This document shows, in pieces, positions 1 through 64,000 of a stretch of DNA of 64,000 nucleotides. The notes beneath the pieces are model-generated. The model saw nothing but the letters and a program-made list of their open reading frames with translations, made no database searches and was not told the DNA's origin. Positions within the stretch are counted from its first letter, which is position 1. The number at the start of each line of letters is the position of its first letter. The DNA lies in assembly GCA_023251135.1 (NCBI GenBank), contig JAHEZJ010000007.1, positions 20,488-84,487 on the forward strand. Reading direction: 5' to 3'. This stretch comes from Flavobacterium sp. GTDB taxonomy: Bacteria; Bacteroidota; Bacteroidia; Flavobacteriales; Flavobacteriaceae. Both the position numbers and the translations under genes were made by a program.

Positions 1-6
1 GCGCGT

Positions 7-1434
7 TTATAGCGTTAGTTTTTTGTTAATGTCTTCGACAAATTTTTTGAATTGTTTGTCTGTAGAAACTAAATTATCAACTGTTTTGCAAGCGTGTAAT
101 ACGGTAGCGTGGTCGCGATCTCCAATTTGTGAGCCAATGTTTGCCAAAGAAGCTTTTGTGAATTTCTTTGCAAAAAACATGGCCAATTGTCTCGCCTGTA
201 CCACGTGCCTCTTTCGGGTTTTCGATTGAAGCGTTTCGATATCAAGCTGAAAATAATCAGATACAATTTTTTGGATATAATCGATAGAGATTTCTCTCTT
301 TACGTTTTTAACAAATTTCTCTACAACGCTTTTGGCCAATTCAATAGTAACTTCTTTTTTATTGAAAGAAGACTGAGCGATTAAGGAAATAATAGCTCCT
401 TCTAATTCTCTAACGTTACTTTTGATGTTGCGCGCTACATATTCAATAATATCTTCCGGCATCTCAACACCATCGCGATACAGTATGTTTTTTAAGATCG
501 AAATTCTGGTTTCGTAATCCGGCTGATGCAATTCGGCAGACAGTCCCCATTTGAAACGGGATAACAAACGCTGCTCAATATCCTGCATGTCAACAGGAGC
601 CTTGTCGGAAGTTAGGATTACCTGTTTTCCGTTTTGGTGTAAATAGTTGAAAATGTGGAAAAATACATCCTGTGTTCCTGATTTTCCGGATAAAAATTGA
701 ACGTCGTCAATAATTAAAACATCGATTAATTGGTAAAAATGGATGAAATCATTACGATTGTTCTTTTTTACCGAATCAATATATTGTTGCGTGAAAATCT
801 CGGCAGAAATATATAAAACCGTTTTTTCAGGATATTTATCTTTTACTTCCACACCTATAGCGTGTGCAAGGTGTGTTTTTCCTAATCCAACTCCTCCGAA
901 AATTAATAACGGATTAAAGGATGTTCCTCCGGGTTTGTTGGCAACAGCCATACCTGCAGAACGGGCCAAACGGTTGGAATCTCCTTCAAGGAAATTGTCA
1001 AAACTATAATTAGGATTTAACTGTGATTCAATTTTTAAATTTCTGATCCCCGGAATTACAAACGGATTTTTAAGTTCAGGATTTAAGTTTTTAAACGGAG
1101 CATCAACCTCTTGCGGTTTCATTGGAACTCTGTTGGAACTTGGCAGCTGCTCGGTAAAAGGCTGTTTATTTCCATAAGTGTTCTCCATTTTAATTTTATA
1201 GAGTAACTTTGCGTTTTTTCCCAGTTCTTTGGTAAGCGCAACTTTCAATAATTTTACGTAATGCTCTTCGAGCCATTCATAGAAAAATTTACTTGGTACT
1301 TGAATGTATAACGCGTTGTCGGTTAGCTCAACTGATTTGATTGGTTCAAACCAAGTTTTGTATGCTTGATCTTGAATATTGTCCTTTATAAAAGACAAAC
1401 AGTTTTCCCATACCGATTGAGCAGTTTTAGTCAT
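7..1434 (-). CDS. dnaA: Chromosomal replication initiator protein DnaA
   Basis: DnaA binds DnaA boxes at oriC as an ATP-driven oligomer and opens the duplex. The 475-residue protein is full length for the family: domain I at about 1-85, a linker to about 130, then an AAA+ core with Walker A GGVGLGKT (180-187) and Walker B IIDDVQF (241-247). The C-terminal domain IV contains the DnaA signature DRDHATVLHA followed by ACKTV. The start is the ATG at 1434. It diverges from the thioesterase gene across 187 bp. I see no cluster of DnaA boxes beside it, so oriC is not evident here. Assignment is secure. Confidence 0.98.
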   Translation of the reverse strand: MTKTAQSVWENCLSFIKDNIQDQAYKTWFEPIKSVELTDNALYIQVPSKFFYEWLEEHYVKLLKVALTKELGKNAKLLYKIKMENTYGNKQPFTEQLPSSNRVPMKPQEVDAPFKNLNPELKNPFVIPGIRNLKIESQLNPNYSFDNFLEGDSNRLARSAGMAVANKPGGTSFNPLLIFGGVGLGKTHLAHAIGVEVKDKYPEKTVLYISAEIFTQQYIDSVKKNNRNDFIHFYQLIDVLIIDDVQFLSGKSGTQDVFFHIFNYLHQNGKQVILTSDKAPVDMQDIEQRLLSRFKWGLSAELHQPDYETRISILKNILYRDGVEMPEDIIEYVARNIKSNVRELEGAIISLIAQSSFNKKEVTIELAKSVVEKFVKNVKREISIDYIQKIVSDYFQLDIETLQSKTRKRHVVQARQLAMFFAKKFTKASLANIGSQIGDRDHATVLHACKTVDNLVSTDKQFKKFVEDINKKLTL

Positions 1435-1621
1435 AGATTCAAATAAATTTTCTTATTATTGATAAAGATTCTCCTAATAAAAAAGGAGCAATTTTATTCC
1501 GTATTTCGGGATAACAAATATGTGAACAAATTTCTGTAAAAAAAAATATTTTGAACTCTAATTTTATAAAAAAAAGTTGTAAGTAAACTTTTTAAACTTA
1601 ATTTTTTTTAATCTGAAAATA
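1435..1621. promoter_or_regulatory. Divergent intergenic region between dnaA and the thioesterase gene
   Basis: This 187-bp AT-rich spacer must hold the promoters of both divergent genes. It contains a small hairpin (CTCCT/AGGAG, about 1471-1488). I find no perfect TTATCCACA box and no clear TAnnTTTG element, so individual promoters are not assigned. Confidence 0.4.
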
Positions 1622-2026
1622 ATGAAAAATCATCAAACGCAAGTGCGTGTTCGTTACTCGGAAACCGATCAAATGGGCGTTGTTTATCACGGAAATTATG
1701 TACCCTATTTTGAGATCGGACGCGTGGAATGGCTTAGAAATAAAGGGATTTCATATAAAAGTATGGAAGAAAGCGGTATTGGACTGCCGATTGTTTCGAT
1801 GCAAATAAATTATAAAAAATCAGCGCGTTATGATGAGCTTCTTACAATTCATACTGCTTTCAAAAGTCAGTCGTCTGTCAAGATTGAATTTGATTGCGCA
1901 ATCTATAACGAAGCAGATGAGTTATTAACAACTGCTGTGTTTATTTTAGTATTTATTTCGTTAAAAACGGGTCGTCCTACAGCACCTCCAGATTACATTT
2001 TAGAATTATTTAAAACACTGGTATAA
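1622..2026 (+). CDS. Acyl-CoA thioesterase, YbgC/4-hydroxybenzoyl-CoA thioesterase-like hotdog protein
   Basis: Single hotdog-fold domain of 134 residues, the usual length for YbgC-type acyl-CoA thioesterases. The N-terminal motif VRYSETDQMGVVYHGNYVPYF matches the family signature (the Asp-x-x-G-V-V-x-H-x-x-Y active-site block, Asp at about residue 16). The expected reaction is hydrolysis of short or aromatic acyl-CoA in the cytoplasm; the true substrate cannot be read from the sequence. It stands alone on the plus strand, divergent from dnaA and convergent with the YigZ gene, 31 bp away. Confidence 0.9.
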   Translation: MKNHQTQVRVRYSETDQMGVVYHGNYVPYFEIGRVEWLRNKGISYKSMEESGIGLPIVSMQINYKKSARYDELLTIHTAFKSQSSVKIEFDCAIYNEADELLTTAVFILVFISLKTGRPTAPPDYILELFKTLV

Positions 2027-2057
2027 TTGTTAAAATGTGATGCCTTTTACTGTCAAA

Positions 2058-2690
2058 TTATATAATTTTTATATCGATTTCAAACATTAAATCAAAAATG
2101 TCGAATACTGATTCGGCATTTTTTTTGCGCGTTTTGGTCGTTATTTTGCCAATAGGCAGCCCTGTATCTTCGTTAATCTCCATTTCCTGAGCCGTAATTT
2201 CCAGTTTTTTCTCCTTAATAACCCGCATTACTTTATTCATATTTTTGTAATCAAAAGAGATTAAAAAATGAACATCAATTGTCTTTTCAATGATCTCACA
2301 TACTTCAAGCGTCATTTGTGCCGTGGTTTTGTAAGCACTGATTAAGCCGCCAACACCTAATTTAATTCCTCCAAAAATGCGAACCACTACTACAAGAACG
2401 TTGGTTACGCCAAAAGATTGTATCTGTCCGTAAATTGGTGCTCCTGCTGTGTTGCCGGGCTCTCCGTCGTCATTGGCGCGATACGAAATTTTTGGTGCCG
2501 TCCCTAATTGATACGCATAACAAAAGTGTACAGCATGAGGATGCTGTTTTTTTAAGTTGTCGATAATGGGTTTTACTTCCTCTTCGCTTTCGATAGGAAA
2601 GGCGTAGCCAAAGAACTTACTGCCTTTTTCTTTCAAAAGCATTTCTTCAGATTCAAAAGCAATGGTTTGGTACGTATCGTTAATTTCCAA
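2058..2690 (-). CDS. IMPACT/YigZ family protein
   Basis: The 210-residue protein has the UPF0029/Impact N-terminal domain. Recognisable blocks are KGSKFFGYAFPI (about 22-33), then DDGEPGNTAGAPIY and VVVVRIFGGIKLGVGGL, typical of YigZ. A smaller alpha/beta domain (about 140-205) matches the DUF1949-type C-terminal part. Bacterial YigZ proteins are linked to translation or ribosome factors, but the biochemical role is unsettled. It lies 38 bp downstream of the HAD gene on the same strand and may be the last gene of a ribD-HAD-yigZ unit. Confidence 0.92.
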   Translation of the reverse strand: MEINDTYQTIAFESEEMLLKEKGSKFFGYAFPIESEEEVKPIIDNLKKQHPHAVHFCYAYQLGTAPKISYRANDDGEPGNTAGAPIYGQIQSFGVTNVLVVVVRIFGGIKLGVGGLISAYKTTAQMTLEVCEIIEKTIDVHFLISFDYKNMNKVMRVIKEKKLEITAQEMEINEDTGLPIGKITTKTRKKNAESVFDIFDLMFEIDIKII

Positions 2691-2728
2691 ATTGAGTTTG
2701 ATTTTTTAAGCTGTGGCAAAAATAACAG

Positions 2729-3331
2729 CTAAAGTATTTGTTTGTCAAATAAATCAACAACATCTTCTTGTCCAACTTGTAAATTCCAGACGTGAAAGCC
2801 CAGGGCTGCTGCCGAATCTGTGTTTTCTTTTTTGTCGTCTACAAACAAAGTTCTCTTGGGTGATAATTCGTGTTTGTTGATCAGGTACTGAAAAACTTCA
2901 GCATTGGGTTTTCGCATTCCAATTTCAAACGAAAAATAGACCTTTTCAAAACACTGATAAAAATCGCTGTAAAACGAAATGCCGGTTTTGTTTTCGAAAG
3001 TTTCGATATGAATAGCGTCTGTATTACTCAATAGAAACAAGCGGTATTTTTGAGAAAGCAGTTGCAAAAACTCCAGTCGGTACAAAGGAAAATCGGCTAG
3101 AATGGCATTCCATGCTTCCAGGATTTCTTCGATGGAGGCATTTGGAAGCTCTTTCTGAAAGCCTGCCAGAAAAGCATCACGCGTAATGTCTCCGGTTTCA
3201 AACAAAAGATTCAGGCGGTCCAGCTCGGCAGTCCATTCTGTTAATCCTAATTTTTGTAATCCCGATATAGTGGCTTGTTTGTCTAAATTGATAAAAATAT
3301 CTCCAAAGTCAAAAATGATAGTATCAATCAT
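2729..3331 (-). CDS. HAD superfamily hydrolase (HAD-IA type)
   Basis: A 200-residue phosphatase-like protein. Motif I is FDFGDIFINLD, where the first Asp is the expected nucleophile and the usual second Asp is present after the glycine. Motif II is LLSNTDAIH and the C-terminal FVDDKKENTDSAAALGFHVW supplies the Mg-binding aspartates. The cap insertion follows motif I, as in HAD-IA proteins. The start overlaps the end of ribD by 8 bp, suggesting translational coupling. The riboflavin pathway needs a HAD phosphatase for the step after RibD, so a role as the ribityl-aminouracil phosphate phosphatase is an attractive inference from position only. Confidence 0.9.
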   Translation of the reverse strand: MIDTIIFDFGDIFINLDKQATISGLQKLGLTEWTAELDRLNLLFETGDITRDAFLAGFQKELPNASIEEILEAWNAILADFPLYRLEFLQLLSQKYRLFLLSNTDAIHIETFENKTGISFYSDFYQCFEKVYFSFEIGMRKPNAEVFQYLINKHELSPKRTLFVDDKKENTDSAAALGFHVWNLQVGQEDVVDLFDKQIL

Positions 3332-4373
3332 GATTTCTAATATTTAATAATTCGTCGCTGAGAATATTAGTTTTTGTTAGGTTTTCTTTTCGAATTAGTG
3401 GTGCTTTAGTTCCATTTTTAAAAATAGCCTGTCCGATAAAAATTCGGGCTTCGTCCCAAATATTCTGATCGATAAAAGACTGTAAAGTTTGAGCGCCTCC
3501 TTCGATAATAACAGACTGAATTTGATTTTGATGTAAAACAGCTAAAATCTGCGGTAGCATATTGCTGCTAAAATCGATTACTGTAAAGGTAGTGTTTTCT
3601 GCCGAAAAGCCGGTTTCGGATTTTGTAAATACAATGGTTTTTACGCTCCCGTCAAAAACAAAACTCTCTTTTGAAATGCGATTGTGTTGGTCCAGAATAA
3701 CTCGCGCCGGATGGTTTCCTGCCCAGTCCCGGGTGTTTAATTTCGGGTTGTCATCTATCACGGTCTGTGTTCCAACCAGAATTGCTTGCTCTTCACTTCT
3801 CCATTTGTGAACCAATTGTCTGGAATAGGGATTGGTGATCCAAATGGGTTTTCGTTCCGCATTTTCCTGTTTTTCAGGAGACAGAAATCCGTCCTGACTT
3901 TCGGCCCATTTTAGGATGATGTAAGGTCTCTTTTTCTGATGAAAAGTAAAGAAACGCTTGTTGAGTTCGTGGCATTCTTTTTCTAAAACCCCAACCGTAA
4001 CATTGATTCCTGCGGCAATTAACTTTTTAATACCGTTTCCTGCCACTTTTTCATTAGGATCAACAGTCCCGACAACAACATGTGGAATTTTATGTTCTAT
4101 AATTAAGTCGCTGCACGGAGGTGTTTTTCCAAAATGACTGCAAGGTTCTAAACTAACATAAATGGTAGCTTTGCTTAACAGCGATTTGTCTTTTACCGAA
4201 CGAACGGCATTGACTTCCGCATGCGGTTCTCCTGCTTTTTTATGCCAGCCCTCTCCAATAATCTGATTGTCGTAAACGATTACACTTCCTACCATTGGAT
4301 TTGGGTAAGTGGTGCCAAAACCATTTTGAGCCAGCTCGATGCAACGTTTTATGTATTTTTCATGTATATTCAC
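3324..4373 (-). CDS. ribD: Bifunctional riboflavin biosynthesis deaminase/reductase RibD
   Basis: Carries out the second and third steps of riboflavin synthesis: deamination of the pyrimidine, then NADPH reduction of the ribose. The 349-residue protein has an N-terminal deaminase domain with zinc motifs HAEVNAV (about 51-57) and PCSHFGKTPPCSDLI (about 77-91). A C-terminal reductase domain begins at about 150 and contains the WAESQDGF block and VEGGA-like IIEGGAQTL. Length is normal for RibD. No other rib genes are in the window. The end overlaps the HAD hydrolase gene by 8 bp. Confidence 0.97.
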   Translation of the reverse strand: MNIHEKYIKRCIELAQNGFGTTYPNPMVGSVIVYDNQIIGEGWHKKAGEPHAEVNAVRSVKDKSLLSKATIYVSLEPCSHFGKTPPCSDLIIEHKIPHVVVGTVDPNEKVAGNGIKKLIAAGINVTVGVLEKECHELNKRFFTFHQKKRPYIILKWAESQDGFLSPEKQENAERKPIWITNPYSRQLVHKWRSEEQAILVGTQTVIDDNPKLNTRDWAGNHPARVILDQHNRISKESFVFDGSVKTIVFTKSETGFSAENTTFTVIDFSSNMLPQILAVLHQNQIQSVIIEGGAQTLQSFIDQNIWDEARIFIGQAIFKNGTKAPLIRKENLTKTNILSDELLNIRNHD

Positions 4374-4482
4374 GATACAAAAGTAGTTATTTTTGAGTTT
4401 AGTCCGGATAGTTTTGGGGTAGTTAAGAAACTATCGAAAAACTATTTTTACTTTTGTATAGACATTAAAGGAATAAGGAAAT

Positions 4483-4968
4483 ATGGAAAATTGGACGATC
4501 AGAGCCATTAAAAAAGAAGACAATCAGGCAGTTGCACATTTAATACGCTCTGTATTTGATGAAATGGAAATACCTAAAGTAGGAACGGCCTATGAAGACC
4601 CGTATTTAGACTTAATGTTTGAAGAATACAATAAGCCGAAGTCGGTTTATTTTGTGGTGGAAAAAGACGGCGAAATTATTGGTTGCTGTGGAATTGCGCC
4701 CTTAGAAAATGGTGCTCCGGAGATTTGTGAGTTACAGAAGATGTATTTTTTACCGAAAACCCGTGGTTTGGGAATTGGCAGTAAAATGATGGAAAAATGC
4801 TTAGAACAGGCAAGAGTTTTTGGTTTTGAAAAATGTTATATCGAAACAATGCCTTTTATGCATGCTGCGCAAAAGTTATATGTAAAATCAGGTTTTGAAT
4901 ATTTAGAGGGGCCTTTGGGTAATACCGGTCACAGTTCCTGTCCTGTCTGGATGTTGAAAAAATTATAG
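4483..4968 (+). CDS. GNAT family N-acetyltransferase
   Basis: One GNAT domain of 161 residues. The acetyl-CoA binding motif A is seen as LPKTRGLGIGSKMM (R/Q-x-x-G-x-G/A block, about residues 91-104), followed by the ARVFGFEKCYIETMPFM strand/helix and AQKLYVKSGFEYL near the C-terminus. The substrate is unknown. The gene stands between ribD (divergent) and prmC (same strand, 85 bp downstream). Confidence 0.9.
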   Translation: MENWTIRAIKKEDNQAVAHLIRSVFDEMEIPKVGTAYEDPYLDLMFEEYNKPKSVYFVVEKDGEIIGCCGIAPLENGAPEICELQKMYFLPKTRGLGIGSKMMEKCLEQARVFGFEKCYIETMPFMHAAQKLYVKSGFEYLEGPLGNTGHSSCPVWMLKKL

Positions 4969-5053
4969 GATAATGTTGTAGTGAATTTGCATTACAATAC
5001 TTACCTTGTAATACCGTTGCCCCTATCTAAAGAATAATGTTCAAATACCTAAA

Positions 5054-5908
5054 ATGAAAATCAAACAATATCGGACTCAGTTCATTAAAGAATTGTCACC
5101 TTTTTACGATGCCTACGAAGCGGAGAGTTTTTTCTATTTAATTTTAGAAGACAAGCACCAATTGCGACAAATTGATCTGGCATTAAATCATGAATTGGCT
5201 TTTACAGAAGATGATTTTGTAGTATGGAATTTTTTATTACTGCAGTTAAAGAAAGAAGTTCCGATCCAGTATTTATTAGGTAAAACTAATTTTTATGGTT
5301 TGGACTTCGAAGTCAACGCACATGTTTTAATTCCTCGTCCGGAGACAGAAGAACTGGTAGAGTGGATTATTAATGAGAATTCAGGAAAGGACAAAACAAA
5401 AAAAATAAAAATTCTCGATATTGGAACAGGGAGTGGCTGTATAGCTATTTCATTGGCAAAAAACATTCCCAACGCGGAAGTTTATGCGATTGATGTTTCC
5501 AAAAAAGCGATAGAAACGGCTAAAAGAAATGCCATTCAGAATAAAGTTGAAGTTACTTTTATGCTTCAGAATATTTTAGAAGCAGAAGCGTTAAAGTATG
5601 ATTTTGATATCATCGTTTCGAATCCGCCTTATGTTCGGAATTTAGAAAAAGAAGAAATCAAAAAGAATGTTTTGGATTATGAGCCGCACTTGGCTCTTTT
5701 TGTAGAGGACAACGATGCTTTGATTTTTTACAGAAAAATTGCCGAATTGGCCAAGAAAAACCTTTTGCAAAACGGACAATTGTATTTTGAAATCAATCAG
5801 TATTTAGGCACAGAAATGACAGATTTGCTTGAAAAAATGGATTTCAGGAATATTGAATTACGCCGAGATATTTATGATAACGACCGGATGATGAAAGGGG
5901 GTGTTTGA
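5054..5908 (+). CDS. prmC: Peptide chain release factor N5-glutamine methyltransferase PrmC
   Basis: Methylates the Gln of the GGQ motif in release factors RF1 and RF2 using SAM. The 284-residue protein has the expected helical N-terminal domain (about 1-85), the SAM-binding motif ILDIGTGSGCIAISLA and the diagnostic NPPY motif in IIVSNPPYVRNLEKEE. LIPRPETEELVEWI just before the SAM motif is also typical of PrmC. It converges on the MacB-type permease gene across a word-repeat spacer. Confidence 0.96.
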   Translation: MKIKQYRTQFIKELSPFYDAYEAESFFYLILEDKHQLRQIDLALNHELAFTEDDFVVWNFLLLQLKKEVPIQYLLGKTNFYGLDFEVNAHVLIPRPETEELVEWIINENSGKDKTKKIKILDIGTGSGCIAISLAKNIPNAEVYAIDVSKKAIETAKRNAIQNKVEVTFMLQNILEAEALKYDFDIIVSNPPYVRNLEKEEIKKNVLDYEPHLALFVEDNDALIFYRKIAELAKKNLLQNGQLYFEINQYLGTEMTDLLEKMDFRNIELRRDIYDNDRMMKGGV

Positions 5909-5924
5909 GTTTATGGTCATAGTT

Positions 5925-6066
5925 TACAGTCGCAGTCGCAGTTTGCAGTTAGTTGTTTGACTGTAAGATGTAAATTGTAAGATGTAAATTGTGAGATGTG
6001 AACTGTAACCGAAAACTGAGACTGAGAACTGAGACTGAGAACTGAGACTGCGACTGCATACTAAGA
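5925..6066. repeat. Short-word repeat spacer, family 1 (copy A), with inverted arms
   Basis: The convergent gap between prmC and the permease gene is built of degenerate short words: CGCAGT, AAGATGTAAATTGT, ACTGAGACTGAGA. The outer parts are inverted: CAGTCGCAGTC (about 5937-5947) pairs with GACTGCGACTG (6046-6056), so a transcript would form a long imperfect hairpin. The right end GACTGCGACTGCATACTAAG recurs almost exactly at 17104-17123. No open reading frame is supported. It may end transcription from both sides. Confidence 0.75.
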
Positions 6067-6068
6067 AG

Positions 6069-7313
6069 TTATTCGTAGCGCAAAGCCTCAATAGGATCCA
6101 GTTGTGATGCTTTTATTGCCGGATACAAGCCCGAAACAATGGCAACCGTGAAACTGGTACCAAAAGCGGCAAAAATGGCTATCCATGGAATTACAAAAGC
6201 AAAACTCATTGCAGCAGCAAAAGCATAACCAACAAGGATTCCCAGTACAATTCCAACCAAACCGCCAATCTGACCGATTAACAAGGTTTCGATAAAAAAC
6301 TGTACCAAAATTGTGATTTTAGTGGCACCTAAGGCTTTGCGAACACCGATTTCTCGGGTTCGTTCCGTAACCGAAACGATCATAATGTTCATCAAAGCAA
6401 TCGACGATCCTAAGATGGTGATGACGCTGATGATCCAGGAGGCCCATCCTAAATATTTGGTAATGCCCAGAATTCGGTTAATTAAATCGTCGCTTCGGCC
6501 AATACCAAAGTTGCTTTCGCGAACCGGACTCAATTTGCGAACCCTGCGCATGGTACTTGTTGCATTGTCTACTGCTTCATCCAAAAGCTCTTTTTTAGAA
6601 ACCATAACACTAATCGTGTAGTTGATTTTTGGTGCTGTAAATAGAGAGCGCGCTACCTGAATTGGAATTAATACTCTTAAATCCTGACTGTTTCCAAAAG
6701 TGGAACCTTTTTCTTTTAAAACACCAATAACTTTAAAACGTGCCCCTCGTATCGAAATGATTTTATCAATTGGGTTGACATCTTTTAGTAAACCTTTTTC
6801 AAAATCAGAGCCCACGACGCAGGAATAAGTATTGTTGTCAATGTCAAATTGATTAAAAGAACGACCTGAAGTTGTTTCTAAACCCGAATTTGAGATATAG
6901 TGTTCGTCAACTCCAAGTATAGTAATTTCGGGATCGGTTTTTTGATCTAAGTATTTTACTTCAGCTTTGGATGTGGCCGTAAAAGAGAGGGACGTTTCTG
7001 TAAAAGGGTATTTGAATTTATTTTTGAACGCTACCGCTTCCGGATAAGAAATAATTGGGTTGACGATTTCGCGCTCATTTCCACCGCGGTTTTTAACGGT
7101 GTTTTCGTACTGATTGATGTTAAAGGTGTTAGCTCCCATCGAAGCAAAGTTGGTCGAGACCGTGTTTTCAAGTGCTGTAACTACGGTCAGGATTCCCACC
7201 AAAGCGGTAATTCCGATAGCGATAATAACTACTGTAAGAATAGTTCGTAACAATTGAGTTTTGATAGAACCAAAAGCAATTCGGATATTTTCTTTAAATA
7301 ATTTTAGCATCAT
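6069..7313 (-). CDS. ABC transporter permease, MacB/FtsX family
   Basis: About 414 residues with the MacB layout: one N-terminal membrane segment (LRTILTVVIIAIGITALVGI), a large periplasmic MacB_PCD domain, and a C-terminal FtsX domain with three membrane segments, including the typical SIALMNIMIVSVTERTREIG and GVRKALGAT block. The family drives mechanotransmission to export macrolides, peptides or lipoproteins. No ATPase or membrane-fusion partner is adjacent, so its partners must be elsewhere. I chose the ATG at 7313 over an upstream TTG in frame; a second ATG follows directly. Confidence 0.92.
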   Translation of the reverse strand: MMLKLFKENIRIAFGSIKTQLLRTILTVVIIAIGITALVGILTVVTALENTVSTNFASMGANTFNINQYENTVKNRGGNEREIVNPIISYPEAVAFKNKFKYPFTETSLSFTATSKAEVKYLDQKTDPEITILGVDEHYISNSGLETTSGRSFNQFDIDNNTYSCVVGSDFEKGLLKDVNPIDKIISIRGARFKVIGVLKEKGSTFGNSQDLRVLIPIQVARSLFTAPKINYTISVMVSKKELLDEAVDNATSTMRRVRKLSPVRESNFGIGRSDDLINRILGITKYLGWASWIISVITILGSSIALMNIMIVSVTERTREIGVRKALGATKITILVQFFIETLLIGQIGGLVGIVLGILVGYAFAAAMSFAFVIPWIAIFAAFGTSFTVAIVSGLYPAIKASQLDPIEALRYE

Positions 7314-7424
7314 GACCAATTTGTCACGAAAATACGTTTTTTGTTACAAGTTTGTTTTCGAACTGTTATTATTTATTTTAAAAAGTGAGATATTTGCAGA
7401 CTTAATTAAGTCGAAAGTTTGAAA

Positions 7425-7548
7425 GACATAAGGTCGAAAGACTAATGATCCGATAATCTAAAAATATAGAAATAAAATAATTTTAAAGGTTTGCGAATTT
7501 AAGTTTCAGAAGAAATCTAAAATCTAAGATCTAAAATCTAAAATCAAA
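7425..7548. repeat. Short-word repeat leader before hisS
   Basis: The gap upstream of hisS shows two sets of near-repeated words: GTCGAAAG / GAAAGAC (about 7410-7445) and a run of AAAATCTAAGATCT-type words (about 7515-7545). It resembles the other word-repeat spacers of this window in style but uses its own vocabulary. No gene is seen in it. Confidence 0.55.
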
Positions 7549-7551
7549 AAA

Positions 7552-8979
7552 ATGGCTTCAAAACCAAGTATACCGCAAGGAACAAGAGATTTTTCGCCTG
7601 CAGAGGTGTCAAAACGTCAATATATCATTCAGGTTATAAAAAATAATTTTGAAAAATTTGGCTTTCAGCCGATTGAAACCCCTTCTTTTGAAAACTCAGA
7701 TACTTTGATGGGGAAGTACGGAGAAGAAGGTGATCGTTTGATTTTTAAGATATTAAACTCAGGGAATTTCTTCTATAACAAAAGTAAGATAGAATTGCCA
7801 AAATCGATGGAGCAGCTTCAGGCTTCTTCTGCAGATAAAATTACGATTGCAGAAAGAATCGAATTGAATTCTTTTACTAAACAAATCTCTGAAAAAGCAT
7901 TGCGTTACGATTTAACCGTTCCGTTTGCGAGATATGTGGTGCAGCACCAAAATGAAATTGAGTTTCCTTTTAAAAGATATCAGATTCAACCGGTGTGGAG
8001 AGCTGATCGTCCGCAAAAAGGACGTTTTAGAGAGTTTTTTCAATGTGATGCCGATGTGGTAGGTTCAAAATCGTTGTGGCAGGAAGTAGAATTGGTGCAG
8101 TTGTACGATACCGTTTTTACCGCTTTAGGTTTAGAAGGAGTTACCATCAAGATCAACAACAGAAAAATATTATCAGGTATCGCTGAAGTGATTGGAGCTT
8201 CTGATAAGTTAATCGATTTTACGGTGGCATTGGATAAATTGGATAAGATTGGGGAAGATGGTGTGAAAAAAGAAATGATCGAAAATGGTATTTCTGAAGA
8301 AGCATTGGTGAAAGTTCAGCCGCTGTTTAGTTTTACAGGAACCTTCGCGGATAAAATCAAGCAGCTTTCCGATTTATTAGCAGCATCAGAAGAAGGAATG
8401 AAAGGAGTGGAGGAGCTTCAATTTATTTGTGACAATGTGGCAACTTTAGGGTTGTCAACAGCGACTTTAGATTTGGATGTGACGTTAGCTCGTGGATTAA
8501 ACTATTATACCGGAGCAATTTTTGAAGTTGCAGCTCCAAAATCGGTTGCGATGGGTTCTATCGGAGGTGGTGGAAGATACGACGATTTGACGGGTATTTT
8601 CGGATTGAAAAATATGAGTGGTGTTGGAATTTCTTTTGGATTGGATCGTATTTATCTGGTTTTAGAAGAATTGCAGTTATTCCCGGAAACTGTTTCGGCA
8701 ACTTCAAAAGCATTGTTCATTAACTACGGAGATGCTGAGGCGTTGTATGCGTCGCAGGCCATTCAGAAATTAAGACAGGAAAACATAAAAGTAGAGCTTT
8801 ATCCGGACAATGTAAAAGTCGGGAAACAGTTTCAGTATGCCGATAAGCGTTTAATTCCGTTCGCAGTTATTGCGGGAGATCAGGAAATTGCTACAAAATC
8901 GTATGCACTTAAAAATTTAGTGACAGGCGAGCAGGTTACCGTTGACTTTGAGGGATTGAAAAATGCTTTACTGGCATAA
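7552..8979 (+). CDS. hisS: Histidyl-tRNA synthetase
   Basis: Charges tRNA-His. The 475-residue protein has class II synthetase motifs: [10 protein letters not shown] at the N-terminus, [15 protein letters not shown], motif 2 around [23 protein letters not shown], and the HisRS-specific [14 protein letters not shown] and [10 protein letters not shown] blocks, then motif 3 GISFGLDRI. The C-terminal 90 residues form the anticodon-binding domain. It is somewhat longer than the E. coli protein, as is common in Bacteroidota. Confidence 0.97.
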
Positions 8980-9145
8980 TTGAGGGTAAAGTGTTTTGCC
9001 ACAGATTAAAAGGATTATTTAGGTTTTTGTTTCCTGCAGGTTTAACAGATCAAAGAAGGGTTAGTATTAAGCAAATCGGCGGTATTTGGTCAAAATCTTT
9101 TTTAAAATCTGCCTGAAATAATTGCTTGGGAAGAAAAAATACTTT

Positions 9146-9152
9146 TAATTTG
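9146..9152 (+). promoter_or_regulatory. Probable -7 element of the tRNA-Trp promoter
   Basis: TAATTTG lies 13 bp before the tRNA and is a near match to the Bacteroidota -7 consensus TAnnTTTG. A TTG at 9122-9124 lies 21 bp upstream, as expected for a -33 element. Confidence 0.5.
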
Positions 9153-9164
9153 CCGCTCTAAGTT

Positions 9165-9235
9165 ACGGGCGTAGTTCAAGGGTAGAATAGCGGTCTCCAA
9201 AACCGTTGATGGGGGTTCGAATCCCTCCGCCCGTG
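9165..9235 (+). tRNA. tRNA-Trp (anticodon CCA)
   Basis: A 71-nt cloverleaf. The acceptor stem ACGGGCG pairs with CGCCCGT, followed by discriminator G. The anticodon stem GCGGT/ACCGT encloses the loop CTCCAAA, giving anticodon CCA. The T arm is GGGGG-TTCGAAT-CCCTC. The 3' CCA is not encoded. It is a single tRNA gene between hisS and grpE. Confidence 0.95.
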
Positions 9236-9308
9236 CAATAAAAAATAACAACCGTTATTAAATTTATCAAAGACTTTCGAGGAGTTACAAGGTAAAAAAG
9301 CAACATAA

Positions 9309-9345
9309 AAAAAAGCTTCGTCTCAAATTAGGCGAAGCTTTTTTT
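9309..9345 (+). terminator. Intrinsic terminator-like hairpin after tRNA-Trp
   Basis: AAGCTTCG (9313-9320) pairs with CGAAGCTT (9333-9340), with A residues before and a T-run after, so it can work in both directions. It would end the tRNA transcript. Confidence 0.8.
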
Positions 9346-9542
9346 AATATAAGGTAAATTTGAATTAATAATTATTTATGAAGCCGAGGCCAACCCTTAA
9401 ATTCAATTTTGATAGGTAATAATTTAGTTTTCAATTGTATCTCAAATATACTATAAAGGATATCGTGATAGTCTTAAAATTATACTAAATTTTAAAAAGC
9501 TGTTTTTAGTTTTTAAACGGCTCAGTTTTAATAAAGTGACAA

Positions 9543-9575
9543 TTTGACATTTTGAAAGATTTGGCAGTACTTTTG
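9543..9575 (+). promoter_or_regulatory. grpE-dnaJ promoter, Bacteroidota type
   Basis: TTTG (9543-9546) and TACTTTTG (9568-9575) are separated by 21 bp. This is a full match to the TTTG / TAnnTTTG promoter form of the phylum. Transcription would start about 7 bp later, roughly 17 bp before the grpE start codon. No CIRCE element is visible. Confidence 0.8.
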
Positions 9576-9598
9576 CAATCCAAAAGAAAGAATAAAAA

Positions 9599-10177
9599 AT
9601 GAAGTTTAAGAATATTTTTAAAAATAAAAGTAATATGACTACTGAAAATACAGAATTCGATCAGGAATTAGATGATGTAACGTTAGAGAACAATGCCAAC
9701 GGTGAGCAGTTAATTGTTGAAGAATTAAGTGTTGAAGAGCAATTGGCTCAAGACTTGGCAAAAGAAAAAGATAAGTTTTTGAGACTATTTGCCGAATTCG
9801 AAAATTACAAAAAAAGAACTTCAAAAGAGCGTATCGACTTGTTTAAAACGGCAAACCAGGATGTTTTATTGGCGATGCTGCCAGTTTTAGATGATTTTGA
9901 CAGAGCGATAGTAGAAATCAACAAATCGGAAGATGAAACCTTGACAAAAGGGGTTGAGTTGATTCACGAAAAATTAAAAAGCACTTTAGTTTCTAAAGGT
10001 TTAGAGCAAGTTGAAGTAAGAGCAGGTGATGCTTTTAATGCAGATTTTGCTGAGGCAATTACCCAAATTCCGGCTCCGTCTGAGAAATTAAAAGGGAAAA
10101 TTGTTGATGTTATTGAAAAAGGATACAAATTAGGAGACAAAATTATCCGTTTCCCTAAAGTTGTGATCGGAAACTAA
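9599..10177 (+). CDS. grpE: Nucleotide exchange factor GrpE
   Basis: GrpE releases ADP from DnaK and cooperates with DnaJ. The 192-residue protein has an acidic N-terminal tail, a long helix (about 58-100, containing RLFAEFENYKKRTSKERID) and the compact C-terminal beta domain ending IIRFPKVVIGN, close to the family's KVIRPA-type ending. Two in-frame ATGs exist, 9599 and 9635; I keep the first because the promoter start predicted from 9568-9575 allows it. dnaJ follows 108 bp downstream, so the two form an operon. dnaK is not in the window. Confidence 0.96.
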   Translation: MKFKNIFKNKSNMTTENTEFDQELDDVTLENNANGEQLIVEELSVEEQLAQDLAKEKDKFLRLFAEFENYKKRTSKERIDLFKTANQDVLLAMLPVLDDFDRAIVEINKSEDETLTKGVELIHEKLKSTLVSKGLEQVEVRAGDAFNADFAEAITQIPAPSEKLKGKIVDVIEKGYKLGDKIIRFPKVVIGN

Positions 10178-10285
10178 AAAGAGCAAATGACATATTCTGA
10201 AAGTCAATTTTTTAAGTATTGGAATTCGGAATTTTAAATTTGGACACAAGCGCTAGCGAACTGGCGAAGCAATTTAACCTAAATT

Positions 10286-11398
10286 ATGAAAAAAGATTTT
10301 TACGAAATACTAGGCATTTCAAAAAATGCGGATGCTGCCGAAATTAAAAAAGCTTATAGAAAAAGTGCATTGAAATATCATCCGGACAAAAACCCGGGCG
10401 ACAAAGAGGCAGAGGAAAACTTTAAATTAGCGGCAGAAGCTTATGAAGTACTAAGCGATCCTAACAAAAAAGCGAAATACGATCAGTACGGACATCAGGC
10501 TTTTGATGGTTCTGGCGGATTTGGCGGTGGTCACGGTGGTATGAATATGGATGACATTTTCAGCCAGTTTGGTGATATTTTTGGCGGTGGATTTGGTGGT
10601 TTCGGCGGAGGCGGAGGCGGTGGTCCTCGTCGTGCTAAAGGAAGCAATCTTCGAATTAAAGTAAAATTGACTTTAGAAGAAATTGCAAATGGTGTTGAGA
10701 AAAAAGTAAAAGTAAAACGTAAAGTTCAGGCTAAAGGAGTTACCTACAAAACGTGTTCGACTTGTAACGGTCAGGGACAGGTAATGCGTGTAACCAACAC
10801 TATTTTAGGAAGAATGCAGTCTGCGTCAACTTGTCCTACTTGCGGCGGGTCTGGCCAGATTTTAGATAAAAGACCAGCTGAAGCGGATGCACAGGGAATG
10901 ATTTTAGAAGACGAAACCGTTTCCATCAAAATTCCTGCGGGAGTTGTAGATGGGATGCAGTTGAAAGTTTCTAATAAAGGAAATGATGCTCCCGGAAATA
11001 GTATTCCTGGTGATTTAATTGTAGCTATTGAAGAATTAGAGCACGAGTTTCTGAAACGTGAAGGTGAAAACATTCATTATGATTTATACATCAGTTTCCC
11101 AGAAGCCGTTTTAGGAGTTTCTAAAGACATCGAAGCAATCAATGGAAAAGTTCGTATCAAATTAGAAGAAGGAATTCAATCTGGAAAAATCTTAAGATTA
11201 AAAGGAAAAGGTATTCCTAGTATCAATGGATATGGAAGTGGAGACTTGTTAGTTCATGTAAATGTATGGACGCCAAAAACACTGAGCAAAGAGCAAAAAC
11301 AATTCTTTGAAAATGCACTTAGCGATGATCACTTTATTCCGAGCCCTGAAAAATCAGAAAAATCATTTTTTGAAAAAGTAAAAGATATGTTTTCATAA
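10286..11398 (+). CDS. dnaJ: Chaperone protein DnaJ with a reduced zinc-finger domain
   Basis: Co-chaperone that delivers substrates to DnaK and stimulates its ATPase. The J domain has HPD at 32-34, followed by a Gly/Phe-rich region (about 72-115), the zinc region and C-terminal domains ending at 370. Only two of the usual four CxxCxGxG motifs are present: CSTCNGQG (157-164) and CPTCGGSG (183-190). By position they equal motifs 2 and 3, which form zinc centre II; motifs 1 and 4 (centre I) are missing. The rest of the protein is intact, so this looks like a lineage trait, not decay. Confidence 0.96.
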   Translation: MKKDFYEILGISKNADAAEIKKAYRKSALKYHPDKNPGDKEAEENFKLAAEAYEVLSDPNKKAKYDQYGHQAFDGSGGFGGGHGGMNMDDIFSQFGDIFGGGFGGFGGGGGGGPRRAKGSNLRIKVKLTLEEIANGVEKKVKVKRKVQAKGVTYKTCSTCNGQGQVMRVTNTILGRMQSASTCPTCGGSGQILDKRPAEADAQGMILEDETVSIKIPAGVVDGMQLKVSNKGNDAPGNSIPGDLIVAIEELEHEFLKREGENIHYDLYISFPEAVLGVSKDIEAINGKVRIKLEEGIQSGKILRLKGKGIPSINGYGSGDLLVHVNVWTPKTLSKEQKQFFENALSDDHFIPSPEKSEKSFFEKVKDMFS

Positions 11399-11436
11399 AC
11401 AGAGCTTTTTCTAAAATGGAGCAATAATAAATTTCA

Positions 11437-11475
11437 AAACCCATTCTATAGTAAATCATAGAATGGGTTTTTTGT
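11437..11475 (+). terminator. Intrinsic terminator of grpE-dnaJ
   Basis: AAACCCATTCTAT (11437-11449) pairs perfectly with ATAGAATGGGTTT (11458-11470) around an 8-nt loop, followed by more T residues. It lies 39 bp after dnaJ. Confidence 0.9.
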
Positions 11476-11566
11476 ATCAATAGTACAAAATTTCGATACT
11501 ATTTATTTACTTTTACACTCGTAATGCCGCAATGGTCAAACTGACGCAGAAAATCTTAATTATAGC

Positions 11567-12496
11567 ATGAGCAACTTACTCGAAGTACATAAAGTCGTAA
11601 AACAATACGGTGATTATGTAGCGCTTAACGAAGTTTCATTAAATGTACCAAAAGGTAGTATTTATGGACTATTAGGTCCGAATGGAGCCGGAAAAACTTC
11701 CCTGATCCGAATTATAAATCAAATTACATTGCCGGATAGTGGTGAAGTAATTTTGGATGGAGAAAAATTGCAGCCCAAACATGTACAGCATATTGGTTAT
11801 CTTCCTGAAGAAAGAGGGTTGTATACTTCTATGAAAGTAGGAGAACAATGTTTGTATCTGGCGCAGATGAAAGGACTCTCTAAAGCCGAGGCAAAATTAC
11901 AACTGGAATACTGGTTTGACCGTCTTGGAATTCAGGGCTGGTGGAACAAGAAAATTCAGGAGCTTTCGAAAGGAATGGCCCAAAAGATTCAGTTTGTGGT
12001 TTGTGTGTTGCACAAGCCTAAATTGCTGATTTTTGATGAGCCTTTCTCCGGATTTGATCCGGTGAATGCAAATGTCATTAAAGATGAGATTTTGGCATTA
12101 AAAGAACAGGGAGCCACCATTATTTTTTCGACACACCGTATGGAAAGTGTCGAGGAACTTTGCGATCATATTGCTTTAATTCACAAATCGAATAAACTGA
12201 TTGAAGGTAAGGTAAGCGATGTAAAACGCCAGTTTAGAACCAATAGTTTTGAAGTTGGAATCCTAACGGATAATGTAGAAGGTCTGATGTACGATATCAC
12301 ACAAAAATTTACCGTTTCGCCTGCTAATTTTAAATCCTTAAACGATGATTTGAAACTGGATATTCAAATTGGAAACGCTGCACCTAACGAATTGCTGCAT
12401 TTGCTTACACAACGCGGACAGGTGACCCATTTTGTAGAGAAAATACCAAGTGTGAACGATATTTTTATTCAAACAGTTACCGAAAACAAAAATTAA
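11567..12496 (+). CDS. ABC transporter ATP-binding protein, NatA-like
   Basis: ATPase subunit of an exporter. The 309-residue protein has Walker A GPNGAGKTS (about 38-46), a Q-loop near INQI, a signature variant LSKGMAQKIQ in place of LSGGQ, Walker B LLIFDEPFSGFDPV and the switch His in STHRM. A C-terminal extension of about 90 residues (DUF4162-like) is typical of the NatA/drug-exporter group. The permease gene follows 78 bp downstream on the same strand, so the two form one transporter. The substrate is unknown; NatA homologues export Na+ or drugs. Confidence 0.93.
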   Translation: MSNLLEVHKVVKQYGDYVALNEVSLNVPKGSIYGLLGPNGAGKTSLIRIINQITLPDSGEVILDGEKLQPKHVQHIGYLPEERGLYTSMKVGEQCLYLAQMKGLSKAEAKLQLEYWFDRLGIQGWWNKKIQELSKGMAQKIQFVVCVLHKPKLLIFDEPFSGFDPVNANVIKDEILALKEQGATIIFSTHRMESVEELCDHIALIHKSNKLIEGKVSDVKRQFRTNSFEVGILTDNVEGLMYDITQKFTVSPANFKSLNDDLKLDIQIGNAAPNELLHLLTQRGQVTHFVEKIPSVNDIFIQTVTENKN

Positions 12497-12505
12497 ACTC
12501 CAAAA

Positions 12506-12562
12506 AAATAAATTCCAAATCCCAATATCAGAGCGATCAAAATTGGAATTTGGAATTTGAAA
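12506..12562. repeat. Short-word inverted repeat, GGAATTTGGAATTT family
   Basis: AATTCCAAATCCCAAT on the left is matched by an inverted ATTGGAATTTGGAATT on the right, separated by about 16 bp. The same words occur at about 10218-10245 and 21743-21850. It lies between the ATPase and permease genes of one operon, so its hairpin would be in the mRNA. Confidence 0.65.
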
Positions 12563-12574
12563 ATTAAAATATTT

Positions 12575-13891
12575 ATGAGCATCATTTCATTAATTATAAA
12601 AAGAGAATTTATTGCAAAAGTGCGCAATAAATCTTTTGTTGTCATGACGTTTTTGAGTCCGTTATTGTTTGTGGCAATTGCAGGTTTTATTGGTTATCTG
12701 AGCTCAATGAAAGCAGAGACAAAAAGAATCGCAATTCATGACGAAACGGGTTTGTTTGCCCAGGATTTTGTCAAAAAGAATAAGGAAGAAGCCGAGTTTA
12801 AATACCTCAATGTGTCTGAAATTGATACAAAAGCATTAAAAGACAGCATTACTAATGAAAATTATGACGGTTTAATTGTAATTCCAAAAACCAATAATTT
12901 ATCCGATTTAGAAAGTAAAATCGAATTCATTTCCAATAACAGTCCGAGTATCTCTTTTATCGAAAGAACACAGCGTGTTATTGCGTCAAAAATCACCAAA
13001 GTAAATCTTGAGGCGGCGAAATTGGATACGACGGCCATTCAAAAAGCACAGTCGGAAGTTAATATTCATTTGGTAAAAGCATCCGGAGAGGAAAGCTTAA
13101 AAGGATTGAATGAAATAAAAATAGGAATAGGCGGTGCGTTTGGATATCTGATTATGATGTTTATTATCATCTATGGTAATATGGTGATGCGAAGTGTGAT
13201 CGAAGAAAAAACGAACCGAATTATTGAAATCATTATTTCCTCCGTAAAACCTTTTCAGCTGATGATTGGTAAAATCGTAGGGACTTCTCTTGCCGGATTG
13301 CTTCAGTTTATCATCTGGGCGATCATCGGTCTGGGATTGATGTTTGCGGCTTCGGCTTTTTTTGGCGTTAATGTTGGACCTACGGCCAGAATTTCACCTG
13401 AATTAATGCAGTCGGCCCAGCATGAAATGTCGGGAACAGCTCAAATGTACATACGCGAATTATGGAATTTGCCTATTGCCAGTATTATCATCGGTTTTGT
13501 TATTTATTTCATCGGAGGATACTTTTTATACAGTTCCTTTTATGCAGCCATTGGTGCAGCAGTTGACAACCAAACCGATTCGCAGCAATTTCTATTGCCT
13601 ATTTTAATGCCGCTTATTTTAAGTGTTTATATTGGTTTTTTCACCGTTGTCAATGATCCTCACGGAACCATTGCGGTTGTCTTTTCCATGATTCCGTTGA
13701 CCTCGCCAATTGTAATGTTAATGCGACTTCCGTTTGGAGTGCCGTGGTGGCAAATTGCAATTTCGGTATCATTATTGTTTGCTACCTTTTTCCTTGTAGT
13801 ATGGTTCGCCGCCAAAATTTACCGAATAGGTATCTTGATGTACGGCAAAAAACCAACCTGGAAAGAATTGTATAAATGGCTTAAATATTAA
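12575..13891 (+). CDS. ABC transporter permease, NatB/ABC-2 family
   Basis: Membrane partner of the NatA-like ATPase upstream. The 438-residue protein has one N-terminal membrane segment (FVVMTFLSPLLFVAIAGFIG), an extracytoplasmic domain of about 140 residues, then about five C-terminal segments, with the ABC-2 block VIEEKTNRIIEIIISSVKPFQLMIGKI typical of NatB (about residues 212-238). I start at the ATG at 12575 (MSIISLIIKREF); an in-frame TTG at 12557 lies inside the repeat spacer and is less likely. Confidence 0.92.
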   Translation: MSIISLIIKREFIAKVRNKSFVVMTFLSPLLFVAIAGFIGYLSSMKAETKRIAIHDETGLFAQDFVKKNKEEAEFKYLNVSEIDTKALKDSITNENYDGLIVIPKTNNLSDLESKIEFISNNSPSISFIERTQRVIASKITKVNLEAAKLDTTAIQKAQSEVNIHLVKASGEESLKGLNEIKIGIGGAFGYLIMMFIIIYGNMVMRSVIEEKTNRIIEIIISSVKPFQLMIGKIVGTSLAGLLQFIIWAIIGLGLMFAASAFFGVNVGPTARISPELMQSAQHEMSGTAQMYIRELWNLPIASIIIGFVIYFIGGYFLYSSFYAAIGAAVDNQTDSQQFLLPILMPLILSVYIGFFTVVNDPHGTIAVVFSMIPLTSPIVMLMRLPFGVPWWQIAISVSLLFATFFLVVWFAAKIYRIGILMYGKKPTWKELYKWLKY

Positions 13892-13898
13892 TTTTTTT

Positions 13899-13997
13899 AA
13901 GTTGCTAAGATACTAAGGTTCTGAGTTGCTAAGCTTTTAGTTTAAGCAGAAAAGAAGAACTTAGAACCTTAGTAACTCAGAACCTTAGAACCTCAAA
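13899..13997 (+). repeat. Short-word repeat spacer, family 2 (copy C), long hairpin
   Basis: CTAAGGTTCTGAGTTGCTAAG (13913-13933) pairs with CTTAGTAACTCAGAACCTTAG (13968-13988), 21 positions with one mismatch. More copies of the same words (GTTGCTAAG, CTTAGAACC) flank it. Similar words form the spacer at 49899-50038. It lies just before the response regulator gene and would be part of the transcript. Confidence 0.8.
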
Positions 13998-14000
13998 AGA

Positions 14001-15164
14001 ATGAGTAAAATACTAATTATAGAAGACGAAGCATCCATCAGAAGAGTTTTGGTAAAAATTTTATCAGAAGAAAATGATACGTATCAGGTAGATGAAGCTG
14101 AAGATGGTGCGGCGGGTCTTGAGAAAATAAAAAACAACGATTACGATTTGGTTTTGTGTGACATCAAAATGCCAAAATTGGACGGGGTTGAGGTTTTAGA
14201 AGAAGCAAAAAAAATCAAACCGGAAATTCCGATGGTTATGATCTCTGGTCATGGCGATATGGAAACCGCAATTCATACGATGCGTTTAGGCGCTTTTGAT
14301 TATATCTCGAAACCACCTGATTTAAACCGATTACTGAACACCGTTCGTAACGCTTTAGATAAAAAACAACTCGTGGTTGAGAATAAAATCCTAAAGAAAA
14401 AGGTCAGCAAAAACTACGAAATGGTAGGAGAGAGCGAAGCAATCAGTCATATCAAATTAATGATTGACAAAGTCGCTCAAACCGAAGCCAGAGTTTTAAT
14501 TACAGGTCCGAATGGAACAGGGAAAGAGTTGGTAGCGCACCAATTGCACGAAAAAAGTGAGCGCTCTAACTTTCCATTAATCGAAGTAAACTGTGCTGCA
14601 ATTCCGAGTGAACTGATCGAAAGTGAATTGTTCGGTCACGTAAAAGGAGCTTTTACTTCGGCGGTGAAAGACCGTGCCGGAAAGTTTGAAGCTGCTGATA
14701 AAGGAACGATCTTCTTAGATGAAATTGGAGATATGAGTCTTTCGGCACAAGCCAAAGTGTTGCGAGCGCTACAGGAAAGTATGATTACTAGAGTAGGGGC
14801 TGAAAAAGACATCAAAGTTGATGTACGTGTTGTGGCAGCAACGAATAAAGATCTAAAGACTGAAATTGCTGAAGGTCGTTTTCGAGAAGACTTGTACCAT
14901 CGTCTGGCTGTTATTTTAATTAAAGTACCGCCATTGAACGAAAGACGTGATGATATTCCGGCATTGATTACTCACTTTACAGAGAAAATTGCTTCAGAGC
15001 AAGGAAATTCGGTAAAAGTGTTTTCGCCACAAGCGATCAAGTTACTACAAGAGTACGATTGGACAGGAAATATTCGTGAACTTCGAAATGTAGTGGAAAG
15101 ATTAATTATCTTGGGAGGAAACGAAATTTCTGAAACCGATGTTAAAATGTTTGCAAGCAAGTAA
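14001..15164 (+). CDS. Sigma-54-type response regulator without a DNA-binding domain
   Basis: NtrC-like protein of 387 residues. The receiver domain has phospho-acceptor Asp54 (CDIKMPKLDG) and Lys104. The AAA+ domain has Walker A GPNGTGKE (169-176), Walker B GTIFLDEIGD (235-244) and the arginine-finger region FREDLYHRLAV. It ends at SETDVKMFASK immediately after the AAA+ lid, so the usual Fis-type helix-turn-helix is absent. The sigma-54 contact loop reads GAFTSA (216-221) where most family members have GAFTGA. It may act from solution, as FlgR does. No histidine kinase is adjacent. Confidence 0.93.
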   Translation: MSKILIIEDEASIRRVLVKILSEENDTYQVDEAEDGAAGLEKIKNNDYDLVLCDIKMPKLDGVEVLEEAKKIKPEIPMVMISGHGDMETAIHTMRLGAFDYISKPPDLNRLLNTVRNALDKKQLVVENKILKKKVSKNYEMVGESEAISHIKLMIDKVAQTEARVLITGPNGTGKELVAHQLHEKSERSNFPLIEVNCAAIPSELIESELFGHVKGAFTSAVKDRAGKFEAADKGTIFLDEIGDMSLSAQAKVLRALQESMITRVGAEKDIKVDVRVVAATNKDLKTEIAEGRFREDLYHRLAVILIKVPPLNERRDDIPALITHFTEKIASEQGNSVKVFSPQAIKLLQEYDWTGNIRELRNVVERLIILGGNEISETDVKMFASK

Positions 15165-15167
15165 ATG

Positions 15168-15280
15168 TAATAGGCTTTAAGCTATAAGCTTTAGGCAGTA
15201 GGATTTATGCTTGGTGTAAGCATAAAAAATAAAATGAATTTTGGCTTAAAGCTTAAGGCTTAAAGCGTAAAGCATAAAAA
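15168..15280 (+). repeat. Short-word inverted repeat, GCTTTAAGC family
   Basis: GGCTTTAAGCTATAAGCTTT (from 15173) is mirrored by GGCTTAAAGCTTAAGGCTTA (from 15243). A smaller stem, TTATGCTTggtgtAAGCATAA, sits in between (15207-15225). The whole 118-bp gap between two plus-strand genes is thus one nested imperfect hairpin. Confidence 0.7.
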
Positions 15281-15282
15281 AA

Positions 15283-15948
15283 ATGAAACTAAAAAAAATA
15301 AACGAAAAGTTACAAGAGGCTCTAATTGAAAACGGTTTAACAGAAGCAAATGTTTTGCAGCAGGAAACTTTTTCGACTATTAAAAGTGGGGCTGATTGCA
15401 TCATTCTTTCTCCGGCAGGGAGCGGAAAATCTACAACAATTGTATTGAATGTGATTCAGCAACTGTCAGGTCACACAGAAGAATCGCCACGTGCACTGAT
15501 TTTTGTAGAGGACAAGGCCAAGGTACTGGAAATGGAAGCGCTTTTTGAAAAATACGGAAAATATTCCAAGCTTGAAGTTTACGGAGTGCACGACAAAGGT
15601 GACATGGATTACGATAAAAACTATATCTCTACAGGGATTGATGTTTTGATTGGAACGCCAAATAAATTGAGCGACATGTTTACCACAGCGGGCTACAATG
15701 TAAATCGTTTGAAAATGTTTGTTCTGGACGATGCCGATCCTATTTTGAAATTACGTCACGAAACGAAGATCATGCGTATTTCAAACAGTATCGCCAAAAC
15801 ACAACGCATTATTTTTGCAGAAACCTTAACAGAACGCATCGAAATTTTGGCCGACAAAATGTTGTTGGAGCCTTATGTGTTTGATATGGAAGATGAAGAG
15901 GAACTTGATGACGAAGAGGAAGAAGAAGATATTGAAGAGGAAGAATAA
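15283..15948 (+). CDS. Single-domain DEAD-box-like ATPase with acidic tail
   Basis: A 221-residue protein that matches only the first RecA domain of DEAD-box RNA helicases. A Q-motif-like segment (about 19-35), Walker A PAGSGKST (44-51), motif Ib-like GTPNKL (124-129), motif II DDAD (149-152) and a degenerate motif III FAET (178-181) are visible. There is no second RecA domain with motifs IV-VI. Instead it ends in about 20 acidic residues (202-221). It cannot be a standard helicase; regulator or RNA-binding roles are guesses. The following gene is 13 bp downstream, suggesting co-transcription. Confidence 0.85.
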   Translation: MKLKKINEKLQEALIENGLTEANVLQQETFSTIKSGADCIILSPAGSGKSTTIVLNVIQQLSGHTEESPRALIFVEDKAKVLEMEALFEKYGKYSKLEVYGVHDKGDMDYDKNYISTGIDVLIGTPNKLSDMFTTAGYNVNRLKMFVLDDADPILKLRHETKIMRISNSIAKTQRIIFAETLTERIEILADKMLLEPYVFDMEDEEELDDEEEEEDIEEEE

Positions 15949-15961
15949 TTAAAAGGGCTTT

Positions 15962-16777
15962 ATGGAAGTATTGAAGACTTTTAAATTCTTAACGATTATA
16001 CTTGTGGTGTTTTTCGCTGTGATTTATCTGGCTATTACTTCCTATGTTTATTTTAATCAGGTTGGAATGGTTTTTCAGAGCGCACAGCTCTCAAAAGAGT
16101 ATCAATTCGACTATCAGCAAAAATTCGAGGAATTAAATATTAAGTCTTTTGATGGCATACAATTGAATGGATTGTTGTTTAGGGCTGAGAATTCAAAAGG
16201 TTTGGTTTTCTATCTGCATGGAAATGCGGGAACATTAGAAACTTGGGGGAAAATTGCAAAAATCTATACCAGATTGGGATATGATATCTTTATTTTAGAT
16301 TACAGAAGTTTCGGTAAGAGTGAAGGCGAAATTATAGACGAAGAGCAATTAAATAAGGATGTATCTGCTGCCTATAAAAGACTATCCAAGCGATATTCTG
16401 AAAGCAACATTATTATTGCGGGTTATTCGATAGGCTCCGGACTGGCCACTATTTTAGCTTCTGAGAATAAGCCAAAAGCGTTGATATTGCAGTCGCCTTA
16501 TTATAGTTTTACAGAATTATCAAGTAAGAAAGTACCCTTTTTTCCGAATTTCATGAAGAAATTCCACTTTGAAACCTACGAATATTTGCCGAAAATTAAG
16601 ATACCGGTTTATATTTTTCATGGAACGGAAGATCAATTAATTCCTTATGAGAACTCGGTTCGATTGAGTAAAATGATAAAATCCAATGGGCATCTTTATC
16701 TGTTAAAAGGGCAGGGGCATATTGGTATGAATGAAAACAGTGATTTTCAAAATCAATTAAAAAGAATATTAGAGTAA
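15962..16777 (+). CDS. Membrane-anchored alpha/beta hydrolase
   Basis: A 271-residue protein with one N-terminal membrane segment (about 10-30), then an alpha/beta hydrolase fold like BEM46/YfhR (ABHD13) proteins. The oxyanion motif is YLHGNAG (84-90). The likely triad is Ser156 (GYSIGSG), Asp224 (GTEDQLIP) and His253 (GQGHIG). Substrate is unknown. It begins 13 bp after the DEAD-like gene. Confidence 0.9.
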   Translation: MEVLKTFKFLTIILVVFFAVIYLAITSYVYFNQVGMVFQSAQLSKEYQFDYQQKFEELNIKSFDGIQLNGLLFRAENSKGLVFYLHGNAGTLETWGKIAKIYTRLGYDIFILDYRSFGKSEGEIIDEEQLNKDVSAAYKRLSKRYSESNIIIAGYSIGSGLATILASENKPKALILQSPYYSFTELSSKKVPFFPNFMKKFHFETYEYLPKIKIPVYIFHGTEDQLIPYENSVRLSKMIKSNGHLYLLKGQGHIGMNENSDFQNQLKRILE

Positions 16778-16806
16778 AAAATAAATAACAATAAAAATAA
16801 GATGTC

Positions 16807-17025
16807 ATGGGATTAATGAAAGTGTTTTCAGGTAGTGAAGTGTTAGCAATTGCTTTACAGGAAAGATTGGAAGAGGCAGGATTGGAAACAGTAAAGAAAG
16901 ATAACATTCAATCGGCTCGTATGGCTGGTTATGGCGGATCAGATTTGGCAGTAGAGGTATTTATTCAGGAAACCGATTTTGCAAAAGCAAATCCGATTAT
17001 CGAAGAGTTTAGAATGAGCCTTTAA
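16807..17025 (+). CDS. DUF2007-like small protein
   Basis: A 72-residue protein beginning MGLMKVFSGSEVLAIALQERLEE and holding the G-YGGSDLAVEVFIQ block, which fits the DUF2007 (putative signal-transducing, ferredoxin-like fold) family. No catalytic residues are evident. It lies 29 bp after the hydrolase gene on the same strand. The function is unknown. Confidence 0.8.
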   Translation: MGLMKVFSGSEVLAIALQERLEEAGLETVKKDNIQSARMAGYGGSDLAVEVFIQETDFAKANPIIEEFRMSL

Positions 17026-17028
17026 TAA

Positions 17029-17128
17029 TTGTAGTTGTTTGTGAAGTGTGAGATGTTAGATGTGAAATGTAAAATGTGAGATGTAAAGAAGCACTGTGAC
17101 TGCGACTGCGACTGCACACTAAGACCAA
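17029..17128. repeat. Short-word repeat spacer, family 1 (copy B)
   Basis: Words GTGAGATGT, GATGTGAAATGTAAAATGT and a triplet array GACTGCGACTGCGACTGCACACTAAGA (17098-17124). The vocabulary and the right-hand end match the spacer at 5925-6066, although the neighbouring genes are unrelated. This marks a dispersed element family. Confidence 0.75.
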
Positions 17129-17146
17129 GAACTGAAAATAAAAAAT

Positions 17147-17950
17147 ATGCAATATAAAATGTTAGTGCTTGACATGGATGATACCTTGTTAACCGACGAT
17201 CATAAAATTTCTGACCTTAATAAAAAAGTACTTCTGGAGGCACAGGCAAAAGGCGTGTACGTTGTTTTGGCTTCCGGCAGACCTACATCTGCAATGACGG
17301 CTTATGCTAAGGAATTAGAGTTAGATTTGAATAACTCGTATATCATTTCGTTCAACGGAGCGATCATTAGCACGGTGAAAGATGATGTGATTTTGTTCGA
17401 ACAAAAGTTAACGGTAGAGCAAATCCATGAATTGTACGACTACAGTGTAAAAAAGAACACCCATATCATTACGTATCTGGACGGTCAAATTATCAGTGAA
17501 ACCGATTCGGAATACATTGAGGTTGAAAAAGAAATTACCGGATTACCCCACAATAAAGTCTATAGTTTTAAAGAAGCTGTGACGGAAGCTGCTGTAAAAT
17601 GTATACTGCTGGCAGAACCTTCTTATCTGAAAGAAGTCGAAAGTGATTTGAAAGCAGCAATGCCGCATTTGAGTGTTGCCATGTCAAAGCCTTTTTTCCT
17701 GGAAGCAGCGCAAAACGGAATTGATAAAGCCGCCAGTTTAAAACTTTTAGCCGAAAAGCTAAACATTCATCAAAGTGAGATTATTGCCGTTGGAAATGCC
17801 GGAAATGACCTGACCATGATCGAATATGCCGGACTTGGTGTGTGGGTAGACAATGTAACACCGGAGTTGCGGGACAAGGCAGATGTAATCGTAGCTTCTA
17901 ACAATGACGATGGCGTAGCTGAGGTAGTGCAGCGCTATATTTTAAATTAA
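17147..17950 (+). CDS. Cof-type HAD-IIB phosphatase
   Basis: A 267-residue hydrolase. Motif I is VLDMDDTLLTDD (about 6-17, both Asp present), motif II LASGRPT, and the C-terminal motif GNAGNDLTMIEYAGLGVWVDN, with the expected GN-x-x-ND Mg-binding block (the family usually has GDxxND; here GNAGND). The C2-type cap lies at about 85-190. Members act on sugar phosphates or FMN. The next gene begins 6 bp after its stop, so they are co-transcribed. Confidence 0.93.
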   Translation: MQYKMLVLDMDDTLLTDDHKISDLNKKVLLEAQAKGVYVVLASGRPTSAMTAYAKELELDLNNSYIISFNGAIISTVKDDVILFEQKLTVEQIHELYDYSVKKNTHIITYLDGQIISETDSEYIEVEKEITGLPHNKVYSFKEAVTEAAVKCILLAEPSYLKEVESDLKAAMPHLSVAMSKPFFLEAAQNGIDKAASLKLLAEKLNIHQSEIIAVGNAGNDLTMIEYAGLGVWVDNVTPELRDKADVIVASNNDDGVAEVVQRYILN

Positions 17951-17956
17951 ATTTTT

Positions 17957-18484
17957 ATGAAAGATCCAATTGAAACAGAACGGCTACTTTTAAGAGAATT
18001 ACTTCTCTCGGATGTTGATGGAATGTTTGAATTAGATTCTAATCCCAACGTGCAGCGTTTCGTGGGAAATAAACCCGTGAAAGAAATTGAGGAAAGTGTT
18101 GCCATGATAAAACACATTCAGGGGCAATATGAAGCTTATGGAACAGGGCGTTGGGCGGTAATTTTAAAAGAAACCAATGAGTTTTTGGGCTGGTCCGGAA
18201 TAAAGTTTATTACTACGGAAATTAACAACCATAAAGATTTTTATGAAATAGGATATCGTTTCATCGAAAAACATTGGGGAAAAGGTTATGCTACCGAAGC
18301 CGGAACAGCATTTGTAAATTATGCTTTTGATGTGATCAAAGCAGAAACTCTTTATGCTTATGCCGATGAAGGAAATAAAGACTCAAGAAAGGCTTTAGAA
18401 AAATTGGGTTTTCGTTATGTCAATTCCTTTGAGTATGAAGGGGAGTTGGAAGTCTGGTATGAATTAAAGAATCCCAACATATAA
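17957..18484 (+). CDS. GNAT N-acetyltransferase, RimJ/RimL-like
   Basis: 175 residues with an N-terminal ETERLLLRELLLSDVDGMFEL signature of the RimJ/RimL group and acetyl-CoA motif A around EKHWGKGYATEAGTAFVNYAF (about 104-124). The C-terminal EKLGFRYVNSFEYEGELEVWYEL is typical. It may modify a ribosomal protein N-terminus, an amine or an antibiotic; the substrate is not known. Confidence 0.92.
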   Translation: MKDPIETERLLLRELLLSDVDGMFELDSNPNVQRFVGNKPVKEIEESVAMIKHIQGQYEAYGTGRWAVILKETNEFLGWSGIKFITTEINNHKDFYEIGYRFIEKHWGKGYATEAGTAFVNYAFDVIKAETLYAYADEGNKDSRKALEKLGFRYVNSFEYEGELEVWYELKNPNI

Positions 18485-18506
18485 AGAGAATCCTAAGAAA
18501 TGTGTT

Positions 18507-18552
18507 CCAAATCTTTGTAAACTCAACATGTGTAAGATTTGCAAAGATTTGG
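18507..18552. repeat. Inverted repeat after the acetyltransferase gene
   Basis: CCAAATCTTTG (18507-18517) pairs with CAAAGATTTGG (18542-18552), 11 bp, around a 24-nt loop that itself holds TGTAAGATTTG. There is no T-run, so termination is uncertain. It sits in the convergent gap before the secreted protein gene. Confidence 0.6.
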
Positions 18553-18600
18553 AAAACAGCCCATAGTTTTTAATACTTAGAAAAAAGAAAGTATCAGGTA

Positions 18601-19116
18601 TTATTTTTTAGCTACCGAAACAAAATATTTATTTCCGTCACCCATTGTCAGTTTTACTCGTTCGTCACAAAGATCGATTGCAAAATTGGCACTTTCGTAA
18701 CAAGTACAAGTTGTATTTTTGTCTTTAGACATTTCAGTTTTACAATTGTTGTTTTTAAAAGTCGACAATTGCGGCGTGTATAAGCTTACTAAATCAGTAG
18801 AAGCGGTTACCAGTGAAATGATACTTGCTGAATTATTGTTTGTAATTCTGTAAACAATTCTGTCTGTATAGTTTACTTCGTTTACCGTTACTTTACGAAT
18901 ATAAGTGTAAGCTGTTGAGCCTTCACCCGGTTCTTTTACTTCAAATTTAAATCCAACCGCACGAATGGCAATATCAAATTGAGATTGAGAGTTTAAGCTC
19001 GCCCAAGTTGTCAATGTGCTGATAGATGGAAATGGATTAGCGGCAGGAGCAGTTTGTGCCTGAGCGCTAAAAAGGGTTAAGAACATCAAGCAGATTGTGG
19101 GTAAAAATGCTTTCAT
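18601..19116 (-). CDS. Secreted hypothetical protein
   Basis: 171 residues with a clear Sec signal peptide (MKAFLPTICLMFLTLFSAQAQ). I do not recognise a family. The mature part is short and beta-rich by appearance and has four cysteines (CKTEM, CTCYES, CDE), which may form disulphides in the periplasm. It is isolated: a 503-bp gap lies upstream and a convergent gene downstream. Confidence 0.75.
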   Translation of the reverse strand: MKAFLPTICLMFLTLFSAQAQTAPAANPFPSISTLTTWASLNSQSQFDIAIRAVGFKFEVKEPGEGSTAYTYIRKVTVNEVNYTDRIVYRITNNNSASIISLVTASTDLVSLYTPQLSTFKNNNCKTEMSKDKNTTCTCYESANFAIDLCDERVKLTMGDGNKYFVSVAKK

Positions 19117-19619
19117 ATGGAGTTTTAATTTTTAATTTTTGCCTACTCTTTCTGGTTTTCGGCCTTCCCATTTTTTACTGTAACAAAACAACAACATAAC
19201 GACGGAAAAACAAAATTGTTATGTGCTATTTATGATTTAAACAATACAATTTTCGCTCCCTGTTTTTTGGAGAAGTGAAAGTACTTCTAAAAACAATTCA
19301 AACAAAGTTAAATGTAAGAAAATTTCAATTTAACAGCTAAAAAAATGTACTTAATCGATATTATTTGCGTTTAATCGATTTGTTTGTCAATTTATTCTTA
19401 TCGAATTGCGGCTTTACTTTTTCCAGAGACTTTTTTTTAAAACCGTTATTTTGTTTGATTTATGGTTTTTTAAAATGAATTAAAATAGAGGTTCGTTGCA
19501 AAATGTTGATATATAGTGTATTATTGATTTTATTTTAAAGAATATTGTACGTAAATTTGCAAACTCTTCAAAAGAGATGTAAATATAATATCTTACTACT
19601 TAAAACGTAGTTTATTCCT
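19117..19619. other. AT-rich divergent intergenic region before mtaB
   Basis: This 503-bp gap between the secreted-protein gene and mtaB has no supported gene. It holds two TTAATCGAT words (about 19342-19378) and the mtaB promoter element near 19552. Such length is unusual for this compact window, and it could hide a small RNA, but I see no decisive structure. Confidence 0.5.
19552..19559 (+). promoter_or_regulatory. -7 promoter element upstream of mtaB
   Basis: TAAATTTG is a perfect match to TAnnTTTG, 60 bp before the mtaB start. The nearest upstream TTG (19524-19526) is 25 bp away, slightly too far for a typical -33 element. Confidence 0.55.
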
Positions 19620-20954
19620 ATGGAAAATAGAAAAAAAGTTGCCTTTTATACGCTTGGATGTAAACTGAATTTTTCAGAGACTTCAACTATCGCCCGAAAC
19701 TTTAACGACGAAGGTTTTGATCGTGTTGATTTTGAGGAAATAGCCGATATCTATGTCATCAACACCTGTTCTGTTACAGAGAATGCCGATAAGCAGTTTA
19801 AGCAGGTTGTAAAAAAAGCAATGAAACTTAATGAAAAAGCTTTCGTAGCGGCAGTAGGCTGTTATGCCCAGTTGAAACCAGAGGAATTAGCGGCTGTTGA
19901 TGGGGTTGACCTGGTTTTGGGAGCTACAGAAAAATTTAAAATTACCGACTATATTCACGATTTGAGCAAGAATGATATGGGAGAAGTACACTCCTGTGAA
20001 ATTGCCGAAGCCGATTTTTATGTGGGAAGTTATTCTATTGGAGATCGTACCCGTGCTTTTCTGAAAGTTCAGGACGGTTGCGATTATAAATGTACCTACT
20101 GTACCATTCCGTTAGCAAGAGGAATTTCTAGAAGTGATGCTTTGGAGAACGTATTGCAAAATGCGAAAGAAATCTCGGCTCAGAACATCAAAGAAATTGT
20201 TTTAACCGGAGTGAATATTGGAGATTACGGAAAAGGGGAGTTTGGAAATAAAAAACACGAGCATACCTTTCTGGAACTGGTTCAGGCTTTAGATCAGGTT
20301 GACGGAATTGAGCGCTTGCGAATTTCATCTATCGAACCTAATTTGCTGAAGAATGAAACCATTGAGTTTGTTTCAACAAGCCGAACTTTTGTACCGCATT
20401 TTCATATCCCGTTACAATCCGGAAGCAATGACATTTTAAAATTGATGAAACGCCGTTATTTACGCGAAGTTTATACCGAACGCGTTAATAAAATTCGTGA
20501 AGTAATGCCTCACGCCTGTATAGGGGTTGATGTTATTGTAGGTTTCCCTGGTGAAACAGACGAGCATTTTTTAGAAACCTATCATTTTCTTAACGAAATG
20601 GATATTTCGTACCTACACGTATTCACTTATTCGGAAAGAGACAATACTGAGGCTGCAAACATGCCCGGAAGTGTTCCTGCAAATGTAAGAGCGAAACGCA
20701 GTAAAATGTTACGCGGATTATCAGTTAAAAAACGCCGTGCTTTTTACGAAAGTCAATTAGGATCTAACAGAACCGTTTTGTTTGAAAGCGAAAATAAAGA
20801 AGGATACATTCATGGTTTTACCGAGAATTACGTAAAAGTAAAAACACCCTGGAATCCTGAATTGGTCAATACCTTGCAAGAAATAAACCTGACTAAAATT
20901 GACGAAGACGGAAGTGTTCGTCTCGAGTTTTTAAATAAACTGGCAGAGGCTTAA
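19620..20954 (+). CDS. mtaB: tRNA t6A37 methylthiotransferase MtaB
   Basis: Converts t6A at position 37 of tRNAs to ms2t6A using SAM and two 4Fe-4S clusters. The 444-residue protein has the N-terminal cluster cysteines Cys14, Cys50 and Cys81 and the radical-SAM motif CDYKCTYC (154-161). The LKVQDGCDYKC context, HIPLQSGSN and VIVGFPGET blocks are classic for methylthiotransferases, and a short C-terminal TRAM-like region follows. GCKLN at 13-17 points to MtaB, not MiaB or RimO. Confidence 0.95.
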   Translation: MENRKKVAFYTLGCKLNFSETSTIARNFNDEGFDRVDFEEIADIYVINTCSVTENADKQFKQVVKKAMKLNEKAFVAAVGCYAQLKPEELAAVDGVDLVLGATEKFKITDYIHDLSKNDMGEVHSCEIAEADFYVGSYSIGDRTRAFLKVQDGCDYKCTYCTIPLARGISRSDALENVLQNAKEISAQNIKEIVLTGVNIGDYGKGEFGNKKHEHTFLELVQALDQVDGIERLRISSIEPNLLKNETIEFVSTSRTFVPHFHIPLQSGSNDILKLMKRRYLREVYTERVNKIREVMPHACIGVDVIVGFPGETDEHFLETYHFLNEMDISYLHVFTYSERDNTEAANMPGSVPANVRAKRSKMLRGLSVKKRRAFYESQLGSNRTVLFESENKEGYIHGFTENYVKVKTPWNPELVNTLQEINLTKIDEDGSVRLEFLNKLAEA

Positions 20955-20962
20955 ACTTAATT

Positions 20963-21010
20963 TGTCATTTCGACGTGAGGAGAAATCACACAAGAAACTC
21001 GACAAAGATT
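20963..21010. repeat. Dispersed repeat, TGTCATTTCGACG family, copy 1
   Basis: A 48-bp unit beginning TGTCATTTCGACGTGAGGAG and ending AACTCGACAAAGATT. Copy 2 starts 76 bp later with about 90 percent identity by eye. Both lie between mtaB and its terminator. Confidence 0.85.
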
Positions 21011-21038
21011 AGAGTTCTGGACCAAGTAACCCCAATCT

Positions 21039-21085
21039 TGTCATTTCGACGAAGGAGAAATCACACGAGAAACTCGACAAAGATT
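21039..21085. repeat. Dispersed repeat, TGTCATTTCGACG family, copy 2
   Basis: A 47-bp unit beginning TGTCATTTCGACGAAGGAGA, with the same tail AACTCGACAAAGATT as copy 1. Shorter relatives occur at 23769-23809 and 27746-27775. Confidence 0.85.
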
Positions 21086-21122
21086 GGCGAATTTAGGAAC
21101 GGAGTTATTAGTAAAAGACAAA

Positions 21123-21164
21123 AAAACAGAAAAGCCCTTTGTAAAAAAAGGGCTTTTCTGTTTT
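21123..21164. terminator. Bidirectional intrinsic terminator
   Basis: An 18-bp perfect stem, AAAACAGAAAAGCCCTTT (21123-21140) with AAAGGGCTTTTCTGTTTT (21147-21164), and a 6-nt loop. A-rich and T-rich flanks let it serve both mtaB and the convergent gene. Confidence 0.92.
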
Positions 21165-21172
21165 TAAAATAA

Positions 21173-21685
21173 TTACTGCTGATTTTCCGGAACAACCAGC
21201 TTCAGCGAATTGATATAATCGGTATCAAATTCAATCACTCTTATCTTTTGCGGATTAAAGCTTAATTCTCCGCCAAACTGACCTTTTGTATCCAGGAAAT
21301 CGATGGTAAGTTCCTCCTCCGTCAATTCGATTAGTTTTCCTAAATAAGCTGATTTTGCTGATTTTTTAGAAATCTGAAAAATACCATACTTGTTGGTAAT
21401 AAAATTTATAATGGAAGTTAAATCCCTTATCGGGATAATATCTTCGGCATTCGTTTTTAGCCCTTTTAGACGGATAATTTTTTCTGTAAATGCCAGATCC
21501 TGATCCCTGTGAATGGCTTCGATATTTTTATTTTTCAGCACTACAAAACCATCCAGAATAAAATCTACCGGATTGTTTCGCAATAAAATCCACTCATCCG
21601 AATAGTCAATTAGAAATCCTGTAAAAAGTTCTTTCTTGTCTGTAAATTCTATGGCGATTAATTGTCTTAAATATTGTTCCATCAT
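21173..21685 (-). CDS. Conserved hypothetical protein with two similar beta-rich halves
   Basis: 170 residues from the ATG-ATG at 21685; an in-frame ATG at 21748 would add a poor 21-residue leader. I do not recognise a named family. Two halves look alike: LFTGFLIDYSDEWILLRNN followed by VLKNKNIEAI, and YLGKLIELTEEELTIDFLD followed by NPQKIRVIEFD. Both have the rhythm of an Sm/SH3-like barrel (G-x-L/I...strands...ending in an I-x-x-I strand). So it may be a tandem Sm-like protein; this is inference from pattern only. Confidence 0.75.
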   Translation of the reverse strand: MMEQYLRQLIAIEFTDKKELFTGFLIDYSDEWILLRNNPVDFILDGFVVLKNKNIEAIHRDQDLAFTEKIIRLKGLKTNAEDIIPIRDLTSIINFITNKYGIFQISKKSAKSAYLGKLIELTEEELTIDFLDTKGQFGGELSFNPQKIRVIEFDTDYINSLKLVVPENQQ

Positions 21686-21742
21686 ATAAAGTTTTTGAAA
21701 TCCAAATGGTAAAATCTTAAATATCAATACTGAAATTACAAA

Positions 21743-21850
21743 TTCCAATATTTTGCAAAAACTCCAAAAATTGGAATTTGGGATTTAAAAAATATTAGAA
21801 TTTAAGTTTAAAGCGTATTGGAATTTGGAATTTAAAAATTTAGAATTTAT
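21743..21850. repeat. Short-word repeat spacer, GGAATTTGGAATTT family
   Basis: Words such as AATTCCAATATT, AAAATTGGAATTTGGGATTT and ATTGGAATTTGGAATTT recur, in both orientations. The same family is seen at 12506-12562 and 10218-10245. It lies between two minus-strand genes. Confidence 0.65.
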
Positions 21851-21855
21851 TTTTT

Positions 21856-22575
21856 TTAAGGATTAGTAGACCAGATGCTGCTGTTTTTAATGAAAACGCG
21901 ACGATTCAATTTCAATTGTGCGATAATCAATTCGGCTACATCTTCAGCCTGCATTACTTTCTCCGGATTTCCGTCGGTTAATTTTAAGTCGATAGCCAAA
22001 TCAGTTGCTACGGTACTTGGTGTTAAGGCGGTAACACGAATGTTGTGTTTTCTCATTTCGTGCATCAAAGAATCCGTTAGTCCTAAAACAGCAAATTTTG
22101 AAGCACTGTAAGCACTTGTAAGGGCGTTTCCGTTTAGTCCGGCCGTTGAAGAAATATTGATAATGTCACCTGTTTTTCTTTCAATCATGTTTGGAACAAC
22201 AGCGCGGGTTGCATAATACGTTCCCATTAGATTTACTTTGATAATGTTTTCCCATTCTTCCGGTTCTAATTCCAGAAAATTACCAAATTTACCGGTACCG
22301 GCATTGTTGATCAGAATATCAATATGTTTGAATTCAGCTAAAGCTTTTTCTACCGCAGTATTTATAGAATTAATATCCGATACATCGGCAGTTAAAGCCA
22401 GAGATTTTACACCCAGATTAGTGGTTTCAATGGCCAGTTGGTCTACATCGGCCTGTGTTCTTGAGACTAAAATTAAGTTAACGCCTTCTTTGGCAAGTGC
22501 AATTGCAATTGCTTTTCCTATCCCTTTTCCTGCTCCTGTAATCAGAGCATTTTTATTTTTTAAGTCTGTCATCAT
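21856..22575 (-). CDS. Short-chain dehydrogenase/reductase (3-oxoacyl-ACP reductase-like)
   Basis: 239 residues with the classic SDR pattern: NADP-binding [15 protein letters not shown] (about 14-28), NNAG (about 90-93), catalytic Ser in NISSTAG, and YSASK (Tyr and Lys about 156-160). It resembles FabG and YueD-type reductases. A second ATG three bases downstream (22572) is an equal start choice. Substrate is unknown. Confidence 0.92.
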
Positions 22576-22683
22576 TGTAATATTAGAAATGCCAAAAGCA
22601 TCATTTTAGTACAACAAAAATAAGGCTTTTGCTTCCTAAATGATGCTTTTAAGTGTTTTCTTAATCTAAGTTTAACAACTTTT

Positions 22684-23271
22684 TTATTCTTTCAAAACCA
22701 TGTCGATACACATTACTGCTGCCATGATTAATTGTCTTTGCGGACTGTCAGCTCCTACAGTTTCTTCAATTTGAAGCACATAATTATCTGCACTGGTGAA
22801 AAGTTCTTTCCCCATTCCGGCCCATTTTTTGCTTACCTGTGCCAGTTGTTTGTTTTCGTGCGTAAATTTAAAATCCCAGCCAGTCCATTTTCCCTGAAGC
22901 GTAGCAACCGGTTTTTCGTTTTTATCTAAAATCTCAAATCTGCCGCCAAAAGAAAAGAACTTTTGTTTAAAGGTTCCTACCAGTCTGTCTTTCTCGTCAA
23001 AAACGGTAACAGTCGATCTGAGCCAGGCAATACCTCTTTTGACTGTAATTACTTTTTCGCCCGAAGCCGTTGTAATTTCAATATCAAAAGGAGTCATTCT
23101 TTTGTAATCGGTAAAGCGAAATATTTTGGTAAAAGTTCCCAGGTTATTTTCCCTGCAATTCAGAATGATCTGATTGCTTTCGGGATTGTAAATGTCGTAA
23201 TTGTTTGCTGCTTTAAACATGCCAACATGTTCTTTCACAAGAAATAAATTCTGATTTAAGATAGGGTTCAT
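22684..23271 (-). CDS. Phospholipid scramblase-related / LURP-one-like (tubby-fold) protein
   Basis: 195 residues from the ATG at 23271 (MNPILNQNLF); an in-frame ATG at 23325 would add a basic leader that looks non-native. The sequence follows the scramblase/LURP1 barrel: YDIYNPESNQIILNCREN, FRFTDYKRMTPFDIEI, GEKVITVKRG, FSFGGRFEILDKNEKPVATLQGKW, then a C-terminal helix (RQLIMAAVMCIDMVL). Bacterial members lack a proven function; membrane association is plausible. Confidence 0.82.
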   Translation of the reverse strand: MNPILNQNLFLVKEHVGMFKAANNYDIYNPESNQIILNCRENNLGTFTKIFRFTDYKRMTPFDIEITTASGEKVITVKRGIAWLRSTVTVFDEKDRLVGTFKQKFFSFGGRFEILDKNEKPVATLQGKWTGWDFKFTHENKQLAQVSKKWAGMGKELFTSADNYVLQIEETVGADSPQRQLIMAAVMCIDMVLKE

Positions 23272-23404
23272 TAAATGGGGTTTGAAATTGATTTGTAAAT
23301 GATTTTTTAAAGATTGTAGTTTCAATTTTCTTTAAAGAAAATCAAATGTAAAAATAATTTTGTTAATAAACCCCTGTTAAAATAAAATCCACATCAATAA
23401 ATCT

Positions 23405-23725
23405 TTAATTATTTTCCTTTGTTGTTATAATTATAGCACCATTTTTTCCTTTATCTCCATAGAGAGAAGTTGCTTCCGTTTCTTTTACAATTTTGATCTC
23501 TTTGATATCATTCGGATTTACTTTAGAAAATTGTTCCGAATTTGTTATAACTCCGTCAATAATTACCAAAGGTGCATTCATAAGAGATTTTTTTGATGGT
23601 GCACATATTATGATCCGATTATTGGCATTTGCTGGCTTTATATCAGAAATGGTTTTCTCCTGTGCATGTGATATAAAGCAAAGAAATAGAGAAAAAGCCA
23701 GTGAAATACGTTTTACATTTTTCAT
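23405..23725 (-). CDS. Free-standing TonB-plug-like secreted protein
   Basis: 106 residues. The signal peptide (MKNVKRISLAFSLFLCFISH) is nearly the same as that of the von Willebrand protein upstream. The mature part is little more than the end of a TonB plug: LVIIDGVI, FSKVNPNDIKEIKIVKETEA, TSLYGDKGKNGAIIITTK. No barrel or VWA domain follows. It looks like an internally deleted duplicate of its neighbour that kept an open frame. It is probably the last gene of the sigma-factor cluster. Function is unknown. Confidence 0.8.
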   Translation of the reverse strand: MKNVKRISLAFSLFLCFISHAQEKTISDIKPANANNRIIICAPSKKSLMNAPLVIIDGVITNSEQFSKVNPNDIKEIKIVKETEATSLYGDKGKNGAIIITTKENN

Positions 23726-23768
23726 TATAATATTTTAGATAAGTATTGAGATTCCCATCAGATTGATA

Positions 23769-23814
23769 ACATCATTGTCATTCCGGTGAAGGAGAAATGA
23801 CAATGATGTTTTTA
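23769..23814 (+). terminator. Hairpin with T-run between plug genes, repeat-derived
   Basis: ACATCATTGTCATT (23769-23782) pairs perfectly with AATGACAATGATGT (23796-23809), followed by TTTTT on the plus strand. The loop region GTGAAGGAG makes it a relative of the TGTCATTTCGACG repeats. The T-run faces away from the minus-strand genes that flank it, so its role in that operon is unclear. Confidence 0.6.
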
Positions 23815-23839
23815 AGGTTCTTTTAAATAGGATCAGAGT

Positions 23840-26005
23840 TTAATTGAATTTAGCAGCTTCAATCAAACGAATAAATTCTGCTTTATATCCTTCGGCATCA
23901 TTAGAAAGGCCTTGTCTGGCTAATTTCAAAATGGCATCCGGAGATTTATCTGAAATGAGTTTTGAATCTCTTAGTTTTAATCCGAACCAGGCTACCGAAG
24001 AACTGAATTTAAAATCATCAGAAGCTTTTTCTAAAGCAACAGCTTTGTTTTCAATTACCTGCATCATTTCGATACTTTTGTTACCGTCCGGTTTTTTGTA
24101 ACGGAATTTTATAGTCGCCAATTCATTGTTGTAGTTTGCTCCTGCTTCTTCTACTTTTGTATACTTCAAATCGTCCGCTTGCTGTGCTAAAAAGTCACTT
24201 TTCACTCCTGCAGGAATAATTTCATACAAAGCCGTAACCGTGTGGTTGCTCCCCAGTTCGCCCGCATCAATAGCATCGTTCTTAAAGTCTTCCGGACGTA
24301 ATTTTCTGTTTTCGTATCCAATTAAGCGATAGGCTTGAACTTGTTTCGGATTGAATTCGATCTGAATTTTTACATCTTTGGCAATGGCAAACATAGAACC
24401 CTTGAATTCTTTTCCTAAAAAGCGATTGGCTTCCTGAATGTTATCGATATAGGCATAATTTCCATTTCCTTTATCGGCCAGCGTTTCCATTTTGCTGTCT
24501 TTGTAATTCCCCATTCCGTAACCCAGGCAAGTAAGGAAAACACCGGTTTTTCTTTTGTCTTCAATTAGTTTTTCCATGTCAGAATTAGAAGTGTTTCCCA
24601 CATTAAAATCTCCGTCGGTGGCCAGAATTACTCTGTTGTTTCCGTCTTTGATGAAATTTTCTGCTGCGATTTTATAAGCCAGTTCAATTCCGGCTCCTCC
24701 GGCAGTGCTTCCTCCGGCATTTAAGTTGTCGAGAGCGTCAGCAATTGTTTTTTTCTCGTCACCGGAAGTCGGAGGCAAAACCAGTCCGGCTGCACCGGCA
24801 TACACCACAATGGCTACTTTGTCTTTTCGTCGTAACTCATTTACCAGTATTTTCAGGGATTGTTTTAGCAGAGGCAATTTATTCATATCGCTCATCGATC
24901 CCGAAACATCAATCAGGAATACCAGATTGGAGGCAGGTAAATTCTCTGTTGGGATGTTTTTACCCTGTAAACCAATTTTGAGGACTTTGTTTTTTGTATT
25001 CCATGGAGAATCGCTCAGTTCGGTGTGAATAGAGAACGGATTTTGATCCTTTGGCTGTGGATAATTGTACTTAAAGAAATTGACCATTTCTTCTACACGA
25101 ACAGCATCTTTGGGAACGGCCTGACCATTATTGATAAAACGTCTCACATTGGTGTACGAAGCATTGTCAACATCGATAGAAAATGTAGAAAGCGGTGCTG
25201 TTTTTGGGCTCTCAAAGGCATTTTCTACAAAAGTATCATAATCTTCCTGATTGGGCTCTACCGGTTGAGGAGTGGGGATTTTTTTCAGTTTGGCATTTAA
25301 TTCTTTCTCCGTAAGGTTTTTGTAAAGGCCATTTTTGGTCTCAATTAATACGACCCCTTTCGAGGCTCTGCTTCCATAAATAGAAGTGGCAGCTGCATCT
25401 TTTAAGATTTTTACCTCCTGCACATCATTGGGATTGATCTTTGAAAATTGCTGTGATCTTACCGGAACGCCGTCAATAATATACAAAGGTTCATCTTTAG
25501 AAGAAACAGATCCCGTTCCTCTTATTATAATGTTTTGATTGGGAGACGGCTGAATGTAATTTGAAGTGATTTGTGGTCCGGCAACTCTTCCCTGAAGCGT
25601 GGAAGTAATGGTTTTAGCCGCCTTTTTTTTGTCACTACGACTATAACTTGAGCTTTCATAATCGGCATTTGAAGTTCCGTAACCCACAACTACCACTTCA
25701 CTCAAAGATAGATTTTCGCCAATTAATTTGACATTAATAACATTTTGATCACCCACCGTTTTGGTTTGAGAGCTGAATCCGATATAGCTGAATACCAAAA
25801 CATCGCCTTTTTGAGCCTTGATAGAATACTTTCCGTCAAAGTCGGTTTGTGCTGTGGTTTTGGTATTTTTAACCACCAAGGTTACGCCCGGAAGCGGAAT
25901 ATTGGTTTCGTCGGTAACGGTTCCTGTAATCGTTTTCTCCTGTGCCGATGCTACGAAACATATAAGCATAGATAGGGCTAATGAAATAAGTTTTACGTTT
26001 TTCAT
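23840..26005 (-). CDS. von Willebrand factor A protein with SusC-type N-terminus (YfbK-like)
   Basis: 721 residues, exported (signal peptide 1-21). A carboxypeptidase-like regulatory domain (about 25-95) and a TonB plug (about 100-225, with VVVVGYGT, LYIIDGVPV and SIYGSRASKGVV) copy the front of SusC receptors, but no barrel follows. The rest matches YfbK: a VWA_N region (about 255-345), the VWA domain with MIDAS DVSGS (366-370), and a DUF3520-like C-terminal part. It probably binds protein partners at the outer envelope. It lies 92 bp after the anti-sigma-like gene in a sigma factor operon. Confidence 0.93.
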   Translation of the reverse strand: MKNVKLISLALSMLICFVASAQEKTITGTVTDETNIPLPGVTLVVKNTKTTAQTDFDGKYSIKAQKGDVLVFSYIGFSSQTKTVGDQNVINVKLIGENLSLSEVVVVGYGTSNADYESSSYSRSDKKKAAKTITSTLQGRVAGPQITSNYIQPSPNQNIIIRGTGSVSSKDEPLYIIDGVPVRSQQFSKINPNDVQEVKILKDAAATSIYGSRASKGVVLIETKNGLYKNLTEKELNAKLKKIPTPQPVEPNQEDYDTFVENAFESPKTAPLSTFSIDVDNASYTNVRRFINNGQAVPKDAVRVEEMVNFFKYNYPQPKDQNPFSIHTELSDSPWNTKNKVLKIGLQGKNIPTENLPASNLVFLIDVSGSMSDMNKLPLLKQSLKILVNELRRKDKVAIVVYAGAAGLVLPPTSGDEKKTIADALDNLNAGGSTAGGAGIELAYKIAAENFIKDGNNRVILATDGDFNVGNTSNSDMEKLIEDKRKTGVFLTCLGYGMGNYKDSKMETLADKGNGNYAYIDNIQEANRFLGKEFKGSMFAIAKDVKIQIEFNPKQVQAYRLIGYENRKLRPEDFKNDAIDAGELGSNHTVTALYEIIPAGVKSDFLAQQADDLKYTKVEEAGANYNNELATIKFRYKKPDGNKSIEMMQVIENKAVALEKASDDFKFSSSVAWFGLKLRDSKLISDKSPDAILKLARQGLSNDAEGYKAEFIRLIEAAKFN

Positions 26006-26097
26006 GGTAGTAATTTTTAGATGAATAATCGGGTTGAGCGCGGTCAGAACTTAAAGCCCTGACCAGGATTTTTTGAAATTAAATTGAAGTTTTGCGG

Positions 26098-27057
26098 TTA
26101 GTCTTTTGCTGCAGGTTTTCCTTTTCGGGTCGTAATGATTACCACTCCCTTTTTTCCCTTTTCGCCATATTTTGAGGTGGCTTCAAGATCCTGAAGAACA
26201 GTAATTGTTTTGATTTCCTGTTTGTTTAAAGGAGCATACGGACTGGTTGGGTTCTTGCCAAATAAATCATCTTCAGAATAATATATTCCGTCAATAATGT
26301 ACAACGGGGCATCCAGTACAACAAGAGAATCTACATTTTCAGGCTGTAAATTCGGAAGCTCTGCCTGCATCATCTGATCCCTTTTGGCATCGTCCTTGTG
26401 CGAGATTGGATTTCCGTTCAAAACAATTAGAGGAGCACTTTTTTTGGCCATTGTTACCTGCTTTTCTGCATAAGCCATTTTAGCTGACTCTCGCTGCATC
26501 GATCCGGCGTAACCATAATTATTAGGAACGGCTTTGTCTTTTGCAATACTGCTTTCCTCTTCTTTATTTTTATAAGATTCGGATTGTACAGCTACCGGAG
26601 CAGCAATTTGATCTGCAACAGCTGGTGGAGCGGCTTCCGTGATTACAGCATTGTTGGGAGCAGATTGTATTTCCTGTAACGCTACTTTTTGCTGTTGTTT
26701 GATTTGCTGGTCTAAAATTTTTACCGCTTCTGCTTTCGGAACTATTATAGAATCTGAAGAAACAATTGCGTTCTCTTGTTTCAAAGCCGGCTGCTCTGTT
26801 TCGTTAACTACAACTTTTGGGGTTGCAAGAGGAGTTGTTTTATCTGATTTTAAAAATTGGGCTCCTAAAGAAATGAGTAATAAAAGAGAAGCTGCAATGG
26901 CAATTTTTTTCCATAACGAAATGGTTTTTTTATCCTCTTTTTTGTCCAGTTTGTCTTCTAGGCGCGACCAGACTTTTTCCATTCCCGGGAAATCTTTAGT
27001 TTCCGAGTTCTGTGCGGCCTCTTTAAATTTATCGAATACTTTATCTTGATTGTCCAT
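26098..27057 (-). CDS. Anti-sigma-factor-like membrane protein with C-terminal plug module
   Basis: 319 residues. The N-terminal cytoplasmic part (1-45, with WSRLEDKLDKKEDKK) and one membrane segment (about 47-64, IAIAASLLLLISLGAQFL) have the layout of Bacteroidota anti-sigma proteins, and it follows an ECF sigma gene by 2 bp. The outer part has a Gln/Ala/Val-rich linker, then LIVLNGNPI and a plug-like end: LYIIDGIYY, LNKQEIKTITVLQDLEA, TSKYGEKGKKGVVIITTRKG. I infer that it holds the sigma factor and senses envelope partners through the plug module. Confidence 0.8.
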   Translation of the reverse strand: MDNQDKVFDKFKEAAQNSETKDFPGMEKVWSRLEDKLDKKEDKKTISLWKKIAIAASLLLLISLGAQFLKSDKTTPLATPKVVVNETEQPALKQENAIVSSDSIIVPKAEAVKILDQQIKQQQKVALQEIQSAPNNAVITEAAPPAVADQIAAPVAVQSESYKNKEEESSIAKDKAVPNNYGYAGSMQRESAKMAYAEKQVTMAKKSAPLIVLNGNPISHKDDAKRDQMMQAELPNLQPENVDSLVVLDAPLYIIDGIYYSEDDLFGKNPTSPYAPLNKQEIKTITVLQDLEATSKYGEKGKKGVVIITTRKGKPAAKD

Positions 27058-27059
27058 GA

Positions 27060-27596
27060 CTATTTTGCTTTTTGGTAATACAATTTATTGACTAACTCCT
27101 TTAGTTTGGTTTTAGCGGCATTCAATTGTGATTTCGATGTGCCTTCAGAAATGTTCAGCATAGCGGCTATTTCTTTATGTCCGAAACCTTCAATAACAAA
27201 AAGGTTAAAAACCGTTTTACAGCCGTCCGGAATATGGTTTAGTAAATTGAGTAAATCTTCTTCTTCCAATGCGTTCACTTCCTCGGTAAAAGGTTGCGAA
27301 AGCAGTTTGACATCATCAAGGTACATATTGAAATTGGTGTTTTTCTTGATGGTTGCCAGACAATGGTTGACGGTAATTTTTCGCGCCCAGGCCTCAAAAG
27401 CCATAACTTCTTTAAGTTGCTCCAGCTTTGTAAATATGGTATAGAAAGCGTCAGCCATAGCTTCTTCTATTTCTTCTTCCTTCTTAAGGTATCGTTTGCA
27501 AACGCGATACAGTTTTGGAGCCATGTGCTCATACACCTGACGCTGGGCGTCACGATGCATTTTTTTGCAGTTGGAAATGAGAGTTTCGTTTATCAC
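27060..27596 (-). CDS. ECF-type RNA polymerase sigma factor
   Basis: 178 residues with the sigma2 region (about 15-80, YEHMAPKLYRVCKRYLKKEEEIEEAMADAF) and sigma4 region (about 115-170, FNLFVIEGFGHKEIAAMLNISEGTSKSQLNAAKTKL). No extra domains. It heads a minus-strand cluster: sigma, anti-sigma-like, VWA protein, free plug. Such a sigma factor normally directs RNA polymerase to its own operon plus a small regulon. Confidence 0.93.
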   Translation of the reverse strand: MINETLISNCKKMHRDAQRQVYEHMAPKLYRVCKRYLKKEEEIEEAMADAFYTIFTKLEQLKEVMAFEAWARKITVNHCLATIKKNTNFNMYLDDVKLLSQPFTEEVNALEEEDLLNLLNHIPDGCKTVFNLFVIEGFGHKEIAAMLNISEGTSKSQLNAAKTKLKELVNKLYYQKAK

Positions 27597-27745
27597 AATT
27601 GTTGTCTTTATACTAAAGAGGGCTTAAAAGATAAAAAGGTTGGGAGAGAAATGAAAAAAAGTTCAAAAAAGGCATTTATTTTTTTAATGTTTATTCGGTA
27701 GAGGGGGACTAACACATCTAAAGTACAATAAATTATCCACAAAGT

Positions 27746-27770
27746 TGTCATTCCGAGGAACGAGGAATCT
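27746..27770. repeat. Short relative of the TGTCATTTCGACG repeats
   Basis: GTCATTCCGAGGAACGAGGAA resembles the core of the units at 20963 and 21039 and lies beside the terminator at 27775-27819. A perfect DnaA box TTATCCACA (27733-27741) happens to be adjacent. Confidence 0.5.
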
Positions 27771-27773
27771 TCG

Positions 27774-27819
27774 TAAAAAAGAATTCCGCAGCGACATCAT
27801 GTGTTTCGCTGCGGAATTC
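27774..27819 (-). terminator. Intrinsic terminator of the prolyl oligopeptidase gene
   Basis: GAATTCCGCAGCG (27781-27793) pairs perfectly with CGCTGCGGAATTC (27807-27819). On the minus strand the stem is followed by a run of T, as expected for a terminator of the gene ending at 27873. Confidence 0.85.
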
Positions 27820-27872
27820 GTTGGTAGAGGCTTTAAATATAAAAAGCTATTTCTTATCGGAAATATTGGGAA

Positions 27873-30026
27873 TTATTTAATTTGAAATTTTGAATTACCA
27901 ACCTGCCACAATGCAAAAGCAAACATATCGGCAGCATCACCGTAGGTAATATTTAAATCGTTGGAGAAATGTCCGTTGGCATAATTGACATGCAATAAGA
28001 TTGGTTTGTCCGATCCATTGTCATTTTGTAAGACAGCGGCAAATTTTCCCGGTTCCCAAGGAGAAACTCTTGGGTCATTGATTCCGGTACGCAATAATAT
28101 TGCAGGATATTTTTCTCCTTTTCTAACTTTGCTCTGAGCATCCATTTCTAAGATATGTTTAACATCTTCTTCCTTTTTTAAAGAACCGATTTCAGGTATC
28201 TGATTAGGACCATTTGGGGTTGTTTCCATTCGTATGGCATTTGTGCAGCCAACCTCGATAAGCGCCACTCCAAAAAGATCAGGACGTTCTGTAACGGCTC
28301 TTCCAATCAATATGCCACCCATACTAACCCCGTTCCCGATAAGTTTATCAGCAGACGTGTATTTTTCTTTGATCAGGTATTCTGAACAGGCAATAAAATC
28401 TTTCCAGGTGTTTGGTTTTGTTGCTTTCATCCCACCTTTATGCCACTCATTACCTTTTTCACCACCACCTCGTACATGTGCGATGGCAATTATTGTGTTT
28501 TGTTCTAGCAATGCCATTAAGGAAGGGCCGATAAAGCGTGGAGTTCTGCTGATCCCATATGCACCATAACCCGAAATGTAACAAGGTGTAGAGCCATCCA
28601 TTTTTATGTTTTTAGGATATATAAGAGATAGCGGAACCATTACACCATCATGACTTGGTACCTCGATTTCTTTTACGGTATAGAGCTGCGAATAGTCAGG
28701 ATAGGCTTTACTGGATATAAATTGTTCAGCTTTAGTTAATTTTTCCGATACAGCATTATAATCATAATCTGCGGCAGGAGTAATCCAGCCAATATTGGTG
28801 AAGCTCATATTGTCATTCTCACGAGGGGATAGCGCAGAGCCACCATTAGAGCCTTTTGGTAAAGGAATCATTTTGGTTTGCAATGTTTTTGCGTTAATTT
28901 GGTATTTGTCCTGATTGATTCCGTCACTCAATGAATAATAAATAAAATTTTTAGATTGCTGCATTCTGCGAAGCACTTTGCTCGTTTCAGGAACCACAAT
29001 TGTCGCTTTACTAAAATCAGGATTTTTGATGTCTATAAAACCTATTTTGTAATTTGGGGCATTTTTATGAGACAGGAAAAAAACTTTATCACCAATTATA
29101 AGACTGGTAATTACTTCATCTTCAAATTTAATTAGTGGTTTCCAGTTTATTTTGGCCTTATTTATCTCTGAGAATGGGGCATAAAACGACAGTTCTTCAT
29201 TTTTTGTAGATCCTATACGAAGTATGACATAGGAATAATCGTCAGAGAAGGATGTTTCCGGAAACTGTTCCGAAAGAAGATTCAAATTAGGATTATTGTT
29301 TTTTGATGCCAGAATTTTGTCCGTTTCCGGATTGGTGCCAATAACATGAATCAAGGCTTTCATGTTTTTTAAGAATTCGTCGCTATTGCTATCACCACTG
29401 CTCATTTTTGTATAGGTTATAGCTTTGCTGTCCGGCGTAAATTCAAAATTAAATTCGCTCCAAACCGGGGTCAGTTTATCGGCAAGAAATGTTTTTGATT
29501 CGAGATCCATGATACGGAGTTCACAAACTTCGGAACCATTTTCGGCCAAAGTAATGGCTAATTTCTTTCTGTCAGGACTTATAACATATGCTGTAATTGT
29601 CGCTCCTTTTTTGAAGGTTTCGGGATCCAGCAATAAAATTTCGGCTCCATTGATTCCTTTTCTAAAGTACAATTTATCAATGCCTTCTTCCTTTTTGTTT
29701 TTGGTATAATAATAATTTTCGCCTAATTGCTTGACTTCTCCATAGCTGTCTCCGCCTAAAGACTGAATTTCTTTCATTCTGTTAAAAAGAGCATCACGTC
29801 CGGGAATCTTTTTAATAACAGTATTGGTGTAATCCCCCTGATCTTTGAACCATTTTTGAACCTCAGGATTCTTCATGTCTTCAAGCCAGCGGTATGAATC
29901 AGTTAGCTTAGTGCCAAAATAATCATCCACTACGGGATGCTCGGGAGTCGCCGGATATTGGTATTGTGCCTGTGTAATTTGACTTGTAACAAAAATTAGA
30001 AGAGCTAAAGTGGTTTTCCGGATCAT
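27873..30026 (-). CDS. Secreted prolyl oligopeptidase family serine peptidase (S9A)
   Basis: 717 residues: a signal peptide (1-20), a short N-terminal part (YPATPEHPVVDDYFGTKLTDSYRWLED, typical of POP), a beta-propeller (about 80-420) and a C-terminal alpha/beta hydrolase domain. The triad is Ser568 (GVSMGG), Asp651 (GINDPRVSP) and His686 (ANGHF). The ISGYGAYG block precedes it. It would cleave short peptides after proline in the periplasm. It is a single gene with its own terminator. Confidence 0.95.
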   Translation of the reverse strand: MIRKTTLALLIFVTSQITQAQYQYPATPEHPVVDDYFGTKLTDSYRWLEDMKNPEVQKWFKDQGDYTNTVIKKIPGRDALFNRMKEIQSLGGDSYGEVKQLGENYYYTKNKKEEGIDKLYFRKGINGAEILLLDPETFKKGATITAYVISPDRKKLAITLAENGSEVCELRIMDLESKTFLADKLTPVWSEFNFEFTPDSKAITYTKMSSGDSNSDEFLKNMKALIHVIGTNPETDKILASKNNNPNLNLLSEQFPETSFSDDYSYVILRIGSTKNEELSFYAPFSEINKAKINWKPLIKFEDEVITSLIIGDKVFFLSHKNAPNYKIGFIDIKNPDFSKATIVVPETSKVLRRMQQSKNFIYYSLSDGINQDKYQINAKTLQTKMIPLPKGSNGGSALSPRENDNMSFTNIGWITPAADYDYNAVSEKLTKAEQFISSKAYPDYSQLYTVKEIEVPSHDGVMVPLSLIYPKNIKMDGSTPCYISGYGAYGISRTPRFIGPSLMALLEQNTIIAIAHVRGGGEKGNEWHKGGMKATKPNTWKDFIACSEYLIKEKYTSADKLIGNGVSMGGILIGRAVTERPDLFGVALIEVGCTNAIRMETTPNGPNQIPEIGSLKKEEDVKHILEMDAQSKVRKGEKYPAILLRTGINDPRVSPWEPGKFAAVLQNDNGSDKPILLHVNYANGHFSNDLNITYGDAADMFAFALWQVGNSKFQIK

Positions 30027-30040
30027 TTTTTTATGGTAGT

Positions 30041-30880
30041 TTATAGTTTGTTTGGTAAAGTTAATTTATAAATCTTCGTTTCGAGAACTTCTGTGTCATT
30101 ATCCTCACAAAGTAAAAACTCGATGGTACTATTTGACTTTTGGTAGAATGTCAGACCTTCGAATTTATTGGTTGAGGTGATTTTTTGAGTGAAATCGATT
30201 TTCATAGTTTTAAGGTCGATTCTTCCTATGAAACTTCCGAGAATCGCACCGTCGTCATAGGTCGATTTGGTGTCTTCTGCGGTGGAAAGAAAATAGATTT
30301 TGTCTTCCACCAGTATAGCATCAGTAAAACTAGAGCGAACGCCTTTTATTTTTGGAAGCTTATAATTGGTTGCAACCAGCGCAAATTCTTCTCCCAGACT
30401 TTTGGCGTGAATCGTAAAAATGGTGTTTTTGTTAGAGATTCCGTTACCGCGATTGAACAGGTACCAGTTCTCACCATCGAAAATAGCACCTTCGAGATTA
30501 AAGTCTTCCGGTTTTATGTCGCCAAAACTCTGCATTAATGCGTATAAATCAACCAGATTGTTTTTCTGTAAAATGGTTTTGTTTTTAAGATCGAATGCAA
30601 TCATTTTGTTTCGGTTTTCGGTAGATCCGGAACCAAAAACATAAAGGGTATCGTTATGATGCGTCAAAGACTCAAAATCGGGTTTGAGATTTTTGGCAAT
30701 ATTTTGTGTTGGATTGTCAATTAACGGATGCTGGTTCAATTGCTGATCCTGCATATGGTATTCGTATAAAAAACCGCTGTTATCGCCAATAATATAAAGT
30801 GAATTGTTGTTGAAAAATAATCCTGATGCCGACCCGATTCCGATGATTTGAAATAATATTTCTAAGGTGAATTTTTCCAT
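30041..30880 (-). CDS. Hypothetical beta-propeller-like protein
   Basis: 279 residues without a signal peptide. The sequence shows recurring strand patterns (ASGLFFNNNSLYIIGDNSGFLYEY, DTLYVFGSGS, GENWYLFNRGNG, DKIYFLSTAED, EFLLCEDND) spaced 45-55 residues apart, which suggests a propeller of about six blades. The motif KPDFESLTHHNDTLYVFGSG looks like that of a conserved Bacteroidota family (possibly DUF6929). Catalytic residues are not obvious. It begins 11 bp before the POP signal and may share its transcript. Confidence 0.75.
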   Translation of the reverse strand: MEKFTLEILFQIIGIGSASGLFFNNNSLYIIGDNSGFLYEYHMQDQQLNQHPLIDNPTQNIAKNLKPDFESLTHHNDTLYVFGSGSTENRNKMIAFDLKNKTILQKNNLVDLYALMQSFGDIKPEDFNLEGAIFDGENWYLFNRGNGISNKNTIFTIHAKSLGEEFALVATNYKLPKIKGVRSSFTDAILVEDKIYFLSTAEDTKSTYDDGAILGSFIGRIDLKTMKIDFTQKITSTNKFEGLTFYQKSNSTIEFLLCEDNDTEVLETKIYKLTLPNKL

Positions 30881-30988
30881 GAATGTTGTTTTGTAAATAA
30901 AATTGCTGACTCCGAAAGTATTACAAGGAACAGCAGGAATATGCTTTGTAAAAATAGTATATTTACTATTACGAAAAAACTCATAAAT

Positions 30989-31870
30989 ATGAAATCAATA
31001 GATCCAAATGATTTTAAAGTCACAGATAAAATAAAATTGTCAAAGATTCCTACTTTGCTCGATCTTGATGCAGACAGTGAGGAGAAAGAAGCAAAACTCG
31101 ATAAAGTTCAGGCTAAATTGAGTAAACAACAGGATGCCATGTATGCGCATAACCGGTACGGTGTTTTGATTTGTTTGCAGGGAATGGATACTTCCGGAAA
31201 GGACAGTCTGATCAGGGAGGTTTTTAAAGAGTTCAATCCGCGTGGCGTGGTGGTGCATAGTTTTAAAACGCCTACTTCGGCAGAGTTGGAACACGATTAT
31301 TTGTGGAGACATTATATGGCTTTACCCGAAAAAGGGAAATATGCGATTTTTAACCGTACCCATTATGAGAATATTTTGGTTACCCGTGTGCATCCTGAGT
31401 TTATACTGAATGAAAATTTACCCGGAATTGAAACGGTACAAGATATTCCGAAGGATTTTTGGAAAGACAGAATTGAACAAATCAATAATTTTGAAAAGCA
31501 TATCACGCAAAACGGAACTATTGTACTGAAGTTTTATCTCCATTTGAGTAAAGAGGAACAACGTAAACGTTTACTGCGAAGACTGGAAGAAGAAAAACAC
31601 AATTGGAAATTCTCGCCGGGTGATTTAAAAGAACGTGCACATTGGGAGGAATATCAGCATTATTATGAAGAAGCGATAAACAAAACTTCGACAAAAAATG
31701 CTCCGTGGTACGTAATTCCGGCCGATGATAAAGAAATGGCACGATACATTGTCGCCAAAACCATTTGGGAAGAAATGCAGAAGCATACCGACATTAAAGA
31801 GCCTGAGTTACCGGAGAGTATAAAGGTTAATATTAAAATGTATAAAGAGCAATTAGAAAACGAGTCTTAA
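30989..31870 (+). CDS. Polyphosphate kinase 2 family protein
   Basis: PPK2 enzymes transfer phosphate between polyphosphate and nucleoside di- or monophosphates. The 293-residue protein has Walker A GMDTSGKDS (65-73), FNRTHYENILVTRVHPE as the Walker B/lid entrance (from 121), and a lid helix rich in Arg (RKRLLRRLEEEKHNWKF). The FNRTHYE form points to the class that phosphorylates AMP or ADP. I start at the ATG at 30989; the in-frame start at 30941 lies within likely promoter DNA. Confidence 0.92.
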   Translation: MKSIDPNDFKVTDKIKLSKIPTLLDLDADSEEKEAKLDKVQAKLSKQQDAMYAHNRYGVLICLQGMDTSGKDSLIREVFKEFNPRGVVVHSFKTPTSAELEHDYLWRHYMALPEKGKYAIFNRTHYENILVTRVHPEFILNENLPGIETVQDIPKDFWKDRIEQINNFEKHITQNGTIVLKFYLHLSKEEQRKRLLRRLEEEKHNWKFSPGDLKERAHWEEYQHYYEEAINKTSTKNAPWYVIPADDKEMARYIVAKTIWEEMQKHTDIKEPELPESIKVNIKMYKEQLENES

Positions 31871-31888
31871 AATAAGGCTCTTTTTTTT
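31862..31888 (+). terminator. Intrinsic terminator of the PPK2 gene
   Basis: GAGTCTTA and TAAGGCTC form an 8-bp stem (one G-U) that overlaps the last codons, followed by eight T residues. Confidence 0.8.
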
Positions 31889-32065
31889 GCGCTAATGTTA
31901 CTGTAAGTTTATGAGTGTTTTGTAGTACTAAATTAATGTTAACATTTTTTTGCATTATAACATTTTTTCAATGAACTGTTGTTTTTTTGATAATATCTAA
32001 ATCATTTTAAGTTAAAGAGCAGGAGGTTACTTTGTAAAAAAAATAGAAACCAACTTTTTAACTAC

Positions 32066-33517
32066 ATGAAAAGAATTATTTTACCCCTAATTATGTTAGG
32101 TTCGTTGCTTACATCTTGTAATAACGATTCTAAAGACGAAGCAGAAACAACAAGTGTTGTACTGAAGGATCAATCTGTAACACCAAGTTTAATAAAAGCT
32201 CAGGCAGGATTTGAAAGTTTGAAAATTTACTCTCTTTTTAGTTCAGATGATGTTTTTGCAGATAGTCCTAATTTTGTTTTTGGAGGTTCTGCTGATGGTT
32301 CAGGTCTATTGAAAAATACAGACGGAACTTTTACTTTTTTAGTAAACAACGAAGACAATTTTGCGGTTTCGAGAATTACTTTAGACAAAACATTCAAACC
32401 GACAAAAGGAGAATATTTGTTAAACTCTAGTGGAGGAACCTGGAGATTGTGCGGAGCTACTATGGCTACTCAGGCTGAACACGGTTTTGGACCACTTTAT
32501 TTAACTTGTGGAGAGTCTGGAGAAGAGTCTCGTACACATGCTTTAGATCCGTACGCTAGTGCAGGAGGAGCATCAGTATCTAAAGAATTAGCAGGATTTG
32601 GACGTTTAAGCGCCGAGAATGCTTTACCATTACGTTCTTCTGCTTACAAAGGAAAAACAGTTGTAGTAATTGGTGATGACGACTCAGGAACTTACGGAGG
32701 TCAGGTTTTTATGTATGTATCAAACACTGTTGGTGATTTAGCCGGAGGATCTTTGTACATGCTTAAGAGAAATGACAGCAACCAAAGAGAGAAAGACATG
32801 GAAGTAGACAAAACATATCCTGTTTCTTTTGTGAAAATTGACAATCATACTACTTTAACAGGAGCTCAAATCAATGCCTCTGTAAATACTTTGAAAGCGA
32901 TCAAATTTGGTCGTGTAGAAGATTTAGATTACCGCAAAGGAGGTAACAATGCCGACCGTGAATTGTACTTTAACGTAACAGGACAAGACATTACCGGAAC
33001 AAATGCTGATGGTTCAAGAACAAAATACGGTAGAGTTTACAGATTAAATCTTGATGCTGCCGATCCGTTAAAAGGAACTTTAGAACTAGTTTTGGATGGT
33101 GACGTGCGCAGTGGAAAAGCTGGGAAATTTCAAAACCCGGATAACATTTGTGTAACTTCTAACTACGTTTACGTTCAGGAAGATGCAAACGGATACGGTG
33201 ACGAAACACACGATGCTTACATCTACCAATACAATATCGCTACAAAAGAGCTAAAAGTGGTACTGGAATTAGACCACCGTCGTACTCAAGCTGATGCTTC
33301 GAAATACAACGTAGGGAAACTATCTAAATTCGGAGACTGGGAATACGGTGCTATGATCGATGTATCAGATCAGTTGGGTATTCCGGATACTTTTATGTTA
33401 AGCATACAGCCTCATACCTGGACTGGTGATAAATATAAAGGAGTTGACGGAGGAACAAATCGTCCGAACGAGCAACAAGCAAGTCAAATCGTAGTCATTA
33501 AAGGTTTAGCGAGATAA
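32066..33517 (+). CDS. PhoX-like (DUF839) lipoprotein
   Basis: 483 residues. The N-terminus MKRIILPLIMLGSLLTSC is a lipoprotein signal with Cys18. The body looks like the PhoX/DUF839 propeller: TWRLCGATM, TLTCGESGEE-like YLTCGESGEE, GRVEDLDYRKGG, ELYFNVTG, and FQNPDNICVTSNYVYVQEDANG, the PhoX-type SPDN block. PhoX enzymes are Ca/Fe-dependent phosphatases. Whether the metal ligands are complete cannot be settled by eye, so activity is inference. The partner peroxidase gene follows 96 bp downstream after a hairpin. Confidence 0.78.
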   Translation: MKRIILPLIMLGSLLTSCNNDSKDEAETTSVVLKDQSVTPSLIKAQAGFESLKIYSLFSSDDVFADSPNFVFGGSADGSGLLKNTDGTFTFLVNNEDNFAVSRITLDKTFKPTKGEYLLNSSGGTWRLCGATMATQAEHGFGPLYLTCGESGEESRTHALDPYASAGGASVSKELAGFGRLSAENALPLRSSAYKGKTVVVIGDDDSGTYGGQVFMYVSNTVGDLAGGSLYMLKRNDSNQREKDMEVDKTYPVSFVKIDNHTTLTGAQINASVNTLKAIKFGRVEDLDYRKGGNNADRELYFNVTGQDITGTNADGSRTKYGRVYRLNLDAADPLKGTLELVLDGDVRSGKAGKFQNPDNICVTSNYVYVQEDANGYGDETHDAYIYQYNIATKELKVVLELDHRRTQADASKYNVGKLSKFGDWEYGAMIDVSDQLGIPDTFMLSIQPHTWTGDKYKGVDGGTNRPNEQQASQIVVIKGLAR

Positions 33518-33544
33518 ATTTTTAAAGCATTACCAAACAGTCAT

Positions 33545-33580
33545 CCACTACTTCAATTTGAGGTAGTGGTTTCTGTTTTT
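33545..33580 (+). terminator. Hairpin between the PhoX-like and peroxidase genes
   Basis: CCACTACTTCAA and TTGAGGTAGTGG form a 12-bp stem (one G-T) followed by TTTCTGTTTTT. It may reduce transcription into the peroxidase gene. Confidence 0.75.
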
Positions 33581-33613
33581 CTGAATATTCCCCCTTTTAA
33601 TTTATAATACAAG

Positions 33614-35386
33614 ATGAAAAAAATTTACGGTTTGTTTTTTCTGCTGGTGTTTATTGCCTGCCAGAAAAAGGACAAACATCAGGAAGTAAACGAACTGTTT
33701 CAGTCCGATATTACTTTACTGATTGAAAAAGTAGCCAAACTGAAATATTCCGTACAGTCGGATTCTACCGAAGCACAAATTCAGCGACAATTTCTCGAAG
33801 CACATCAAAGCTATAAAAAGGTCGAAATGATAAGTGAGTATTATTCGCCAGCCGTTTCCAAAGCAATAAATGGTCCTGCCATACCGGAGTTTGAGGAAAA
33901 TGATAAAGTAACGGTTCCGCCGGAGGGATTTCAGGTTATTGAGGAATTGGTTTTTCCGAAGTACAGTAAAGAGAGCAAAAAAGAACTGTTGCAGGAATTG
34001 GGCGTCCTGTCGGCTAATTTGGTTCGTCTGGAGAAAGTTTCCAGTTCCAATCAATTAACAGACGCGCATGTTTTTGATGCGATGCGACTGGAAGTATACC
34101 GAATTGTTACCTTAGGAATTACAGGATTTGATTCGCCTGTTGTGCTGAATTCACTTCCCGAAGCTTTGGTCGCTTTAGAAACCATCGAAAAATATTATCA
34201 GGTTTATGTGGAGAATAATGCGGTTTCCAATTCAGGTCAGGTACTTGGAATATTAAAGAAAGGGCAGCAGTATTTAAAAACAAATACCAACTTTAATGCT
34301 TTTGACCGTGCTTATTTTATCAAAGAAATTGCCAATCCGCTAAACAAAGGATTGTTTCAAACGCGATCTGAATTGGGTATTTCGCTCATGAAAGAGCAAA
34401 GAGGCTTAAAAGTAACGGCACAAACCTTATTCGACCCAGAGGCATTTGATCCCGAAGCTTTTTCGGGTTTCCCGGATTATAAAACAACGCCGGAGAAAAT
34501 TGCTTTAGGAAAAAAATTGTTCAACGATCCTGTTTTATCGGGTAACAACACCCGTTCCTGCGCCTCGTGCCATCATGCCGATAAAGCTTTTACAGATGGT
34601 TTGGAAACCGCGGTTTCATTAGACGGAAAATCACTGCTTCAGCGCAATACGCCCACACTGAACAATATCGCTTTTCAGCGCGTGTTTTTTGCAGATTCAA
34701 GAGTCAGTTATCTCGAAGATCAGGCAGTGGCCGTCATTAAAAATGAAAACGAAATGCATGGTTCTCTCGAGAAATCTGCTTTAGTACTTCAGAAGGATGC
34801 GAACTATGTGAGAGACTTCAAAAAAGCTTTTCCAAAAGGAACAATAAACGAATTTGAGATCAAAAATGCTTTGGCTTCTTATATTCGTTCGCTGAGTCAA
34901 TACGATTCGAAGTTTGATGGGTATATGCAAAACAAAGCGTCTTTTACAGCAGATGAAAAAGCAGGTTTTAACGTGTTTGCGGGGAAGGGCAAATGTGCAA
35001 CCTGTCACTTTATTCCGCTTACCAACGGAACCGTTCCTCCTAATTTTGACCGATCGGAAAGTGAAATATTGGGCGTTCCGAATAAAAGTAAAAAACTAGA
35101 CGGAGATCTGGGGAAATTTGTGATCACTCAGGCTGCCATTCATAAACATTCGTTTAAAACACCAACCATTCGAAATATAACACTTACCGCTCCCTACATG
35201 CACAATGGCGTTTACAAGACACTGGAAGAGGTAGTTGACTTTTATAATGACGGAGGAGGCTTAGGTTTAGGATTTGATGTTCCGAATCAAACTTTACCTG
35301 AAGACAAATTAAACTTATCCGACTTGGAGAAAAAACAGCTTATCGCCTTTATGAGAACGCTGACCGATAAAAAGTATTTGAAATAA
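33614..35386 (+). CDS. Imelysin-like / diheme cytochrome c peroxidase fusion lipoprotein
   Basis: 590 residues, well above the usual 330-360 of bacterial cytochrome c peroxidases. A lipoprotein signal ends at Cys16. Residues about 25-265 form an all-helical domain whose LEAHQSYKKVEMISEYYSP resembles imelysin domains. The MauG/CcpA part starts at about 285 with heme sites CASCH (316-320) and CATCH (461-465), the loop between them, and MHNGVYKTLEEVVDFYNDGGG near the end. It would work in the periplasm, oxidising a substrate or removing peroxide. The imelysin link hints at iron or metal uptake. Confidence 0.88.
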   Translation: MKKIYGLFFLLVFIACQKKDKHQEVNELFQSDITLLIEKVAKLKYSVQSDSTEAQIQRQFLEAHQSYKKVEMISEYYSPAVSKAINGPAIPEFEENDKVTVPPEGFQVIEELVFPKYSKESKKELLQELGVLSANLVRLEKVSSSNQLTDAHVFDAMRLEVYRIVTLGITGFDSPVVLNSLPEALVALETIEKYYQVYVENNAVSNSGQVLGILKKGQQYLKTNTNFNAFDRAYFIKEIANPLNKGLFQTRSELGISLMKEQRGLKVTAQTLFDPEAFDPEAFSGFPDYKTTPEKIALGKKLFNDPVLSGNNTRSCASCHHADKAFTDGLETAVSLDGKSLLQRNTPTLNNIAFQRVFFADSRVSYLEDQAVAVIKNENEMHGSLEKSALVLQKDANYVRDFKKAFPKGTINEFEIKNALASYIRSLSQYDSKFDGYMQNKASFTADEKAGFNVFAGKGKCATCHFIPLTNGTVPPNFDRSESEILGVPNKSKKLDGDLGKFVITQAAIHKHSFKTPTIRNITLTAPYMHNGVYKTLEEVVDFYNDGGGLGLGFDVPNQTLPEDKLNLSDLEKKQLIAFMRTLTDKKYLK

Positions 35387-35406
35387 TAAAGTGCTTTTTT
35401 CAATTC

Positions 35407-35524
35407 AACCCGACAGGTTTCAAAAACCTGTCGGGTTTTTTGATGGATAATCGTTCAATAATTCCGTTCATCAAAAACCGGTTTTATTCTTAAACCCGAC
35501 AGGTTTTTAAAACCTGTCGGGTTT
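35407..35524. repeat. Tandem pair of AACCCGACAGGTTT palindromes
   Basis: The first hairpin is AACCCGACAGGTTT (35407-35420) with AAACCTGTCGGGTT (35424-35437); the second occupies 35492-35524. The sequence after each is also alike (TTGATGG...AATTCCGTTCATCAA and TTGATAG...AATTCCGTTAGTCAA), so an 85-bp unit is duplicated. The first copy ends in TTTTTT and can terminate the peroxidase transcript. Confidence 0.85.
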
Positions 35525-35643
35525 GTTGTTTGATAGTCGATTGATAATTCCGTTAGTCAACACCCAGCTGCCGTTCATCAAACTAATTTTAATAGCGTTT
35601 CAGATTTGTACTCCTTTGCATCAAATTAATAAAAACTATTATC

Positions 35644-36243
35644 ATGAACACGTACAAATTAGTATTGCTTACAACGGTTTTCGCATTTGCCTTATTCTCT
35701 TCTAAAATGCATGCACAATCTCCGCTTCCTATTCACATCGGAATAAAAGCAGGATCAAATTATGCTGAACTGCCGGTTTCAAACGGTTTTGATTCAAAGT
35801 ATGCCGCTGGCTTTTTTGGTGGTGCGATGGCCCGATTTGACTTCAAACGTTTCTATGTTCAAAATGAAATTTTGTATAGTGAGAAATCTTCTAAAATTGA
35901 AAGAACAGCCCAGTCGTCTTCTAAAAATGCAACCTGGAGAAGTCTCGAAATACCACTGTTAATTGGGTACAAAGTAATTGATCAATCTGTTCTGAAGGTA
36001 AAGGTTTTTGGAGGTGGAGTCTATTCTTATGTACTGGATGAAAATTTTTCTTCCCTGAATCAATTAAAAACGTCCTACGGGAAATTTGATAAATCGAATA
36101 TAGGTTATCAGGTTGGGGCCGGAATCGAAATGTGGAAGTTTACTTTTGATGTTACCTATCAGGGAGGATTGAATAACCTGAGCAAAGAATTTAGCTCGAA
36201 ACCAAATTCGTTTAACGTCAGCGTTGGTTATTTTATATTTTAA
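35644..36243 (+). CDS. Outer-membrane beta-barrel protein, PorT-like family
   Basis: 199 residues with a signal peptide (1-24, ending in MHAQ). The mature protein has alternating strands (HIGIKAGSNYAELP, YAAGFFGGAMARFDF, RFYVQNEILYSEKSSK, SLEIPLLIGYKV, IGYQVGAGIEMWKFTFDVTYQGGLNNL) and ends in F, typical of 8-stranded OMP_b-brl_2/PorT-like barrels. Function is unknown. Confidence 0.85.
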   Translation: MNTYKLVLLTTVFAFALFSSKMHAQSPLPIHIGIKAGSNYAELPVSNGFDSKYAAGFFGGAMARFDFKRFYVQNEILYSEKSSKIERTAQSSSKNATWRSLEIPLLIGYKVIDQSVLKVKVFGGGVYSYVLDENFSSLNQLKTSYGKFDKSNIGYQVGAGIEMWKFTFDVTYQGGLNNLSKEFSSKPNSFNVSVGYFIF

Positions 36244-36271
36244 GCGTTCATTATGGAGTGAACCTTGTCAG

Positions 36272-36307
36272 CAGCAAAGAATCTTTTGGGTTCTTTGCTG
36301 TTTGTTT
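36272..36307 (+). terminator. Intrinsic terminator after the barrel gene
   Basis: CAGCAAAGAA (36272-36281) and TTCTTTGCTG (36291-36300), a 10-bp stem with a T-rich tail. Confidence 0.8.
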
Positions 36308-36367
36308 AAAAAATATAGGGCTATTTTTGGACCTAAAGTTTCTTATGAATTTTATATTCTTTATTAA

Positions 36368-37417
36368 ATGATTACAAAAAGTAAAAACAGACACTGGATA
36401 TTTTTAGTCTTTTTTTGGTGCATACTCGGGATAACGATCTGGTCGCAGATGATAGAGGCTTATGGCTTTTTATCAGCTGCTTCTCAGGCTTTTTTGGTTT
36501 TATTGTGTTCTTGTCTTTTGGCACATTTCTTAAGTGATGTGTTATTACCATATGCTTTGCGCAAAAGAAGAATGGCGCTATTTGCCGTACAAAGCGTTAT
36601 TATAGTTTTGCTACTTTCCTTTTGTCTGGCCATTGTCTATGCTGTTTTTTCCAATACCTATTCTCGCGCACGCTTATATCCGGATGAAGCCCACATGACT
36701 TCAATGCAGTTTTTATGGGCAAGATTTTTTGGCAGTATCCCCGCAGCCATTTTGATTTGTGGTACGGCCTGTGGCCTTCGATTTTATCAGGAACATAATG
36801 TAATCGAACGCAACCATGCGCAGCTGCAACAGGTACATCTCGAAGCACAAATCAGGATTTTACAGGACCAGATCAATCCGCATCTCATGTTTAACGTACT
36901 CAATCACATTCATATTTTAATGCAGAGCAATGTGAAACTGGCATCGGATTTACTCGTTCAGTTTTCGGATATTTTAAGGTATCAGCTGTATGAATGCAAC
37001 AAAGAATATGTGCCGCTGCAGCTTGAAATAAAATACCTCAAAGATTTAATTGCAGTTGAAGAAACGCGATGGGGCAACGAATTAGAAGTAAAATGCAAAT
37101 GGAGAATCGAAGATGCTCAGCTTCAGATTGCACCCTTGCTTTTGGTTCCTTTAATCGAAAATGCCTTTAAACACGTTTCAAGACTTCCCAATCAAAGAGG
37201 TTATGTGCATTTGTCGTGCAGACAAACGGCTAAACAACTCCATTTTAAAATCGAAAACTCCTATACCGAGCAATATAAAATCCCTTCAAAAAATCAGGGG
37301 CTTGGACTTGAAAATGTCAAAAAAAGACTCGCGATTCAATACCCCGAAAAACATCAGCTCAATATCAATAAAACCGATGCGGATTTTACAGTAACGGTGG
37401 ATTTAGATTTAAAATAA
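36368..37417 (+). CDS. LytS/YehU-type sensor histidine kinase
   Basis: 349 residues. Four membrane segments (about 10-30, 40-60, 75-97, 117-135) are followed by a coiled coil and the His_kinase domain. The phospho-acceptor block is QDQINPHLMFNVLNHI (about 168-183), a form of the family's NPHFLFN. The ATP-binding part has PLIENAFKH and GLGLENVKKRL. It has no separate sensor domain, so signal is read by the membrane part. It pairs with the LytTR regulator downstream. Confidence 0.92.
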   Translation: MITKSKNRHWIFLVFFWCILGITIWSQMIEAYGFLSAASQAFLVLLCSCLLAHFLSDVLLPYALRKRRMALFAVQSVIIVLLLSFCLAIVYAVFSNTYSRARLYPDEAHMTSMQFLWARFFGSIPAAILICGTACGLRFYQEHNVIERNHAQLQQVHLEAQIRILQDQINPHLMFNVLNHIHILMQSNVKLASDLLVQFSDILRYQLYECNKEYVPLQLEIKYLKDLIAVEETRWGNELEVKCKWRIEDAQLQIAPLLLVPLIENAFKHVSRLPNQRGYVHLSCRQTAKQLHFKIENSYTEQYKIPSKNQGLGLENVKKRLAIQYPEKHQLNINKTDADFTVTVDLDLK

Positions 37418-37569
37418 AAGGGTGTAACGTTCGCGATAGCTCAATGCCCTTAAGTTAAAAGATTTTAGATTGAAGATTAACGATTGCAGATTTTTGATTG
37501 GGTATTAAAAAAGAAAGAAAAAATCTGCCAGATCTGCGAGAGAAAAAAAATAGTAAAAAATACAAAAAT

Positions 37570-38283
37570 ATGAACATGAAATGCCTTGTTATCGACGACG
37601 AACCTATCGCTAGAAACGGAATAGTAGATTTTGTTTCTAAAATTGATTTTCTCGAAGTTGCGGGTACTTGTGCCTCCGCTTTAGAAGCCACGTCCTACAT
37701 TCAGGAAAAGCAGGTCGATTTGCTGTTTCTGGATATTAACATGCCCTATCTCTCCGGATTAGAGTTTTTAGAATCGCTGGACAATCCGCCTTTGGTCATT
37801 TTTACTACGGCTTATTCAGAATATGCTTTGGAAGGTTACCGTTTGCAGGTTGTTGATTATTTATTAAAACCCATAACGTTTCAGCGTTTTTATCAGGCCG
37901 CTCTAAAAGCAAAACAATGGCATCAGATGACAGCTTCTCCAAAGCAAAATCAATTAGATCCCTATTTGTATGTGCGTCAGGAGGAAGGCTTTCAAAAAAT
38001 TTCCTGGTTGGATATCCTCTACATCGAAGGCATGCAAAACTATGCAAAACTACATTTTAAAGACAAGGTTCTTGTCATTCACCAGACAATGATCTCTTTA
38101 GAAGAAACACTTCCGACAGAGATTTTCTTCAGAATTCACAAATCGTTCCTTGTAAACATTACCCATATCGATTCTGTTGCGGGTGGACGTTTGTTTGTAA
38201 AAGGACAAGAACTACCCATTTCAAGAACGCGCCGCGAAGCATTGTTGAAAGAGGTAGTCTATAAAAATTTATTAAGCCGTTAG
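37570..38283 (+). CDS. LytTR-family response regulator
   Basis: 237 residues from the ATG at 37570 (MNMKCLVIDDEPIA). The receiver domain has Asp55 (FLDINMPYLSG) and Lys at LLKPITFQRF. The C-terminal LytTR DNA-binding domain (about 135-235) has YVRQEEGFQKISWLDILYIEGMQNYAKLH and FFRIHKSFLVNITHI. A longer in-frame start at 37498 is mostly Lys/Glu/Asn and lies in a repeat-like leader. It should be phosphorylated by the LytS-like kinase 150 bp upstream. A candidate target site is described at 39259-39309. Confidence 0.93.
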   Translation: MNMKCLVIDDEPIARNGIVDFVSKIDFLEVAGTCASALEATSYIQEKQVDLLFLDINMPYLSGLEFLESLDNPPLVIFTTAYSEYALEGYRLQVVDYLLKPITFQRFYQAALKAKQWHQMTASPKQNQLDPYLYVRQEEGFQKISWLDILYIEGMQNYAKLHFKDKVLVIHQTMISLEETLPTEIFFRIHKSFLVNITHIDSVAGGRLFVKGQELPISRTRREALLKEVVYKNLLSR

Positions 38284-38285
38284 TC

Positions 38286-39221
38286 CTAGAATGCCCATTT
38301 TAGGGCTACGGCTCCGTAAAATGTAGTAGTAAATCTTGGGTTGGCCATATCTTTTTCCTTAAAAATGTCCTTGATTTTTCTATTGGTATTGGAGAAATTG
38401 CGTAAAAGTGTTGTTCCCGCTGTTGGTTGCAGTCTCCAGTGTTTGCCCAATTTGATCTCAGGTTGTATACCGGCAATAATTTGCTGATAACCCAATAGTG
38501 TTGATTTATTGTTGACTCTCGTTTCGGCAGTCATTCCGCTTAATTCGACCACTGTTTTTAAATCAAAAGTGTCAGATATACGGTACCCAAATTCCAAACT
38601 TTCCGGAAAAGTAATTTTAAAATGCCAGGCACCTCTTGATTCCCAATTAAAATAAATTCCGGGAAGTACCATCGGAACACCAAAACTATTGGTTAATACA
38701 GGCCCCATACCAAAAGACATGTTTGGATTGAATTGTTTGATAAAAAAGACACCTCCCTGAAACAATACATCCTCTTTGTTAATTTCGACCATATCGGTGT
38801 AGACTCCCACCGAAGCCACAATCATCAAAGACCAGGATTTGGAAATAGAGCGTAAATGTTTAACTCCCACCTGGGCATTCAGCAATTCATTAGGAAAACC
38901 ATTCTGAAACTCTATAGGAAGAGAGGGAGCCTCATAATTTTTATTTTCCATTCGGGCATAACTTCCAGTTGCAAAAAGCGACCAGAGTTTTGGACGATTG
39001 TATTGGTCCATTTCCAGCGATAGGGGTACTTCAAAAGCAAGCTGAACTCTTTTAAAATTACTTTCGGCGTTTGTTTTGGTACTGTCCATTGGTCGTACGT
39101 AATTGGAAAACGGGACATAATCGACTTTAAATTCTCCGGAGAATTTTGATTGTGATCGGACACAAGTGCTGATCAGTAAAAAGAAAAAAAGCTGTGCTAA
39201 ATAAAAAACTGTTTTGTTCAT
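38286..39221 (-). CDS. Outer-membrane beta-barrel protein (DUF6268-like)
   Basis: 311 residues with a signal peptide (1-24). It ends in AVALKWAF, a typical barrel end with terminal Phe. Strands such as SGEFKVDYVPFSNYV, VQLAFEVPLSL, WSLMIVASVGVYTDM and FGMGPVLTNSFG fit a barrel of the DUF6268 type. Convergent with the LytTR gene with only 2 bp between stops. Its upstream region carries phased repeats that suit a LytTR regulator, so it may be that system's target. Confidence 0.85.
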   Translation of the reverse strand: MNKTVFYLAQLFFFLLISTCVRSQSKFSGEFKVDYVPFSNYVRPMDSTKTNAESNFKRVQLAFEVPLSLEMDQYNRPKLWSLFATGSYARMENKNYEAPSLPIEFQNGFPNELLNAQVGVKHLRSISKSWSLMIVASVGVYTDMVEINKEDVLFQGGVFFIKQFNPNMSFGMGPVLTNSFGVPMVLPGIYFNWESRGAWHFKITFPESLEFGYRISDTFDLKTVVELSGMTAETRVNNKSTLLGYQQIIAGIQPEIKLGKHWRLQPTAGTTLLRNFSNTNRKIKDIFKEKDMANPRFTTTFYGAVALKWAF

Positions 39222-39258
39222 GATTGGATTAATTTTTCTGCGAATTACCGCGTTCTAA

Positions 39259-39309
39259 ACCAATCACAAAAAATCATTTGACTAATGGCAGTTATCTTTT
39301 GACCAATGG
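39259..39309 (-). promoter_or_regulatory. Candidate LytTR-type operator: three phased ACYAAT motifs
   Basis: TTTGACTAATGG (39277-39288) and TTTGACCAATGG (39298-39309) repeat with a 21-bp period; a third core ACCAAT sits at 39259-39264, 22 bp from the next. LytTR proteins bind direct repeats one to two helical turns apart, and the LytTR gene is adjacent. The array is 38-88 bp upstream of the barrel gene's start. Confidence 0.55.
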
Positions 39310-39310
39310 T

Positions 39311-39353
39311 ATAAAAAAAACAAAACCCGATAGATCTTACTCTCTACCGGGTT
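39311..39353 (-). terminator. Intrinsic terminator of the 39390-39899 gene
   Basis: AACCCGATAG (39324-39333) and CTACCGGGTT (39344-39353) form a 10-bp stem with one G-T. On the minus strand it is followed by TTTGTTTTTTTT. Confidence 0.8.
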
Positions 39354-39389
39354 CATACCAAAAACAAAAAAATAAATTAAACTCAATCT

Positions 39390-39899
39390 CTATAAATTAA
39401 AACCATAGGCTAAGCGCAAAGCAACCTGATTGGTTTTGAATTTATTATAATCTTCATAACGAACACTAATGTCAATGTATTTATTGGCATACCCAATTCC
39501 AGGTGCCCATAAAAAAGTAGTATCGTCATAACCGTTTGTAACGGCAAAACCAGCTCCCACTTCTCCTAAAACATAAAACTGATCTTCCCAGATAAAAGCT
39601 TTAAAACCCGCTTTCGCCGGAATAAATCCAAGATCTTTTGCTTCGTCTTTCATAAACAGATTGGTAAAACCTGTAGTCAGGGTCAGCGATGTTTTTTTAG
39701 ATAAATCATATTGCAGACGAACATCCCCGCCAAGTGACCATTTATAGTCATTGTCGGTTGGGATACCACCATTTAAACCAAAGCCTAATCTAAAACCCTG
39801 ATTGTAATCTTTAACGGCATTGTCCTGAGCAAAAGTTGTATTGGCGTATAGTAAAGCGAAGGCAGCAAGGCATAACATTTTTAAATTTCTCATGACCAT
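39390..39899 (-). CDS. Small outer-membrane beta-barrel protein
   Basis: 169 residues with a signal peptide ending near FAQ (about 24). Strand-rich mature part: GFRLGFGLNGGIP, WSLGGDVRLQYDLS, SLTLTTGFTNLFM, FYVLGEVGAGFAV, YIDISVRYEDYN, and the end VALRLAYGFNL. It fits 8-stranded OmpW/OmpA-like barrels of Bacteroidota. Function is unknown. The first codons allow ATG at 39899 or 39893 (MRNLKM); the difference is small. Confidence 0.82.
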   Translation of the reverse strand: MVMRNLKMLCLAAFALLYANTTFAQDNAVKDYNQGFRLGFGLNGGIPTDNDYKWSLGGDVRLQYDLSKKTSLTLTTGFTNLFMKDEAKDLGFIPAKAGFKAFIWEDQFYVLGEVGAGFAVTNGYDDTTFLWAPGIGYANKYIDISVRYEDYNKFKTNQVALRLAYGFNL

Positions 39900-39950
39900 C
39901 TATTTTGAATTTCTAATACTGTAAAAATACTTTCAAGACCTCAGGAGAGC

Positions 39951-39981
39951 GTTATATAATTTTTAATAATTGTTATATAAT
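39951..39981. promoter_or_regulatory. Direct repeat GTTATATAAT with 21-bp period
   Basis: GTTATATAAT occurs at 39951-39960 and again at 39972-39981, upstream of the small barrel gene (start 39899) and of the MATE gene (start 40083). The 21-bp period suggests binding on one face of the helix. No regulator is assigned. Confidence 0.4.
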
Positions 39982-40054
39982 ATAAGGTTAGTTAAAAAAT
40001 GCCTTAATGTTTGCTTATGTTTTTAATCGTACCAAAGAATCCAAAGCTTCTGAT

Positions 40055-40062
40055 TATCTTTG
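40055..40062 (+). promoter_or_regulatory. -7 promoter element of the MATE gene
   Basis: TATCTTTG fully matches TAnnTTTG. Transcription would start near 40069, about 14 bp before the GTG codon at 40083, which supports that start. No good -33 element is seen. Confidence 0.6.
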
Positions 40063-40082
40063 CCGACTAAAATAGAAGAGAA

Positions 40083-41468
40083 GTGAATTTAAAGCAGTAT
40101 ACCAAAGAGTTTTCATATAATTTAAAATTAGCATACCCCATTATATTAGGAATGGTCGGACATACCTTAATTGGTATCGTCGACAACATAATGGTTGGAA
40201 AGTTAGGAAGTACAGAATTAGCGGCAGTTTCATTAGGAAACAGTATGATCTTTATCGCCATGTCGTTGGGGATCGGTTTCTCTACCGCCATTACACCAAT
40301 TGTAGCGGAAGGAGATGCCGAAAAAAATGATGGTAAAATTCGTTCCGCATTTCACCACGGATTGTTTTTGTGCATACTGTTAGGATTATTACTTTTCGGA
40401 ATTATAGTGCTCGCAAAACCTATAATGGAGTTACTGCAGCAGCCTGCTGATGTAATTGCGCTTGCAAAACCATATCTGGATTGGGTTGCTTTCTCTTTGA
40501 TTCCGCTGATTGTATATCAGGGATACAAACAATTTGCTGACGGACTTTCGATGACCAAATATTCAATGTACGCCATGATTATGGCCAACGTACTGCATGT
40601 TGGAATTAATTATGTATTGATTTATGGGATCTGGATTTTCCCAAAAATGGGAATTATTGGTGCTGCTTTGGGGACTGTAATTTCAAGAATATTTTTGGTC
40701 ATGTTCATGCACATCATGCTTTCCAGAAGAGAAGATTTGAAACGTTTCTTTAAAAACTTCAGCTTTGATGAAATTAAAAAAGAAACCCTGAAAAAAATAA
40801 TCAATATCGGATTTCCATCAGCCATGCAAATGCTTTTTGAAGTAGTTTTGTTTACAGCGTCGATCTGGCTTTGCGGGAACATTGGAAAAACCAGTCAGGC
40901 GGCCAATCAAATTGCTTTAAGTCTGGCGTCTATGACCTTTATGTTTGCGATGGGATTGAGTGTGACTTCGATGATAAGAGTAAGTAATCAAAGAGGTTTA
41001 ATGGATTATAAAAACTTAGTTGTGGTGGCCCGTTCGATTTTTTTACTGGCCATTATAATTGAAACCTTTTTTGCGATACTGTTTGTAGCGTTTCACGATT
41101 TCCTTCCACATATCTTTTTGAATATGGAAAACGGAGGTCAGCTTCTGGATAACAATGAGGTAATTGGTATTGCTTCAAAATTACTTTTAATAGCGGCCGT
41201 TTTTCAAATTTCTGATGGAATTCAGGTGGTCGTTCTGGGGGCTTTACGCGGCTTGCAGGATGTAAAAATCCCGATGTACATTACCTTTGTGGCCTATTGG
41301 ATAATTGGTTTCCCAATTTCATATTATCTGGCGGAATATACCGAATTAAAAGCACAGGGGGTTTGGATCGGACTTTTGGCAGGATTGACCACAGCTGCAA
41401 TATTTCTTTATATTCGTTTTCATTACCTGACCAAAAAATTAATCAGAAATTCAGTTTCAAATACTTAA
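40083..41468 (+). CDS. MATE family multidrug exporter (NorM-like)
   Basis: 461 residues with 12 predicted membrane segments in two halves, as usual for MATE antiporters. Early motifs AYPIILGMVGHTLIGIVDNIMVGKLGSTELAAVSLGNS and the second-half FPSAMQMLFEVVLFTASIWLCG are typical of the NorM group. It would export drugs or cationic dyes by Na+ or H+ antiport. The start is GTG at 40083, supported by the promoter element just upstream. Confidence 0.94.
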   Translation: MNLKQYTKEFSYNLKLAYPIILGMVGHTLIGIVDNIMVGKLGSTELAAVSLGNSMIFIAMSLGIGFSTAITPIVAEGDAEKNDGKIRSAFHHGLFLCILLGLLLFGIIVLAKPIMELLQQPADVIALAKPYLDWVAFSLIPLIVYQGYKQFADGLSMTKYSMYAMIMANVLHVGINYVLIYGIWIFPKMGIIGAALGTVISRIFLVMFMHIMLSRREDLKRFFKNFSFDEIKKETLKKIINIGFPSAMQMLFEVVLFTASIWLCGNIGKTSQAANQIALSLASMTFMFAMGLSVTSMIRVSNQRGLMDYKNLVVVARSIFLLAIIIETFFAILFVAFHDFLPHIFLNMENGGQLLDNNEVIGIASKLLLIAAVFQISDGIQVVVLGALRGLQDVKIPMYITFVAYWIIGFPISYYLAEYTELKAQGVWIGLLAGLTTAAIFLYIRFHYLTKKLIRNSVSNT

Positions 41469-41581
41469 ATTTGAACGGCAAAAGAATCAGCCACAGCTAA
41501 AAAGGATTCGCAAAGTATGCTGAAAGCACTTTAAACCATTGCAGTCTGTGAACCAATAAATAAAATAATAAATAAATAAAA

Positions 41582-41809
41582 ATGGAATTACCTAAATTTT
41601 TACTCGGAGACAATACTGATTTTCCAGATGATATTTTCATCATTCACCTGGATTATCCAAGATTCATAATCAACTTAAAAGATGATGAGGTAGAATTCAT
41701 GGAAGAAGCAGAAGATCTTGACGAAGCAGAATTAAATGCGGAGATGGAAGGTTTAATTGTTTTGGCTAATGAGTTTTACGATAGGGAAATAAATCGTTAC
41801 GAAGAGTAA
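41582..41809 (+). CDS. Small acidic conserved hypothetical protein
   Basis: 75 residues, strongly acidic in the second half (DDEVEFMEEAEDLDEAELNAEMEG). No signal peptide or membrane segment. It is preceded by an A-rich leader and followed 58 bp later by the sulfatase gene. I do not recognise a family; the length and clean start suggest a real gene. Function unknown. Confidence 0.7.
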   Translation: MELPKFLLGDNTDFPDDIFIIHLDYPRFIINLKDDEVEFMEEAEDLDEAELNAEMEGLIVLANEFYDREINRYEE

Positions 41810-41867
41810 AGACATCCGGTGTGTCTTTTACGATAGGCCCCAATCCCAAAACATTTAAATCTTTCTA

Positions 41868-43808
41868 ATGAAAAAATTAAGTTTTTTAAAACCCATCATC
41901 AATTTCATAGCAATCGGATTGTTGATTACTACTTTAAGCCGACTATTTTTGTTCTTTATTTTTAAAGACAGGGTAGTAGAAACGCCAAACTTCTGGTACA
42001 TTTTCCCAATCGGACTGCGAATGGACTTGATTTTATTGTGTTACTTGTCTTTCCTGCCGGCAGTTTTAATTACTTTCCTGCCCAATAAAGCATTGAAGTT
42101 TACCAATAAATTTTTGGTCATTTACAGCTTTTTATTCCTGTTTCTGATTCTTTTTGTAGAATTGGCAACACCCGATTTTGTAAAACAATACGACACACGT
42201 CCGAATAAAATTTTCTTAGACTACCTGATTTATCCTAAAGAAGTAGTCGGAATGCTTTTAAAAAGTTATCTGACCTCGATCATCGTGACTTTTATAATTT
42301 TGGGAGTAGTCTTGTATTTTGCTTTCAAAAAAGGAAAAAAGTATTTCCATACCAGCAGTACCGACTATAAATTTAAACTGATGCTTTTTCCATTAGTGGC
42401 TTTTTTATTGTTTTTTGGAGCGCGTTCAAGTCTTACTTCAAAACGTCCGATCAATGCCAGTAATGCAGTATTTTCAACCGATCAGTTAACCAATACTTTG
42501 GGATTGAATTCTTTTTATACGGTAGCTTTTGCGGCTTATTCGATTAAAAATGAAGGAAACACCAAGATGTACGGTAAAATGGAAGAAGCCGAGGCGATCG
42601 CCCGTGTAAAAAAATACATGCTGGCAGGACCTGGTGATTTTACGGATGCCGAAATTCCATTTCTGCATGTACAGCAACCGGACACACTATTGAAGAAACC
42701 ATACAATTTAGTTATTTTTCTACAGGAAAGTTTAGGAGCGGAGTACGTTGGAATTTTAGGAGGAAAACCGTTAACGCCCGAATTTGATAAACTGTCTAAA
42801 GAAGGTTTGTTGTTCACCAATTTGTATTGCACAGGAACGCGAAGTGTACGCGGAATCGAAGCGGTAGTAACCGGATTTTTACCTTCACCTTCAGAAAGTG
42901 TAGTGAAACTAGGTAACTCACAGCAAGGATTTTTCACATTGGCCGATGCGTTAAAACAAAAAGGATATGGCACCAGTTTTATTTATGGTGGAATGGCAAA
43001 TTTTGACAATATGGCTTCCTTTTTTAACGGAAATGGATTTCAGGATATCGTAGATCAGGAAGATTTTGAATCGGATGGAAACAAATATGCTTTTAAAGGA
43101 ACCTGGGGGTATTCAGATGAGGATCTGGTAACCAAAGCCAATAACTATTTTAAAGCAAAAGGAGATAAGCCTTTCTTCTCTTTAATGTTTTCGACTTCCA
43201 ATCATGAGCCTTTTGAATATCCTGCGGGAAGAATCAAACCTTATGATGCCAAACCGGCAACCGTAAACAATGCTATGAAATATGCCGATTTCTCTATTGG
43301 GAAATTTTTCGAAATGGCTAAAAAAGAACCGTATTTCAAAAACACCATTTTTATCGTAATCGCGGATCACAACACCAGAACCTACGGTAAAAATTTAGTA
43401 CCGATTAACAAGTTTCACATTCCGGCTCTTATCATGGGACCTGGCGTTCAAAAAGGAGCTGTTTACAGTAAACTGGCCAGTCAGATCGATATTCCGCCAA
43501 CTTTATTGAGTTATTTGGGACTTCCGTTTGAAACACCTATGGTAGGAAGAAACCTGAACAAAATGGATGCGAAAACACAAGGAAGATCCATCATGCAATT
43601 CAACGATATCAATGCTTTCAGAGTCGAGAATCAGGTCGTAATTATGCAGCCTAATTTGAAACCTTTACAGTTTGAAATCAAAAACGACACTACTCTAATT
43701 CCGGTCAAATTAAATGAAGACTTAGCAAAAGATGCTTTGGCACATGTTATAACTGCAGGCAATTTGTACAAGCAGAATAAATATAAACTGAGGGATAAGA
43801 AAAAGTAA
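41868..43808 (+). CDS. LTA synthase family sulfatase-like membrane protein
   Basis: 646 residues. Five membrane segments (within about 10-190) are followed by a periplasmic sulfatase/alkaline-phosphatase-fold domain: NLVIFLQESLGAEYVG, the nucleophile region LYCTGTRSVRGIEAVV (Thr), MFSTSNHEPFEYP and VIADHNTRT with metal-binding Asp and His. In Gram-positives these enzymes polymerise glycerol phosphate; in Gram-negatives they resemble OpgB-type phosphoglycerol transferases. The exact substrate is unknown here. Confidence 0.9.
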   Translation: MKKLSFLKPIINFIAIGLLITTLSRLFLFFIFKDRVVETPNFWYIFPIGLRMDLILLCYLSFLPAVLITFLPNKALKFTNKFLVIYSFLFLFLILFVELATPDFVKQYDTRPNKIFLDYLIYPKEVVGMLLKSYLTSIIVTFIILGVVLYFAFKKGKKYFHTSSTDYKFKLMLFPLVAFLLFFGARSSLTSKRPINASNAVFSTDQLTNTLGLNSFYTVAFAAYSIKNEGNTKMYGKMEEAEAIARVKKYMLAGPGDFTDAEIPFLHVQQPDTLLKKPYNLVIFLQESLGAEYVGILGGKPLTPEFDKLSKEGLLFTNLYCTGTRSVRGIEAVVTGFLPSPSESVVKLGNSQQGFFTLADALKQKGYGTSFIYGGMANFDNMASFFNGNGFQDIVDQEDFESDGNKYAFKGTWGYSDEDLVTKANNYFKAKGDKPFFSLMFSTSNHEPFEYPAGRIKPYDAKPATVNNAMKYADFSIGKFFEMAKKEPYFKNTIFIVIADHNTRTYGKNLVPINKFHIPALIMGPGVQKGAVYSKLASQIDIPPTLLSYLGLPFETPMVGRNLNKMDAKTQGRSIMQFNDINAFRVENQVVIMQPNLKPLQFEIKNDTTLIPVKLNEDLAKDALAHVITAGNLYKQNKYKLRDKKK

Positions 43809-43825
43809 TTTTCAACTTATTGTAA

Positions 43826-43867
43826 AAAAAAGCTGCTAAGTAATTTCATACTTAGCAGCTTTTTTTT
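43826..43867 (+). terminator. Intrinsic terminator of the sulfatase gene
   Basis: AGCTGCTAAGTA (43831-43842) pairs perfectly with TACTTAGCAGCT (43849-43860); A-run before and T-run after. Confidence 0.92.
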
Positions 43868-43981
43868 GTTAAAATTTCAAAATAGGGGGTAACATAAAAT
43901 AAATTTAATTGATCTATACTAAACCAAAAGGCGTAACCTGAAAAGCCAGTGATAGAGTAGGGACCATTAAATTTATTTATT

Positions 43982-44527
43982 ATGAAAAAATTACCACAAA
44001 AAAAATTAAGAAAATCTGAAGTGTTAAAAGTAATGTTAGTTTTTGTGTCTGCCGCTTTTTTTATAAGCTGCAATAACGAATCTGTTGAAGATCAAAATGC
44101 TCAATTATCAGACACAGAGCAGCAAAATCAACCCAATACTCAAAGAATCTACTTCCACGATTCATTTATTGTACGAAATTGGGGATCGCATAATGTTGAC
44201 TGCAGTCAGCCAAACGGGTTCTGTCCTGATATTTATACCTTTGATTGGCACTACCTTAACCTTTTTAAGCCAAATGCTACCGGAACACCAGTACGTGTTA
44301 GAAATGAAAAAGGAAATTTTGTTATGGAAATTCAAAAAAGTGCTTTGACTACTGAGCATCACAAAGATTTAGTAAGAGATGGAGAAGTTTTTGTAATACC
44401 TGAAGGACAGACTGTAGCTCCGGAATTAGTTAAAGATTTAAAATTCAATTCAAACATTTTAGTTCCCGGTAAATACCTTATTCAACAAAGTGAAACGACT
44501 TATACAATTTCAATTAATGTAAAATAG
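43982..44527 (+). CDS. Hypothetical lipoprotein
   Basis: 181 residues. A basic N-terminus (MKKLPQKKLRKSE) and hydrophobic stretch ending SAAFFISC (Cys about 37) indicate a lipoprotein. The mature part is polar and has two further Cys in DCSQPNGFC (likely disulphide). I recognise no family. It is a single gene convergent with meaB, 10 bp from its stop. Confidence 0.7.
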   Translation: MKKLPQKKLRKSEVLKVMLVFVSAAFFISCNNESVEDQNAQLSDTEQQNQPNTQRIYFHDSFIVRNWGSHNVDCSQPNGFCPDIYTFDWHYLNLFKPNATGTPVRVRNEKGNFVMEIQKSALTTEHHKDLVRDGEVFVIPEGQTVAPELVKDLKFNSNILVPGKYLIQQSETTYTISINVK

Positions 44528-44537
44528 CTTTAAGAAA

Positions 44538-45629
44538 TTAGAAGCTGTTTTTATAGGTATCTAATAATAACTGAGCGGCTGCAAAAGGTGATATTTCATC
44601 ATTTTGCACCGCTTTTTTAATTTGGAGCAATTGCCCAATAATCTCAGGATGATTGTAAAAGTTTGATTTCAAATGTTCATCAATGGTTTCCATCATCCAG
44701 AATTGGTTTTGTTCTTTTCGTCTTTCCTGGAAGAAACCTGTTGAGGTAGTTGTTTCCGTATAATCAGAAATAGTAGTCCAGATCTCCGAAATACCTTCTT
44801 TGGTGATGGCACTGCAGGTAGTAACTTTTGGCTGCCAGTTTGATTTTTTGGGAGGGAATAAATGCAAAGCCCTGTTGAATTCGAGTTTGGCCTGATTGGC
44901 TTTTTTGATGTTGTCACCATCGGCTTTGTTGATTACAATTGCATCAGCCATTTCCATAATGCCGCGTTTGATACCCTGAAGTTCGTCGCCGGCACCGGAA
45001 ATTTTGAGTAGTAAGAAAAAGTCCACCATGCTGTGAACGGCGGTTTCACTTTGTCCTACACCAACAGTTTCAATAACAATCGTATCAAAACCCGCGGCTT
45101 CACATAAAATAATCGATTCTCGTGTTTTACGGGCTACACCGCCTAAAGTATCTCCCGAAGCACTGGGTCTGATAAAAGCATTTTCATCTTTTACCAGTTC
45201 TTCCATACGGGTTTTATCGCCTAAAATACTTCCATGCGAAATAGAACTGCTGGGATCAACAGCCAAAACGGCAACTTTTTTCCCCAATTGGGTTAGGTAG
45301 CTTCCAAAAGTTTCAATAAAAGTACTTTTTCCAACACCGGGAACCCCCGTGATTCCAATACGAATCGATCGATTGGCATGGGGTAAACAGCCTTTTATAA
45401 CTTCGTTTGCTTTTGCAGTATGTTCCGGATTGGTACTTTCAACCAGTGTGATAGCACGACTCAGCGCCGTAATATTTCCAGATAAAACACCCGCAATCAA
45501 TTCAGATGAAGAAGGCTGCTGTCTTCTGTTTTTTTTAATTTGCTGAATAGCAGAAACATTGGTGATTTCTGGAGGAGAAATTCCGGCTTTTTCGTGCAAA
45601 CTACCTGATCGTTTTTTTGAACCTGACAA
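44538..45629 (-). CDS. meaB: Methylmalonyl-CoA mutase-associated GTPase MeaB
   Basis: G3E-family GTPase (ArgK/MeaB) that guards and reloads adenosylcobalamin in methylmalonyl-CoA mutase. The 363-residue protein has Walker A GVPGVGKST (95-103), the AVDPSSSISHGSILGDKTRM block with switch residues, VETVGVGQSE, and NKAD as the base-specificity motif. The mutase subunits are not in this window. It is convergent with the lipoprotein gene. Confidence 0.95.
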   Translation of the reverse strand: MSGSKKRSGSLHEKAGISPPEITNVSAIQQIKKNRRQQPSSSELIAGVLSGNITALSRAITLVESTNPEHTAKANEVIKGCLPHANRSIRIGITGVPGVGKSTFIETFGSYLTQLGKKVAVLAVDPSSSISHGSILGDKTRMEELVKDENAFIRPSASGDTLGGVARKTRESIILCEAAGFDTIVIETVGVGQSETAVHSMVDFFLLLKISGAGDELQGIKRGIMEMADAIVINKADGDNIKKANQAKLEFNRALHLFPPKKSNWQPKVTTCSAITKEGISEIWTTISDYTETTTSTGFFQERRKEQNQFWMMETIDEHLKSNFYNHPEIIGQLLQIKKAVQNDEISPFAAAQLLLDTYKNSF

Positions 45630-45691
45630 AATATACTTTTTGGTAATGTAAAAGTACAGAAAACAAAAACAGTTTCAAAAAGGATTTTTTT

Positions 45692-45786
45692 TTTACAAAG
45701 GTGCAGAGGTTCAAAGGGACAAAGGTTCAAAGGTACAAAGAGGAAAAACCTTTGCGACTTTGCCTCTTTGTACCTTTGAACCTTAA
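45692..45786. repeat. Short-word repeat spacer, CAAAGGTACAAAG family, with perfect 22-bp stem
   Basis: AAGGTTCAAAGGTACAAAGAGG (45722-45743, 22 nt) pairs perfectly with positions 45763-45784 around a 19-nt loop. Further words (AGAGGTTCAAAGGGACAAAGG) precede it. A half-copy is at 59621-59658. It separates meaB from the downstream oxidoreductase gene, both minus strand. Confidence 0.85.
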
Positions 45787-45790
45787 ATAC

Positions 45791-46432
45791 TTAATAAGCT
45801 GCTGTAAAACGAACCTGGTGGTGTTTTGGGGTTTCGGTTTCGTCAGCAATTACAACGGCTAAATCTTCTACAGATAAAATACTTCTCTGATCGTCATTAA
45901 AAACAGGATTGTCTAATCCTAAGCGGTATTTTCCTGTTCTTCCGGTGGTAATACCATGATGCATTTCAAAAGCCGGACTAAAGAAAGCCCAATCCAGTTC
46001 TTTTTCTTCTTTCAGTATATTTAAATAATCTCTTGCTGCGGTTGCTCCGGCATAGTATTCTTTTGGAAAATCTGGAGTATCAACAGCTTGTAGACCAGGA
46101 GCTACAAATAAACTTCCTGCTCCTCCGATCGTAATAAAACGCTTTACACCGGATTGTTTTACGGCTTCCTGAATTGCTTTTGATCCGGCAATAAAATCGT
46201 CGTAGATGTTTGGGTTGGTCCATCCTGCGTTGTAAGCATTAACAACAACATCATTTCCTTTTAAAATTGCCGCGAGAGCAGGTACATCAAAAATGTCTGC
46301 GCTTTTCCAGTTTACATTTGCATTGTCTTTTGGATTTCTGGCAATAGCCGTGATCTCATGATTTCTGCTTGCTAATTCGTTTAAAATGGCCGTGCCAACA
46401 AATCCGGTTGCTCCAATAATTGCGATTTTCAT
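45791..46432 (-). CDS. NAD(P)-dependent oxidoreductase (YwnB-like)
   Basis: 213 residues with an atypical short-chain dehydrogenase fold: dinucleotide-binding IIGATGFVGTAILNEL (about 4-19), then DVVVNAYNAG and FITIGGAGSLFV. It lacks the classical YxxxK. The pairing with an Rrf2-type regulator on its 5' side recalls ywnA-ywnB of Bacillus. A 17-bp palindrome sits 20 bp upstream of its start. Function unknown; possibly redox- or electrophile-linked. Confidence 0.88.
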   Translation of the reverse strand: MKIAIIGATGFVGTAILNELASRNHEITAIARNPKDNANVNWKSADIFDVPALAAILKGNDVVVNAYNAGWTNPNIYDDFIAGSKAIQEAVKQSGVKRFITIGGAGSLFVAPGLQAVDTPDFPKEYYAGATAARDYLNILKEEKELDWAFFSPAFEMHHGITTGRTGKYRLGLDNPVFNDDQRSILSVEDLAVVIADETETPKHHQVRFTAAY

Positions 46433-46451
46433 AATATATAAATTTAATTAG

Positions 46452-46468
46452 TAATAAAAAATGTTACA
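46452..46468 (-). promoter_or_regulatory. Candidate Rrf2 operator 2 (before the oxidoreductase gene)
   Basis: GTAATAAAAAATGTTAC has inverted ends GTAA/TTAC. It differs from the site at 46901-46917 at one position out of 17. It lies 20-36 bp upstream of the start codon at 46432. Confidence 0.65.
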
Positions 46469-46489
46469 GTTTAGTGTAAAAAAATAGTT

Positions 46490-46897
46490 TTAGAATTGAT
46501 TAGAAAAATCTTCCAGTGAGATTCCGTCTAATTGTAAACTAACTTTTTGATTCATCTCAGCATATAAAGAACTCAAGTTTTGATTGATCTTTTTGCCAAC
46601 CGGACAATCCGGATTAGGCTGATTTTTGGCATAACCCAGATTAATGGTCTCAAAAGTCATTTCAAATATTTCCTTTAATGTAATTTTCGAAGGATCAACA
46701 GCCAGTTTTGTACCGCCGTTTTTTCCCTCTTTACTTTCAACAATATGATGTGCTTTTAAATTGGCAATTTCTTTTCTCACCAATACCGGATTCAGATTGA
46801 TACTTCCTGCAATAAACTCCGAGGATAAAAAATCATTCGGGAATTTAGTGAGTAAAGTTAAAATGTGAATCGTTATGGCAAACTTACCTGAAATCAT
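46490..46897 (-). CDS. Rrf2 family transcriptional regulator (YwnA-like)
   Basis: 135 residues with the Rrf2 winged helix: FAITIHILTLLTKFP, SSEFIAGSINLNPVLVRKEIANLKAHHIVESKEGKNGGTKLA (recognition helix and wing, about 25-67). Only one Cys is seen (PDCPVG), so the three-Cys iron-sulfur set of IscR/NsrR is absent; another signal is likely. It probably controls itself and the oxidoreductase through the paired palindromes. Confidence 0.93.
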   Translation of the reverse strand: MISGKFAITIHILTLLTKFPNDFLSSEFIAGSINLNPVLVRKEIANLKAHHIVESKEGKNGGTKLAVDPSKITLKEIFEMTFETINLGYAKNQPNPDCPVGKKINQNLSSLYAEMNQKVSLQLDGISLEDFSNQF

Positions 46898-46900
46898 ACT

Positions 46901-46917
46901 GTAATAAAATATGTTAC
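46901..46917 (-). promoter_or_regulatory. Candidate Rrf2 operator 1 (before the rrf2-type gene)
   Basis: GTAATAAAATATGTTAC has inverted ends GTAA/TTAC. It begins 3 bp upstream of the start codon (46897), where bound protein could block the promoter or initiation. Confidence 0.65.
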
Positions 46918-47024
46918 AAATTTAAGGTGTTTTTTGAAATAAAAAAAAGTTTTAACTAAAAATTAATTTTCACACAGAAAAACCACAACCTAATTTTAGA
47001 ACAAAATGTGGTAAAGGGCCTGTT

Positions 47025-47504
47025 TTAGTAGGCGGTAACAGGTTTATGCAGTGCCTGATTTCTGATCGAAGAAAAATAAACCCAACCGATAAACAAAAGC
47101 TGCAGCGGTACTCTAAACCACAAGTAAGATAGTCCTTTGCCGTTGTAACTGGCTGTTTGCAGATTGATACTATGGCTGGCGGCATAGATATTCGCGGGAA
47201 GCAAAACGATAAAAAAGAGCACAAGTAATTTAGCAGTAAGCAATCTCGTTTTCGGAATCAATAGCCCCACTGCTGCGACCAGTTCTATAACTCCTGTCGC
47301 ATAAACAATTACGGTTGGCCAGGGTAAAAAAGAGACCATCATGGCCATTCCTTTGGTAAATACAAAATGGCTTACAGCTGTAAATGCAAGCATGGCTGCC
47401 ATGGCAATTCTGGCCGCGGTTGAAATTTCAAATCTTTTTGAAGTAAGCTTTACGAAGAGTAGTGTAATTGTAAAGACACCTAGTAACACAATTAAAGTTT
47501 CCAT
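47025..47504 (-). CDS. DoxX family membrane protein
   Basis: 159 residues with four membrane segments (about 3-20, 35-60, 65-90, 95-120). MAMMVSFLPWPTVIVYATGVIELVAAVGLLIPKTR (about 54-88) is the DoxX signature region. DoxX proteins are linked to oxidative stress and quinone handling. It is 53 bp downstream of the Crp-type regulator on the same strand and likely co-regulated with it. Confidence 0.9.
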   Translation of the reverse strand: METLIVLLGVFTITLLFVKLTSKRFEISTAARIAMAAMLAFTAVSHFVFTKGMAMMVSFLPWPTVIVYATGVIELVAAVGLLIPKTRLLTAKLLVLFFIVLLPANIYAASHSINLQTASYNGKGLSYLWFRVPLQLLFIGWVYFSSIRNQALHKPVTAY

Positions 47505-47557
47505 ATCTTTTTTTTACAAAGTTGCGCAGTAAAGAGATCTGAAACAATGAACCTGGG

Positions 47558-48124
47558 TTAAGAAATACGTTTCCGTATTCTGCTCAATGCCTGTGGAGTG
47601 ATGCCAATATAAGAGGCAAGATATTTTTGAGGAATCCTTTGTATGAGCTGTGGCTGCTCGGTAAAAAGATTAAGATAACGCTGCTCAGCCGAGTCGTTAA
47701 GCAGTGAAAGTTCTCTTTTTGCTTTTTTAAGGAATAGTCCTTCGCTTGCAAGGCGTCCAATGGTATTGCCAATTTTAGTTTCGGCATATACCTCTTGAAG
47801 GTCTTCATAAGATATGCGCCAAAGCACCGTTTCTGAAAGCGTTTCAATGGTATAATTTACCGGTAATCTGGTGATAAAGGAATCGTAACCGCTTGTAAAT
47901 TCACCATCAAATACAAAGGTAAAAGTAAGATCATGGTCTTCGCCGGGGATGTAATATCTCACCAGACCTTTTTCTACAAATGAGAGGTAATTTTCGACTG
48001 TGCCCGTTTCAAGTACTGGCGTTTTCTTTGGAAATTCCTGACGTACAAGTTTGGATGAAAAAGTATGCCATTCGGCATCTGTAAGCTTGGTCATTCGCTC
48101 AAAATTGTCTCGTATTAGCTGCAT
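47558..48124 (-). CDS. Crp/Fnr family transcriptional regulator
   Basis: 188 residues from the ATG at 48124 (MQLIRDNFERM); an in-frame ATG at 48157 would add 11 residues. An N-terminal cNMP-binding-like barrel (about 15-120) lacks the arginine/glutamate signature for cAMP. The C-terminal helix-turn-helix is YLASYIGITPQALSRIRKRI, ending right at the stop, as in the FNR-like regulators of Bacteroidota. The downstream DoxX gene is its nearest likely target. Confidence 0.92.
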   Translation of the reverse strand: MQLIRDNFERMTKLTDAEWHTFSSKLVRQEFPKKTPVLETGTVENYLSFVEKGLVRYYIPGEDHDLTFTFVFDGEFTSGYDSFITRLPVNYTIETLSETVLWRISYEDLQEVYAETKIGNTIGRLASEGLFLKKAKRELSLLNDSAEQRYLNLFTEQPQLIQRIPQKYLASYIGITPQALSRIRKRIS

Positions 48125-48211
48125 TTGTTTTTTGGAATTAGAACTTAAAAATAACAAAAAAAAACTTAAGGAAGTGGTTTAAAATGTTTTACACATCAAG
48201 TAATAAATGTC

Positions 48212-48219
48212 TATTTTTG
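48212..48219 (+). promoter_or_regulatory. -7 promoter element of the AEC transporter gene
   Basis: TATTTTTG matches TAnnTTTG. It implies a transcript start near 48226, downstream of the possible ATG at 48184, so translation must start at 48235. Confidence 0.6.
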
Positions 48220-48234
48220 TCAGGACTCAATGAT

Positions 48235-49146
48235 ATGAACAACTTTATTCAAATATTTCTATTTCTCGCTTTGGGCTTGCTTTTGCAGCATATAAAGCAA
48301 TTTCCAACTCATATTTATAAGGTTTTAAATAAGGTAGTGCTTTATGTTTGTCTGCCCGCAATTACGTTGTACCATATTCCAAAAATAAAATGGAGCAATG
48401 AATTACTGTTTCCGATACTCTCGGGTTGGATTAGCTTTTTACTGGCTTTTGTATTTTTTCACTTTCTGGGCCGAAGATTGGGCTGGTCCAACAGATTAAT
48501 TGGCTGTTTGATTTTAACTGCCGGATTAAGTAATTCTTCTTTTTTGGGATACCCTATTATTGAGGCTTTGTTTGGGAAGAAAGGTTTAGAAACGGCAATT
48601 CTTGTCGATCAGCCGGGTACTTTTGTGGTGGTTTCGACGCTGGGAGTTTTTGTAGCCGCCTTTTATTCTAAAGGTAGTGCGGATTCTTTTAGTATTTTCA
48701 AAAAAATAATTTTATTCCCTCCCTTTGTTACTTTTGTTATAGCCTGTTTATTGAATGTCTGCGGATACGATTTAGATGTAAATGTTCAGTCTGTTATGCT
48801 GAAAGTGGGAAGTTTGGTAACTCCTTTGGCTTTACTTTCAGTGGGATTACAACTTACTTTTGACCGAAAAAGCCAGCATTGGCAATTTCTGCGCCTCGGA
48901 CTTTTCTTTCGGCTTATAGTAGTTCCGTTTGTTATTTTGGTTTTGTATGTTTTTATTTTCAAACAACATTCTGAAGCCATTCAAATAACCATTATGGAAA
49001 TGGCAATGCCTCCCATGATTACGGGAGCTATCTTAGCTTCGACCTATGGATTAAAGCCAAAATTGAGCAGTATGATGATTGGTTTCGGAATCCCGATTTC
49101 GTTTGTAACCCTTGCGGTCTGGTATTGTATAGTGCGTTTTATTTAG
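48235..49146 (+). CDS. AEC family transporter (auxin efflux carrier-like)
   Basis: 303 residues with about ten membrane segments. It begins MNNFIQIFLFLALGLLLQH and has the family's two-half design with GLSNSSFLGYP (about 111-121) in the first half and MAMPPMITGAIL (about 258-269) in the second. Bacterial AEC proteins export small organic acids such as malonate or malate. Substrate is unknown. The start is placed by the promoter element upstream. Confidence 0.9.
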   Translation: MNNFIQIFLFLALGLLLQHIKQFPTHIYKVLNKVVLYVCLPAITLYHIPKIKWSNELLFPILSGWISFLLAFVFFHFLGRRLGWSNRLIGCLILTAGLSNSSFLGYPIIEALFGKKGLETAILVDQPGTFVVVSTLGVFVAAFYSKGSADSFSIFKKIILFPPFVTFVIACLLNVCGYDLDVNVQSVMLKVGSLVTPLALLSVGLQLTFDRKSQHWQFLRLGLFFRLIVVPFVILVLYVFIFKQHSEAIQITIMEMAMPPMITGAILASTYGLKPKLSSMMIGFGIPISFVTLAVWYCIVRFI

Positions 49147-49258
49147 TTTTAAATACTAATTAGATAGAGCAGATAGAACTTTAACGTTTTTTTAGAAAAT
49201 CAGTGTTTTCTTTGTTCTTTTTTTGACTAATTTTAGAGAAACTAAAAAATATACAATT

Positions 49259-49897
49259 ATGTCAACATTAAGATTAGGAGATATTGCTCCGGATTTTCAT
49301 GCAGAAACAACTGAAGGACCAATTAATTTTCATGAATGGTTGGGAGATTCCTGGGGTGTTTTATTCTCGCATCCCTCTGATTTTACTCCGGTATGTACTA
49401 CCGAATTAGGAACAGTTGCCAATTATCTTCCGGAATTTACCAAAAGAAATACAAAAGTTATCGCACTGAGCGTGGATGGTTTAGAGTCTCATTTAGAGTG
49501 GATCAAAGACATCAACGAAACCCAGAATACAACGGTTAATTTTCCAATAATTGCCGACGAAGATAAAAGAATCGCAACTTTATACGATATGCTGCATCCT
49601 AATGCAAGCGACAAATTCACTGTACGCTCTGTATTTGTAATTGGTGCCGATAAAAAGATAAAATTAACGTTGACGTATCCGGCTTCAACAGGAAGAAATT
49701 TTGATGAATTGCTTCGTGTGATTGACAGTCTGCAATTAACAGCCAATTATAGTGTGGCAACTCCTGCCAACTGGAAAGACGGGGAAGACGTTGTGATTAC
49801 ACCGGCAGTTCCGGATAGTGATATTCCTGCGAAATTCCCAAAAGGATATACTCCGATAAAACCTTATTTACGTATAACTCCGCAGCCTAATAAGTAA
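49259..49897 (+). CDS. 1-Cys peroxiredoxin (Prx6 type)
   Basis: 212 residues. The peroxidatic Cys46 is in HPSDFTPVCTTELG; no other Cys is present, so it is a 1-Cys enzyme. SVDGLESHLEWIKDI and the C-terminal half (PTPANWKDGEDVVI-like, TPANWKDGEDVVITPAV) match Prx6. It reduces peroxides with an unidentified electron donor. The ATG at 49259 fits the family N-terminus (MSTLRLGDIAPDF). Confidence 0.95.
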   Translation: MSTLRLGDIAPDFHAETTEGPINFHEWLGDSWGVLFSHPSDFTPVCTTELGTVANYLPEFTKRNTKVIALSVDGLESHLEWIKDINETQNTTVNFPIIADEDKRIATLYDMLHPNASDKFTVRSVFVIGADKKIKLTLTYPASTGRNFDELLRVIDSLQLTANYSVATPANWKDGEDVVITPAVPDSDIPAKFPKGYTPIKPYLRITPQPNK

Positions 49898-49898
49898 G

Positions 49899-50038
49899 GG
49901 ACTGAGATGCTAAGGTTCTGAGGTACTAAGTTTTTGAGCCGCAAAGTCTTTTCTTGTGGATTTTTGTAAATATTAATTAAGGTTCTAAGGTATGAAGTTT
50001 TAATAACTCCAAACCTTAGAACCTTAGTATTTTAGCAC
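49899..50038. repeat. Short-word repeat spacer, family 2 (copy D)
   Basis: CTAAGGTTCTGAGG (49910-49923) pairs with CCTTAGAACCTTAG (50014-50027), one G-T. Words TACTAAG, AAGGTTCTAAGG match those of copy C at 13899. Its right arm overlaps the last codon of the antiporter relic at 50024. Confidence 0.75.
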
Positions 50039-50133
50039 CTCTTTCATAAACTCGGTCATTCGTTTTTTCTTACCGGCGCCCCAAATGATATCATCTTTTT
50101 CCAGAATCAAGTGAGATTCCGGGTTTTTAAGAG
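50024..50133 (-). pseudogene. Relic of a KefB-type antiporter C-terminus
   Basis: Read on the minus strand this stretch codes for NPESHLILEKDDIIWGAGKK and then KRMTEFMKEVLKY before a stop at 50024-50026. The end of the intact antiporter at 51679 reads NPESRLILEKNDIIWVVGDK then KRMSELLKVK. About 36 residues are kept in frame; nothing upstream is recognisable as antiporter. This marks a decayed or partial second copy, not a gene. Confidence 0.85.
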
Positions 50134-50152
50134 TTCTGTCTTAAAGACCCGG
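50118..50152 (+). terminator. Intrinsic terminator after the peroxiredoxin region
   Basis: CCGGGTTTTTAAG pairs with CTTAAAGACCCGG (one mismatch), followed by a run of nine T. It overlaps the edge of the antiporter relic. Confidence 0.8.
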
Positions 50153-50483
50153 ATTTTTTTTTTGAGATTCAAGAGGAGAGAATAATAATTTCGGGATTAT
50201 GTTGTTTAGAAGAGAGGTATAAAGAAGTGAATTGACCATTTATGAAACAAAAGCTGCCAGGTATTGAATTGGTCTCCATAATAAAAGATTGGTATGGTAA
50301 CTTTGCTGCATGAATGCTTAAATCAAGGAGTTTTGCCACCCGCACACCTGTACAAGGAATCAGTACAGGGGATTGCTAACTTTAACAATTGGTAATTTGG
50401 AGAAATCCAAAGAAGAAAACTCCACCATGATTTAAAAAAATAACACTAATTGTACAGTGAATGTCCCACAAAAAAACGTATTA
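50153..50483 (+). promoter_or_regulatory. Upstream region and long leader of the chitinase gene
   Basis: A perfect -7 element TAACTTTG (50298-50305) implies a leader of about 170 nt. The leader has a hairpin, CCTGTAC/GTACAGG (50347-50369). I see no gene in the 330 bp. The leader could give post-transcriptional control. Confidence 0.55.
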
Positions 50484-51587
50484 ATGAAATTTACACGACT
50501 TGCTTTTTTGCTTACTTTATTTAGTTTCCTTTCCTTTTTATCTTCTTGTAGTGATGATAATCTGGAAGAAAAGAAGGATCCTACGACCGAAAATCCTAAA
50601 CCTGATCAAGAACCTGTAAAACCGGATACTCCGGATACCTCAGGGAATAATGCGGGGCTAAAAGAGCTTATAAGTCAACAGCAATTTTTAGAGTTGTTCC
50701 CTTACCGTTATGGAGCAGAGCAGAGCAATAACTGGATTGTGAATCCTTCAAAAGATTTCTTTACCTATGATGCGCTGATGAAAGCGACTGATCTTATGGC
50801 CGACATAAAGGTTGTAATCGAAAGAAAAGGATGGTTTCAGAAAATAACCCGTACTAAAAAATCGACTAATGAGACCAAAGTGATTAAAGAAGACGCTGAT
50901 TTTAGTGCTTCCTGGAATACTAACGTTACAATTAGACAAGAAGTTGATTATGCAGATTTTATAAGAAGTGGTTCTTTGGAAGTTCGTAAAAGAGAACTAG
51001 CTGCTTTTTTGGCCAATATATCTCATGAAACTACAGGGGGCTGGTCAACAGCACCCGGAGGAGCTTATTCGTGGGGTTTACACTTTCGTGAAGAGGTAGG
51101 GTATGATAGTAATAGCACCACGGGTTATAGAGACGAGAATAACAAGGATTATCCTCCGGTTGCCGGGAAGTCCTATCACGGTCGAGGACCAATACAGTTG
51201 AGCTGGAACTATAATTATGGGCAGATAAGTGAGTTTTTGTATGGAGATAAAAACATATTGCTTAAAAATCCTGAAAATGTAGCCAAAGATGCTGTTTTGG
51301 CGTTCCAGACCGCAATATGGTTTTGGATGACCCCACAGGCTCCTAAACCTTCGTGTCATGCCGTGATGGTGGGTAAATGGGTGCCTGCCCAAGTGGATAT
51401 TAATGAGGGACGTAAACCAGGTTTTGGAGCTACGATTAATATTATCAATGGTGCTTTGGAGTGCAATAAAGCCGACAATGACAAAACACAATCCAGAAGA
51501 GGTTTTTATCAAAGATATTTAACCGTTCTCAATACCAGTGATCCTAATTGTGAATGTCAATGTGATAAAATGCAGCCGTTTAAATAA
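50484..51587 (+). CDS. Secreted chitinase, GH19 family, lipoprotein
   Basis: 367 residues from the ATG at 50484 (an in-frame GTG at 50457 is unlikely). The lipoprotein signal ends LSSLSSC-like in FLSSC; a Pro/Asp/Lys-rich linker follows (about 30-60). The GH19 domain has the catalytic Glu in AAFLANISHETTGGWS, SYHGRGPIQLSWNYNYGQ and the end block GFGATINIINGALEC. It cleaves chitin on the cell surface. The C-terminus has four Cys (CNKAD, CECQC). Confidence 0.93.
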   Translation: MKFTRLAFLLTLFSFLSFLSSCSDDNLEEKKDPTTENPKPDQEPVKPDTPDTSGNNAGLKELISQQQFLELFPYRYGAEQSNNWIVNPSKDFFTYDALMKATDLMADIKVVIERKGWFQKITRTKKSTNETKVIKEDADFSASWNTNVTIRQEVDYADFIRSGSLEVRKRELAAFLANISHETTGGWSTAPGGAYSWGLHFREEVGYDSNSTTGYRDENNKDYPPVAGKSYHGRGPIQLSWNYNYGQISEFLYGDKNILLKNPENVAKDAVLAFQTAIWFWMTPQAPKPSCHAVMVGKWVPAQVDINEGRKPGFGATINIINGALECNKADNDKTQSRRGFYQRYLTVLNTSDPNCECQCDKMQPFK

Positions 51588-51610
51588 TTACGGTCAAAAC
51601 CGGAACATAA

Positions 51611-51656
51611 TAAAACAGCTCACTATCAAAAATGTTTTTGATAGTGAGCTGTTTTT
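51611..51656. terminator. Bidirectional intrinsic terminator
   Basis: AAAACAGCTCACTATCAAAA and TTTTGATAGTGAGCTGTTTT form a 20-bp perfect stem between the convergent chitinase and antiporter genes, with suitable A/T flanks. Confidence 0.93.
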
Positions 51657-51678
51657 CTGAGCAGCTTATTTTTTTAAG

Positions 51679-53916
51679 TTATTTTACTTTTAATAATTCT
51701 GACATTCGTTTTTTATCACCAACGACCCAGATGATATCATTTTTTTCCAGAATTAAGCGAGATTCCGGATTTAAAATACGATTACCGTTTCTTTCAATCC
51801 CCACAACAAGTCCACCGGTTTTTCCTCTAAATTGTCCGATGCTTTTTTGAATAAAATCCTCATTGGAAATCTCCAGTTGGCGAAGTACAACTTCAGATTC
51901 TTCTACGTTTGCAGGAGCTTCAATTTCGTTTTGGTTGAGATATTTGTTGAATTCAGTAACCTGGGCATCTGTACCAATAACGCAAATTTCATCACCAGGG
52001 AACAGACGTTCGTTTTTAGTCGGAATAGGAATCGTGATATCCCCTCGTTTGATATAAGCAATATTGATTCCCATTGATTCTCTAATACGCAATTCCTCAA
52101 GGGTTTTACCCACTAAATTTGATTCGGTTCCAATATCAAAAAATGACATGTGACCGTCCCATGGCATTAAATTAGCATAACGTCTGTCGATTTTTTTGTT
52201 TTCACGATCGTGTAAATTCTTAAGAAAGTGATTTTCAATTTTATGATATTGTTCGTTTAATTTTTTAGGGAATATTTGGTAAACTACAACAGCAACCACC
52301 AGAGCAATCAGGGCAACTAAAGGAGAGAAGAAGATGTTTAACAAGAATCCAATTAAGAACAGTCCAAGACTCATTCTAATTAGAATCAACATTAAAATGG
52401 CACCACGGTATTTGCGTTCTTCCCATAAAGTATCCACTTCTTCTACCGCAACTCTTCGAAGGGAAAGTGCCCATAAAAACGGAGCAATAATTACCAGAGT
52501 AATAAGGGCTGCCAATGCATTTCCGAATCTTGTTTCTGCCACTAAAGGCGCAACAAATTTTACCGATAATAAAATGATGGCTGCGATAACAATAGTGTGT
52601 AAAACGATTTGAATGATATAGGCATTCAGTACTTTTTGCCACGTACTGACTGATTTTATGGCCTGAGCATTGACACTATAACGGTTGATGTTTTTAACCC
52701 ATTTTCGAGGAAGTTTTCGTTCCAGAAAATCAGAAAACGGCACGGCATATTTTACCATAAATGGCGTTGTAAAAGTGGTGATGGCCGAAACGGCAACAAC
52801 TACAGGATATAAAAAGGAACTTGTTACGTTCAGCGTCATTCCCAAAGTAGCAATGATAAACGAGAATTCCCCAATTTGCGACAAACTCATTCCCGTTTGT
52901 ACCGATTGTTTTAAAGGCTGACCGGCCAGTAGCGCCCCAATAGTCGAACTCACCGATTGACCAATGATGGTGACAAAAGTTAAAATGGCAACAGGCAACG
53001 CATGCGTGTATAACATTTTAGGGTCGATAAGCATACCAACAGATACAAAGAAAATAGCCCCAAATAAATCTTTTACAGGTTTAATAAGGTGTTCAATATG
53101 TTCTGCCTGCGTAGTTTCGGCAATAATAGAACCCATGATAAAAGCACCCAATGCCGGTGAAAAACCTACGTTTGCAGCAAAACTCACCATCGTTAAACAA
53201 AGGGCAAGCGAAATAATAAGCAGCATTTCGTCAGTCAGTAAATGTTTGGCTTTTTTAAGCAATGTTGGGATAAAAAAGATGCCCCCAAGGAACCATACGG
53301 TCAGGAAGAAAATCAGTTTCAAAACAGACATCATCAATTCACCTCCCGAAAACTGCTGACTTACCGCAATAGTAGATAATAATACCATCATTAAAATAGC
53401 GACAAGATCCTGTACAATTAAAGACCCGATTACGATTCCGGCAAATTTTTGAGCTTTTACCCCCAGTTCATCAAAAGTTTTTAGAATAATGGTTGTGGAG
53501 GAAATAGAGAGTATGACTCCTAAAAAGATGCTGTCCATTTGTGCCCAGCCCATCCAGCGCCCGACCATATAACCAATGACGACCATAGTGATAATTTGGG
53601 TAATGGCTGTTATAGAGGCTGTCCCGCCGACTTTCATTAACTTTTTAAAACTAAATTCGAGACCTAAGCTAAATAATAAGATGATTACACCAATTTCTGC
53701 CCAGACTTCAACACTTTTCATCTCGGTAATGGTAGGGAAGAAATCAAAATGATTTCCGGCCAGAAAACCGGCAATTAAATACCCTAAAACTAAGGGCTGT
53801 TTGATTAATCTAAATAATAAAACAGCAATTCCTGCAGTCAGCAGGATTAGACCTAAGTCGCTAATTAAGGGTTGTAAATGGTGGGTAGTTTCTGCAGCGG
53901 CATTTAAGGCGATCAT
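51679..53916 (-). CDS. Cation:proton antiporter, KefB/CPA2 family, with RCK_C domains
   Basis: 745 residues. The membrane part (about 15-400) has 12-13 segments, with FSLGLEFSFKKL, SISSTTIILKT, SPALGAFIMGS and GQSVSSTIGALLAG (CPA2 family). A further membrane portion lies at about 430-545. Two RCK_C (TrkA-C) domains follow: ESNLVGKTLEELRIRES (about 610-670) and the last 60 residues (VGIERNGNRILNPESRLILEK). No nucleotide-binding RCK_N is evident. It would exchange K+ or Na+ for H+. A remnant of a second copy lies at 50024-50133. Confidence 0.93.
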   Translation of the reverse strand: MIALNAAAETTHHLQPLISDLGLILLTAGIAVLLFRLIKQPLVLGYLIAGFLAGNHFDFFPTITEMKSVEVWAEIGVIILLFSLGLEFSFKKLMKVGGTASITAITQIITMVVIGYMVGRWMGWAQMDSIFLGVILSISSTTIILKTFDELGVKAQKFAGIVIGSLIVQDLVAILMMVLLSTIAVSQQFSGGELMMSVLKLIFFLTVWFLGGIFFIPTLLKKAKHLLTDEMLLIISLALCLTMVSFAANVGFSPALGAFIMGSIIAETTQAEHIEHLIKPVKDLFGAIFFVSVGMLIDPKMLYTHALPVAILTFVTIIGQSVSSTIGALLAGQPLKQSVQTGMSLSQIGEFSFIIATLGMTLNVTSSFLYPVVVAVSAITTFTTPFMVKYAVPFSDFLERKLPRKWVKNINRYSVNAQAIKSVSTWQKVLNAYIIQIVLHTIVIAAIILLSVKFVAPLVAETRFGNALAALITLVIIAPFLWALSLRRVAVEEVDTLWEERKYRGAILMLILIRMSLGLFLIGFLLNIFFSPLVALIALVVAVVVYQIFPKKLNEQYHKIENHFLKNLHDRENKKIDRRYANLMPWDGHMSFFDIGTESNLVGKTLEELRIRESMGINIAYIKRGDITIPIPTKNERLFPGDEICVIGTDAQVTEFNKYLNQNEIEAPANVEESEVVLRQLEISNEDFIQKSIGQFRGKTGGLVVGIERNGNRILNPESRLILEKNDIIWVVGDKKRMSELLKVK

Positions 53917-54091
53917 AGAGTAGTGTTTTTTGTTATGGAAATCATTCAGCTTGTTGTTTCAGTTTTTTGTTAAAAAAACAGTTTCCTGAAAGAACAGCTT
54001 TTCAATGTAAATTATGTTCACTCGCAACTCCTTCAAAAAATAAAAAGGGGAGTGAAATCGTGTGGCTAATTTTTTAGTACGATTTGTAAAT

Positions 54092-54123
54092 AAAAAAAGC
54101 TATCGATAAAGATAGCTTTTTTT
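54092..54123. terminator. Intrinsic terminator of purB
   Basis: AAAAAAAGCTATC (54092-54104) and GATAGCTTTTTTT (54111-54123) with a 6-nt loop, 23 bp past the purB stop. It works in both directions. Confidence 0.93.
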
Positions 54124-54145
54124 GCGAAAATATGATAGGTTTTCT

Positions 54146-55492
54146 TTAGATTCCTACATAGTTGCTAGGGGTAATGGCCATTAATTCGGCTCTTACAGCA
54201 TCAGAAACTTCTAAAGTGGCAATAAAATTATGAATGGCTTTTTTGTCAATTGCTTCATTTGTTCTGGTCAGACCTTTCAAAGCTTCATACGGATTTGGAT
54301 AAGCTTCACGACGTAAAATTGTCTGAATCGCCTCGGCTACAACAGCCCAGTTTTTCTCTAAATCTTCGGCAAATTTAGCTTCGTTTAACAATAGCTTGTT
54401 TAAACCTTTTAAAGAAGCTTCAAAAGCAATAATCGTATGTCCGATAGGAACTCCAATGTTACGCAAAACAGTACTGTCTGTTAAATCACGCTGCAATCTC
54501 GAAACCGGTAATTTTGCGGCCAAATGTTCAAAAATAGCATTGGCAATTCCTAAGTTTCCTTCTGAATTTTCAAAATCAATCGGGTTTACTTTATGTGGCA
54601 TAGCAGAGGAACCAATTTCTCCTGCTTTGATTTTTTGTTTGAAATAATCCATCGAAACATATGTCCAGATATCACGATCTAAGTCGATGATGATGGTGTT
54701 GATTCTTTTTAATGCATCAAAAAATGCAGCAAAATGATCGTAATGCTCGATTTGAGTGGTTGGAAATGAATGATGTAAGCCTAAATCGCTTTCTACAAAT
54801 TTATTACCAAATTGTTTCCAGTCAATTTGTGGGTAAGCTACGTGATGCGCATTGTAATTTCCGGTTGCACCACCAAATTTAGCGGCAAACGGAATATTAA
54901 ATAACAAACGCATTTGCTCTTCTAAACGCTCTACAAAAACTAAAATTTCTTTTCCTAAACGAGTAGGCGAAGCAGGCTGTCCGTGTGTGCGGGCCAACAT
55001 TGGAATATCTCTCCATTCTACGCTTAATTCTTTCAATTTAGAAATTAAGGCAATTAATGAAGGCATATAAACCTGCTCAAAAGCTTCTTTTGTAGAAAGC
55101 GGAATCGCAGTATTGTTAATGTCCTGAGACGTTAATCCGAAGTGAATGAATTCTTTGTATGGAGATAAACCCAGTTTTTCAAAAGCATCTTTGATAAAGT
55201 ATTCCACAGCTTTTACATCGTGGTTGGTTACTTTTTCAGTTTCTTTAATCCAAAGAGCGTCTTCAGTAGAGAAATTTTTGTAGATATTTCTTAAGCTGTC
55301 AAACAAATCAGGGTTTATGCCTGCAAGCTGCGGTAAAGGCACTTCGCATAAAGCGATGAAATATTCAACTTCAACCAATACGCGGTATTTGATTAGAGCT
55401 TCCTCTGAGAAAAATGGTGCTAATGAAAGGGTTTTATTTCTATATCGTCCATCAATTGGAGATATAGCGTTCAATTCGTTTAAAGTAGTCAT
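54146..55492 (-). CDS. purB: Adenylosuccinate lyase
   Basis: Catalyses two fumarate-releasing steps of purine synthesis. The 448-residue protein has LNAISPIDGRYR at the N-terminus, HGLTSQDI-like HFGLTSQDINNTA, ARTHGQPASPT with the catalytic His, and the superfamily signature GSSAMPHKVNPIDFENSEG (Ser of the mobile loop). This is the E. coli-like longer PurB type. Confidence 0.97.
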   Translation of the reverse strand: MTTLNELNAISPIDGRYRNKTLSLAPFFSEEALIKYRVLVEVEYFIALCEVPLPQLAGINPDLFDSLRNIYKNFSTEDALWIKETEKVTNHDVKAVEYFIKDAFEKLGLSPYKEFIHFGLTSQDINNTAIPLSTKEAFEQVYMPSLIALISKLKELSVEWRDIPMLARTHGQPASPTRLGKEILVFVERLEEQMRLLFNIPFAAKFGGATGNYNAHHVAYPQIDWKQFGNKFVESDLGLHHSFPTTQIEHYDHFAAFFDALKRINTIIIDLDRDIWTYVSMDYFKQKIKAGEIGSSAMPHKVNPIDFENSEGNLGIANAIFEHLAAKLPVSRLQRDLTDSTVLRNIGVPIGHTIIAFEASLKGLNKLLLNEAKFAEDLEKNWAVVAEAIQTILRREAYPNPYEALKGLTRTNEAIDKKAIHNFIATLEVSDAVRAELMAITPSNYVGI

Positions 55493-55559
55493 TGTTATGT
55501 TGTTTGTTCGAAAGGCACAAATATAAACAGAATTTGCGGATAAAAACAGATAAAAAAGG

Positions 55560-55632
55560 TTAGTCTTTAGTCCTTAGTTGTTAGTCTTTGGATCTTACTT
55601 CTAAGGACTAGGGATTAACAACTAGGCACTAA
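55560..55632. repeat. Short-word repeat spacer, TTAGTCCTTAGT family
   Basis: Words TTAGTCTTTAGTCCTTAGTTGTTAG on the left are answered by inverted CTAAGGACTAGGGATTAACAACTAG on the right; the whole 70 bp folds into an imperfect hairpin. It sits between purB and the sirtuin gene. Confidence 0.7.
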
Positions 55633-55639
55633 TCAAAAA

Positions 55640-56332
55640 CTAGAGCCCAGCTTTTAAGCGATTTCTCAAAGTCGCCACACCTTGTGATGCTACTTCGGCA
55701 ATTACTTCAACTTTGTTCTGAATATTCGGGATCGCAATTGGATTTGGATCAATATAAAAAACGGGGGTAACCGAATAGGTGTATGAAATTAACCCTGCGG
55801 CGGGATATACTTGTAAGGACGTTCCAATGACTGCAAAATAATCTGCTGTTTCGGTAATTTCGATTGCTTCTTCAAGGGCCGGAACAGCTTCACCAAACCA
55901 TACAATATGGGGGCGTAACTGATGTCCGTTTTGGTCTGTGTCGCCGGTATGCAAATCCTCTGTCCAGTCTAAAATTATATTTTGGTTTTGCGTGCTTCGT
56001 ACCTTTAGTAATTCTCCATGCAGGTGCAGCACTTTTGTACTTCCGGCGCGTTCGTGCAAATCGTCTACGTTCTGAGTGATAATGTGCACATCAAAATCCT
56101 GCTCTAATTCGGCCAGAATTTTATGCCCGGCATTGGGCTCTACTTCTTTAAGTTGCTGACGCCTTTTGTTGTAAAAGTCTAGGACCAATTCCTGATTTTT
56201 TCTCCAGCCTTCAGGGGTAGCCACCTCCATTACATCATGGCCTTCCCATAAGCCATCGCTGTCGCGAAAAGTTTTGATTCCGCTTTCGGCACTAATTCCG
56301 GCTCCGGTTAAAACAACTAACTTCTTTTTCAT
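55640..56332 (-). CDS. Sirtuin NAD-dependent deacylase, class III, without zinc cysteines
   Basis: 230 residues, CobB-like. GAGISAESGIKTFRD (10-24) binds NAD; QNVDDLHERAGS has the catalytic region and HLHGE the His. The FYNKRRQQL block carries the Tyr-x-x-Arg pair that marks succinyl/malonyl removal (class III, as in CobB and SIRT5). The segment between VRSTQNQNIILDW and RPHIVWFGE, where four Cys normally bind zinc, has none. The rest is intact, so the small domain must fold without zinc. Confidence 0.93.
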   Translation of the reverse strand: MKKKLVVLTGAGISAESGIKTFRDSDGLWEGHDVMEVATPEGWRKNQELVLDFYNKRRQQLKEVEPNAGHKILAELEQDFDVHIITQNVDDLHERAGSTKVLHLHGELLKVRSTQNQNIILDWTEDLHTGDTDQNGHQLRPHIVWFGEAVPALEEAIEITETADYFAVIGTSLQVYPAAGLISYTYSVTPVFYIDPNPIAIPNIQNKVEVIAEVASQGVATLRNRLKAGL

Positions 56333-56508
56333 TTTGTTCTAATTAAAGGATAAAAATAGTGATTTACTGATTCATTTTTGGAAGAAAAGCGTACGGTCTG
56401 CACAATTCTTTTAGTAGTTTAGAGGTACCATAAAAGCGTATTTATACTTGTTGTCTGAATCTTGCAAATGATTTAGTTTTAGTGAGGAATAAAAAAAAGA
56501 GTTTTTCA

Positions 56509-57042
56509 ATGATTTTAATACAATTCACAGGATTATCGGGTTCAGGTAAAACGACATTGGCTGAAAATGTTCGTCAGTTGTTGGTGGAAAAAAACTATAA
56601 AGTAGAGATAATTGATGGCGATGTCTATCGAAAAACAATCTGTAAAGACCTGGGATTTTCCAAGGAAGACCGCTGTGAAAACGTCAGACGGCTTTTTAAT
56701 GTCGGACGAAATTTTGTGGTGTCGGATACCATTGTTTTGATGTCAGTCATCAATCCGTATGAAAATTTGAGAAATGAGTTGAGAAATCATCAGTTTGTCA
56801 GAACGGTTTATTTAGATTGTTCCATCAATAACTTAATTAAAAGAGACCCAAAAGGACTGTATAAAAAAGCATTGTTACCCGACAGTGACCGTGACAAAAT
56901 AAATAATTTTACCGGAATAAGTGATGTTTTTGAGGTTCCCGTAAACGCCGATTTAGTACTGAAAACCGATTTCGAAACGGTTTCTTTTTCAACCCATAAA
57001 CTATACGATTTTATTATAGACAGTTTGCCTGATTTGGCTTAA
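56509..57042 (+). CDS. cysC: Adenylylsulfate kinase (APS kinase)
   Basis: Phosphorylates APS to PAPS, the sulfate donor. The 177-residue protein has P-loop GLSGSGKTT (8-16), IIDGDVYRKTICKDLGFSKEDRCENVRR (the APS-binding block with DGD and the Arg/Asn pair) and the lid region DPKGLYKKAL. No ATP sulfurylase (cysD/cysN or sat) is nearby. Start at ATG 56509; an upstream GTG at 56482 would add a lysine-rich tail. It is followed by the hydroxylase and sulfotransferase genes on the same strand. Confidence 0.94.
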   Translation: MILIQFTGLSGSGKTTLAENVRQLLVEKNYKVEIIDGDVYRKTICKDLGFSKEDRCENVRRLFNVGRNFVVSDTIVLMSVINPYENLRNELRNHQFVRTVYLDCSINNLIKRDPKGLYKKALLPDSDRDKINNFTGISDVFEVPVNADLVLKTDFETVSFSTHKLYDFIIDSLPDLA

Positions 57043-57169
57043 CGTTTAAGGGTCGCAGGTTTTCAAATTCTAACTGTTTTACTTATTTCTTTGATGGTAA
57101 AGCGTTTGTAAAATTTATATATTTACAAGCCCCAGGAATACTTACTAATTTAATCTTTTTAAAACGCAT

Positions 57170-57853
57170 ATGAATCCTTCTTCGAGTAAACTTCCCGTTT
57201 CTTTTTCAATAGATAAATTGCAGAAAGAATTCGCTTTATGTGAAAACGATTTATGGACGCCTCATTTTAATACCGGCCGCTACGAAGGCAATTGGACAAG
57301 TGTGTCTTTAAGATCACAGTCGGGTTTGATAAACGATATTACTTCTTTTGCCAACGAAGGTTATAAAAATACGGAGCTGCTGGATCGGTGTCATTATTTT
57401 AAAGAGATTATGGATTGGTTTCAATGTGAAAAAGAGGCTGTACGTTTGCTTCGGTTAGGACCTCACAGCGAAATAAAAGAGCATACTGACAATGATACCT
57501 CTTATGAAGATGGCTTTTTTCGAATTCATGTTCCGATCATAACAAATCCTGACGTATTTTTTTATGTGGATAAAAAACTGGTTCCTATGAAAATGGGGGA
57601 ATGCTGGTATGCTAATTTTCAGCTTCCGCATAGCGTAGCAAACAAAAGTGCTGAAGCTCGTATCCATCTCACGTTGGATTGTATCCGAAATGAATGGTCG
57701 GATCAATTATTCACAGAGATGGGGTTTGATATTCATTATTCCCGAAAAAAGGAGCAGTATTCTGAGGAGATGAAACAACAGATTATTGCAGAACTTTCCA
57801 GAAATCCGACGGCAGCAGGAGCCCAGATTATTGCCGATTTACAATCCAAATAA
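57170..57853 (+). CDS. Aspartyl/asparaginyl beta-hydroxylase domain protein
   Basis: 227 residues, cytoplasmic. The Asp_Arg_Hydrox fold is shown by RLLRLGPHSEIKEHTDND, with iron ligand His105 (and Asp107 as HTD), the second ligand His154 (QLPHSVANKS), and the 2-oxoglutarate-binding Arg164 (ARIHLTLD). Such enzymes use Fe(II), O2 and 2-oxoglutarate to hydroxylate an amino-acid residue. The N-terminal 90 residues (FNTGRYEGNWTSVSLRSQSG) probably shape the substrate site. The sulfotransferase gene follows 9 bp downstream. Confidence 0.9.
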   Translation: MNPSSSKLPVSFSIDKLQKEFALCENDLWTPHFNTGRYEGNWTSVSLRSQSGLINDITSFANEGYKNTELLDRCHYFKEIMDWFQCEKEAVRLLRLGPHSEIKEHTDNDTSYEDGFFRIHVPIITNPDVFFYVDKKLVPMKMGECWYANFQLPHSVANKSAEARIHLTLDCIRNEWSDQLFTEMGFDIHYSRKKEQYSEEMKQQIIAELSRNPTAAGAQIIADLQSK

Positions 57854-57862
57854 GAGCTGAAA

Positions 57863-58831
57863 ATGAAAAATAAAAATCATCCTTTATTTAATTGGATTCC
57901 CTATAAGTTGATTGAGAAAGAAAATGAGGTTTATCTGGAATGGCTGTATCTGGGCGACAAAAGGTATATTGATCCTTTTTTTGATGAAACCATTTCTAAA
58001 TGTAAAAGCCATGCGTATAATTCCAGTTCGTTTAAAGCCGTTAGTACGGTCGAAAATTTAATCGAGTGGTCTGAGGAGCTTGCTTCGGTTGAGTTAAAAG
58101 CTTTGGTGTTTCATGTTTCGAGATGCGGATCTACAATGTTAAGTCAGTCTCTGGCTACTTCGACTGAAAACATCATGATTTCGGAAGCACCTCTTATCGA
58201 CGAAATTTTAAGAAGTCACAATTTTGGCTTGGAGAAAAAAAGTGCACTTTTAAAAGCATTGCTAACTTTCTTAGGTCAGAAAAGATTTCCGGAGCAACAG
58301 AATTTAATTGTAAAACTGGATGCCTGGCATATTTTTAAAGCCACTTATCTGAGATCGATATTCCCGGAACTGCCTTTTGCTTTGCTTTACAGAAATCCGA
58401 CAGAAGTTTTAAAATCACATCAAAAAATGATGGGAATGCATATGGTTCCGAATTTACTGCCTCCTGAGGTTTTTGGAATTTCCGCTAAAGAAATTAGTGA
58501 AATTAGTTTCCAGCAATACGGAGCCCTGGTGCTGGAGAAATATTTTCAGGGCTTTCTGGATTTTTATAAAACCGATCAAAATGTTGTAAAACTCAATTAT
58601 AACGACGGAATGAAGAGTGTCATTGAAAAGTTTATCTCCTTTATGGCAGTCGATTATAGTGCTGATGAACTTGAGGGAATGTACGGACGACTTCAGACAC
58701 ATTCTAAAAATGAAAAAGCAGTTTTTACAGGGGACTCCTTTAATGAAGAAGTTTTAGAGATCGATTTAACAGAGGTAAACAGTTTGCATGAGAGGCTGGG
58801 AAATATGCTGTTAGAGGACGCAGCACATTGA
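57863..58831 (+). CDS. Sulfotransferase family protein
   Basis: 322 residues. The PAPS 5'-phosphosulfate loop is HVSRCGSTMLSQSL (84-97). The 3'-phosphate site is ALLYRNPTEVLKSH (173-186) with Arg177 and Ser185. The other parts fit the P-loop sulfotransferase fold (KLDAWHIFKATYLRSIFPELPF). No signal peptide. It sits 9 bp after the beta-hydroxylase gene, which suggests translational linkage and a common substrate. PAPS could come from the cysC product. Confidence 0.88.
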   Translation: MKNKNHPLFNWIPYKLIEKENEVYLEWLYLGDKRYIDPFFDETISKCKSHAYNSSSFKAVSTVENLIEWSEELASVELKALVFHVSRCGSTMLSQSLATSTENIMISEAPLIDEILRSHNFGLEKKSALLKALLTFLGQKRFPEQQNLIVKLDAWHIFKATYLRSIFPELPFALLYRNPTEVLKSHQKMMGMHMVPNLLPPEVFGISAKEISEISFQQYGALVLEKYFQGFLDFYKTDQNVVKLNYNDGMKSVIEKFISFMAVDYSADELEGMYGRLQTHSKNEKAVFTGDSFNEEVLEIDLTEVNSLHERLGNMLLEDAAH

Positions 58832-58870
58832 AAATAATCCTGAATTTTTCTTTCTGTTTTATTTAAAATG

Positions 58871-58878
58871 TATTTTTG
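58871..58878 (+). promoter_or_regulatory. -7 promoter element of the TrmH-family gene
   Basis: TATTTTTG matches TAnnTTTG and implies a start near 58885, so the ATG at 58896 is the true start, not the GTG at 58878. Confidence 0.6.
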
Positions 58879-58895
58879 TGACAAATAAGATTGAA

Positions 58896-59558
58896 ATGAT
58901 TGATTTAGATTACCTCGCTTTCCTTGAAAATATATTAACCGATAACCGAAAAGAAAAATTTCTGAAAGTACTCGGAAACCGTACAAAGCACTTTACAATT
59001 GCGGTAGAAGATGTTTTTCAGATGCACAATACAAGCGCTGTGATGCGCAGTTGTGAGGTTTTTGGAATTCAGGAACTTAATGTGATCGAACAGCGTTACG
59101 GAAAAAAAATCGATAAAGAAATCGCGATGGGAGCCCAAAAATGGGTGGATATTCATCAGTATGACTCCGTTAGTACCTGCATTTCGACGTTAAAAAATCA
59201 AGGCTATCAGATTATTGCTACCACACCGCATGAAAATGACTGTTTGCTGGAAGATTTTGATATTACAAAACCCAGTGCATTATTCTTTGGAACCGAGAGA
59301 GACGGATTGTCACAGGAAATTTTAGACAAAGCCGATGGTTTTCTTAAAATTCCAATGGTTGGTTTTACCGAGAGTCTGAATATCTCAGTTTCGGCGGCCA
59401 TTATCATTCAAAACCTAACAAACCGATTACAAAAATCAGATATCGACTGGCATTTATCCGAAGAAGAAATTCTGGAGAAACGTTTGGCCTGGGCGAAAAA
59501 TTCGATTAAAGATATTAAACGAATCGAAGCAAGGTACTACGAAGAAAATCCCAGATAG
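58896..59558 (+). CDS. SpoU/TrmH-family RNA 2'-O-methyltransferase
   Basis: 220 residues of the SPOUT fold. The N-terminal block TKHFTIAVEDVFQMHNTSAVMRSCEVFG is typical of TrmH, and the C-terminal knot has ALFFGTERDGLSQEIL (motif 2) and IPMVGFTESLNISVSAAIII (motif 3, with the SAM site). It fits tRNA (Gm18) methyltransferase TrmH best. The assignment to Gm18 is by family only. Confidence 0.93.
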   Translation: MIDLDYLAFLENILTDNRKEKFLKVLGNRTKHFTIAVEDVFQMHNTSAVMRSCEVFGIQELNVIEQRYGKKIDKEIAMGAQKWVDIHQYDSVSTCISTLKNQGYQIIATTPHENDCLLEDFDITKPSALFFGTERDGLSQEILDKADGFLKIPMVGFTESLNISVSAAIIIQNLTNRLQKSDIDWHLSEEEILEKRLAWAKNSIKDIKRIEARYYEENPR

Positions 59559-59563
59559 AAGAA

Positions 59564-59616
59564 TAGCCACGAATTCACGAATGTATTTTGATTAAACATT
59601 CGTGAATTCGTGGCTA
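59564..59616. repeat. Perfect 20-bp hairpin in a convergent gap
   Basis: TAGCCACGAATTCACGAATG (59564-59583) pairs perfectly with CATTCGTGAATTCGTGGCTA (59597-59616), with a 13-nt loop. There is no T-run, so it may be a repeat element more than a terminator. It starts 6 bp after the trmH-type stop. Confidence 0.85.
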
Positions 59617-59620
59617 AAAA

Positions 59621-59658
59621 ACTTTGTCCCTTTGTCTCTTTGCTACTTTGAACCTTTT
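59621..59658. repeat. Half-copy of the CAAAGGTACAAAG word family
   Basis: CTTTGTCCCTTTGTCTCTTT followed by GCTACTTTGAACCTTT matches the right arm of the spacer at 45692-45786. No left arm is present here. Confidence 0.65.
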
Positions 59659-59686
59659 TTAAAGCGATATTTGTGGCTAAAAACAC

Positions 59687-60577
59687 CTATCTTCCAAAAG
59701 AGTCGTAATTGTCTTCGGCATATTTTTCAAAACGTTTTAATAAAACAATATTTTCTTTTTCGACCGATGTTAATTCACTATTAACATCATCCGAAACAGG
59801 GATATACCATTCAATATTATCAAAAAACTGACGAACTGTTTTCGTTTTAAAAGTAAGCCCATGTCTGGCAAAAATGGTATTTCTAAGAATCTCTAAATCA
59901 ATTTTCTTTAGGTTTTTAATATCAGATTCTTTTAATTTTTGTGTGGAGGAATTTAGTAAAATAATACTTTCTGACGCAGCTCGATATACCGTTTCCATAT
60001 AGGTTTCGGTCTCTTTAACTTCAGGATCATCATTTACCTCTGTTACTTCTTTCTCTTTTGGATTTGCATAATCGATATACATTCCTTCTTCCGGAAGCAT
60101 TACATTCGGGTTATACTTGAATTCTTTTTTGGTGAGTTCAAATTTTCTTTTCCTAACTTCTTTTTTAGTGTTGTTAGCAGTCCATGTTCCTACTAAAAGC
60201 GTGTCATTTTTTATTTCAAAATCAAAAACGCCATCATTTTTATCGTCGCCAGGTTCATTTAGTCTAAAATGAACAGTGTTTCCTTCTATAGTCATTTCAC
60301 CAGTAAGTCGTCTGCTGTTTCCGGCAACAATACTTTGCCCTGTAACTTCCGAGGATGTGATTTTTTTGATCACAATGTTAATCTTATTGATATGGTTTTC
60401 TTTTTCAGGTCTTGTAGTATCGCGTTCCAGAATTGTAAAATCACCTACGTAGGAGCCATATAAATCGGTTCTAATTTCTTTAGGCTGATCTTCGGCGATG
60501 TCTTTTGTCATTTTTTTCTCTTTAGAATTACAGGAAAAAAGTAATATTGATACTAGGAGACAAAAAAGTTTTTTCAT
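59687..60577 (-). CDS. YARHG-domain lipoprotein
   Basis: 296 residues. MKKLFCLLVSILLFSC is a lipoprotein signal (Cys16). The middle part (about 40-150) has strand pairs with TGQSIVAGNSRRLTGEM and LLVGTWTAN, suggesting a small barrel. The C-terminal YARHG domain has LEILRNTIFARHGLTFKTKTVRQFFD and EWYIPV. The domain is thought to be extracellular; its binding partner is unknown. It overlaps the DUF2306 gene by 4 bp. Confidence 0.88.
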   Translation of the reverse strand: MKKLFCLLVSILLFSCNSKEKKMTKDIAEDQPKEIRTDLYGSYVGDFTILERDTTRPEKENHINKINIVIKKITSSEVTGQSIVAGNSRRLTGEMTIEGNTVHFRLNEPGDDKNDGVFDFEIKNDTLLVGTWTANNTKKEVRKRKFELTKKEFKYNPNVMLPEEGMYIDYANPKEKEVTEVNDDPEVKETETYMETVYRAASESIILLNSSTQKLKESDIKNLKKIDLEILRNTIFARHGLTFKTKTVRQFFDNIEWYIPVSDDVNSELTSVEKENIVLLKRFEKYAEDNYDSFGR

Positions 60578-61239
60578 TTTTTTAATTGGTTATAAAGATA
60601 ATACTCAACGATTAATAAATTAGGAATCCAGCCCAGCCATGCAATAATTTGATAGACATCCATAGGTGCTGGTTGAAACAAATATACAAGAATAACCTTC
60701 CAAAAACGTAATGTTATTGCAGAAAATGTTAAAGCAAAACTTCGCAACATAAAGGCTTTATGCTGCTCGATGTTTTTGTTTTTTATAGAAGAAAAACCTT
60801 TGAGTGTAAAATAAAACCAAAGAAGTGACAAAGTAGTAAAAGAGATTTTAGAGTAAAGACCACCGTTTGCAAAAAGACCAATAAAGAAACCAGAAGGCGC
60901 ACTTAAAAAAAGCACTACCAAAACATAAAATTTACCGATATTTCTATGTGTTGCGGGATATTTTTTTAAAATAGTAGCATTAAACTGAAAGAAACCGGCA
61001 AACAAAATAAAAATAGCTGAGTAAACATGAACGTAAAATATTGGATAATAAAAAGGAATCTGGCTAATCTCGGTTTGCTTTATTTGAAGAAAAGCGATGT
61101 CACTTTTTAGCGGTATATATTGCCATGTTATTTTAATCATTAGAATGAAAAAAAAACTAAAGCAAATAGTCCAGATGAGTCGCAATGAGTGCCAAAGATT
61201 CTTTTTCAATTTTTGATTGAGTGTATTTAGGTTGTTCAA
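60574..61239 (-). CDS. DUF2306 membrane protein
   Basis: 221 residues with about six membrane segments. The segment HVYSAIFILFAGFFQFN with KKYPATHRNIGKFYVLVVLFLSAPSGFFIGLFANGG matches DUF2306 (a family of heme- or quinone-like membrane proteins with a conserved HR-x-x-G block). Function is unknown. It starts a two-gene unit with the YARHG gene. Confidence 0.86.
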   Translation of the reverse strand: MNNLNTLNQKLKKNLWHSLRLIWTICFSFFFILMIKITWQYIPLKSDIAFLQIKQTEISQIPFYYPIFYVHVYSAIFILFAGFFQFNATILKKYPATHRNIGKFYVLVVLFLSAPSGFFIGLFANGGLYSKISFTTLSLLWFYFTLKGFSSIKNKNIEQHKAFMLRSFALTFSAITLRFWKVILVYLFQPAPMDVYQIIAWLGWIPNLLIVEYYLYNQLKK

Positions 61240-61317
61240 ATATAAAAAATCCCTAACTACATTTGCAATTAGGGATTAGATATTATTTCTGGATTTTGTA
61301 CAGAATCAATGTCAGGT

Positions 61318-62277
61318 TTATAAAGTATAGTTCAAATTAATACTCCATCTGTAATTGGCTTCCATATTGCCATTGGATAGGTTTTGAGTAATAGGAAGCA
61401 TTGCATTTAAACCGATTGAAAATTTATCTTTTCCGGCTTCAATACCAAATTTTCCAAACAAAATATCACCGGCTGTATTGGGTAAATTCAGATTGTGCTG
61501 TTTATTCGTTTGGTAAAGTTCTCCTGCCAGCCCGGCTTGCGGAACAATCTGAATCGATTTTGTATCAAACAAATAAAAGAAGGTTGCGGCATAGTTAAAC
61601 TGATCACCGTACTGGTAATTTTTGCTGTTTTGTGTTTTAAAAATATAATTCAGCGTAGTGTTTAATCCCAAGTTTTTATGTTTCACTACGTATTCTGAAA
61701 CCAATGGAAAGTCCCAGCTTCCGGTTCCTAATTGGAAACTCTGGTTGACGCTTCCTAAATTGTTGGACTCTGTAAATTTTCCAGTTGGAATTTTAACACC
61801 ACCACCCAGATTTATTTTATGCGTAAAGAATGTACTGTCCTTTTGTGTTTCAAAAACCGTGTACAAAGCCATTACCGTAATATCTCCTAAACCGGCAATA
61901 CTTTCGGTTCCGGCGGTTAGTTTTCTTTCATGAAAATGATAGGGAACCAATGCCGAAATTTGTACTTTTTCTGTAAGCGGGATGCGCGCCCATGCCTGAA
62001 CCGTATTGAAATTTTCATCAATCCAAGGAGAGTTTGCAAAAATCCCGTCACGGCTGGTATAACTTTGTTTGAAATATCGGAGCCCTACAAAATTGTTGTT
62101 CAGCATTGAGCTAAACCCCATACTCCCGCCACTTGCAGAACAGCCACAGGCATCACAGTCAAAATCTTCCATCAGGGCCATACGTTGGAAAGTGAAGGCA
62201 GAAATACTGTCTTTTGCGGTGAAACTAAAGACCGATAAACCAGTCAGAAGGGTGAACATTACTAGTATCTTTTTCAT
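61318..62277 (-). CDS. Outer-membrane transporter-like protein with CxxCxC motif
   Basis: 319 residues with a signal peptide (about 1-20). Just after it lies FDCDACGCSASGGSMG, with Cys41, Cys44 and Cys46 in a CxxCxC pattern that looks metal-binding. The rest is a beta-barrel of the phenol/MetA-pathway transporter type (FNTVQAWARIPLTEKVQISALVPYHF, HKINLGGGVKIPTGKF, NLGLNTTLNYIFKTQ, YRWSINLNYTL). It lies downstream of the MbnH-like gene on the same strand, which suggests metal traffic across the outer membrane. Confidence 0.82.
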   Translation of the reverse strand: MKKILVMFTLLTGLSVFSFTAKDSISAFTFQRMALMEDFDCDACGCSASGGSMGFSSMLNNNFVGLRYFKQSYTSRDGIFANSPWIDENFNTVQAWARIPLTEKVQISALVPYHFHERKLTAGTESIAGLGDITVMALYTVFETQKDSTFFTHKINLGGGVKIPTGKFTESNNLGSVNQSFQLGTGSWDFPLVSEYVVKHKNLGLNTTLNYIFKTQNSKNYQYGDQFNYAATFFYLFDTKSIQIVPQAGLAGELYQTNKQHNLNLPNTAGDILFGKFGIEAGKDKFSIGLNAMLPITQNLSNGNMEANYRWSINLNYTL

Positions 62278-62457
62278 TTTAATTTTTTTTAGAAGCTAAT
62301 CCCGCTTTCGGCTTTATCTTTTGTGGTGAAAAAAATCACCCCAAAAGGATACCGCCTCTATCGGGGCTAGGACTTCGGTTTTCATTATGTTTTTTTGGGC
62401 TGTAGCCTGCACAGATTTTCACAGATGAAAAGTACCGGGCAGACTATTACCATATTT

Positions 62458-63498
62458 TTAATATTCAGCAAAACGTTTGTTGGTCAGGTAGTCTGTATCG
62501 GTTAACGTTTTAAGGAAAGCGATGATTTGCTTTTTATCCGTTTCAGAAAGTGTAATTCCAAACTTTCCGTTTTGTTTTAATATCGGATCCAGAGTTGGCG
62601 AAGATTCTATGCCGCGTGCATAGTGCTCTAAAACACCTTCCAAAGTGCCAAATCGTCCGTCGTGCATATAAGGTCCTGAGACTTCTACATTGCGTAAACT
62701 GGGCACTTTAAATTTGTAATAATCGCTCGCTAGCTCAGTGACTTTATATCTTCCAACATCATTGATCATTGGGTTTACGGCCAGGCCGTTGTTGCGAAAT
62801 GAGTTGTCCGTCTGTAAGTCGGTGGCATGACAGGAAGCACATTTTGATTTGAATAAATCATATCCGGCCAATTCATCAGCGGTTAAAGTTCCGCCGGCTT
62901 CTTTTCGTCTGTATTTGTCAAACTTTGAATTGGAAGAAGTTACCATAACCATAAACTGCGAAAGTGCTTTCAGCATATTTTCGGTTGAGATTTCTCCATC
63001 GGTAAAAGCCTGTCCAAATAATTTTTGGTATTCCTTGTCGCCTTTCATCATCTTTAAAATGGCATTCAAATCGCCATTCATTTCGATAATACTTGTTAGG
63101 GGAACGATAGGTTGCAGGTCTAAATGGTCTGCGGCTCCATCGTACATAAATATCGGCTGATAGGCCAGATTCTGAATCGATGGCGTGTTTCGAGTTCCCT
63201 GAGCATCGTTTACACCGTGACTTACGGTGTGTCCGTGATGGGTGAAAGCATTGGCCTGTATGTGACAAAAGCCACAGGATACCACTCCGTCTGACGCTAA
63301 ACGTCCGTCATAGAATAGTTTTTTACCCAGTTCAAATCCTTTTTCGGTCGGGGGATTTTGCGCAAGATTATAGGCTAAAGCAGGAAAATTGGAAGGTACT
63401 GTAAATTCTAAAGGAAGGTTTACATACTCCTCTTCCTGATCAGAGCAGCTCCACATCAGCGGAAGCAGCAACCATAGAAAATGTTTTATTTTCAGCAT
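62458..63498 (-). CDS. MbnH-like diheme cytochrome c peroxidase family lipoprotein
   Basis: 346 residues, normal for the MauG/CcpA superfamily. Signal ends in MWSC (Cys18). Heme sites are CGFCH (75-79) and CASCH (220-224). NAFTHHGHTVSHGVNDAQGTRNTPSIQNLA follows the first, and VEVSGPYMHDGRFGTLEGVLEHY is near the end. Such enzymes can oxidise a Trp in partner MbnP, and an MbnP-type gene lies upstream (63736 on). The reaction is inferred from family and position. Confidence 0.88.
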   Translation of the reverse strand: MLKIKHFLWLLLPLMWSCSDQEEEYVNLPLEFTVPSNFPALAYNLAQNPPTEKGFELGKKLFYDGRLASDGVVSCGFCHIQANAFTHHGHTVSHGVNDAQGTRNTPSIQNLAYQPIFMYDGAADHLDLQPIVPLTSIIEMNGDLNAILKMMKGDKEYQKLFGQAFTDGEISTENMLKALSQFMVMVTSSNSKFDKYRRKEAGGTLTADELAGYDLFKSKCASCHATDLQTDNSFRNNGLAVNPMINDVGRYKVTELASDYYKFKVPSLRNVEVSGPYMHDGRFGTLEGVLEHYARGIESSPTLDPILKQNGKFGITLSETDKKQIIAFLKTLTDTDYLTNKRFAEY

Positions 63499-63735
63499 GA
63501 TTTTTTAAGTGTAAAAAGAGTAAAGAGAATTTTTCCGTCATTGTTTACACGAGTTGATGCAAAGCAGAACTGGCCGGATTTTTTTACGAGAATTACTCTT
63601 TGATTTGCAGAAGCAGCAATATTATTTCCAGTTACCAGTATCCTTTTGTGTCCATTTTAGCGGACACAAAAGATAAGGTAGGTTGGAAAAGCTCAGGTTT
63701 TGTTTCGCCTGAGGTTTGTGCTTCTTAAAAATAAA
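63499..63735 (-). other. Intergenic region between the MbnP and MbnH-like genes
   Basis: 237 bp on the transcript path. It holds a perfect 11-bp hairpin, CTTTTGTGTCC (63643-63653) with GGACACAAAAG (63662-63672), and a smaller one, CTCAGG/CCTGAG (about 63699-63720). They may control readthrough from MbnP into the peroxidase gene. Confidence 0.6.
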
Positions 63736-64000
63736 TTAGTCGTTATGTACGTGGTCTACTCTAAACATTGTCGAAATGTTTTGAGTGATCAATGGCAGTT
63801 TTGCACCACCCATAATCATAGCGCCCATGCCGCCCATATTGTTATCGGAAAGTTTGATTTTGTTCTGACCGTCAATTATTTTAGAAAGATCTGTAATAAT
63901 ATGAACCGCCGGAGTAATGTTGGAACGAACCAAAGCTTTTGTTGGAAAATCTACAGTTACTTCAGTGTAGTTGTAATCTGTTCCTGTTTTTCCGGTATGA
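63736..64000 (-). CDS. MbnP family protein (C-terminal part, cut by window end)
   Basis: The frame runs from the stop at 63736 to the window end without interruption; the N-terminus lies beyond 64000. The readable 87 residues include TGTDYNYTEVTVDF, ALVRSNITPAVHIITDLSKI, MGGMGAMIMGG and the ending TMFRVDHVHND, the pattern I associate with MbnP (metallo-mystery pair) proteins. MbnP binds copper after its partner MbnH oxidises a Trp to kynurenine. The critical Trp is not in the visible part. Confidence 0.8.
   Translation of the reverse strand, partial: HTGKTGTDYNYTEVTVDFPTKALVRSNITPAVHIITDLSKIIDGQNKIKLSDNNMGGMGAMIMGGAKLPLITQNISTMFRVDHVHND

Follow-up and report, generated by a model that had tools for sequence, protein, structure and literature searches.

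A hydroxylase–sulfotransferase cassette of Flavobacterium that may modify the C-terminal asparagine of tail-collar proteins

Tyrosylprotein sulfotransferases act on tyrosine in the Golgi, and we know of no hydroxylase partner for them. Proline hydroxylases of the L-proline cis-4-hydroxylase and proline 3-hydroxylase type (4p7w, 1e5r) take free proline as their substrate. To our knowledge, sulfation of an enzymatically hydroxylated C-terminal Asn has no precedent. Protein tyrosine sulfation by a dedicated bacterial cassette is exemplified by RaxX–RaxST of Xanthomonas; in sulfotransferases, as the excerpted text of PMC6637879 describes them, the catalytic base is a His or Glu sited between the two PAPS motifs. 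Human AspH, in the excerpted account of PMC6817910, hydroxylates EGF-like domains, carries a TPR domain, binds 2-oxoglutarate through R735 and holds iron by His679 and His725 only, with no acidic ligand. A table for Pontixanthobacter and Allopontixanthobacter lists lasso B2, nucleotidyltransferase, sulfotransferase, aspartyl beta-hydroxylase, PqqD and asparagine synthase genes under near-consecutive numbers, plus a tail fiber protein (PMC10040529). It shares part of the gene set considered here, and differs in being a list of halotolerance-associated clusters, which the portion of the article around the table leaves without a mechanism. Narrow literature searches returned no paper that assigns modification enzymes to tail-collar genes; queries pairing collars with sulfotransferase, lasso peptide or Bacteroidetes, or hydroxyasparagine with sulfotransferase, brought up no such system recognisable from titles and the beginnings of abstracts.

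The window analysed here is a 64,000-nucleotide stretch of a Flavobacterium sp. contig (JAHEZJ010000007.1). Between positions 56509 and 58831 it carries three neighbouring plus-strand genes, for an APS kinase, a 2-oxoglutarate hydroxylase of family PF05118 (OHase) and a sulfotransferase (ST), so that OHase stands beside ST together with the kinase; 9 bp separate the OHase stop from the ST start. The gene calls hold as first read, and family scores, motifs and a model of ST bear out the three identities proposed in the first-pass annotation. The system as proposed resembles RaxX–RaxST in that a PAPS-dependent sulfotransferase is genetically paired with a protein substrate (PMC6637879). It departs from that system in having a hydroxylase that would make the acceptor, and in its presumed substrate, a phage-tail-collar (PF07484) protein, or collar.

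The first gene (56509–57042, plus strand) encodes a CysC-like APS kinase of 177 aa. It scores 157.6 bits with TIGR00455, above the equivalog-domain cut-off of 138.7, matches PF01583 at 1.4e-41 and finds its best counterpart among solved APS kinases at 3.2e-33. The P-loop GLSGSGKT is in place at 56530–56553 by residue check, so the window copy has both the family score and the motif expected of CysC/APS kinases. Its role is probably to supply PAPS to ST.

OHase (57170–57853, plus strand; 227 aa) belongs to PF05118 with 61.3 bits against a Pfam gathering cut-off of 22.6. The presumed iron ligands are H105 and D107 of an HTD motif (57482–57490), both confirmed by residue check, and H154 (57629–57631); all three are invariant in the alignments of relatives. 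The equally invariant R164 (57659–57661) presumably binds 2-oxoglutarate, by analogy with R735 of human AspH. The two enzymes have the PF05118 name and such an Arg in common, but the H-T-D...H iron site differs from the two-His site reported for AspH, and the window protein is short and without a TPR domain (as set against the excerpt of PMC6817910). The HTD motif with its invariant D107 leads us to reject identity with eukaryotic AspH proper. "Asp/Asn beta-hydroxylase" is a family name; the closest solved relatives by sequence are named proline hydroxylases, 4p7w foremost (E 5e-8, or 3e-19 with a profile) and also 1e5r. From these OHase differs in tracking collar genes and the C-terminal Asn of collars, as described below. 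A phage origin of OHase was considered and dropped, since just three of 50,697 phage records matched it, and those weakly and in part.

ST (57863–58831, plus strand; 322 aa) reaches 18.4 bits with Sulfotransfer_3 (PF13469), under the gathering cut-off of 27; three relatives exceed that cut-off (29.7, 31.9 and 35.2 bits) and another falls just below it (26.8). A profile search of solved structures gave no sulfotransferase match above chance among four matches up to E 1, one of which was a polyketide synthase chain (E 0.57). The structures closest to the AlphaFold model are tyrosylprotein sulfotransferases, and it is on this comparison, not on the profile search, that the relationship is based: the predicted fold resembles human TPST1 and TPST2 (5wrj, 3ap3), which differ from ST in sequence, with 14% identity. 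The motif HVSRCGST (58112–58135), whose H, R, C, G, S and T are invariant in a ten-sequence alignment, is the predicted 5'-phosphosulfate-binding loop and includes R87, confirmed by residue check and replaced by His in one distant homolog (L002). RNPTEVLKS (58391–58417) is the predicted 3'-phosphate-binding motif, in which R177 and S185 are invariant and likewise confirmed. E108 (58184–58186), invariant in the relatives' alignments, is a candidate catalytic base. Fold and predicted PAPS-binding residues together mark the window protein as a PAPS-dependent sulfotransferase, and Arg and Ser in the PAPS motifs with a His or Glu base between them are features also described for RaxST (in the excerpt of PMC6637879).

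Among 398 Flavobacterium genomes, 60 have an ortholog of ST; a family-wide sample of 199 genomes contains 2 (the window's own and one with a distant, 32% match), and a phylum-wide sample of 395 contains 12 (ten of genus code g1, plus G686 and G858). Among 34 close-relative loci (L032–L065: 32 Flavobacterium, one Flavobacteriaceae bacterium, one [Flexibacter] sp.), APS kinase is upstream of ST in every case and OHase adjoins ST in 33. The exception, F. ranwuense, has a broken OHase copy beside ST and an intact 41% paralog nearby. In 32 of these loci SIR2 and TrmH flank the cassette, at a distance from any collar; one of the Flavobacterium loci, L053, comes from an isolate of F. johnsoniae. Of 201 genomes in a second family (code f3, probably Sphingobacteriaceae), 24 carry ST, and in 22 of these the examined stretch includes OHase as well, adjacent in 20, separated by APS kinase in one, and in one fused to ST in a single ORF of about 547 aa. 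The remaining two f3 genomes have OHase elsewhere, beside collars. The ST of one of these two (L144) is a distant, low-scoring homolog. The neighbourhood survey suggested in the first-pass annotation thus finds the pair conserved, contrary to the outcome named there as fatal to its reading.

It is extremely improbable that these are independent housekeeping or natural-product genes brought together by chance. Their position is mostly fixed in the window's clade, where synteny could be plain inheritance, but the pairing also turns up outside the SIR2–TrmH interval and in further families and phyla, with the genes in different orders or fused, and OHase and ST co-occur genome-wide; chance or clade-only synteny is rejected on these grounds. 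Fusions with other sulfotransferases are found as well. Diaphorobacter has a PF05118–Sulfotransfer_3 protein of 630 aa, and a 596-aa open frame of Asticcacaulis matches both families over their cut-offs; coupling of hydroxylase to sulfotransferase is therefore recurrent. The record for the Asticcacaulis frame annotates just the sulfotransferase half.

Tail-collar genes lie near three distant ST homologs (two in Sphingomonas, one in Gemmatimonadaceae) and near the cassette in both Flavobacterium loci where it is found outside SIR2–TrmH. Genome-wide, collars are present in 57 of 60 ST-bearing Flavobacterium genomes against 100 of 338 without ST, and the three ST-bearing exceptions are two assemblies 70% and 81% complete and the window's own genome. 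The corresponding counts in f3 are 24/24 and 41/177, with a collar inside the examined stretch around ST in 20 of the 24. When 80 f3 genomes were searched for OHase (profile A4), it was found in 24/24 with ST, in 3/41 with collars and no ST, and in 0/15 without collars. Of the 27 OHase genes in f3, 25 are no more than 10 kb from a collar, the exceptions being those of G968 (near a contig end) and G1071. A Pseudoalteromonas plasmid carries OHase and three collars with no ST in the stretch.

Collars found with these enzymes belong to the 'tail fiber', microcystin-dependent type; they match PF07484 and also a solved relative, the T4 gp12 short tail fibre (1ocy). By eye, most aligned collar ORFs start at the collar motif and have no obvious signal peptide, which makes modification in the cytosol plausible from the sequences. 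The substrate of the cassette is probably a chromosomal collar. A secreted protein of ~125 aa, encoded between ST and TrmH in some relatives, is not favoured as substrate, since none is seen between those genes in the window.

The collars that accompany these enzymes have a characteristic end, typically ...(F/Y)PSRN. Of 70 distinct collars in stretches with OHase, ST or both, 67 have a terminal Asn (preceded by Arg in 63), two a terminal Asp and one a terminal Ala; the last belongs to an Azospirillum cluster, and no OHase was seen in that stretch. In f3, 55 of 58 collars collected from 26 OHase-bearing genomes end in Asn, two in Asp and one in Ser. In 26 control genomes lacking both OHase and ST, 7 of 49 collars end in Asn, six in Asp and 22 in Pro (Fisher 8e-19 for terminal Asn, relatedness ignored). 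Every OHase-bearing genome (26/26) has at least one Asn-ending collar among those collected, against 6/26 of the controls. Most of the 58 collars lie near OHase, and collars elsewhere in the genome, included among them only for G1071, were mostly left out in both groups alike. The OHase-bearing set comprises 26 of 27 genomes, G968 being left out, and the control set 26 of 38 collar-bearing genomes; ten of the others had weak, partial or very long collar ORFs, and G984 and G1000 yielded no scored collar.

A scan of the last 25 positions and of 173 alignment columns identifies the terminal Asn as the strongest correlate of OHase. Internal Asn or Asp residues were rejected as the better correlate, since the best non-terminal column gives 4e-6 against 8e-19. 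On a tree of collars built with the last eight residues removed, eight independent, supported pairs differ in OHase; about six agree in Asn, none disagrees and two tie (median p 0.031, range 0.031–0.0625). The first-pass annotation had named an Asp or Asn residue as a possible target, and that suggestion receives an independent test in f3, where 57 of 58 collars end in Asn or Asp with OHase and 13 of 49 without it; the window's own genome, in which no collar turned up, offers none.

Other genes recur beside the collars: a Peripla_BP_6-like protein, a formyltransferase-like protein, a PhyH-type oxygenase (once fused to APS kinase) and a short HEAGHLA ORF, read as metallopeptidase-like, two copies of which have no Pfam match. 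Lasso-type B2, PqqD and asparagine synthase genes occur in some clusters only, and lasso-type machinery was for that reason set aside as the main partner. Such neighbours could mean that OHase and ST act on some other molecule which the collar clusters produce or process, whether a peptide or something bound by the Peripla_BP_6-like protein, and that the Asn has a separate use, for example in sorting, in assembly or for a further enzyme of the module. The closest solved relatives of OHase, being proline hydroxylases, would fit this, as would an ST homolog that sits in an Agrobacterium NRPS cluster. We regard it as rather unlikely. Of the collar positions scanned, the last correlates best with OHase; SBP and FMT are present, too, in control loci where the collars have a terminal Pro, and neither is retained as a driver of the Asn. 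The terminal Asn is present with or without ST, PhyH or the HEAGH ORF in the locus, so each of these is rejected as its driver and OHase is the best correlate among the genes examined.

Collar ends were also compared within Flavobacterium. In a subset of single-collar genomes, an RN end is found in 17/17 with ST and 6/17 without (p 9e-5, relatedness ignored); one further genome without ST, kept apart, has OHase beside an RN-ending collar (L181). Collars lying elsewhere in ST-bearing genomes end in Asn in 34 of 45 cases, and 10 of the 11 that do not are in triple clusters (L084, L085, L088, L092). In genomes without ST, 18 of 35 collars end in Asn; a terminal Asn alone is therefore no proof of modification.

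The carbamoyltransferases NodU, CmcH and TobZ, which belong to one family, carbamoylate hydroxyls. Five f3 stretches with OHase and collars and no ST were examined (L149–L153), and two of them have a carbamoyltransferase of that family (PF02543 + PF16861) directly upstream of OHase; L150 has ST and APS kinase ~1 Mb away in the same genome. A carbamoyltransferase beside OHase where ST is absent is to be expected if OHase makes a hydroxyl for different capping transferases. This swap bears on whether ST and OHase share a target. It is unlikely that OHase acts on the collar C-terminal Asn while ST sulfates another acceptor, such as a Tyr or Ser in the collar itself or in a partner protein. The Asn tracks OHase with or without ST, and the fold of ST resembles tyrosylprotein sulfotransferases, as such a division of labour would predict. 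Against it, the two genes are adjacent, overlapping or fused, and the carbamoyltransferase adjoins OHase in two clusters without ST. The view of the first-pass annotation, that OHase adds a hydroxyl which ST then sulfates, is supported by this swap together with the 33 of 34 adjacent loci, the 22 of 24 in f3 and the fusion there.

The window's own genome is an exception. Its assembly, 99.94% complete in 79 contigs, contains no collar detectable by family or by profile to E 10, no match to the collar-locus DNA of the close relative G593 and no match to Peripla_BP_6; the collar-linked OHase module, which includes a collar gene in the same genome, is accordingly incomplete here. No RaxX precursor or RaxAB exporter was recognised among the flanking ORFs of at least 80 aa, the families scanned being those of the cassette genes and two neighbours. 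All three genes are under strong purifying selection (dN/dS 0.02–0.09 against F. collinsii). Their rates on the branches of the window's organism and of F. collinsii are similar, dN to L033 being, respectively, 0.066 and 0.062 for APS kinase, 0.064 and 0.072 for OHase, and 0.102 and 0.092 for ST. The window locus thus carries the enzymes of the system in a genome where the search for a substrate gene came up empty. The explanation is either a collar locus absent from the assembly, a recent loss of it, or a different substrate in this organism.

It is possible, if doubtful, that in the window's lineage the cassette took a new substrate after collar loss, for example a giant secreted adhesin or other surface protein, which would be compatible with collar modification elsewhere. 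Purifying selection on all three genes in a genome with no collar or Peripla_BP_6 match is in keeping with this, as is the placement of the cassette away from collars in 32 of 34 close-relative loci. However, a collar is present in 57 of 58 ST-bearing Flavobacterium genomes once the two incomplete ones (70% and 81%) are excluded, the window's being the exception, and with its 79 contigs the assembly could lack a locus next to long repeats.

Our preferred reading, to which we give a probability of roughly 0.57, is that of a protein-modification cassette in which OHase hydroxylates the C-terminal Asn of collars and ST sulfates the resulting hydroxyl. The genes, their conservation and fusion, the collar linkage, the co-variation of OHase with the C-terminal Asn and the carbamoyltransferase swap are what was observed; the reactions and their sequence, the position that is hydroxylated and the role of the modified collars are inferred. 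APS from CysDN, which is encoded at another place in the genome, would be converted to PAPS by the APS kinase. OHase would hydroxylate the terminal Asn, or in a few cases Asp, of small chromosomal collars, most likely on the beta carbon; this position is suggested by the family name, the closest solved relatives being proline hydroxylases. The TPST-like ST would then sulfate the new hydroxyl and create a strongly acidic C-terminus, and in certain related clusters its place may be taken by a carbamoyltransferase that caps this hydroxyl. In the window organism the substrate may be lost, unassembled or a different protein.

The odds are about even that these genes define a new kind of post-translational modification, in which the very last residue of collars becomes O-sulfo-beta-hydroxyasparagine, or the O-carbamoyl equivalent, through a dedicated hydroxylase–sulfotransferase–APS kinase module in several families of Bacteroidota, with parts of it in Gemmatimonadota and Pseudomonadota. 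The question of its substrate would be narrowed to the C-terminal peptide of one small protein. If the reading is correct, sulfation of an enzymatically made Asn hydroxyl would be new protein-modification chemistry, and the presence of a carbamoyltransferase where ST is missing hints that protein C-termini are modified by a general hydroxylate-then-cap strategy. It would also provide a handle on a widespread and unexplained class of bacterial genes, those of the chromosomal tail-collar proteins.

In the close-relative stretches L037, L045, L050, L052, L056 and L062, the PAPS-dependent sulfotransferase is separated from TrmH by an ORF of about 125 residues whose product is putatively secreted, and a secreted-looking ORF of this kind also lies in this interval in L022 and L029. 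No such ORF of about 125 residues was seen among the ORFs read in the sulfotransferase–TrmH interval of the window. In F. ranwuense (L060, 6023–6715 and 7583–7848), the hydroxylase between the APS kinase and the sulfotransferase is a fragmented, broken copy; just upstream of it lies an intact hydroxylase paralog (41%), which adjoins two genes for collars, the phage-tail-collar (PF07484) proteins proposed as substrate. In L141 (10300–11787), APS kinase and a PhyH-type oxygenase are fused in a single ORF.

Several Flavobacterium collars (L061, L077–L080, L089, L095 and L096) adjoin a giant protein with SprB-like repeats. Phage-tail-sheath genes lie close to collar clusters in two genomes: L152 (5192–6688), where the hydroxylase is also nearby, and L154 (15071–16699), both matching PF17482 above the cut-off. 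Collars and the sulfotransferase are clustered with lasso-peptide-type genes (B2, PqqD and asparagine synthase) in L066, L067, L110 and L112, some of which add an HPr-kinase-like gene.

On the Azospirillum plasmid NZ_CP039640.1, the product of L110 7911–8948, annotated as an aspartyl/asparaginyl beta-hydroxylase, aligned over 95% of the sulfotransferase with 20% identity, and no hydroxylase match was seen on this protein. On the Agrobacterium plasmid NZ_CP115844.1, an NRPS cluster that also contains cysD and cysN includes a distant sulfotransferase homolog (L109, 7965–9017), and it is therefore possible that the product there is a sulfated peptide.

Among the collars of genomes that lack the hydroxylase (L188–L216), the commonest last residue is proline (22 of 49), preceded by arginine in 17. 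These proline-ending collars may point to another C-terminal feature.
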